The notes beneath the pieces were generated by a model. That model saw only the letters and a program-made list of their open reading frames with translations. It ran no database searches and was not told where the DNA came from. The translations under genes and the position numbers were made by a program. From positions 1 through 32,535 of the forward strand of contig DVKO01000127.1 of assembly GCA_018715985.1 (NCBI GenBank): a stretch of DNA of 32,535 nucleotides, read 5' to 3'. Source of the stretch: Candidatus Enterenecus avicola. Its GTDB lineage: Bacteria > Bacillota > Clostridia > Oscillospirales > Oscillospiraceae. Of this stretch, positions 1 to 32,535 are shown piece by piece. Within the stretch, counting starts at the first letter, position 1; every line of letters begins with the position of its first letter.

Positions 1-63
1 GTGAACTCATTTGCCTCAGACAGCAAACAGAGATGCGTATAGGATGGATTCTATGTTTCAGCA

Positions 64-124
64 TCTGCATCTTTTATATGCAGAACGGAGGGAACAACGG
101 GATATCTCCCATTGTTCCCTCCGT
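64..124. repeat. Two abutting hairpins: TCTGCAT/ATGCAGA (64-70/78-84) and ACGGAGGGAACAA/TTGTTCCCTCCGT (85-97/112-124) with inner GGGA/TCCC
   Basis: Complementary arms read directly; the second stem is 13 bp perfect, then a C.A mismatch, then 4 bp and loop TATC. It lies just 3' of the leftward 179-1078 gene. No T-run on either side. Confidence 0.7.
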
Positions 125-178
125 GTGTGTCATATGGAACCAGATATTGATACTATGAACGTACCATTTCCTATCATA

Positions 179-1078
179 TCATCCGATGCAGGCATGCACC
201 GCTGCCGTGGCACCGTCTGCCACAGCTGTGGCCACCTGGCGCACCTGCTTGACCCGTATATCACCCACAGCGTACACACCGGGAATCTGGGTCTCCATCC
301 ATTCGTTGACGGGGATGTATCCGTCTTGCAATTCCAACTGGGTGTACATCTGAGTATTGGGAACAGTTCCGGCGTAAACAAAGATGCCACATCCGGGGTC
401 CTCAACGGTTTTTACGGAGCCATCCAGCTCACTGCGGATATCCAACTGCTCCACCTGATTTTCTCCCCGGACAGCATGGAGACGGGCGTTGAGCATCAGC
501 TGAATGTTGGGTGTCTTTTTGACTTTTTCTCTGAACTCAGCAATGCAGCCTAGCTGAGGTTCAAAGTGGATGATCGTCACTTTTTTGGCAAGCCCAGCAA
601 GGTACAGTGCTTCCTTCACAGCGCCGTCGGCGCCGCCCACCACATACACATGTTTGCCAGCATAAGCGCAGCCATGTTGGGCAGCGTTCATGCCCATTCC
701 CTTGCCTGCCAGTATTTCTTCGCCGGGAATCCCCAACTTGCGCCCGGTGCTTCCTCCTGCCAAAATGAGCTTTTTACACTCATAGCTTTCCTTCTCTGTG
801 ACAACGGTTTTCACATCTCCCTGCATTTGAACCTGCTGCACAGTCTCCTGACGGATCTCCACTCCTGCATCTAAAGCCTGTTGCTTCATGCGCTGAGCAA
901 AGGTTTTGCCCGTCTCTCCAGGGACAATTCCAGCATAGTGGGTGACAGTGGAAACTTTTCCAATCAAGCCACCAACCTCGCCCTTTTCCAGCAACAAAAC
1001 GCTCTTGCCCCGGCTGACGCCATAAATACCCGCGCTGATGCCGGCGGGGCCGGCTCCCACAACAATGATGTCATACAT
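179..1078 (-). CDS. Thioredoxin-reductase-like FAD/NAD(P)-dependent oxidoreductase lacking the CxxC motif
   Basis: N-terminal DIIVVGAGPAGISAGIYGVSRG FAD motif, second VVGGADGAVKEA nucleotide-binding motif, C-terminal GVYAVGDIRVKQVRQVATAVADG typical of TrxR. Confidence 0.85.
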   Translation of the reverse strand: MYDIIVVGAGPAGISAGIYGVSRGKSVLLLEKGEVGGLIGKVSTVTHYAGIVPGETGKTFAQRMKQQALDAGVEIRQETVQQVQMQGDVKTVVTEKESYECKKLILAGGSTGRKLGIPGEEILAGKGMGMNAAQHGCAYAGKHVYVVGGADGAVKEALYLAGLAKKVTIIHFEPQLGCIAEFREKVKKTPNIQLMLNARLHAVRGENQVEQLDIRSELDGSVKTVEDPGCGIFVYAGTVPNTQMYTQLELQDGYIPVNEWMETQIPGVYAVGDIRVKQVRQVATAVADGATAAVHACIG

Positions 1079-1102
1079 GATGATACGCTCCTCTCTATTC
1101 TA

Positions 1103-2134
1103 TTACACCAGGCCCATGGCAAATTGCAGGGCCAAACTCACGGCAGTGATGGCGATCCAACAGCAGGCACCCAGAGCAATGGGCTTTCCGCCGCTCTTGA
1201 CCAGCTTGACGATGTTGGTGTTCAAGCCGATGGCCGCCATGGCCAGAACAATCATGAACTTGCTTAGCTCCTTCAGAGGATTGAAAACCGAAGCGGAAAT
1301 GCCGTTGCTCACAGAAACCGTGGTGATCACAGAGGCGGCAATGAAGAACAGAATGAAGAAGGGGAAGATTTTGGACATCTGGATCTTGGCCTCCCCATTT
1401 CCTCTCTCCTTACGGGTGCGCACAAACGCCAGCACCAAGGTGATGGGGATAATGGCCAACGTACGGGTGAGCTTGACGGTCACGGCCTTGTCCAGGGTCT
1501 GGGTGCCCAGATGCCACATACTGTCCCAAGTGGCCGCAGTGGCTGTCACGGAAGAGGTGTCGTTGACTGCCGTTCCGGCAAAGATGCCAAACGCCTCGCC
1601 GGAAGCGGTATCAAAGCCAATCAGCTGGCCCAGTGTGGGAAAGATCAGGGCAGCCAGCACATTGAAGAAAAAGATCACTGAGATAGCCTGGGCCACCTCA
1701 TTCTCGTCCGCATCAATGACAGGAGCAGTGGCTGCAATGGCGGAGCCGCCGCAGATGGAGGAACCCACTCCCACCAGAGTGGCGATCTTCCCGGGGATGT
1801 TCATGGCTCGGCTGAGAACAAAGGCCACCACAAGAGACACCGTGATGGTGCAGAGGATGATGGGCAGAGACTGACGTCCCGTATGGATCACCACATTCAG
1901 ATCCATACCGAACCCCAACAGGACAACCGCCCATTGCAGCACCTTTTTGGAGACAAACTTAATGCCGCTGTCCACGGGGTCCCGCCATTTCCACACCAGC
2001 GTGACCACCATACCTGCCAAAATCGCAATCACCGCACCGCCAATGATGGGGAACGCTTTCCCCAAGAACCAGGAGGGCACGGCAATGGCCAGGCAGAGCA
2101 GAATCCCATACCCATTCTTTTTGATAAACTGCAA
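1103..2134 (-). CDS. YeiH-family putative sulfate exporter / membrane protein
   Basis: 343 aa polytopic protein with [37 protein letters not shown] and [12 protein letters not shown] motifs typical of the YeiH/PSE family. Confidence 0.85.
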
Positions 2135-2182
2135 AGTTATTCCACCTTTCTCTCTTGTTTCCTGTCTTTGTTGTTCTTGTGC

Positions 2183-2188
2183 ATTATA
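2183..2188 (-). promoter_or_regulatory. Putative -10 box (TATAAT on minus strand) of the YeiH-family gene
   Basis: Minus strand reads GGGAGTATAATGCAC upstream of the 2134 start; the -35 is weak (TTTTAT, 18 nt spacer). Confidence 0.5.
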
Positions 2189-2214
2189 CTCCCTGGAAAC
2201 GAAAAAATAAAATT

Positions 2215-2238
2215 ATTTATCTTGATATGTGGATAAAT
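2215..2238. promoter_or_regulatory. Inverted repeat ATTTATC-N10-GATAAAT, candidate LysR-type regulator site
   Basis: Perfect 7-bp arms in the divergent LysR/YeiH intergenic region, upstream of the YeiH -35 region. Confidence 0.55.
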
Positions 2239-2287
2239 TTTCGTTATGATGGGGAGGAACAACCAACGGGATGGGAGCGTGGCTGGC

Positions 2288-3202
2288 GTGCTGGATTTTC
2301 GCATTCAAACCTTTTTAAGTGTGTGTCGCAACATGAGCTTCACCGCCGCCTCGGAGGAACTGCACATCACCCAGCCTGCCGTCTCGCAGCACATTCGATA
2401 CTTGGAAAAAGCCTACGGCTGTCCCCTGTTCATCCGGGATGGAAAGCGGGTTTCCCTGACCCCCGCAGGGGAAGTGCTTCTGCACACCATGGGCTCCCTG
2501 CAAAACGACCACCTGGCTCTGGTCCGTCGAATGCAGGAGGCAGGCGGAACCAAAAAAACTCTGACCTTTGGTGTGACCCTGACCATTGGCGAGTATGCTA
2601 TCCTCCCTGCCCTGGCCCAATATCTCAAGGAGCACCCCGACATCAACGTACAGGTGCGCTACGGCAACACCCACACTCTGGTGGACCTGCTTCACGAGGG
2701 GAAAATCGACTTTGCCCTGGTAGAGGGCTATGTGCCCATGGATGACTTTGATACCCTGGTGGACCGGATGGAGCCATATCTTCCCGTATGTGCCAAGGGC
2801 CATGTGTTTCAAAAGCCCGTGTCTACCTTAAAAGATCTGTTGGGCGAGCGCCTGCTCATTCGGGAGGAGGGATCCGGTACGCGGGAGATCCTGGAAAAGT
2901 ACCTCTCCGCCCTCAACCTCAGCCTCGCCGACTTCACCCACTACGCCCAGGTGGAAAATATGCACAGCATTGTAGGGCTATTGCTGCGTGACTGCGGGAT
3001 CACTTTCCTCTATCAGGCCGCGGTGCAAGACCTGCTCCAGCAAGGGCTGGTGGAGATCATCCCCATCTCTGACTTCCAGATGCACCATGAATTCACCTTC
3101 ATCTGGAACAAAAACAGTTGTTTTGCCGGGGAATATCGGGACATCTGTCGCCAACTGCACAGTGCAGACGCACGCTCTCTTGACGAGCTCCCCCTGCCGT
3201 GA
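2288..3202 (+). CDS. LysR-family transcriptional regulator (GTG start proposed; ORF open from 2246)
   Basis: LDFRIQTFLSVCRNMSFTAASEELHITQPAVSQHIRYLEKAYGCPLF is a canonical LysR HTH; GGAG about 10 nt before GTG 2288. Confidence 0.9.
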   Translation: MLDFRIQTFLSVCRNMSFTAASEELHITQPAVSQHIRYLEKAYGCPLFIRDGKRVSLTPAGEVLLHTMGSLQNDHLALVRRMQEAGGTKKTLTFGVTLTIGEYAILPALAQYLKEHPDINVQVRYGNTHTLVDLLHEGKIDFALVEGYVPMDDFDTLVDRMEPYLPVCAKGHVFQKPVSTLKDLLGERLLIREEGSGTREILEKYLSALNLSLADFTHYAQVENMHSIVGLLLRDCGITFLYQAAVQDLLQQGLVEIIPISDFQMHHEFTFIWNKNSCFAGEYRDICRQLHSADARSLDELPLP

Positions 3203-3246
3203 TACCATTGTCCGTAGCGCAACCATACCAGCAAAGGAGCTTTATC

Positions 3247-4044
3247 ATGCAATCCCAAATCCTCTTTCTTGTCCTTCTCTCCGCAGCCACCGGCGTGGGT
3301 GGCCTGGCCCTGGGCGGGCTGCTGGCCCTTCTGCTCAAGCGAGAGTCCCCCAAAGGCACCAGTCTGCTGCTGAGCTTCACCGCCGGACTGATGCTGTGTA
3401 TTGTCTGCTTTGATATGATTCCCGAGGCCATGGAGCAGGTGGAACAGCTTTACGTTCCTCCTGTTTGTCTTGTACTGGGTTTTCTCATCACTTTCGCCCT
3501 CAACGCTTGGATCGACAAAAGCATGCACCATGAAGACCACCATCACCCCCACCACTGTGCCTGTGGCCACCACGATTTGAAGACAGCTGGATTTGTGCTG
3601 GCTGCCGCAGTGGCTCTGCACAATATGCCGGTGGGCATGGCAGTGGGCACCACGGTGGCGGTACAGGGCATCTGCTACGCCAGCCTGCTCACCGCTGTCA
3701 CCATCGCCTTCCACAACATTCCTGAGGGCATGAGCATCGCCGTCCCCCTTCTTCACGACGGTTCCAAGCCCTTTTCTGCCATCGGCGTTGCCGCCCTCAG
3801 CGGCGCTCCCACGGTTCTGGGTGCTCTGCTGGGCTACTTTATCGGCAACCAGACCCCTCTGGCCCTGTCCGTGGCCATGAGCATCGCCGGAGGCGCCATG
3901 CTGTATGTGGTGTTCTTTGAACTGCTCCCCGAGGCTTACCAGCAGTGGCGGTCCAAGTGGGCCATTCTGGCCACCATCATTGGCTTTGCCCTGGGCCTGC
4001 TCCTCATCTCCAGCCATCTGCACATTCACGTCCATCCCTTCTGA
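3247..4044 (+). CDS. ZIP-family divalent metal transporter
   Basis: ALHNMPVGMAVGTT and IAFHNIPEGMSIAVPL motifs plus a His-rich loop HHEDHHHPHHCACGHH; SD aaaggag precedes ATG 3247. Confidence 0.9.
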   Translation: MQSQILFLVLLSAATGVGGLALGGLLALLLKRESPKGTSLLLSFTAGLMLCIVCFDMIPEAMEQVEQLYVPPVCLVLGFLITFALNAWIDKSMHHEDHHHPHHCACGHHDLKTAGFVLAAAVALHNMPVGMAVGTTVAVQGICYASLLTAVTIAFHNIPEGMSIAVPLLHDGSKPFSAIGVAALSGAPTVLGALLGYFIGNQTPLALSVAMSIAGGAMLYVVFFELLPEAYQQWRSKWAILATIIGFALGLLLISSHLHIHVHPF

Positions 4045-4065
4045 TCCCAGAAAGGCGGTAAAAGT

Positions 4066-4470
4066 ATGACGGATCTCGAACTGGTGTCCCTGGCCCACAC
4101 CATGCTGGAGCGGGCCTACGCCCCCTATTCTCACTTTCCGGTGGGTGCAGCCCTGCTGTGCCGGGACGGACAGGTCTTTACCGGGTGCAACGTGGAAAAC
4201 GCCGCCTATGGTCAATGCCTGTGTGCGGAGCGCACAGCGCTGGTGAAGGCGGTCAGCGAGGGCCATACCAGCGACCTGGACACGCTGGCAGTGATCTCTC
4301 GGGGAGACGAATTTTGTTGGCCCTGCGGCGCCTGCCGTCAAATGCTGTACGAATTTCAGCCCAACCTGCGCATCTTGGTGGCCCGAAGTGATCAGAGCTA
4401 CAAGGAAGTCACGCTGGATCAGTTGATGCCCCACGGCTTTGGCCCCAAGCATTTGAAAGAATTTCAATGA
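4066..4470 (+). CDS. cdd: Cytidine deaminase
   Basis: GCNVENAAYGQCLCAERTAL and PCGACRQ zinc/active-site motifs; 134 aa. Confidence 0.95.
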   Translation: MTDLELVSLAHTMLERAYAPYSHFPVGAALLCRDGQVFTGCNVENAAYGQCLCAERTALVKAVSEGHTSDLDTLAVISRGDEFCWPCGACRQMLYEFQPNLRILVARSDQSYKEVTLDQLMPHGFGPKHLKEFQ

Positions 4471-4476
4471 ATGCAT

Positions 4477-4526
4477 AAACCTCCTTTCCCCTGCCCATAC
4501 TACCAGTGGCAGAGAAAAGGAGGTTT
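4477..4526 (+). terminator. Hairpin AAACCTCCTTT...AAAGGAGGTTT (plus inner CTGCC/GGCAG) followed by TTTTT; it contains the SD of the next gene
   Basis: 11-bp perfect outer stem (4477-4487/4516-4526) and 5-bp inner stem (4491-4495/4508-4512); AAAGGAGG sits 8-9 nt before GTG 4532. Confidence 0.7.
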
Positions 4527-4531
4527 TTCAC

Positions 4532-4756
4532 GTGTTTTTAGACAAATTAGCCTTGTCCCTGGCCATCATCGGAGGTTTGAACTGGGGTACCATCGGCCTT
4601 TTCAACTTTGACCTGGTGGCACTCATCTGTGGTGGCTCCGGCACCTGGCTGGCCCGTACCATCTACGCGCTGGTGGGCATCGCTGCCATCTGGTGCGTCA
4701 CCCTGCTGTTCCGGCCCACGGATCACCAGCACAACAGCCAAACCTATCACGGATAA
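4532..4756 (+). CDS. DUF378-family small membrane protein (GTG start)
   Basis: LALSLAIIGGLNWGTIGLFNFDLVALICGG...RTIYALVGIAAIWCV matches DUF378 signatures. Confidence 0.85.
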   Translation: MFLDKLALSLAIIGGLNWGTIGLFNFDLVALICGGSGTWLARTIYALVGIAAIWCVTLLFRPTDHQHNSQTYHG

Positions 4757-4761
4757 CTCCG

Positions 4762-4797
4762 ATAAAAATTCCTCGGTGCAAACCGGGGAATTTTTAT
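4762..4797. terminator. Bidirectional intrinsic terminator ATAAAAATTCCTCGGT-GCAA-ACCGGGGAATTTTTAT
   Basis: 16-bp stem (one G.U) closed by a GCAA tetraloop, A/T-rich flanks, between convergent genes; the stop codon of the leftward gene (4794-4796) lies inside the arm. Confidence 0.85.
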
Positions 4798-5252
4798 TTC
4801 AACTCCAGATTGATGCTTCCATCTTGGGCGTGGATGACCCCGTACCCCTCACGGGCACGGCACCCACCCACCGTTCCTGGATTCATCAGGTAAATTCCCT
4901 GGCGATACACCACCTTGGCCAGGTGGGTGTGGCCAAAACAGATGACATTCACCTGCCGGTTCAATCCCTCTTGGAGCAACTCGTCCAATCCGCTTTTTAC
5001 ATATTGCAGGTGCCCATGGGTCAGGAGGAACCGGACACCTTCCAGCTCCACCACCCGTAAGTCGGGTGCCTTTCCCCAATCACAGTTGCCCCGTACCAGG
5101 TCCATGGGTACATCCGGGTACAGAGAGGCCAGCTCCTGCCCATCCCGATAATGGTCACCTAGGAAAAACACATGGTGGGGACGTTCCAACTCCATGGCCT
5201 CCACCATCTTGCCCATGGAGCCATGAGAGTCGGAAAATACTAGTATTTTCAT
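4794..5252 (-). CDS. YfcE-family metallophosphoesterase
   Basis: MKILVFSDSHG, FLGDHYRDG, VRGNCDW, LLTHGH, FGHTHLA and MNPGTVGGCR motifs of the calcineurin-like YfcE/MJ0936 family. Confidence 0.92.
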   Translation of the reverse strand: MKILVFSDSHGSMGKMVEAMELERPHHVFFLGDHYRDGQELASLYPDVPMDLVRGNCDWGKAPDLRVVELEGVRFLLTHGHLQYVKSGLDELLQEGLNRQVNVICFGHTHLAKVVYRQGIYLMNPGTVGGCRAREGYGVIHAQDGSINLELK

Positions 5253-5332
5253 GGTAGTCACCTTTTCTCTGTTTACTCATATAATAGGAACAGGCGAGCC
5301 CAGTACGCTCCCCTGCGATAGGAGGAATTCCC

Positions 5333-5599
5333 ATGGCCAACTTGGATGGACTGCTTCACAACAAGCAGGCAGCGCACCTGCTCTCCGACCAGAAGAAGCT
5401 GGAGCAGCTGCGCAACGCCCCGGAAACTCAACAGCTGTTCACCATGCTCCGGGAGAATACCGGGGGCGATTTGGAACAGGCGGCCAACCACGCCGCCAAA
5501 GGGGATGCCGCCCCCCTGATTTCCGCCATACGTGCCCTGATGCGGGATCCGCAAGGGGCCAAATTGATGGAGAAAATGAAACAGCATCTCAACGAGTGA
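5333..5599 (+). CDS. Uncharacterised 88-aa protein
   Basis: SD aggagg before ATG; first gene of a tight three-gene cluster. Confidence 0.7.
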   Translation: MANLDGLLHNKQAAHLLSDQKKLEQLRNAPETQQLFTMLRENTGGDLEQAANHAAKGDAAPLISAIRALMRDPQGAKLMEKMKQHLNE

Positions 5600-5616
5600 A
5601 AAAAGGAGGTGAGCCA

Positions 5617-6021
5617 ATGGCGGAATGGGAAGAAAAATTGGAGGGCATCCTCTCCAACCCCCAGGCCATGGAGCAGATCATGGCTCTGGCAAAATCCTTG
5701 GAAGGTGACAACACCCAACAAGGCACCCCTTCTCCGACTCCGGCGGCTCCCACCTCCCCTCCGCCCGCCGGGCCGGACCTGTCGGGACTGCTCAGCGGCG
5801 TGGGAAAGCTGGACCCCAAGCTGCTCTCCATGGCGGCAAAGTTCATGGGGCAGATGGGGAGGCAAGACGACCGGCGTACCGCACTGCTCCAGGCCCTGCG
5901 CCCCTTTGTCAAGCCGGAGCGGTATGCGAAGCTGGACAAAGCCATCCAAATTGCCAAGCTGTCTGTGCTCATCCGCAGCGGCCTGGAGCTCTTCCGATCA
6001 AAGGAGGATTCCCATGTATAG
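5617..6021 (+). CDS. Uncharacterised 134-aa protein with Pro-rich linker
   Basis: SD aaaggagg before ATG 5617; 17 nt after the previous stop; 8-nt overlap with the next gene. Confidence 0.75.
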   Translation: MAEWEEKLEGILSNPQAMEQIMALAKSLEGDNTQQGTPSPTPAAPTSPPPAGPDLSGLLSGVGKLDPKLLSMAAKFMGQMGRQDDRRTALLQALRPFVKPERYAKLDKAIQIAKLSVLIRSGLELFRSKEDSHV

Positions 6022-6331
6022 TCACTACTTATCCGACGATGATTGGATGGTGCTGGACGATTCTCCCACGCAAGAGCCGCACCCGCAGGCGCCGATGAGC
6101 AGCCAGCCCCCACACACCGGTTCTTCCGTCTTACAGGAATTGTCCGGAGGGATTTCTCAGCTTCTGGGCGGGGTCACCAAGCACTTCTCTTTGGAGCACA
6201 TTGATACCGGCGACATTCTCCTGGTACTCATCCTGCTATTTCTCTTTATAGAGGGGGACAATCTGGAACTGGTCATCACCCTGGGTCTTATGCTCCTGTT
6301 GGGGCTGGGGGATGACGAGGAACAGGAGTAG
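6014..6331 (+). CDS. Uncharacterised 105-aa protein with C-terminal hydrophobic hairpin and acidic tail
   Basis: SD aaggagg before ATG 6014; DILLVLILLFLFIEGDNLELVITLGLMLLLGLGDDEEQE C-terminus. Confidence 0.7.
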   Translation: MYSHYLSDDDWMVLDDSPTQEPHPQAPMSSQPPHTGSSVLQELSGGISQLLGGVTKHFSLEHIDTGDILLVLILLFLFIEGDNLELVITLGLMLLLGLGDDEEQE

Positions 6332-6335
6332 CGCC

Positions 6336-7349
6336 TTACAGCGCCACAAATCCCACTTTTTTATACACCTTCCGCAGGGTCTTCTGGGCCACGCGGGAGG
6401 CTTTTTCTGCTCCGGCACGGTACACACTCTCCAGATACGCCTTGTCTGCCATCATGCGGGTGGCCTCCTCCCGGATGGGCCGCAGGCACTCCACCACGGC
6501 CTCGCCCACAGCGGGCTTAAACACGCCGTAGCCCTGTCCGTCAAACTCCCGCTCGATGTCTGCATAAGACTTTCCAGTTACTGCGGCGTAAATGTTCATC
6601 AGGTTTGCCACCCCGGGCTTGTGTTCCGGATCGTAGCGCACGCAGTTCTCCCGGTCGCTGTCTGTGATGGCCCGCTTAAACTGCTTCATGATGACGGCGG
6701 GATCGTCCATGAGGCACACCCGGCCGGTGTCCTCATTCTCAGACTTGGACATCTTGGCCTCAGGGTTGGTCAAAGACATGATGCGGGCGCCCACCTTGGG
6801 AATGTAGGGCTCCGGCATCTTAAATACATCCCCATAAATGCCGTTGAAGCGCTGGACAATGTTGCGGGTCAGCTCCACGTGCTGCTTCTGATCCTCTCCC
6901 ACGGGCACATAGTCGGGCTGATAGAGAAGAATATCAGCGGCCATCAGCGAGGGATAGGTAAACAGACCGCCGTTGATATTGTCTGCGTTTTTGGCAGCCT
7001 TATCCTTAAACTGGGTCATCCGGGACAACTCTCCAAACATGGCATAGCAGTTGAGCACCCACCCCAGTTCCGCGTGCTGGTGAACGTGGGACTGAATGAA
7101 CAGGGTGTTCTTCTCCGGGTCCAGGCCGCAGGCGATGTATTGCGCCAGCTGCTCCAGAGTACGCCGACGCAAATCGGCGGGGTTCTGCCGCACTGTAATG
7201 GAGTGCAGATCTGCCATAAAGTAATAACAATCAAACTCCTCGGCTCGGGCAGCCCAATTCTTAATGGCACCCAGATAGGAGCCCAGGGTCAGATCTCCGC
7301 TGGGCTTAATGCCGGAGAGCATTACTTTCTTTTCTGTTTGCTGTTGCAT
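6336..7349 (-). CDS. trpS: Tryptophan--tRNA ligase
   Basis: MLSGIKPSGDLTLGSYLGAIKNW (class I HIGH-region equivalent), DLHSITVRQ, KMSKSENE (KMSKS); start MQQQTEKK at 7349, ORF open further upstream. Confidence 0.95.
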   Translation of the reverse strand: MQQQTEKKVMLSGIKPSGDLTLGSYLGAIKNWAARAEEFDCYYFMADLHSITVRQNPADLRRRTLEQLAQYIACGLDPEKNTLFIQSHVHQHAELGWVLNCYAMFGELSRMTQFKDKAAKNADNINGGLFTYPSLMAADILLYQPDYVPVGEDQKQHVELTRNIVQRFNGIYGDVFKMPEPYIPKVGARIMSLTNPEAKMSKSENEDTGRVCLMDDPAVIMKQFKRAITDSDRENCVRYDPEHKPGVANLMNIYAAVTGKSYADIEREFDGQGYGVFKPAVGEAVVECLRPIREEATRMMADKAYLESVYRAGAEKASRVAQKTLRKVYKKVGFVAL

Positions 7350-7503
7350 ATGTTTCACAACCTTTGCGCATTTTTCCCAAACAGACGCCCATTTGGACAC
7401 AAAATAAGAAAAATTCCAGCTGGTCGCTGCTCTATGGATTATACCACATACCTGTCTTGCCTGCAACCAGAGGGTGTAAATACTACAATTTGTTTCCACA
7501 TCC

Positions 7504-7543
7504 TTAAAAATTCTTAAGAAACAACCCATGGCGGTATTAAGAA
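7504..7543. promoter_or_regulatory. Repeated TTAAAAA / TTAAGAA / TTAAGAA motifs upstream of the dlt-like operon, including palindrome TTCTTAAGAA
   Basis: TTAAAAA at 7504, TTAAGAA at 7514 and 7537; 7511-7520 is a perfect 10-bp palindrome. Confidence 0.35.
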
Positions 7544-7609
7544 TTATCCCCCATAATAGCACATACGTAGGGGGACTCCCCCTGACAACCCATAGGAGAC
7601 ATACAGACT

Positions 7610-9124
7610 ATGACACACATCTTGGAATATTTGGAACAGAGCGCGCGCCAATTCCCGGACAAACCCGCTCTGGTAGACGAAACTCAAACCGTCACATTCT
7701 CCCAGGCCCTGGATGCCAGTCGGCGCATTGGCTCCTCCCTCTCCCTGTCCTTGGCAAAAGGACAACCCGTAGCCGTATACATGGAAAAGAGCGTGGCCAA
7801 TCTCTGCGCGTTCTGGGGTATCGTGTACGCAGGAGGCTTTTACGTATCGTTCAATACCCAGCTTCCCACCTCGCGGCTCAAGCAGATGCAGTCGGTGCTC
7901 CAAGCTCCCTTTGTCATCACCGATGAGGCCCATCGGGCTGGGCTGGAAGAAATATTTCCTTCTCACCGCATCCTGCTCTACGACGACCTGGTGCGCAGCA
8001 GCATTCATCACGCTCAGCTGTCTCAGATTCGGAGCCATCACGTGGACACCGATCCTCTCTATGCCAACTTCACCTCCGGCTCCACCGGGGTACCCAAGGC
8101 AGTGGTGGTGGGACATCGCTCCACCCTGGATTTCATCCACCACTTCTGCCCCCTGTTCTCCATTACCCACGAAGATGTCATCGCCAACCAGGCGCCCTTT
8201 GACTTTGACGTATCGGTCAAGGACATCTACTCCGCCCTGGCCACCGGTGCCACCCTGGTGTTGGTGCCGCGCCCCCTCTTCTCCCAGCCCCAGCAGCTGC
8301 TGGATTTTCTCTGTGAACACCGGGCCACTACCCTCATTTGGGCCGTGTCCGCCCTGTGCCTCATCACCACCGTCCACGGGCTGGACTACCGTGTGCCCGA
8401 GACGGTCAACAAGGTGCTCTTCAGCGGCGAGGTGATGCCGGCCAAGCACTTGAAGACCTGGATGGAACATCTGCCTCAGGCACAGTTTGTCAACCTGTAC
8501 GGTCCTACCGAGATCACCTGCAACTGTACGTATCATATCATTGACCGAACCCGCTCCTATCCCGACGGCATTCCCATGGGACAGGCCTTCCCCAACGAGG
8601 ATGTGTTTTTGCTGGACGGGGAGGATCATCTGGTCACTGCCCCCAACGTGGTGGGCGAGGTGTGTGTGCGGGGCTCCGCCCTGGCCTTGGGCTACTACCG
8701 CAACCCGGAACAGACCGCCAAGGCTTTCCCCAACACCCCCCTGAACCCCTGCTACCCGGAGCGGATCTACCGCACTGGAGACTTGGCCCGCTACTCTTCT
8801 CTGGGAGAGCTTCACTTCTGTGGCCGCAAGGACTTTCAGATCAAGCATATGGGACACCGCATCGAACTGGAGGAAATCGAACGAGCCGTCTCCAATCTGC
8901 CCGGTGTACACCGGTGCTGCTGCGTGTTTCACAGTGAAAAACACCGCCTGTACGCCTTCTACCAGGGGGAGCCGACCCCCAAGGAGCTGCGCTTACAGCT
9001 GCTCCCCACTCTTCCCCCCTATATGATCCCCAACGTGTTCCGCCAAGTGGAACAGTTTCCCCTAAACAAGAACGGAAAAATCGACCGTACCCTACTGATG
9101 AAAGGAGCTGTCAGCCGTGGATGA
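7610..9124 (+). CDS. DltA-like amino-acid adenylation enzyme (carrier-protein ligase)
   Basis: Adenylation motifs FTSGSTGVPKAVVV, NLYGPTEITC, YRTGDLARYSSLGELHFCGRKDFQIKHMGHRIELEEIE, PLNKNGKIDR. Confidence 0.9.
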   Translation: MTHILEYLEQSARQFPDKPALVDETQTVTFSQALDASRRIGSSLSLSLAKGQPVAVYMEKSVANLCAFWGIVYAGGFYVSFNTQLPTSRLKQMQSVLQAPFVITDEAHRAGLEEIFPSHRILLYDDLVRSSIHHAQLSQIRSHHVDTDPLYANFTSGSTGVPKAVVVGHRSTLDFIHHFCPLFSITHEDVIANQAPFDFDVSVKDIYSALATGATLVLVPRPLFSQPQQLLDFLCEHRATTLIWAVSALCLITTVHGLDYRVPETVNKVLFSGEVMPAKHLKTWMEHLPQAQFVNLYGPTEITCNCTYHIIDRTRSYPDGIPMGQAFPNEDVFLLDGEDHLVTAPNVVGEVCVRGSALALGYYRNPEQTAKAFPNTPLNPCYPERIYRTGDLARYSSLGELHFCGRKDFQIKHMGHRIELEEIERAVSNLPGVHRCCCVFHSEKHRLYAFYQGEPTPKELRLQLLPTLPPYMIPNVFRQVEQFPLNKNGKIDRTLLMKGAVSRG

Positions 9125-10295
9125 AACCTTTGTAAGCTCCCTGCTCTCCGACCACGCCACCCCTTTGTATCTCTTTGACGGGACCGTGCTGGAACAGCGG
9201 GTGGCATACCTGCGCTCCAAGCTGCCCCAAAGGGTAGGGCTGTGCTATGCCATCAAAGCCAATCCCTTCCTGGCTGGCTACCTCTCCCCACTGGTGGAGC
9301 GGCTGGAGCTGTGTTCTCCCGGTGAATACCGGATTTGTGAGCGCCAGGGGCTGCCCAAGTCCCAGTTCGTGGTCTCCGGGGTGTACAAGACCCCCGACTT
9401 CATTCAGGACATCCTTCCCTACTCCCCGGCAATCTTCACCGTGGAGTCCATGGAGCAGTTCCACCTTCTCCGCCGCACAGCTCAGGAGAGTGGCACACCG
9501 GTGTCTCTGCTGCTGCGTCTGACCAGCGGCAACCAATTTGGCCTGGAAAAAGAGGAGATCACCACCATCCTCACCCAGTATGGAAAAGAATCTCTCCTGC
9601 ACTTCAAGGGCGTCCAGTACTTCTCCGGTACCCAAAAGACCTCCTTAAAACGGCTCCAGCGGGAACTGAATACGGTGGACGAATTTCTAAAGGAACTGGA
9701 GGCCCTGCTGGGCCGGCCCATGGAGGAGCTGGAATTTGGGCCTGGTTTCCCGGTCAGCTACTACGCAGAGGACGATTTCCAAGAAGATGCGTACCTGGAG
9801 CAGTTTGCCCAGATGCTGGAGGCCATGGCCTTTGCCGGTACCGTCATATTGGAATTGGGCCGGAGCCTGGCCGCCCACTGCGGCACCTACTTCACCCAGG
9901 TGGTGGATGCCAAGCGCAACCACAACCAGAATTACGCCATTGTGGACGGCGGGATGCATCAGCTGGTGTACTACGGCCAGTCCATGGCCATGAAACTCCC
10001 TCCCATCCGGCACTTCACCTCCCATTCCCCGGGAAATGTGGAGCCATGGAACATCTGCGGTTCTCTGTGCACCATCAATGATATTTTGGTCAAGCAGCTT
10101 CCCCTCCCCTCCCTCCATGTGGGTGATGTGTTGGCCTTCCAGCGCACCGGCGCATACTGCATGACCGAGGGCATCTCCCTCTTCCTCAGCCGGGATCTGC
10201 CCGCCGTTTTATACCGTCACCCAGACGGAACGGTGGAGGAGCTGCGCCCCCACTTTGACACCTATCCCCTGAATACCCCCAATCAAAAGAAATGA
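9117..10295 (+). CDS. Type III (alanine racemase-like fold) PLP-dependent decarboxylase, DAP/Orn/Lys decarboxylase-like
   Basis: YAIKANPFLAGYLSPLVERLELCSPGEYR (PLP lysine), ELEFGPGFPVSY, LELGRSLAAHCG, GSLCTINDIL, RTGAYCMTEG; GTG start overlapping the ligase stop by 8 nt. Confidence 0.85.
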   Translation: MDETFVSSLLSDHATPLYLFDGTVLEQRVAYLRSKLPQRVGLCYAIKANPFLAGYLSPLVERLELCSPGEYRICERQGLPKSQFVVSGVYKTPDFIQDILPYSPAIFTVESMEQFHLLRRTAQESGTPVSLLLRLTSGNQFGLEKEEITTILTQYGKESLLHFKGVQYFSGTQKTSLKRLQRELNTVDEFLKELEALLGRPMEELEFGPGFPVSYYAEDDFQEDAYLEQFAQMLEAMAFAGTVILELGRSLAAHCGTYFTQVVDAKRNHNQNYAIVDGGMHQLVYYGQSMAMKLPPIRHFTSHSPGNVEPWNICGSLCTINDILVKQLPLPSLHVGDVLAFQRTGAYCMTEGISLFLSRDLPAVLYRHPDGTVEELRPHFDTYPLNTPNQKK

Positions 10296-10306
10296 GGTAA
10301 TGAAAC

Positions 10307-10537
10307 ATGGATCGTTTGCTGGAACTGTTGGAAGAAATTCGCCCTGACCTGGACTTTGAGACCTGCCAGGACTTGATTGACGGGCATCACCTGAACTCCC
10401 TGGACATCATCTCCATCGTGGCCGAGGTAGAGGACGCCTTTGATGTCACCATTCCCACCGTGGAAGTCATTCCCCACAACTTTAACTCCGCCCAGAACCT
10501 CTGGGATCTGATTGTGCGCCTCCAAGAGGAGGGATAA
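10307..10537 (+). CDS. Acyl/aminoacyl carrier protein (DltC-like)
   Basis: 76 aa; LNSLDIISIVAEVEDAFDVTIP phosphopantetheine-attachment region (Ser31) and acidic helices. Confidence 0.85.
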   Translation: MDRLLELLEEIRPDLDFETCQDLIDGHHLNSLDIISIVAEVEDAFDVTIPTVEVIPHNFNSAQNLWDLIVRLQEEG

Positions 10538-10538
10538 A

Positions 10539-12131
10539 ATGGCCTCCTACTTCTCCCCGCAGTACCTAATGCTTCTGCTCCCCGCCACGGCAGGCCTCTA
10601 CGCCATTACGCCCCAGCGGGTGCGCCGGGTAGTCCTGCTGCTGGCAAGCTATGTGTTCTTCTGGGCGGTCAGCGGGTCGCTGATCGTATATCTGCTCTTC
10701 TCCACCCTCTCCATTCATCACCTGGGGTTGTGGCTGGAGCTCACCGGTCTGACTGGAAAACAGAAGCTGGCTCAGGCGGAACCGGAACAGCGGAAATCCA
10801 TCCGGGCCTCCATTCAGCAAAAGCAGCGCTCCATCATTCTCCTGGGCGTGGTCATCCACATTGGCCTGCTTCTCACCCTCAAATACAGCCAATTCTTTCT
10901 GGGAAACGGGAACACACTTCTGCGCATTCTCCATATGCCTGCCATTCTCCCGGTTCCCCACTTTGTCCTGCCCATCGGCATCTCCTTCTACACTCTGCAA
11001 GCGGTGTCCTACCTGCTGGATGTCTATCGCGGGAAAATTCAGGCAGACCGAAACCTCTTCCGCCTGGCCCTCTTCCTGGGCTTTTTCCCTCAGATGATGG
11101 AGGGACCCATCTGCCGCTACGAGCAGACCGCCCAGCGGCTGTGGGATGCCCCGAAAATGCAGTGGCACAATTTTTATTTGGGCGGTCAGCGCATTCTCTG
11201 GGGCATCATCAAAAAAATGGTGGTAGCTGATCGGCTGAATATTTTTATCCTCAATGTATTTTCCGGATATGACCAGTATGACGGCTCGGTCATTGCCCTG
11301 GCGGCCATCTGTTACACGGTACAGCTGTACATGGACTTTTCCGGCACCATCGACGTGGCACTGGGCAGCGCCCAACTCTTCGGCGTAGCCATGCCGGAAA
11401 ATTTCCAGCGTCCCTTTTTCTCCCGCACCATTTCTGAGTTCTGGCAGCGGTGGCACATCACCCTGGGCACCTGGTTCAAGGACTACATCTTCTACCCCGT
11501 CAGTATGTCCAAGCCCATGAAAAAGCTGACCTCCAAGGCACGGAAACGCTTCGGCCACCGCTATGGTCCCATTCTCACCAGCAGCGTGGCGCTGCTGTGT
11601 GTGTGGCTGTGCAATGGCCTGTGGCACGGCTCGGCCTGGAACTACATCTTCTTTGGCCTGTACCATTTCGCCCTGATTTTCTCCGGAAACCTGATTCAGC
11701 CTCTGGTGCTCACCGTCACAGAGCGGCTCCACATTGACCGAAATCATGTGGCCTATCGGGTCATGCAGGCCCTGAGAACCTGTGTGCTGGTGTGTATCGG
11801 CGAGCTGTTCTTCCGGGCCGAGGGCCTGCGCAACGGCTTAAAGATGGCCTGGCGCATGGTGACCAACTGGTCTTTTACCCCCATCGTCTCCGGCAACTTC
11901 TTCGCCTACGGCATGGACGCCGCCGACTTCATTCTGGTGGTAGCCTTTCTGGTGTTCCTGCTGTTTGTGGGTCTGGCCCAAGAGCGCGGTGCCCGGCTGG
12001 GTGAGCGGATCGTTGCCAAGCCCTGGCCGGTGCGCATTGCGGTGTACTATGCCGCCATCTGTTTTCTGGTGATTTTTGGCGCCTACGGCATCGGTTACAT
12101 CCCCGTTGACCCCATTTACGCCGGATTTTAA
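10539..12131 (+). CDS. MBOAT-family O-acyltransferase (DltB/AlgI-like)
   Basis: PIGISFYTLQAVSYLLDVYRG, YMDFSGTIDVALGSAQLFG, RTISEFWQRWHITLGTWFKDYIFYPV and NGLWHGSAWNYIFFGLYHF (catalytic His); start 1 nt after the carrier-protein stop. Confidence 0.93.
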   Translation: MASYFSPQYLMLLLPATAGLYAITPQRVRRVVLLLASYVFFWAVSGSLIVYLLFSTLSIHHLGLWLELTGLTGKQKLAQAEPEQRKSIRASIQQKQRSIILLGVVIHIGLLLTLKYSQFFLGNGNTLLRILHMPAILPVPHFVLPIGISFYTLQAVSYLLDVYRGKIQADRNLFRLALFLGFFPQMMEGPICRYEQTAQRLWDAPKMQWHNFYLGGQRILWGIIKKMVVADRLNIFILNVFSGYDQYDGSVIALAAICYTVQLYMDFSGTIDVALGSAQLFGVAMPENFQRPFFSRTISEFWQRWHITLGTWFKDYIFYPVSMSKPMKKLTSKARKRFGHRYGPILTSSVALLCVWLCNGLWHGSAWNYIFFGLYHFALIFSGNLIQPLVLTVTERLHIDRNHVAYRVMQALRTCVLVCIGELFFRAEGLRNGLKMAWRMVTNWSFTPIVSGNFFAYGMDAADFILVVAFLVFLLFVGLAQERGARLGERIVAKPWPVRIAVYYAAICFLVIFGAYGIGYIPVDPIYAGF

Positions 12132-12149
12132 TAAGGAGGTCATCCAACA

Positions 12150-13100
12150 ATGAAGATTGTCAAACCACTTTTGGGTTTCGCCGCCTTCGGTCTGGGCCTT
12201 CTCATCATTCTATATGGCCTATCCTTCCTCTTCGTCCCCAAAAACAACACCAAGGATGCGGGGATGGAGGAGGTCATCGCCAACGGCATCCAAGGTGAAC
12301 CCCCCAATTCCATCGACGTGGTTGTGGTGGGGGACAGCGAGTCCTATACATCCATCTCCCCCCTGCTGATCTGGAAAGATACCGGTTACACCAGCTATGT
12401 GTGCGGAAGCAGTAAGCAGTACCTCTCTTACAGCAAGACGCTTTTGGAGCGTGCCTTTGAGACCCAATCTCCCAAGCTGGTGATTCTGGAAACCCTGTGT
12501 ATCTATCGGAACATTCCTGCCAAGACCATCGTTATGGATGAAGTCTCCCGCTACCTGCCCATTCTCCGCTATCACGACCGCTGGAAAAACATTAGTCAGC
12601 GGGATCTGGCGGTCTCGGAGGAAAGCACGTACACAACCCCCTATAAGGGAAACCGCCGCAGCACCAAGGTCAATGGAGCGGACACCTCCAGCTACATGAC
12701 ACAGACGACAAACGCAGCTACCATCCCCATGGTCAATCGGATTTTGGTGGAGCAAATCCAGCAGCTGTGCGAGGCAAACGGGGCAAAGCTGTTGCTGCTC
12801 AGTACCCCCAGCACCGTCAACTGGAACTACCAGCGTCACAACGGCATTCAGGCCCTGGCCGAAGATCTGGGCATCGAGTACATCGACCTGAACACCATGC
12901 CACAGGAGGTCCCCATCGACTGGTCCACCGACACCTATGACCGGGGTGACCACCTCAACTACTCCGGCTGTGTCAAGGTTACCAATTTCCTCTCAAGGTA
13001 TTTGGAGGGCACCAAAATGTTCTCAGACCGCCGAGGAGACAGCCAATACGACAGCTGGAATACCCTGCTTCAGGAGTATGAGGCGGAGGTTTCCAAATGA
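12150..13100 (+). CDS. Membrane-anchored SGNH-hydrolase-like protein (DltD/AlgJ-like)
   Basis: N-terminal TM segment, VVVVGDSESYTSISP (GDS block) and YDRGDHLNYSGCVKVT (DxxH block); SD aaggagg. Confidence 0.75.
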   Translation: MKIVKPLLGFAAFGLGLLIILYGLSFLFVPKNNTKDAGMEEVIANGIQGEPPNSIDVVVVGDSESYTSISPLLIWKDTGYTSYVCGSSKQYLSYSKTLLERAFETQSPKLVILETLCIYRNIPAKTIVMDEVSRYLPILRYHDRWKNISQRDLAVSEESTYTTPYKGNRRSTKVNGADTSSYMTQTTNAATIPMVNRILVEQIQQLCEANGAKLLLLSTPSTVNWNYQRHNGIQALAEDLGIEYIDLNTMPQEVPIDWSTDTYDRGDHLNYSGCVKVTNFLSRYLEGTKMFSDRRGDSQYDSWNTLLQEYEAEVSK

Positions 13101-13131
13101 AAAATGGGATGCCATATGGCATCCCATTTTT
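13100..13131. terminator. 32-bp perfect palindrome AAAAATGGGATGCCATATGGCATCCCATTTTT between convergent operons
   Basis: Sequence is identical to its reverse complement and has T-runs on both strands; immediately follows the SGNH gene stop. Confidence 0.88.
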
Positions 13132-13138
13132 TGCGCCG

Positions 13139-13870
13139 TTAACGTCGGCTGCGGCTGGCGCCCAAAAAGCGCAGCAGGTACAAAAACAGATTGATAAAGT
13201 CCAGATACAGTTGAAGGGCCGAATAGATGGAGGCCCGCTCCAAAAGCGCCGCATCGTGACTGAAGTACTGGTAGTTGGTCTTGATTTTCTGGGTGTCATA
13301 GGCGGTGGCACACAGGAAAATGACAATTCCCACCATGCACACCAGCCGCTCCAGGGCGCTGATGTCAAAGAGCATCAGAACCAGTCCACTGATGACCAAG
13401 AAGATCAACCCGGCAAAGATCAGCGGGCGCAGTCTGGAAAGATCGGTGCGTGTAAATCGGCCGTACAGGGCAAAAGCGCCGAAAAACAGGGCGGTCAAAC
13501 CAAACACCAGCACCACTGCCGCCACATCAAAGGCCACAAAGTAGACGGAGAACACCACCCCGTTGAGGATGGAGTAGACGAAAAACAGCACACGACTGAC
13601 GTTCACCGACTGCTTATGGAGGCGGGCAGAGAACACCAGCACCACTACCAACTCCGCCACCAGCAGCACCATAAGCAGAGAAGGCATCGTCACCAACAGC
13701 CGGATCACCAGGCCGCTGGCTGCCATATACCAGGCCAGAGCAAAGGTCACTAACAGCCCCAAAAACATCCAGCCGAAGGTGCGGGAAATATACCGGTTTA
13801 ACGTCAGCCGGCCGGTGGCATAGCTGCTGTCAAATTCACCGGGGTTAAAGGATTGATTATATTCTTGCAT
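13139..13870 (-). CDS. Bax inhibitor-1/YccA family membrane protein
   Basis: NRYISRTFGWMFLGLLVTFALAW start and C-terminal LVCMVGIVIFLCATAYDTQKIK...SIYSALQLYLDFINLFLYLLRFLG are BI-1 signatures. Confidence 0.93.
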   Translation of the reverse strand: MQEYNQSFNPGEFDSSYATGRLTLNRYISRTFGWMFLGLLVTFALAWYMAASGLVIRLLVTMPSLLMVLLVAELVVVLVFSARLHKQSVNVSRVLFFVYSILNGVVFSVYFVAFDVAAVVLVFGLTALFFGAFALYGRFTRTDLSRLRPLIFAGLIFLVISGLVLMLFDISALERLVCMVGIVIFLCATAYDTQKIKTNYQYFSHDAALLERASIYSALQLYLDFINLFLYLLRFLGASRSRR

Positions 13871-13871
13871 A

Positions 13872-14198
13872 TCAGGTCTCCCGATCCACTTGTTTCATGA
13901 TTTTCAAATTTCCGATTTTCAAACTGCGGCGTTCCAGCTCCGCCATCACATCATCCAGAGGAATCCCCTGCTGCGCCATCATGACCATCAGGTGATAGAT
14001 GAGGTCGGAGATCTCCCCCACCGTCTCCTCCTTTACGCCATTTTTTGCGGCGATGATGGTTTCCGCACACTCCTCCCCCACCTTTTTGAGAATCTTGTCC
14101 AGACCCTTGTCAAACAGATAGCAGGTATAGGAGCCCTCCTGGGGGTTGGCCTTGCGATCCAGAACCACCGAGTACAGTTTTTGCATGGTATCGTTCAT
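13872..14198 (-). CDS. hisE: Phosphoribosyl-ATP diphosphatase
   Basis: GSYTCYLFDKGLDKILKKVGEECAETIIAAKN...EISDLIYHLMVMM; start MNDTMQKL at 14198. Confidence 0.95.
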   Translation of the reverse strand: MNDTMQKLYSVVLDRKANPQEGSYTCYLFDKGLDKILKKVGEECAETIIAAKNGVKEETVGEISDLIYHLMVMMAQQGIPLDDVMAELERRSLKIGNLKIMKQVDRET

Positions 14199-14238
14199 GG
14201 GAATCCTCTCCTTCCAAGTATGTCTAGGCACACTTTCA

Positions 14239-14559
14239 TTATACTTTGATTTCACGGAAAAAACAACTGGTAGCTCCAGTATGACAGGTGGGCCCTTTGG
14301 GGGTGCACAGATAGAGCAGCGTGTCCGTGTCACAGTCGGTGAAGATTTCGTTGACATAGAGGAAATGTCCGCTGCTCTCCCCCTTGTTCCACAGCTTTTG
14401 ACGGCTGCGGCTCCAAAACCAGGCGGTCTTTGTCTCCAGAGTTTTTTCCACCGCCTCCCGGTTGGTAAAGCCCAGCATCAGCACCTGCTTGGTGTCGGAA
14501 TCCTGGATAATCACCGGGATAAGGTCAGATTTTTGAAAGAGCAAATCCAGATCAAACAC
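14239..14559 (-). CDS. hisI: Phosphoribosyl-AMP cyclohydrolase
   Basis: [32 protein letters not shown] and [10 protein letters not shown]. Confidence 0.95.
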
Positions 14560-15328
14560 AGCCCTCTCTCCTCTCGCGTACCGGGATATTCTGCTCCCGG
14601 AGATACTCCTTCACCTGGGGGACCGTCAGCTCCCCAAAGTGGAACAGACTGGCGGCCAGAGCCGCATCACACCCGGTCTCCTCAAACACCTGGGCAAAGT
14701 GGGACAGCTCCCCGCAGCCCCCCGAGGCGATCACCGGGATGGTCACCGCACCGGTCACCGCGCGGGTCAGCTCCAAGTCAAAGCCGGCCTTGGTGCCATC
14801 GGCATCCATGGAGGTCAGGAGGATCTCCCCCGCCCCCAGTTCCTGGCCCCTCTTGGCCCACTCCACCGCATCCAGCCCGGTGGGAATGCGGCCGCCTGCC
14901 ACCACCACTTCAAACCAGCCCTCTTCCCGCCGTTTGGCGTCAATGGCCAGCACCACGCACTGGGAGCCAAAGAGCTGGGCGGCATCGGCGATGAGCTGGG
15001 GATGTTTCACTGCCGAGGAATTGACGGAGATCTTGTCCGCCCCTGCCCGCAGCAGGCGGCGAAAGTCCTCCACCGTGCGAATGCCGCCCCCCACCGTCAG
15101 GGGGACAAAGACCTGGCTGGCGGTGCGCTCCACCACGTCCTCCACGGTGTCCCGGGCATCGCTGGTGGCGGTGATGTCCAGAAAGACGATCTCATCCGCC
15201 CCCTGGTCTGAGTAGTAGCGGGCCAGCTCCACCGGGTCACCGGCATCCCGGATGTTGACGAAGTTGACTCCCTTCACCACCCGGCCATCCCGCACATCCA
15301 GGCAGGGAATGATACGCTTGGCTAGCAT
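14552..15328 (-). CDS. hisF: Imidazole glycerol phosphate synthase cyclase subunit
   Basis: [56 protein letters not shown]. Confidence 0.98.
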
Positions 15329-16044
15329 TGGGCTCCACCGTCCTTTACCGCCTGGGCCAGGTCAATGGCTCCGGTATAGTAGGCCTTCCCGATGATGGCC
15401 CCGTACAGACCCATCTTCTCCAATTCCACAATGTCCCGGTTGCAGGACACCCCACCGGAGGCGATGAGGTCACAGGACACCGCCTGTTGCAGCTCCCGCA
15501 GCCGCCCAAAAGATGGGCCAGACAACATTCCGTCTGTCTCAATATCTGTGAAGATTATTTTCTTTACACCCAGGTTTACCATGCTTTGGGCAAACTCCAG
15601 GAAGTCCAGCCCGGAGTCCACCTCCCAGCCGGAAGTCTTCACCTTGCCGTCCCGGGCGTCAATGCCCACGGCAATGCGATCTGCCCCATAGGCCGCAATG
15701 GCCTGGGCCACCAGGTCAGGGTTGGACACGGCGGCGGAGCCGATGACTGCCCGAGTCACCCCCAGGGCAAACACCGCCTCCAGATCTGCCATGGAGCGGA
15801 TGCCGCCCCCCAGCTCCACCTGGAGCCCCAAATCGGACACCGCCCGCACCAAGTCTGCGTTGCGGCGCACCCCGTCCCGGGCCCCGTCCAGATCCACCAT
15901 GTGCATCCACTTTGCCCCGGCCTCCTGGAAGGCCCGGGCCACCGTCACCGGATCGGAGGCCACCTGGTGCACCGTGTCAAAGCTGCCTTTGTAGAGCCGC
16001 ACCACGGCCCCATCCTTCAAATCAATGGCTGGTAAGATAATCAT
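15322..16044 (-). CDS. hisA: ProFAR isomerase
   Basis: [38 protein letters not shown]. Confidence 0.97.
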
Positions 16045-16649
16045 GGGTTCATCGCTCCAAAATTCTTTAGAATTTCCAGGCCCACGTCCCCGCTCTTCTC
16101 CGGGTGGAACTGGGTGCCGAAAAAGTTGCCGTTTTGCACCGCCGCCACAACCTCCATGCCATAATCCGTAGTGGCGATCACCTGCGTGGGATCGTCAGCC
16201 CGGCCGGAAAAGGAGTGGACAAAATAGACCCATGCCCCCTCCTCCAGGCCCCGAAACAGCGGGGAGGGATTGGGAAAGGACAGGCTGTTCCAGCCGATGT
16301 GGGGCAGCTTGTATTGGGTCTCCATCCGTTTCACCACTCCGGGAACGACGCCCAATCCAAGGCAGTCCTCCCCTTCTTCTCCCCGGGCAAAGAGCAGCTG
16401 CATTCCAAGGCAGATACCCAGTACCGGTTTCTCTCTGCCCGCACGGAGAATCACCTCGTCCAGTCCTGTCTGGCGCAGCTTGCGGGCGGCATCGGGAAAG
16501 GCGCCCACGCCGGGGAGAAGAATGGCGTTGGACCGCTCCAGTTCTCCGGCATCCCCGGTAATTCGATTGTCCAGCCCCACATAGCTCAGGGCGTTGGAGA
16601 CGCTTTTCAGATTTCCAACCCCATAGTCCACAATGGCGGTATAGCTCAT
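16041..16649 (-). CDS. hisH: Imidazole glycerol phosphate synthase glutaminase subunit
   Basis: IVDYGVGNLKSVSNAL; PVLGICLGMQLLF; GTQFHPEKS. Confidence 0.98.
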   Translation of the reverse strand: MSYTAIVDYGVGNLKSVSNALSYVGLDNRITGDAGELERSNAILLPGVGAFPDAARKLRQTGLDEVILRAGREKPVLGICLGMQLLFARGEEGEDCLGLGVVPGVVKRMETQYKLPHIGWNSLSFPNPSPLFRGLEEGAWVYFVHSFSGRADDPTQVIATTDYGMEVVAAVQNGNFFGTQFHPEKSGDVGLEILKNFGAMNP

Positions 16650-16674
16650 AGGATTTCCTCGTTTCTCTTTGGTG

Positions 16675-17256
16675 TTACAGCACGCCCTTGGTGGAAGTCA
16701 CACCGGTCCCCACCACCTGGGCCGCCTCCTTCAGGGCCATCCCCAGGGACTTGAACAGGGCCTCGGTGATGTGGTGGGCGTTCTCCCCATACAGGCAGCA
16801 CTGGTGGAGGGTGAGCCCCCCGTGGACGGCAAACGCCTGCATGAACTCTTTCGTCAGGCAGCTGTCATATTGCCCGATCATGGGCTGGGGCATCTCGGCC
16901 TGAAACACAAGATAGGGGCGGTTGGAGCAGTCCAGCACCGTGCGGCACAGCGCCTCATCCATGGGCACATAGGAAGTTCCAAAACGGCGGATGCCGGCCT
17001 TATCCCCCAGAGCCTGGCGAAAAGCCTGACCCAGCACGATCCCCGTGTCCTCCACGGTGTGGTGCCCATCCACGTACAAATCCCCCTCCACCTGGAGGTT
17101 CAGCCCCCATCCGGCGTAGAAGGCCAGAGCTGTGAGCATATGGTCAAAAAATCCAATCCCAGTGGACACGGACACCTCTCCCCCCTCCAGGCAGAGGGAG
17201 AGGGTGATGTCCGTCTCCTTGGTCTTTCGGCTGATCGCTGCTGTTCTCATGGTCAA
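16675..17256 (-). CDS. hisB: Imidazoleglycerol-phosphate dehydratase (monofunctional)
   Basis: TGIGFFDHMLTALAFY; DGHHTVEDTGI; MPMDEAL-like region; HHITEALFKSLG. Confidence 0.97.
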   Translation of the reverse strand: MTMRTAAISRKTKETDITLSLCLEGGEVSVSTGIGFFDHMLTALAFYAGWGLNLQVEGDLYVDGHHTVEDTGIVLGQAFRQALGDKAGIRRFGTSYVPMDEALCRTVLDCSNRPYLVFQAEMPQPMIGQYDSCLTKEFMQAFAVHGGLTLHQCCLYGENAHHITEALFKSLGMALKEAAQVVGTGVTSTKGVL

Positions 17257-18548
17257 TCCTCCTTGGCAAAACGCACTTGGATGGAGTTTGCGTGGGCGGT
17301 GAGGTGCTCTGCCTGGGCCAGGGTGATGATCTCCTCCTTCACCTGCTCCAGGTCCTCCCGGCGGTACTCCAGCACACTGGTCTTTTTCAGGAAGGAGTCC
17401 ACCGACAAGGGGGAGAAAAACCGGGCGGTGCCGCTGGTGGGCAGCACGTGGTCAGGCCCGGCCATGTAGTCTCCCAGGGGCTCCGGGGTATTTCCCCCCA
17501 GGAAGATGGCCCCAGCGTTGTGCACCATCTCCATGACCTGGCGGGGATCGGCGGTGACGATCTCCATGTGCTCCGGGGCCACCTGGTCGGCAAGTCTTGC
17601 GCAGGTCTCCAGATCCGGGCAGACAATGGCGCAGCCGAAATTCTCCAGGGACTGCTCCATGATCTCCCGGCGGCTCAGATAGCCCAGCTGCCGCTGGATC
17701 TCTCCCTGCACCCCCTGGGCCAGCTCCATGCTGTCGGTGAGGAGGACCGCAGAGGCCAGAGGATCGTGTTCCGCCTGGCTGAGCAGGTCGGCGGCCACAT
17801 GGCAGGGGTTGGCGGTCCGGTCTGCAATGACCAGCACTTCCGAGGGTCCTGCCACCATGTCGATGTCCAGATTTCCGTAGGCCATGCGCTTGGCCTCGGC
17901 CACAAAGGCGTTGCCCGGGCCCACCAGCTTATCCACCTGGGGAATGAAGCCCGCTCCATAGGTGAGGGCAGCCACCGCTTGGGCGCCGCCCACGGCAATG
18001 CAGCGGTCCACCCCCGCCACCCAGGCGGCGGCCAGCACCACATCGCTGAGGTTTTCCGTGGGTGGGGTGACCATGACCACCTCATCCACCCCGGCTACCT
18101 TGGCGGGGATGACGTTCATCAGTACGGAACTGGGGTAGGCAGCCCGTCCCCCGGGGACATACACGCCCACCCGGTGCAGAGGTCGAACCACACGCCCCAC
18201 CTTGCCGCCGCTGGGGCTATCCCACAGCCGAAGGCCCATCTGCACCTCGCTCAAGAGCTCCTGCTGATAGGCCCGGATGTGCTCAGCGCTGCGCCGGAGG
18301 GCCCCAAGCAGCTGGGCCGGAATTCTCTGGGCCGCCTGCTCCAACTCCTCCATGGTCACCTCACGGGGAGGATTGCCGTCAAATTTCACCGAGTACTCCT
18401 CCACCGCCTGGTAGCCACGCCGGCGCACATCCTCCATGATGGCCGCCACGCTGCGCTGAATTTCTGCCCCGGTCTCTGCAGCCCGGGAGCGCATGGACGC
18501 CAACTTTTTCTGTTCACGGCCTTCTCCGGCCACCACCAATTCCCACAT
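17253..18548 (-). CDS. hisD: Histidinol dehydrogenase
   Basis: HRVGVYVPGGRAAYPSSVLMNVIPAKVAGV; DMVAGPSEVLVIAD; LLSQAEHDP; DYMAGPDHVLPTSGTARF. Confidence 0.97.
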   Translation of the reverse strand: MWELVVAGEGREQKKLASMRSRAAETGAEIQRSVAAIMEDVRRRGYQAVEEYSVKFDGNPPREVTMEELEQAAQRIPAQLLGALRRSAEHIRAYQQELLSEVQMGLRLWDSPSGGKVGRVVRPLHRVGVYVPGGRAAYPSSVLMNVIPAKVAGVDEVVMVTPPTENLSDVVLAAAWVAGVDRCIAVGGAQAVAALTYGAGFIPQVDKLVGPGNAFVAEAKRMAYGNLDIDMVAGPSEVLVIADRTANPCHVAADLLSQAEHDPLASAVLLTDSMELAQGVQGEIQRQLGYLSRREIMEQSLENFGCAIVCPDLETCARLADQVAPEHMEIVTADPRQVMEMVHNAGAIFLGGNTPEPLGDYMAGPDHVLPTSGTARFFSPLSVDSFLKKTSVLEYRREDLEQVKEEIITLAQAEHLTAHANSIQVRFAKED

Positions 18549-18567
18549 ATCTGTCTCCTCTTTCCTC

Positions 18568-19206
18568 TCAGGTGCCGGACAAATTGGCCTGGCACTGCTG
18601 GATGAAGTCCAATATTTCCTGTTTGTGCAGTTTCATGCTGGCGGTATTGACGATGAGGCGGGCGGACACCTGGGCCACGTCCTCAATGGGCACCAGGCCA
18701 TTTTCCTTTAAGGTTGCCCCCGTCTCTACAATATCCACGATGCCGTCGGCCAGCCCTAAAATGGGAGCCAGCTCCACGCTGCCCTCGATTTTGATGATGT
18801 CCACGTCCATCCCTTTGTGCTCAAAAAACGCGCGGGTGACGTTGGGATATTTGGAGGCCACCCGGCGGGTCTTATAGGTGGCGTAGAAGTCGCTGCCCGC
18901 CTTCACGGCCAGGGCAAACCGGCACCGGCCAAAGCCCAGGTCCAACACCTCATAGAAGGCCCCGCCTTTTTCCAGGATGGTGTCCTTGCCCACAATACCC
19001 AGGTCACACACCCCGTGCTCCACGTAGGTGATGACGTCGGGGGCTTTGGCCAGCACCGCATCCAGCGGGTAATTGGGCACGGCATGGATGAGCCGTCGCC
19101 CAGGGTTGCGAATGGGGGTACAGTCCAGCCCCATCCTCTCGAACAGTTCCACGGATTTGTCTTGCAGACGCCCTTTGGTCAGGGCGATTCTCAGCCGCTG
19201 GCTCAT
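18568..19206 (-). CDS. hisG: ATP phosphoribosyltransferase, short form
   Basis: RLRIALTKGRLQDKSVELFERMG; DLGIVGKDTI; DIVETGATLKENGL; about 210 aa with no C-terminal regulatory domain. Confidence 0.96.
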   Translation of the reverse strand: MSQRLRIALTKGRLQDKSVELFERMGLDCTPIRNPGRRLIHAVPNYPLDAVLAKAPDVITYVEHGVCDLGIVGKDTILEKGGAFYEVLDLGFGRCRFALAVKAGSDFYATYKTRRVASKYPNVTRAFFEHKGMDVDIIKIEGSVELAPILGLADGIVDIVETGATLKENGLVPIEDVAQVSARLIVNTASMKLHKQEILDFIQQCQANLSGT

Positions 19207-20369
19207 ACCTCCAACCACCTCTCTCCTGAATCATCCAAACTGAGCACTTGCAGCGCCCCTTTCTCCTTGGCCAGGTTCATGGTGCTGGACAGGGTCCGGC
19301 AGGGGGACAACTCGCAGGTGCCTGCGGGCAGGCGGTCCATGACCTCCAGTGCCCGTCCCAAACAACCGCTCTCATAGTGGATGACGGTGAGCAGCCGAGG
19401 CACATCCACCTCCAGGCAACCGCCCACAGCGTCCACGTCCACAGCAAAGCCCGTGGCCTCCGCCCTTCTTCCAAACAGCTCCACCAGGTTGTCATACCGG
19501 CCTCCGGACAGCACCGGAGCCCCTGCCCCGGTGGCGTACCCCCGAAACACCACGCCGGTGTAGTAGTCGATCTGATGTACCAGGCCAAGATCGAACCGCA
19601 CATAGTCCCCATATCCAGCCTGACACAGCTCCCCGTACAGCTGCTCCAGATAATCCAGGCTGGGGCAGTCACCGGCCAGGGCCCGGGCCTCCTCCAGCAC
19701 CTCCGCCCCGCCAAACAGATAGGGCAGGCGGCGGAGGGCGGCACAGTCCGGTTGGGCCGTGTAGGGCTCCAAGAAGTCGTTGAGCACGGCATAGTTCTTT
19801 CCCTCAATGAGCTGCCGCATCCGCTCCTGCTCCTCCTGGGGCATCTTCATCCGGCTGGCCAGATTCTGATAGAACCCCACGTGGCCCACCTCGATGTGAA
19901 ACCCATCCAGGCCGCAGGCCCGCAGGGCATCCACCGCCAGAGCGATCATCTCCAAGTCGGCCTTTTTGCCTGTGGCGCCCAGCATCTCCACCCCGCACTG
20001 GGCAATCTCACTGCTGCCGCCCTCATGGGCGTTGCCGGAGCGGAACACCGTCTGGTCGTAATACAGCCGCTGGGGCAGCGGCAGCGTTTTCAGTTTGGTG
20101 GCCGCCAGGCGGGCAATGGGAGTGGTGGAGTCCGGTCGCATGACCATGATCTTCCCAGACCGATCAATGATCTTCAGCATGGTCTCCTGGGGCAGTGGAC
20201 TGCCCGAATGGACGAACAGGTCGTAAAACTCCACCTCGGGAGTGATGACCTCCGCATAGCCCCGGCGGCGGAACAGATCCACCAGGGCTCCCTGTACCTG
20301 ACGCCGCTCCAGGCACTCGGCAAAAAGCCGGTCCCGAGTCCCCTCTGGGGTATTGAAGTGTATGTTCAT
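19203..20369 (-). CDS. hisZ: ATP phosphoribosyltransferase regulatory subunit
   Basis: HisRS-like: TPEGTRDRLF, MRPDSTTPIARLAAT, LGLVHQIDYYTGVVFRGYATGAGAPVLSGGRYDNL; adjacent to short hisG. Confidence 0.94.
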   Translation of the reverse strand: MNIHFNTPEGTRDRLFAECLERRQVQGALVDLFRRRGYAEVITPEVEFYDLFVHSGSPLPQETMLKIIDRSGKIMVMRPDSTTPIARLAATKLKTLPLPQRLYYDQTVFRSGNAHEGGSSEIAQCGVEMLGATGKKADLEMIALAVDALRACGLDGFHIEVGHVGFYQNLASRMKMPQEEQERMRQLIEGKNYAVLNDFLEPYTAQPDCAALRRLPYLFGGAEVLEEARALAGDCPSLDYLEQLYGELCQAGYGDYVRFDLGLVHQIDYYTGVVFRGYATGAGAPVLSGGRYDNLVELFGRRAEATGFAVDVDAVGGCLEVDVPRLLTVIHYESGCLGRALEVMDRLPAGTCELSPCRTLSSTMNLAKEKGALQVLSLDDSGERWLEV

Positions 20370-20406
20370 GGTGTTCTCAGCCTTTCTTTAGCTCGCTAGT
20401 GTAGTA

Positions 20407-20435
20407 AATATACCATAGAGGAAAACACTTGTCAA
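20407..20435 (-). promoter_or_regulatory. Sigma-A-like promoter of the his operon (TTGACA-N17-TATATT)
   Basis: On minus strand: -35 TTGACA (20435-20430), 17-nt spacer, -10 TATATT (20412-20407), about 40 nt before the hisZ start. Confidence 0.8.
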
Positions 20436-20497
20436 TGGGTGATCTGGCAAGCTCCGCATCCGGCCTGAATGCCCGCTCCTGTATTTAGAATTTATCG

Positions 20498-20525
20498 TTG
20501 ACTTCTCCGTTCAGGCATCTATAAT
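20498..20525 (+). promoter_or_regulatory. Sigma-A-like promoter (TTGACT-N16-TATAAT) upstream of the truncated MATE gene
   Basis: Direct read: TTGACT at 20498-20503 and TATAAT at 20520-20525. Confidence 0.75.
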
Positions 20526-20561
20526 TTGTAACGTTCATCTATGGACAAAGGAGCATCTGAT

Positions 20562-21131
20562 ATGACCAAAGATTTGACCCATGGAAATCCCATGGGCTTG
20601 ATTCTCAGTTTTGGTATTCCACTGTTTTTCGGCTACCTGTTTCAGCAGCTGTACAACGTCGTCGATACCGCCATTGTGGGAAAAACCCTAGGTGGAGCTG
20701 CACTGGCCGCGGTGGGCGCCACCAGTTCCATCAACTTTCTCGTCGTAGGCTTCTGTACTGGCGTGTGCAGCGGATTATCCATTCCGGTGGCCCGAGCCTT
20801 CGGCGCCAGGCAGGAACAAGATCTGCGCCGCTATGTCACCGGAGGGACCTGGTTGTGTGTGCTGTTCTACTTTCCCCTCTCCCTGGTCAACATCATCCGT
20901 TTTCTCATTCAGGGCATGGGCTTTTCCCCCTTGGCCACCTTCGCTGGGCTCTTGGAAATGGTGGCCCGAGGGGCCACCAGCTTTCTGGTCCCCTATTTTG
21001 GATTCACCGCCGCCTGTTTTGCCTCCCCTGCAGCCTGGATTTTTGCAGATATCTTTCTGATTTTTGCCTACCTGCACTGTCACAGGCAATTACAGGCCTC
21101 TGCGGCCACTCCCATTCTACCACAAACATAA
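20562..21131 (+). pseudogene. MATE-family efflux transporter with large in-frame internal deletion
   Basis: About 189 aa instead of about 450; the N-terminal MATE segment runs directly into the typical C-terminal segment IQGMGFSPLATFAGLLEMVARG...PYFGFTAACFASPAAWIFADIFLI. SD AAAGGAG precedes ATG 20562. Confidence 0.75.
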
Positions 21132-21155
21132 CCCCAGCGGTACTCCCTATGAAAT

Positions 21156-21189
21156 AGCCCCCATGTCTTTCCTTTCAGGCATGGGGGCT
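21156..21189. terminator. Hairpin AGCCCCCATG...CATGGGGGCT between the MATE remnant and polC
   Basis: 10-bp perfect stem, 14-nt loop, followed by TTTACTGTT on plus; T-run is weak. Confidence 0.6.
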
Positions 21190-21212
21190 TTACTGTTGGA
21201 CTATGATCGTGT

Positions 21213-24200
21213 TTAGAAAAAGGAGAATTGGCTGCTGTCCGGCAGGTCACCGAAGGCCCCTGCCTCTTTCAGCTGCTGGAGGTGGGTGTTGGACGCCTTG
21301 GTGCAGGCCAGGGAGAACTCCTCAATGGAGATAAAGGTCTTTCCCTTCCGCTTCTCCATGATGTCCCAGCCTACGGTCTCGCCCAGTCCGGCCACCGAGG
21401 TGAAGGGCGGGATGAGGGCATTTCGTTCCTCGTCCACCAGGAAATTGATGGCATGGGAGCGGGAGATGTCCATGCGGGCAAAGGTCAGGCCCCGGAGGTA
21501 GAACTCATAGCACACCTCCAACGTCACCAGCATATCCTCCTCCACCGCCGAGGGGCGATCCGCCTTGTCCTTGGCGTTTTTCTTGGCCTGGATCTCCTTC
21601 ATCTTCTGCTTGACCACCTCAATCCCCCGGCACATATACTTCTCATCAAAGGCCTTGGCCCGGATGGAGAAGTAGGCGGCGTAGAAGGCCAGGGGCCGGT
21701 GCACCTTGTACCAGGCGATGCGGAAGGCCATCATGACGTAGGCCACGGCGTGGGCCTTGGGGAATAGGTAGGCAATTTTCTTACACGAGTCGATGTACCA
21801 CTGGGGAACCCCGTGTTCTTTCATCTCGTCCTCTGCGCCCTCGGGCAGTCCCCTGCCCTTTCGCACCGACTCCATGATCTTGAAGGCTCGGGTGTCTTTG
21901 AAGCCCTTGGAGATGAGGAAGAGCATGATGTCGTCACGACAGCCAATGGCCTCGTTGACCTTGGCGGTGCCGGAGGTGATGAGGTCCTTGGCGTTTCCCA
22001 GCCACACGTCGGTGCCGTGGGAGAAGCCAGACAGCCGCACCAGAATGTCAAACTGGCTGGGGTGAGTGTCCTCCAGCATACCGCGCACGAAGGAGGTGCC
22101 GAACTCAGGGATGGCCACCGCCCCCGTGGGGCCCAGAATGGGATCGTCGGTAAAGCCCAGCTTTTCCGATGTGGTAAACAGGCTCATGGTGTCCGGATCA
22201 TCCAGGGGGATCTTCTGGGGGTCCACCCCGGTGATGTCCTGAAGCATACGGATCATGGACGGGTCATCGTGGCCCAGCATATCCAGCTTCAGCAGGTTGG
22301 ACTCCATGGAGTGATATTCAAAATGGGTGGTGATGATGTCCGAGTCCTTGTCGTCCGCCGGGTGCTGCACCGGGCAGAAGTCGTAGATCTCCTTGTCCTG
22401 GGGGATGACCACCATGCCGCCGGGGTGCTGGCCCGTCGTACGTTTCACGCCCACACACCCCTGGGCCAGCCGCAGCACCTCGGCAAAGGGCACATTGTTC
22501 CGTCCCACCCGCTCCAGGTACTTGCGCACATAGCCGATGGCAGTTTTCTCCTTCACCGAGCCAATGGTGCCTGCCCGGAACACATGATTGCTGCCGAAGA
22601 GCTCAAAGGTATACTTGTGGGCGCTGGACTGGTACTCGCCGGAGAAGTTCAGGTCGATGTCGGGAACCTTGTCGCCGCCAAAGCCCAGGAAGGTCTCAAA
22701 GGGGATGTTGAAGCCGTCCTTGGCGTAGTCCGCCCCACACACCGGGCATTTCATGTCCGGCATATCCGCCCCGCAGCCGTAGCCATGCTCCTGGGCGTAG
22801 TCAAAGTCGGAGTGCTTGCAGTTGGGGCAGCGGTAGTGGGCGGGCAGAGAGTTCACTTCTGTAATGCCCGACATAAAGGCCACCAGAGAGGAGCCCACCG
22901 AGCCACGGGAGCCCACCAGATAGCCGTGCTCCAGGGAGTTCTGCACCAGCTTCTGAGCGGACATATAGATGACGTCGTAGTGACAGCCGATGATATCCTT
23001 GAGCTCGGCGTTGATGCGGTCCACCACGATCTGGGGTGGGTTTTCCCCGTACAGGGCGTGGGCCTTGCCCCACACCAGGTCCTTCAGCTCCCCTTCCGAG
23101 TTTTCCAGCTTGGGGGTGAAGAGGCCGTCTGGCAAGGGACGCACCTTGCCGCACCAGGAGGCCACCAGCGCCGGGTTGTCAATGACCACCTCATGGGCCG
23201 TCTCCTCACCCAGGTAAGCAAACTCCTTGAGCATCTCGTCTGTGGTGCGGAAGTACAGGGGGTTCTCGCTGTCGGCATCGTCAAACTCCTTGGCGGCCAG
23301 GAGGATGTGACGGTAAATCTCCTCCTCCGGGTCGGTGAAATGCACGTCGCCGGTGGCGCACACCGGCTTGCCCAGCCTGCGGCCCAGCTCCACAACTTTC
23401 CGGTTGAAGTTGCGCAGATCCTCCATGCTCTGGGCAATGCGCCGCCCCTCCTTGTCAGGCCGGAGCATATAGGCGTTGTTGGACAGGGGCTGAATCTCCA
23501 GGTAGTCGTACCAGGAGGCGATCCGCTCCAGTTCCCGGTCGTCCTTGCCGTCCACCACTGCCCGGAACAGCTCGCCCGCCTCGCAGGCGGAGCCAATGAT
23601 GAGCCCCTCCCGATTCTCGTTGATGATGGACTTGGGCATGATGGGAAAGCGGTTGAAGTGCTCCAGGTGGGACAGGGACACCAGCTTATACAGATTGCGC
23701 AGGCCGGTCTGATTCTTGGCCAGCAAAATCAGGTGGTTGGCGGTGCGGCGCACTCTGCCGCCCCGCTTTTTCCCCGCCAGCGCCCCGTTGATCTGGGACA
23801 CCCGCTCCACCCCCAGCTCTTTCAGCATGGGGATCATGGCAGCGAAGATCTGGCCGCAGATGGCGGCATCGTCGTCTGCCCGGTGGTGGTGGAAGGGGGG
23901 CAGCCCCAAGTGGGTGGACACGGTGTCCAGCTTGTGGTTGTTCAGCTCAGGGCACAGGTATTGGGCCAGAATGAGGGTATCAAAGTAGAGGGGATCAAAC
24001 ACCCGCTTGGCCCTGCGGCAGTACTCCCGCACAAATCCGGTGTCAAACTCCGCATTGTGGGCCACCAGCGGAGTATCCCCCGCCCAGGCCAGAAAGTTGG
24101 CCACCGCCTCATGAGGCTTGGGCGCCCCACGCACCATCTCGTCGGTGATGCTGGTCAGGGAGACGGTCTTAGGGCTGAGGGGGTGTCCGGGGTCTGCAAA

Positions 24201-25346
24201 GGTGGAGAAGTGCTCCAGCACCTCCCCGCCCCGCATTCGCACGGCGCCAATCTCGATGATGGCATCGGTTTTGGGGTCCAGACCGGTGGTCTCCAAGTCA
24301 AAGGCGATGAACTCTCCGTCCAGTGGCATATCCCCGGGACCGTGTACCGAAACCCGCTCGTCCACATCGTTTTGATAGTAGGCCTCCACGCCGTAGAGCA
24401 CCTTGATCTTCTCCCCCCGGCCCGAGGCGTTGTAGGCATCGGGGAAGGACTGCACCACGCCGTGGTCGGTGATGGCAATGGCAGGGTGACCCCACTCAAT
24501 GGCCCGTTTCACAATGGCCTTGCCGTCACACAGGGCGTCCATCATGGACATTTTGGTGTGCAGGTGCAGTTCAATGCGCTTTTCCTCCGCCGTGTCCTTG
24601 CGCCCCTCGGGCATGGGTACCTCGTTGATGCCGTAGGGCTCCAAAATCATGTCGCTCTCAAAGCGGCTGACGTTGAGCCGCCCCTGTACCTGTACCCGCT
24701 GTCCCTTCTTGATACCCTTGACGATGGGAGCTGCCAGCTCTCCCTCCAGGAACTGATTGACCCGGATGGAGCCGGTGTTGTCGGTGATGTCAAAGCAGAT
24801 CACCCACGCCTTGCGCCGGGGCAGCTCCCGGTGCTCCACATTGAACACCGTGCCCTCCACCAGCACACTGCCCATGTCCAGCTGGAGCTGGCCCAGGGGG
24901 ACCGGCTTTTTCTTTCCGTTGATCTTGCCGTAGATCTGCTTTACTTTGGGCTTTCCGTGGCCCCCGCCGGGATTGCTCTGGTTGAGCACCTTGCGGCGCA
25001 TGGCCTCCATCTGGGCGAACAGATCGCCAGAGGGCGCAGGTTTGGCCTGGGTGGAAACCGGCGGCACAGCCTCAGAGGCAGACGGCACCGTTGGTGTCCC
25101 CGCCGGGACCTCCTGGGTGTGAAATTCCACCGCCACCTGGTTGAGGGAAAACAGACGGGCCAGGCTTTGACGCACCTGGTCCACCAGCCCCTGTTCCGCA
25201 GCCCCTCCCTCCAACTCCACCGTCATGGTCCGTGTCTGACGGCAGACCTTGACCTGGGTGGGATATTGGGCAAAACAAGCCAATACCCCTTCGGGGAAGG
25301 GGTATTGGCCAAACGTCTCTTGAAATGTCACTTGATTTCTTGACAT
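21213..25346 (-). CDS. polC: DNA polymerase III alpha subunit, Gram-positive type (PolC)
   Basis: 1377 aa; PHP motif ELHLHTKMSMMDAL, exonuclease FIAFDLETTGLDPKTDAIIEIGAVR, polymerase VPDIDLNFSGEYQ, KRTTGQHPGGMVVIP. Confidence 0.99.
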   Translation of the reverse strand: MSRNQVTFQETFGQYPFPEGVLACFAQYPTQVKVCRQTRTMTVELEGGAAEQGLVDQVRQSLARLFSLNQVAVEFHTQEVPAGTPTVPSASEAVPPVSTQAKPAPSGDLFAQMEAMRRKVLNQSNPGGGHGKPKVKQIYGKINGKKKPVPLGQLQLDMGSVLVEGTVFNVEHRELPRRKAWVICFDITDNTGSIRVNQFLEGELAAPIVKGIKKGQRVQVQGRLNVSRFESDMILEPYGINEVPMPEGRKDTAEEKRIELHLHTKMSMMDALCDGKAIVKRAIEWGHPAIAITDHGVVQSFPDAYNASGRGEKIKVLYGVEAYYQNDVDERVSVHGPGDMPLDGEFIAFDLETTGLDPKTDAIIEIGAVRMRGGEVLEHFSTFADPGHPLSPKTVSLTSITDEMVRGAPKPHEAVANFLAWAGDTPLVAHNAEFDTGFVREYCRRAKRVFDPLYFDTLILAQYLCPELNNHKLDTVSTHLGLPPFHHHRADDDAAICGQIFAAMIPMLKELGVERVSQINGALAGKKRGGRVRRTANHLILLAKNQTGLRNLYKLVSLSHLEHFNRFPIMPKSIINENREGLIIGSACEAGELFRAVVDGKDDRELERIASWYDYLEIQPLSNNAYMLRPDKEGRRIAQSMEDLRNFNRKVVELGRRLGKPVCATGDVHFTDPEEEIYRHILLAAKEFDDADSENPLYFRTTDEMLKEFAYLGEETAHEVVIDNPALVASWCGKVRPLPDGLFTPKLENSEGELKDLVWGKAHALYGENPPQIVVDRINAELKDIIGCHYDVIYMSAQKLVQNSLEHGYLVGSRGSVGSSLVAFMSGITEVNSLPAHYRCPNCKHSDFDYAQEHGYGCGADMPDMKCPVCGADYAKDGFNIPFETFLGFGGDKVPDIDLNFSGEYQSSAHKYTFELFGSNHVFRAGTIGSVKEKTAIGYVRKYLERVGRNNVPFAEVLRLAQGCVGVKRTTGQHPGGMVVIPQDKEIYDFCPVQHPADDKDSDIITTHFEYHSMESNLLKLDMLGHDDPSMIRMLQDITGVDPQKIPLDDPDTMSLFTTSEKLGFTDDPILGPTGAVAIPEFGTSFVRGMLEDTHPSQFDILVRLSGFSHGTDVWLGNAKDLITSGTAKVNEAIGCRDDIMLFLISKGFKDTRAFKIMESVRKGRGLPEGAEDEMKEHGVPQWYIDSCKKIAYLFPKAHAVAYVMMAFRIAWYKVHRPLAFYAAYFSIRAKAFDEKYMCRGIEVVKQKMKEIQAKKNAKDKADRPSAVEEDMLVTLEVCYEFYLRGLTFARMDISRSHAINFLVDEERNALIPPFTSVAGLGETVGWDIMEKRKGKTFISIEEFSLACTKASNTHLQQLKEAGAFGDLPDSSQFSFF
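25279..25309 (-). repeat. Perfect 12-bp hairpin inside the 5' end of polC
   Basis: GCCAATACCCCT (25279-25290) and AGGGGTATTGGC (25298-25309), 7-nt loop; on the coding strand followed by TTGTTTTG. Confidence 0.8.
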
Positions 25347-25361
25347 ACCATGTACTCCTTG

Positions 25362-26399
25362 TCACAGGGTATCAATGAGCTCCATGAGCCGTGGAATCAG
25401 CTGATCCTCGGGGACCTTGTCCACAATCTCTCCGTGGAGGAAGAGCACTCCCTCCCCTTTCCCGCCGGCGATACCCACGTCCGCATGGCGAGCCTCGCCG
25501 GGCCCGTTGACCACGCACCCCATCACGGCCACGGTGATGGGCTTGTCCACCCCCCGGAGCAGCTCCTCCACCCGGTGGGCCATGGGGATTAGGTCAATTT
25601 GGGTGCGCCCGCAGGTGGGGCAGGCAATGAGCTCAGGGCCGTCCTTGCGCAAGCCCACCGCTTTGAGAATTTTTTTTGCCAATACAATTTCCTCCACCGG
25701 ATCGGCGGTAAGGGTGACCCGGAAGGTGTCCCCAATGCCCAGTCCCAGCAGGCCGCCGATGCCTGCGGCAGACTTGATGGAACCAATGTCCGCCGTTCCC
25801 GCTTCCGTGACCCCCAGGTGGAGGGGAAAGTCGTACTTCTGGGCCATGAGTTGGTAGGCCCGCATAGTGGTGGGCACCGAGGAGGACTTCATGGAGATGC
25901 AGATGTCCTCAAAGCCGTACTTCTCCAGCAGGGCCACATGGCCCAGGGCGCTCTCCACCAGGGCCTCGGGGGTGGGTCCGCCGTACTTCTCCAGTAGGGG
26001 CTTCTCCAGGGAGCCCCCGTTGACCCCGATGCGGATGGGGATGCCCCGCTCTTTGCAGGCACGGGCCACCGCCTCCACCCGGTCCTCGCCGCCAATGTTG
26101 CCGGGGTTGATGCGGATTTTGTCAATTCCCCCCTCAATGGCGGTAAGAGCCAGACGATAGTCGAAGTGGATGTCAGCCACCAAGGGCAGCGGGCTGCCCG
26201 CCTTCAGGGCCGGGATGGCTTGGGCCGCCCGCTCATCGGGCACGGCCACACGGACAATCTCACACCCGGCCGCCGCCAAAGCCCGAATCTGGGACAGGGT
26301 GGCCTCCACATCGTGGGTGGGGGTGTTGGTCATGGATTGAATGGAGACGGGAGCGCCGCCTCCGATGGCGACGTCCCCCACATGAATTTGACGGGTCAT
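25362..26399 (-). CDS. ispG: 4-hydroxy-3-methylbut-2-en-1-yl diphosphate synthase
   Basis: [52 protein letters not shown]. Confidence 0.98.
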
Positions 26400-26426
26400 G
26401 CAAGGTCACTTCCTTTACAGTAGTTA

Positions 26427-27497
26427 CTACACAACGATTTTCCACACATCCTGGAAGGCAATGAGGAGCATGATCACCAGCAGCAGCACCAAAGCCACTG
26501 CGTGGACATATCCCTCCAGCCGCTGCGGGATCTGCCGCCGGAACAGCAGGTAGGAGATGCCGTTGAGGAGGACGAAGAGCACCCGTCCCCCGTCCAGCGC
26601 GGGGATGGGCAGCATATTCATCACGGCCAGGTTCACGGCAATCAGCGCCATGATATAAAACACATTCTGAATGCCCACCAAAATGGAGTCAGACTGGGTA
26701 CCCACCTCGGACACCACGTCCACCACCCCGATGACGCCGGACATCTGGTCCACCCCTACACGGCCGGTGACCAGGTCGCCCAGGCTCATCCAGACCGTGC
26801 GGACAAAGTCAAAGGTCTGGGCAGTGGCCAGCTTCACCCGGCCCCATGCCGACAAGGGTTCCACCTGTTCAAAGACCAGTCCGAAACCATAGGCGCTCTG
26901 CCCCTGGTACTCATACTCAAACCGCTCCATGGGCAAGTCCTTCAAGGTCACCTTTTCCCCATCCCGCAGCACCACCAGGTCCATTCCGGTGCCGTCGTTG
27001 CGGGAGAGGAAGGTGAGTACATCCTCATAGACCCAGATGCCGTGTCCGTCCACGGAGAGGATTTCATCCCCCACCATGAGGCCAGACTCACCTTGCCACT
27101 GGAAGCCATCCGCCAACTGGGTAATCACCGGCACCCGGGCGCTGGTGACACCGGCGTACAGCACCAGAACAATGACCAGGCCCATGAGAAAGTTCATGAA
27201 GGACCCGGCACACAGGACGATGATCTTTTTCCAGGCGGGCTGGATGCTGAAGGCCCTGTCATCCCCGGTGTCCTCGTCCTCCCCTTCCATGGCACAATAG
27301 CCGCCGATGGGAAAGGCCCGGAGAGAGTATTGGGTCTCTCCGCGGGTACGGGTCCACAGAGCAGGGCCCATGCCGATGGCAAATTCATTCACTCGGATTC
27401 CCAACAGTTTGGCGGTGATGAAATGTCCAAACTCGTGAATGGCAATCATCACGCCGAAAATGAGAATTGCCAAGAGAATAAAAAAGATTCGCTCCAA
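26427..27497 (-). CDS. rseP: RIP metalloprotease, site-2 protease family
   Basis: IAIHEFGHFITAKLLGIRVNEFAIGMGP; PDZ-like region; NMLPIPALDGGR. Confidence 0.96.
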   Translation of the reverse strand: MERIFFILLAILIFGVMIAIHEFGHFITAKLLGIRVNEFAIGMGPALWTRTRGETQYSLRAFPIGGYCAMEGEDEDTGDDRAFSIQPAWKKIIVLCAGSFMNFLMGLVIVLVLYAGVTSARVPVITQLADGFQWQGESGLMVGDEILSVDGHGIWVYEDVLTFLSRNDGTGMDLVVLRDGEKVTLKDLPMERFEYEYQGQSAYGFGLVFEQVEPLSAWGRVKLATAQTFDFVRTVWMSLGDLVTGRVGVDQMSGVIGVVDVVSEVGTQSDSILVGIQNVFYIMALIAVNLAVMNMLPIPALDGGRVLFVLLNGISYLLFRRQIPQRLEGYVHAVALVLLLVIMLLIAFQDVWKIVV

Positions 27498-27508
27498 ATG
27501 CGTTCACC

Positions 27509-28657
27509 TCAGATTAACAAGTCATGGACCGCCTGACGGGCAGCCCGATCCGCCTCCAGCACATCCTCCAGGGTCTGGACGGGTACCGACTCCACCCGCT
27601 CCAGAGCGCCCTCCACCAGTCGGGCAATGTCCAGGAAGGAGATTTTCTCCTGGAGAAACAGCTCTACCGCCACCTCATTGGCCCCGTTGAGAATGGCCGT
27701 GGAGGTGCCGCCGCACTTGGCACATTCCAGCGCCAGCCCCAGGCAGCGGAAGGTATCCGGGTCGGGCTTGGCAAAGGTCAGGGGCGGACAGGTCAGAAGG
27801 TCCAGCGGCGTGGCCGGCCCGGGTGTCCGCTCCGGCCAGGTCAGGGCGTACTGGATGGGCAGGCGCATATCCGCCGTGCCCAGCTGGGCCAGAATGGCGC
27901 CGTCGGTAAACTCCACCAGGGAGTGAACGATGCTCTCCCGGTGCACCACCACCTGGATCTGCTGGGGTGGCATATGGTAGAGCCGCATGGCCTCAATAAA
28001 CTCCAGCCCCTTATTCATCAAGGTGGCGGAGTCAATGGTGATCTTGGCCCCCATGGCCCAGTTGGGGTGGCGCAGGGCCTGGGCTTTTGTGACCTGGGCC
28101 AGTTCCTCCCGGCTTTTGCCGAAGAAGGGTCCGCCGGAGGCCGTGATAATGAGCCGGCGCACCTCGCCCCGGTCCTTGCACCCCTGGAGGCACTGGAAGA
28201 TGGCGGAGTGCTCCGAGTCCACGGGGACGATCTCCGCCCCCTTCTCCTCGGCCCGCTGCATCACCAGGTCTCCGGCGCACACCAAAGTCTCCTTATTGGC
28301 TAAGGCTATGCGCTTGCCCTGGTCAATGGCAGCCAGCGTGGGCTCCAGCCCGGCAATGCCCACCACCGCGGTGACCACCGTATCGGCCTGAGGCAGTGTG
28401 GCCGCCTCCATTAGGCCTTCACGCCCGGACACCACACGGATGGTGGTGTCGGCCAGCCGCTGCTTCAGGTCCCCAGCAGCATTCTCGTCCACCACAGCCA
28501 CCAGCTCAGGCTGAAATTCCCGGGCCTGCTCCTCCGCCAGGTCCACACTGCGGTGGACGGTCAGAGCAGCCACCTGGTGGCCGCAGGCCCGGGCCACATC
28601 CAGGGTCTGACGGCCAATGGAGCCGGTGGAGCCCAAAATGGATAAGGTTCGTTTCAT
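27509..28657 (-). CDS. dxr: 1-deoxy-D-xylulose-5-phosphate reductoisomerase
   Basis: LSILGSTGSIGRQTLDVAR; LANKETLVCAG; PVDSEHSAIFQCLQG; ASGGPF. Confidence 0.98.
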   Translation of the reverse strand: MKRTLSILGSTGSIGRQTLDVARACGHQVAALTVHRSVDLAEEQAREFQPELVAVVDENAAGDLKQRLADTTIRVVSGREGLMEAATLPQADTVVTAVVGIAGLEPTLAAIDQGKRIALANKETLVCAGDLVMQRAEEKGAEIVPVDSEHSAIFQCLQGCKDRGEVRRLIITASGGPFFGKSREELAQVTKAQALRHPNWAMGAKITIDSATLMNKGLEFIEAMRLYHMPPQQIQVVVHRESIVHSLVEFTDGAILAQLGTADMRLPIQYALTWPERTPGPATPLDLLTCPPLTFAKPDPDTFRCLGLALECAKCGGTSTAILNGANEVAVELFLQEKISFLDIARLVEGALERVESVPVQTLEDVLEADRAARQAVHDLLI

Positions 28658-28695
28658 AAGATCCCTCGTTTTCTATATCTGGCCCGGGCCATCCC

Positions 28696-29520
28696 TCACA
28701 TCACCGGGATGGCCTGGAGGATGAAAAGCACCACAGGAGCACAGAAGATCATGCTGTCAAAGCGGTCCAGCATTCCGCCGTGGCCGGGCAGCAGATGCCC
28801 GTAATCCTTGACGCCAAACTCCCGCTTGACAAAGGAAAAGGACAGGTCCCCCAACTCAGTGGCCAAAGCACCCGCCAAACCCGAGAGCACCAGGGGAAGG
28901 AAATTCACCTGGAAGTGGAAGAATGTCTGGACAGCCAGGCCGTACATCACCGCATAGAGCACGCCAAAGGCAAACCCGCCCACGTACCCTTCCAGGCTCT
29001 TGTTGGGGCTGACCCGGGTCACCCCCCGATGCTTTCCAAAAAACACGCCCACAAAATAGGCTCCCGCATCGGTGACAAAGGCCATAAGCACCGCAAAGAG
29101 CACCCAAAACTCCCCATGGTCCATCTTCTTCAACAGCACCAGGGCGGAAAGGCCCAGAGGAATGAGCACCCCGGAGAAGAGAGTGAGCATTACATGATAA
29201 AACCGGATGGGAGTGCTTCCCTCATCATAGGCCCGGATGGCACACCAGAAAGACACCGCCATCACCACAAACGTGCATACACTCACCACGGCAGTTCCCT
29301 TCCCCAGCCAGCACCCCATGGGGATGCAGAGGGCAGAGAGAACCGCAATTCCCGTCATCCAGGGGGAGATCTTTTCCTCCCCCGCCGCCCGGAGCAGCTC
29401 GAAGGAGGCAACGGCGGCAATGAGCGCCACCACAACCGTCCAGACCAGAGGCGGGCTGGGCAGCATGGCCAACAGCAGCAGTGGAACACACACCACCGCG
29501 ACAGCAATTCGTACCAACAT
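28696..29520 (-). CDS. cdsA: Phosphatidate cytidylyltransferase
   Basis: AFVTDAGAYFVGVFFGKH...SPNKSLEGYVGG; SFVKREFGVKDYGHLLPGHGGMLDRFDS CdsA signature. Confidence 0.97.
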   Translation of the reverse strand: MLVRIAVAVVCVPLLLLAMLPSPPLVWTVVVALIAAVASFELLRAAGEEKISPWMTGIAVLSALCIPMGCWLGKGTAVVSVCTFVVMAVSFWCAIRAYDEGSTPIRFYHVMLTLFSGVLIPLGLSALVLLKKMDHGEFWVLFAVLMAFVTDAGAYFVGVFFGKHRGVTRVSPNKSLEGYVGGFAFGVLYAVMYGLAVQTFFHFQVNFLPLVLSGLAGALATELGDLSFSFVKREFGVKDYGHLLPGHGGMLDRFDSMIFCAPVVLFILQAIPVM

Positions 29521-29523
29521 CGC

Positions 29524-30267
29524 TTACACTCCTCCAAATCGCCGAGAGCGGTTCTGATAATCGGCAATCGCCCGCAGCAACTCCTCTTTGGTGAAGTCGG
29601 GCCACAGTACGTCTGTAAAGTAGAACTCCGAATAGGCGGACTGCCACAGCAGGAAATTGGAGATGCGCACCTCACCGCTGGGGCGGATCACCAGATCCGG
29701 GTCCGGCACGCCGGCGGAGTAGAGTAGGTTGCCCAACTTCTCCTCCGTCAGATCCTCGGGCCTGGCCAGCCCCTGCTGACACTGCCGGGCAAACTCCGCT
29801 GCCGCCCGGATGAGTTCCGCCCGTCCCCCGTAGTTGAAGCAGATATTGACCTGGCAGCCGTCATACCCTTTGGAAATCTCCTCCGTCTGTCGGCACAAGT
29901 CACGAAGCTTGGGGCTCAGCGGGGAAAGGTCCCCGAAAAAGGCCATTTTCACCTTATCCTTGGCCATAGTCTCAATGGCCTCGTGGAGATAACGCTCCAA
30001 TAGGCCCATGATGGAGGACACCTCGTCCTCCGGCCGCTTCCAGTTCTCTGTGGAGAAGGCATACACGGTGAGGTATTCCAAGCCCAGCTCCTTGGCATAG
30101 GTGGCAATGGTGCGGAACGTCTCCGCTCCGGCGGCGTGGCCCGCCTTGCGGGGCAGCCCGCGCTTTTTGGCCCAACGGCCGTTTCCATCCATAATAATGG
30201 CCACGTGCCTGGGCAGGCGGCTCATGTCCACCTGAACAGTCGGGGTTTTGCGGTTAAATAATGCCAT
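29524..30267 (-). CDS. uppS: Isoprenyl transferase / undecaprenyl diphosphate synthase
   Basis: LPRHVAIIMDGNGRWAKKRGLPRKAGH; CFNYGGRAELI; DLVIRPSGEVRISNFLLWQSAYSEFYF. Confidence 0.97.
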   Translation of the reverse strand: MALFNRKTPTVQVDMSRLPRHVAIIMDGNGRWAKKRGLPRKAGHAAGAETFRTIATYAKELGLEYLTVYAFSTENWKRPEDEVSSIMGLLERYLHEAIETMAKDKVKMAFFGDLSPLSPKLRDLCRQTEEISKGYDGCQVNICFNYGGRAELIRAAAEFARQCQQGLARPEDLTEEKLGNLLYSAGVPDPDLVIRPSGEVRISNFLLWQSAYSEFYFTDVLWPDFTKEELLRAIADYQNRSRRFGGV

Positions 30268-30327
30268 AAACACGCATCCTCATCTATTTGAAAATATGGG
30301 CAGTCCATCCCTAAAAATACAACACAA

Positions 30328-30349
30328 GCGGGGCGAAGGTACGCCCCGC
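30328..30349 (-). terminator. GC-rich hairpin GCGGGGCG/CGCCCCGC between frr and uppS
   Basis: 8-bp perfect stem, 6-nt loop; on minus strand followed by TTGTGTTGTATTTTT. Weakly extended by ATACAA/TTGTAT. Confidence 0.55.
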
Positions 30350-30375
30350 AGGTATTGTATCGTGAAACAGAAACA

Positions 30376-30930
30376 TTACACCGCCATGAGTTCCTTTTCC
30401 TTCTCGGCAGTCAGCGCGTCAATCTCCTTGCAGCGCTTGTCGGTGATGGTCTGGATCTCTTCCTCGTAGTCCTTGTACTGATCCTCGGTGATCTCGGACT
30501 TCTTCTTCAGATCCTTGAAATGCTCCATGGCATCCCGGCGGATGTTGCGGATGGCCACCTTGCCGCTCTCGCCGTACTTGCGCACCTGCTTGGTCAGATC
30601 CATGCGGCGCTCCTCCGTGAGCTGAGGGAAGGCCAGTCGAATCACACGGCCGTCGTTCTGGGGATTGATGCCCAAATCAGAGCTGAGAATGGCTCTTTCA
30701 ATGTCCTTGAGAATGGAACTGTCCCAGGGCTGAATGGCCAAAGTGCGGGGGTCGGGGGTGGAAATGCTGGCCACCTGCTGGATGGGGGTGGGAGTACCAT
30801 AGTATTCCACTTGGATGCGGTCCAGAACACCGGCATTGGCACGGCCGGCACGGACACTGGCGAAATCGCTCTTGACCACCTCAATGGTCTTGGTCATCTT
30901 TGCGTCAAAGGGCTTGCACAGCTCGGTCAT
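30376..30930 (-). CDS. frr: Ribosome recycling factor
   Basis: SVRAGRANAGVLDRIQVEYYGTPTPIQQVASISTPDPRTLAIQPWD...RRDAMEHFK. Confidence 0.98.
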   Translation of the reverse strand: MTELCKPFDAKMTKTIEVVKSDFASVRAGRANAGVLDRIQVEYYGTPTPIQQVASISTPDPRTLAIQPWDSSILKDIERAILSSDLGINPQNDGRVIRLAFPQLTEERRMDLTKQVRKYGESGKVAIRNIRRDAMEHFKDLKKKSEITEDQYKDYEEEIQTITDKRCKEIDALTAEKEKELMAV

Positions 30931-30942
30931 GTTCGTTCCTCC

Positions 30943-31659
30943 TTAATCCTTCACAATAGTGCCGATCTTCTCGCCTCTGGCCACTCGAATGATATTCTCA
31001 GGGTCCTTCAGGGCGAAGAGAATCACAGGAATTTTATTGTCCATAGACAGGGACGTGGCGGTGGAGTCCATCACCTGCAGGTGCTGGGCCAGCACATCGT
31101 CGTAGGAAATGGTGTCGTACTTCACCGCATTGGGATCCAGCTGGGGATCGGCGGAGTACACGCCGTCCACGTTCTTGGCCAGCAGGATGACGTCGGCGTC
31201 GATCTCTGCGGCCCGCAGCACAGCGGCGGTGTCGGTGGAGAAGAAGGGGTTGCCGGTGCCGCAGCCAAAGATGACCACACGGCCCTTCTCCAGGTGGCGG
31301 ATGGCCCGGGACCGAATGTAGGGCTCAGCCATGGCACGCATCTCGATGGCGGTCTGGACCCGCACGTCTACGCCCTTCTGCTCCAGAATATCGGCCAGGG
31401 CCAGACAGTTGATGGTGGTGGCCAGCATACCCATGTGGTCGGCGCGGGTGCGCTCCCGCATCCCCTTGCCGTCCTTCAGGCCGCGCCAGAAGTTGCCGCC
31501 GCCTACCACGATACCAACCTGGAGCCCCTCCTTATTGCACCGTGCGATGGCATCGCACACCTTGTCAATGACCTCAAAATCCAATCCCCGGCCTGCGTCT
31601 CCGGCCAGAGCCTCGCCGCTGACCTTCAACAGCACGCGCTTATACTTCCATTCACTCAT
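30943..31659 (-). CDS. pyrH: UMP kinase
   Basis: [56 protein letters not shown]. Confidence 0.98.
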
Positions 31660-31764
31660 GGGGTCATACCTCCGAATTTTATGATCGCTCTTATTTTAAT
31701 ACAGATTCCTCTTCTTGCCTAGTGGGAAAATAAATTTTTTCCAAAATCCTCGCTTCATTCTTTG

Positions 31765-31793
31765 GAATAAGCACCACCGCTGCCGGATACATT
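31765..31793 (+). promoter_or_regulatory. Candidate sporulation SigmaE promoter of the ylmC/ymxH-like gene (GAATA-N16-GATACATT)
   Basis: Resembles the SigE consensus (ATA-N16-cATACAnT); no well-spaced SigA alternative seen. Confidence 0.45.
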
Positions 31794-31842
31794 ATATAAA
31801 ATAACAATCTGTGCCATCATCCACGCATTGGGAGGGAACCCT

Positions 31843-32124
31843 ATGATTTGCAGTATATCCGAGTTGCAGTACAAGGAAGTCATTGATATTGCCGACGGAA
31901 CACGCTATGGCTACATCGGCGATGTGGAGCTGGACGTCCAGACGGGCATGATCCAAAATGTCATCATCTCCGGACGTCCACGCTTGTTTGGGCTTCTGGG
32001 GCGAGAGCCGGACACCGTCTTCCCCTGGTCCTCCATCACCCGATTTGGAGAAGATCTGATCCTGGTGGATGGCCGTCAGCGCCGCAGCGGCGCCAAGACG
32101 GCATCTGGCACCAGCCGCTCATAA
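31843..32124 (+). CDS. YlmC/YmxH-family sporulation protein (PRC-barrel-like)
   Basis: MICSISELQYKEVIDIADGTRYGYIGDVELDVQTGMIQNVIISGRPRLFGLLGREPDTVFPWSSITRFGEDLILV; SD gggagg. Confidence 0.88.
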   Translation: MICSISELQYKEVIDIADGTRYGYIGDVELDVQTGMIQNVIISGRPRLFGLLGREPDTVFPWSSITRFGEDLILVDGRQRRSGAKTASGTSRS

Positions 32125-32151
32125 CTTCTCGATATTTTCTGGAAAAAGCTC

Positions 32152-32180
32152 TTGCATATCCCGGTTTTTTATGGTAGAAT
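32152..32180 (+). promoter_or_regulatory. Sigma-A-like promoter of rpsB (TTGCAT-N17-TAGAAT)
   Basis: Direct read, 17-nt spacer; about 110 nt before the rpsB ATG. Confidence 0.65.
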
Positions 32181-32189
32181 TTCAGGGCA

Positions 32190-32260
32190 TTCCGCACGGG
32201 GGCGGATTTTTCGTCGTGTGCTTTCCTCGGAAGGTTGGCGCAAGAGATGAGGCCCCCGGA
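32190..32260 (+). promoter_or_regulatory. Structured rpsB 5' leader, candidate r-protein autoregulatory element
   Basis: 7-bp long-range pairing CGGGGGC (32197-32203) with GCCCCCG (32252-32258) enclosing about 48 nt. Confidence 0.35.
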
Positions 32261-32291
32261 GGTAGTAACTAAATTTTAGGAGGAACTAAAC

Positions 32292-32535
32292 ATGGCAGTC
32301 GTATCTATGAAGCAGCTGCTGGAGGCCGGCGTTCACTTCGGCCACCAGACCCGTCGGTGGAACCCCAAAATGGCCACCTACATCTACACCGAGCGCAATG
32401 GTATCTATATCATTGACCTGCAGAAGACCGTGAAGAAGCTGGAGGAGGCCTACTCCTTCGTGCGCGACATGGCCGCCAACGGCCAGTCCCTGCTCTTCGT
32501 GGGCACCAAGAAGCAGGCTCAGGAGGCCATCAAGG
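32292..32535 (+). CDS. rpsB: 30S ribosomal protein S2 (runs off window end)
   Basis: [56 protein letters not shown] taggagg. Confidence 0.99.

Follow-up and report, generated by a model that had tools for sequence, protein, structure and literature searches.

Genes and features of the locus

Five genes lie in close succession on the plus strand of the window, which is the entire 32,535-nucleotide stretch of Candidatus Enterenecus avicola DNA that was analysed (Table 1). A and K overlap by 8 nt, and the remaining junctions consist of gaps of 11 nt (K-C), 1 nt (C-B) and 18 nt (B-D). The domains detected were AMP-binding and amino acid adenylation in A, Orn/DAP/Arg decarboxylase in K and, weakly, PP-binding in C. 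For B, the ATG codon was used as the start rather than the TTG at 10512 given by mechanical ORF calling.

Table 1. Genes and other features of the operon, in window coordinates
Feature	Position	Strand	Remarks
A, amino acid adenylation enzyme (DltA-like, not DltA)	7610..9124	+	TIGR01733 above cut-off
K, type III (alanine-racemase-fold) PLP decarboxylase, BtrK-like	9117..10295	+	start GTG; Pfam PF02784/PF00278
C, carrier protein, 76 aa	10307..10537	+	PF00550 just above cut-off
B, MBOAT acyltransferase, DltB-like	10539..12131	+	start ATG; PF03062
D, SGNH-fold acyltransferase candidate (DltD position)	12150..13100	+	AlphaFold2 model, Foldseek
Terminator-like palindromic hairpin, A-rich on one side, T-rich on the other	about 13099..13132		

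Beyond the hairpin a minus-strand gene converges on D, and the two genes may share this structure. Its folding energy of -25.5 kcal/mol was equalled by none of the shuffled sequences (z = -4.31). The terminator scan of the operon end missed this hairpin, probably because the stem continues into the T tract, and the fold calculation was used in its place; a promoter scan at the operon gave nothing above chance. Coordinates, junctions, domain matches and the hairpin z-score all agree with the sequence-only reading, which had described five same-strand genes with an overlap and tiny gaps, ended by a strong terminator. The gene upstream of A in the window is divergent, lies on the minus strand and is TrpS-like.

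Recurrence of the gene set in other genomes

A search with K as the query gathered 80 loci. All five genes are present in 73 of these, spread over Clostridia, Erysipelotrichia, Coriobacteriia and one Streptococcus, so the objection that homologous loci might rarely keep the decarboxylase fails. Of the 73 complete loci, 70 have the genes arranged as A-K-C-B-D, which places the grouping far beyond chance, and the median gaps are similarly tight (A-K -4, K-C 10, C-B 3 and B-D 12 nt). Since both order and five-gene content are kept across homologous loci, the idea that K is there by chance was discarded. A two-component system is found upstream of the operon in 28 of the 65 loci where this was testable.

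MT836540 was rejected as a phage copy since it carries the whole operon in bacterial-looking surroundings, with genes matching Ruminococcus bromii loci; the likeliest explanation is a bacterial contig filed in the wrong place. No plasmid with K was found in a plasmid search at E-values up to 1e-40, and a search for direct repeats flanking the Streptococcus insertion found none within the stretch of that locus covered.

The ligase and its association with the decarboxylase

Motif-based alignment assigned the pocket residues of A as D200, V201, K204, W244, L270, S272, L296, C304, N305 and K490. The resulting code, DVKW-S-CNK, is present in 77/77 relatives, varying only by L/M at 299 and a single L/V at 322. 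Position 301 is Ser in all 77, as opposed to Cys in the canonical DltAs sampled from the order, and A scores 270.5 bits against the DltA equivalog TIGR01734, far short of the 559.85 cut-off. Judged from these sequence comparisons, A is a DltA-like ligase but not DltA, with a pocket that differs from those of the canonical DltAs of the order. Canonical DltA is absent from 20 of 22 operon-bearing genomes, and none was found in the genome to which the window belongs. The concern that the ligase might activate only D-Ala was taken up through the pocket, which is unlike that of DltA.

In a blind search that used only the ligase, K was located beside 12/12 loci with the DVKW-S-CNK code and 0/21 without it, and in several of the K-less ligase relatives its place is taken by an Asp/Glu racemase or a GNAT. 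This association largely follows one clade, with three label changes on the tree, and therefore represents a small number of independent events; beyond this clade, K is also found alongside ligases with the codes DAKWCVLGIK and IARW-. Residue K239 (GrsA numbering) is read as a putative carboxylate contact. It is also found in K-less sister ligases (DAKWAGLGMK) and so is by itself no marker of a decarboxylated substrate.

These data bear on a rival reading of the locus, ordinary D-alanylation, whereby A would load D-Ala and K would be a passenger or a racemase supplying the D-amino acid. DltA, DltB and DltC are indeed among the relatives of A, B and C, and K has an alanine-racemase-type barrel (PF01168). 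Against this, the conserved Cys is replaced in A, the best matches of K are decarboxylases rather than racemases, no complete locus lacks K, and K-less relatives differ in the ligase pocket; we consider D-alanylation very unlikely.

The decarboxylase

K contains a PLP lysine (K47) and a C318-x3-D322 motif that reads CT-IN-D, against CE-x-x-D in LysA; its relatives have C-T/S-x-N-D. In a profile search of the PDB the best match was BtrK (E 1.1e-48), ahead of the best LysA (6.6e-43), and BtrK occupied ranks 1 and 2 in the Foldseek search, whereas a single-sequence search placed Helicobacter pylori LysA slightly ahead of BtrK. Identity between K and BtrK is only about 22%. Both carry L-C-T-x-x-D and G-T-Q in place of the C-E-x-x-D and H-I-G-S-Q found in LysA. 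By profile and fold, K is closer to BtrK than to LysA. The best NCBIfam match of K, the exosortase A-associated decarboxylase TIGR03099, reached 167 bits against a cut-off of 478, and A reached 199.8 bits against 592 for TIGR03098, the exosortase A-associated ligase.

K as LysA was rejected on the basis of its TIGR01048 score (159.8 bits, cut-off 297.9), its motif and a second, LysA-like gene with CENSD elsewhere in the genome. The same evidence, set against the LysA fold of K and the very existence of a TIGR01048 match, makes it quite improbable that K turns a DAP-like substrate into lysine or some other basic amino acid for transfer as lysyl or diamino-acyl esters. Besides D235, the pocket of A offers no acidic residue for a side-chain amine. 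The lysyl or diamine-type group that had been offered as one example is accordingly disfavoured, as loading as a thioester needs a retained carboxylate and the pocket lacks an acidic partner for a second amine.

Carrier protein and putative transferases

The phosphopantetheine serine of C, S31 in L-N-S-L, is at least 97% conserved. Relatives of C include DltC, which is among the PDB matches, and aminoacyl and peptidyl carrier proteins. The nearest solved structure to B is DltB, but its score against the DltB equivalog TIGR04091 (166.8 bits) lies well under the cut-off of 375. H306 and H363 of B are conserved among relatives, and its C-terminus bears a fused shuttle-like motif, PIYAGF, with Tyr 527. 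P-x-Y-A-x-[FY] ends 74/74 complete B copies; relative to the FXYXXF shuttle motif, the Tyr and the last aromatic residue are kept and the first Phe has become Pro. A more distant K-type copy (L166) has FIYAQF in its MBOAT. D gave no family match in Pfam or NCBIfam. Its AlphaFold2 model (pLDDT 93.7) has an SGNH fold that matches SGNH hydrolases such as TesA in Foldseek, with conserved GDS and DxxH elements (G61-D62-S63 and D265-x2-H268) in which G61, S63 and H268 are invariant; going by this model, D is a candidate acyltransferase in the DltD position.

The transferases also bear on the destination of the group. A carrier-bound decarboxylated amino acid might go into a small molecule or a sugar amide instead of a polymer ester, given that ligase-decarboxylase-ACP trios serve natural-product and exosortase-associated pathways and that some relatives comprise A-K-hexapeptide transferase-C without an MBOAT, or A-K-C alone. 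K without a nearby MBOAT was seen in two cases, both outside the DVKW-S-CNK ligase clade. As the MBOAT and SGNH genes stand directly next in 70/73 complete loci and the shuttle-like C-terminus is conserved, such a destination appears distinctly unlikely.

Proposed pathway

Our judgement inclines slightly towards a Dlt-like pathway of envelope acylation, with a putative substrate and polymer, in which the amino acid is decarboxylated while on the carrier. A would activate an acidic amino acid of the Asp/Glu class via the side-chain carboxylate and load it on holo-C. K, by homology, would then remove the remaining alpha-carboxylate to give beta-alanyl-C or gamma-aminobutyryl-C. B may carry this group across the membrane to the tyrosine in its C-terminal motif, from which D would move it into ester linkage with an extracytoplasmic polymer, and the surface would then bear a cationic group instead of D-alanine. 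Esters of beta- or gamma-amino acids are expected to be more base-stable than those of alpha-amino acids. Searching the genome for acceptor-polymer genes gave weak LtaS relatives at best, and a CDP-glycerol glycerophosphotransferase was not found.

BtrK decarboxylates glutamate on the carrier BtrI (Glu-BtrI), and the shuttle mechanism has been established by others for PatA/PatB and DltX/DltD. For the C-terminal tyrosine motif of PatA, an acyl-shuttle role has been demonstrated (PMC12148441). In the VinN/VinO/VinL system, loading on the carrier precedes decarboxylation, with VinO acting on 3-methyl-Asp-VinL (PMC11284099). The membership of the decarboxylase in the pathway of this Dlt-like acylation operon is supported, because K is kept in homologous loci, tracks the ligase pocket and has as its nearest solved relative BtrK, which acts on a carrier-bound amino acid. 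The earlier proposal of a decarboxylated amino acid on a surface polymer is partly supported, chiefly as regards the involvement of K, and GABA or beta-alanine, likewise among its examples, would fit better than a lysyl or diamine group.

The order of the steps could be reversed, with K making beta-alanine or GABA from free Asp or Glu before A activates the product and loads it on C, and the group finally attached would be identical; in a related context, the decarboxylase IdnL3 works on a free substrate (PMC11284099). However, acylated amino acids are the substrates of BtrK and SbnH, the nearest profile relatives of K, VinN refuses the already decarboxylated acid (PMC11284099), and the polar pocket of A (K, S, N) would better suit an extra carboxylate, hence we regard the reversed order as rather unlikely.

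Significance

D-alanylation is one of the main means that Gram-positive bacteria have of adjusting their surface charge and withstanding cationic peptides. No publication on a Dlt or MBOAT operon with a decarboxylase was found in the open-licence literature, an absence that is weak evidence, and the operon family, found across many gut bacteria, seems undescribed. We place about even weight on the broader view that on-carrier decarboxylation followed by transfer as a beta-alanyl or gamma-aminobutyryl ester to an envelope polymer, replacing D-alanine, characterises a widespread and horizontally moving gut-bacterial family, itself one branch of a modular ligase-carrier-MBOAT-SGNH core with varied tailoring enzymes (decarboxylase, Asp/Glu racemase, GNAT). 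If the operon does put beta-alanine or GABA where D-Ala would otherwise go, an overlooked surface chemistry would exist in many Clostridia and Coriobacteriia of the gut; it has probably escaped notice because the genes are annotated separately, as adenylation domain, DAP decarboxylase and acyl carrier protein. It would also join on-carrier decarboxylation to MBOAT-SGNH transfer, two enzymologies so far known only apart, and three soluble proteins in purified form would be enough to test the prediction.

Comparison with known systems

The operon resembles dltABCD/dltX in uniting ligase, carrier, MBOAT (DltB) and an SGNH protein in the DltD position, and in the likely transfer of a cationic aminoacyl group to an envelope polymer. 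It differs in the added PLP decarboxylase, the shuttle-like motif fused to the MBOAT, the pocket (DVKW-S-CNK against D[VL]x-S-[LI]-C-T in DltA) and the scores of A and B far under the DltA and DltB equivalog cut-offs. BtrK/BtrI of butirosin biosynthesis likewise places a type III PLP decarboxylase, the nearest solved structure to K by profile and fold, beside a carrier protein, but in an antibiotic pathway without MBOAT or SGNH proteins. In VinN/VinO/VinL (vicenistatin) and FlvN-type systems, as proposed here, a ligase loads an amino acid of the aspartate type onto a free-standing ACP, where a PLP enzyme decarboxylates it; these systems feed a polyketide synthase, and their product is the starter unit of a macrolactam rather than a surface ester. 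The exosortase A-associated set (TIGR03098, TIGR03099 and ACP), which belongs to a Gram-negative context, has the same enzyme classes but no Dlt-like transferases. PatA/PatB and other MBOAT-SGNH O-acyltransferases have an MBOAT with a C-terminal tyrosine motif and an SGNH partner; they use acyl-CoA without a carrier protein, whereas the operon described here has a carrier, a ligase, a decarboxylase and a motif that starts with Pro instead of Phe.

Gene content and layout

The window (contig 89; genome size 1.74 Mb, assembly about 92% complete) carries an operon encoding a DltA-like ligase (A), a type III PLP decarboxylase (K), a carrier protein (C), an MBOAT protein (B) and an SGNH protein (D). 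The five gene positions and junctions proposed by the sequence-only reading were recovered at the same coordinates, with an 8-nt overlap followed by gaps of 11, 1 and 18 nt, and so was its strong palindromic terminator-like hairpin: the 61 nt around the end of D fold at -25.5 kcal/mol, against -13.2 on average for shuffled sequences (z -4.3).

Genes of the operon in the window
Gene	Position	Strand	Assignment
A	7610-9124	+	AMP-binding, amino acid adenylation (profiles)
K	9117-10295	+	Orn/DAP/Arg decarboxylase (profiles)
C	10307-10537	+	phosphopantetheine site, weak profile match
B	10539-12131	+	MBOAT (profiles)
D	12150-13100	+	SGNH fold by AlphaFold model; without family match

A profile search of D against families gave no match; the PDB matches of its AlphaFold model (pLDDT 93.7) were SGNH hydrolases, and the protein has conserved GDS and DxxH motifs. 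The nearest relative at this locus is Pseudoflavonifractor (K 82-85% identity). Histidine biosynthesis genes (HisE/HisI/HisF-like by sequence) lie downstream on the minus strand (13872-15328), and no functional link between them and the operon was seen.

Distribution, gene order and possible mobility

Querying genome contigs with K yielded 80 loci, distributed among Clostridia, Erysipelotrichia (Traorella), Coriobacteriia (Enorma, Slackia, Parvibacter, Eggerthellaceae and Atopobiaceae) and one Streptococcus record. A-K-C-B-D is a conserved system: frequent loss of the decarboxylase from homologous loci had been named as a point against the pathway, and all five genes were found together in 73 of the 80 K-found loci, several of the remainder ending at contig boundaries. 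The order was A-K-C-B-D in 70 complete loci and A-K-D-C-B in three, with median intergenic gaps in the relatives of -4, 10, 3 and 12 nt. Among individual loci, L169 has the order A-C-K-B-D with D apparently duplicated and the ligase code IARW-, and L170 has a carrier match upstream of A, then K-B-D. A record filed as 'Bacteriophage sp.' (MT836540.1) contains the complete operon, accompanied by ABC transporters and by regulators resembling those in Ruminococcus bromii loci, and is probably a misfiled bacterial contig.

A response regulator and histidine kinase (VanR/VanS/WalK-related) were located within 3 kb upstream of A in 28 of the 65 loci with sufficient upstream sequence; no such pair adjoins the window's copy. 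Dlt operons are controlled by two-component systems, and the arrangement is reminiscent of this. In Streptococcus suis SSHP-D (L032:2749-16075), the response regulator, kinase, A-K-C-B-D and a P-type ATPase lie between a tyrosine recombinase gene and guaA; the strain's own true dltA is about 26 kb away. This unit looks like an integrated mobile element, the operon probably being its cargo; no bounding repeats were found within the locus stretch examined.

Association of the decarboxylase with the ligase code

To avoid the bias of a K query, 399 phylum and 391 class genomes were searched with A only. K adjoined A in all 12 loci read that carry the specificity code DVKW-S-CNK (GrsA numbering) and in the examined flanks of none of the 21 loci with other codes, which supports the view of the sequence-only reading that the decarboxylase belongs to the pathway. 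Only three changes of the K label are needed on the ligase tree, hence few independent events underlie the link. K also occurs with other codes outside the main clade, twice without an MBOAT gene nearby.

Larger regions of 15 sisters lacking K contained an Asp/Glu racemase gene (7), a GNAT gene between A and C (2) or neither (6), which suggests a ligase, carrier, MBOAT and SGNH core with exchangeable tailoring enzymes.

Six K-less loci (L147, L148, L150, L151, L153 and L154) share the order racemase, ligase, carrier, MBOAT, SGNH and small lipoprotein-like gene, with the ligase code DAKWAGLGMK in most and the MBOAT terminus FIYxQF, some following a transglutaminase/Ig-like surface protein gene. 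These operons seem to represent a second Dlt-like type, also undescribed, in which the added group is perhaps a D-amino acid. In L149 and L161 a GNAT acetyltransferase gene between ligase and carrier takes the place of K, and the ligase code in the L161 genome (DAKWFALVDK) is near the glutamate code. Two loci (L167:4513-8090 and L168) encode ligase, K, a hexapeptide-repeat transferase-like protein and carrier with no MBOAT nearby, and L165 encodes A-K-C only; these possibly perform the same chemistry on a sugar amine. The ligases of L157 and L158 (loci L130 and L135; code SMLWLALDIK) lack the amino-group-binding Asp and may activate a non-amino acid, the carrier, MBOAT and SGNH genes being kept.

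Predicted substrate

The K family profile matched, among solved structures, the L-glutamyl-[carrier] decarboxylase BtrK first (E 1.1e-48), followed by SbnH and, at E 6.6e-43 and weaker, by diaminopimelate decarboxylases; a single-sequence search placed H. pylori LysA marginally above BtrK. BtrK was also the top structural match of the AlphaFold model of K (pLDDT 90). The K motifs are C-T/S-x-N-D and S-G-T-Q, compared with C-T-P-E-D and T-G-T-Q in BtrK and C-E-S-S-D and I-G-S-Q in H. pylori LysA, and a distinct LysA-like gene, with CENSD, is present in the window's genome. Since a PLP decarboxylase requires a free amino group and neighbouring carboxylate, a carrier-bound substrate would be attached via its second carboxylate. 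Aspartate and glutamate are the simplest candidates, and would give beta-alanyl or 4-aminobutyryl groups on C, respectively.

The ten specificity positions of A, read by motif alignment, are D-V-K-W-[LM]-S-[LV]-C-N-K in 77 of 77 relatives; canonical DltAs from the same order mostly have D-[VL]-x-S-[LI]-C-T-V-x-K. Cys at position 301 of DltA is tied to D-Ala, whereas the operon ligases have Ser. Their Lys at position 239 also occurs in glutamate-activating peptide synthetases, and K239Q reportedly switched surfactin synthetase from Glu to Gln. The pocket holds no acidic residue other than D235 and so argues, as far as its residues can indicate, against lysine, ornithine or DAP, including the lysyl/diamine option entertained earlier.

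The load-then-decarboxylate order proposed for A, K and C would parallel vicenistatin biosynthesis, where VinN loads 3-methylaspartate on VinL without recognising the decarboxylated acid, and VinO acts next, decarboxylating the VinL-bound 3-methylaspartate (PMC11284099).

Comparison with known envelope acylation systems

The operon replaces dlt and is not dlt. A and B scored 270 and 167 bits against the DltA and DltB models (cut-offs 560 and 375), and canonical DltAs split from the operon ligases with full support in a tree of 63 ligases. Canonical DltA is absent from 20 of 22 operon-carrying genomes, the exceptions being Streptococcus (745 bits, true DltA) and Parvibacter (465 bits, one in-frame stop); the window's genome has a single DltA-like gene. 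Regarding the acceptor, no CDP-glycerol glycerophosphotransferase (PF04464) was found in this genome (assembly about 92% complete), and an LtaS search returned three sulfatase-family proteins of weak similarity (22-77 bits of 970).

The idea that a surface polymer is decorated with a decarboxylated amino acid is strengthened, the group itself being a prediction. The parts are known; a search of open-licence literature found no publication on a decarboxylase-containing Dlt-like operon, and the five-gene combination appears undescribed.

The C-terminus of B reads P-[IML]-Y-A-x-[FY] in 74 of 74 complete copies. In PatA-type MBOATs the tyrosine of a C-terminal F-x-Y-x-x-F is acylated before transfer to the SGNH partner, whereas in Dlt the shuttle motif resides on a separate microprotein, DltX (PMC12148441). 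B has Pro in place of the first Phe; the termini KLIYAGF and GFIYAQF of more distant K-type copies and FIYNQF of racemase-type relatives support the shuttle-motif reading. The fused-motif type is said to use acyl-CoA donors and no carrier (PMC12148441), whereas the window operon combines a fused motif with a carrier. Judged from its sequence, the operon would be a Dlt-like variant of MBOAT-SGNH envelope acylation, distinct from dlt.
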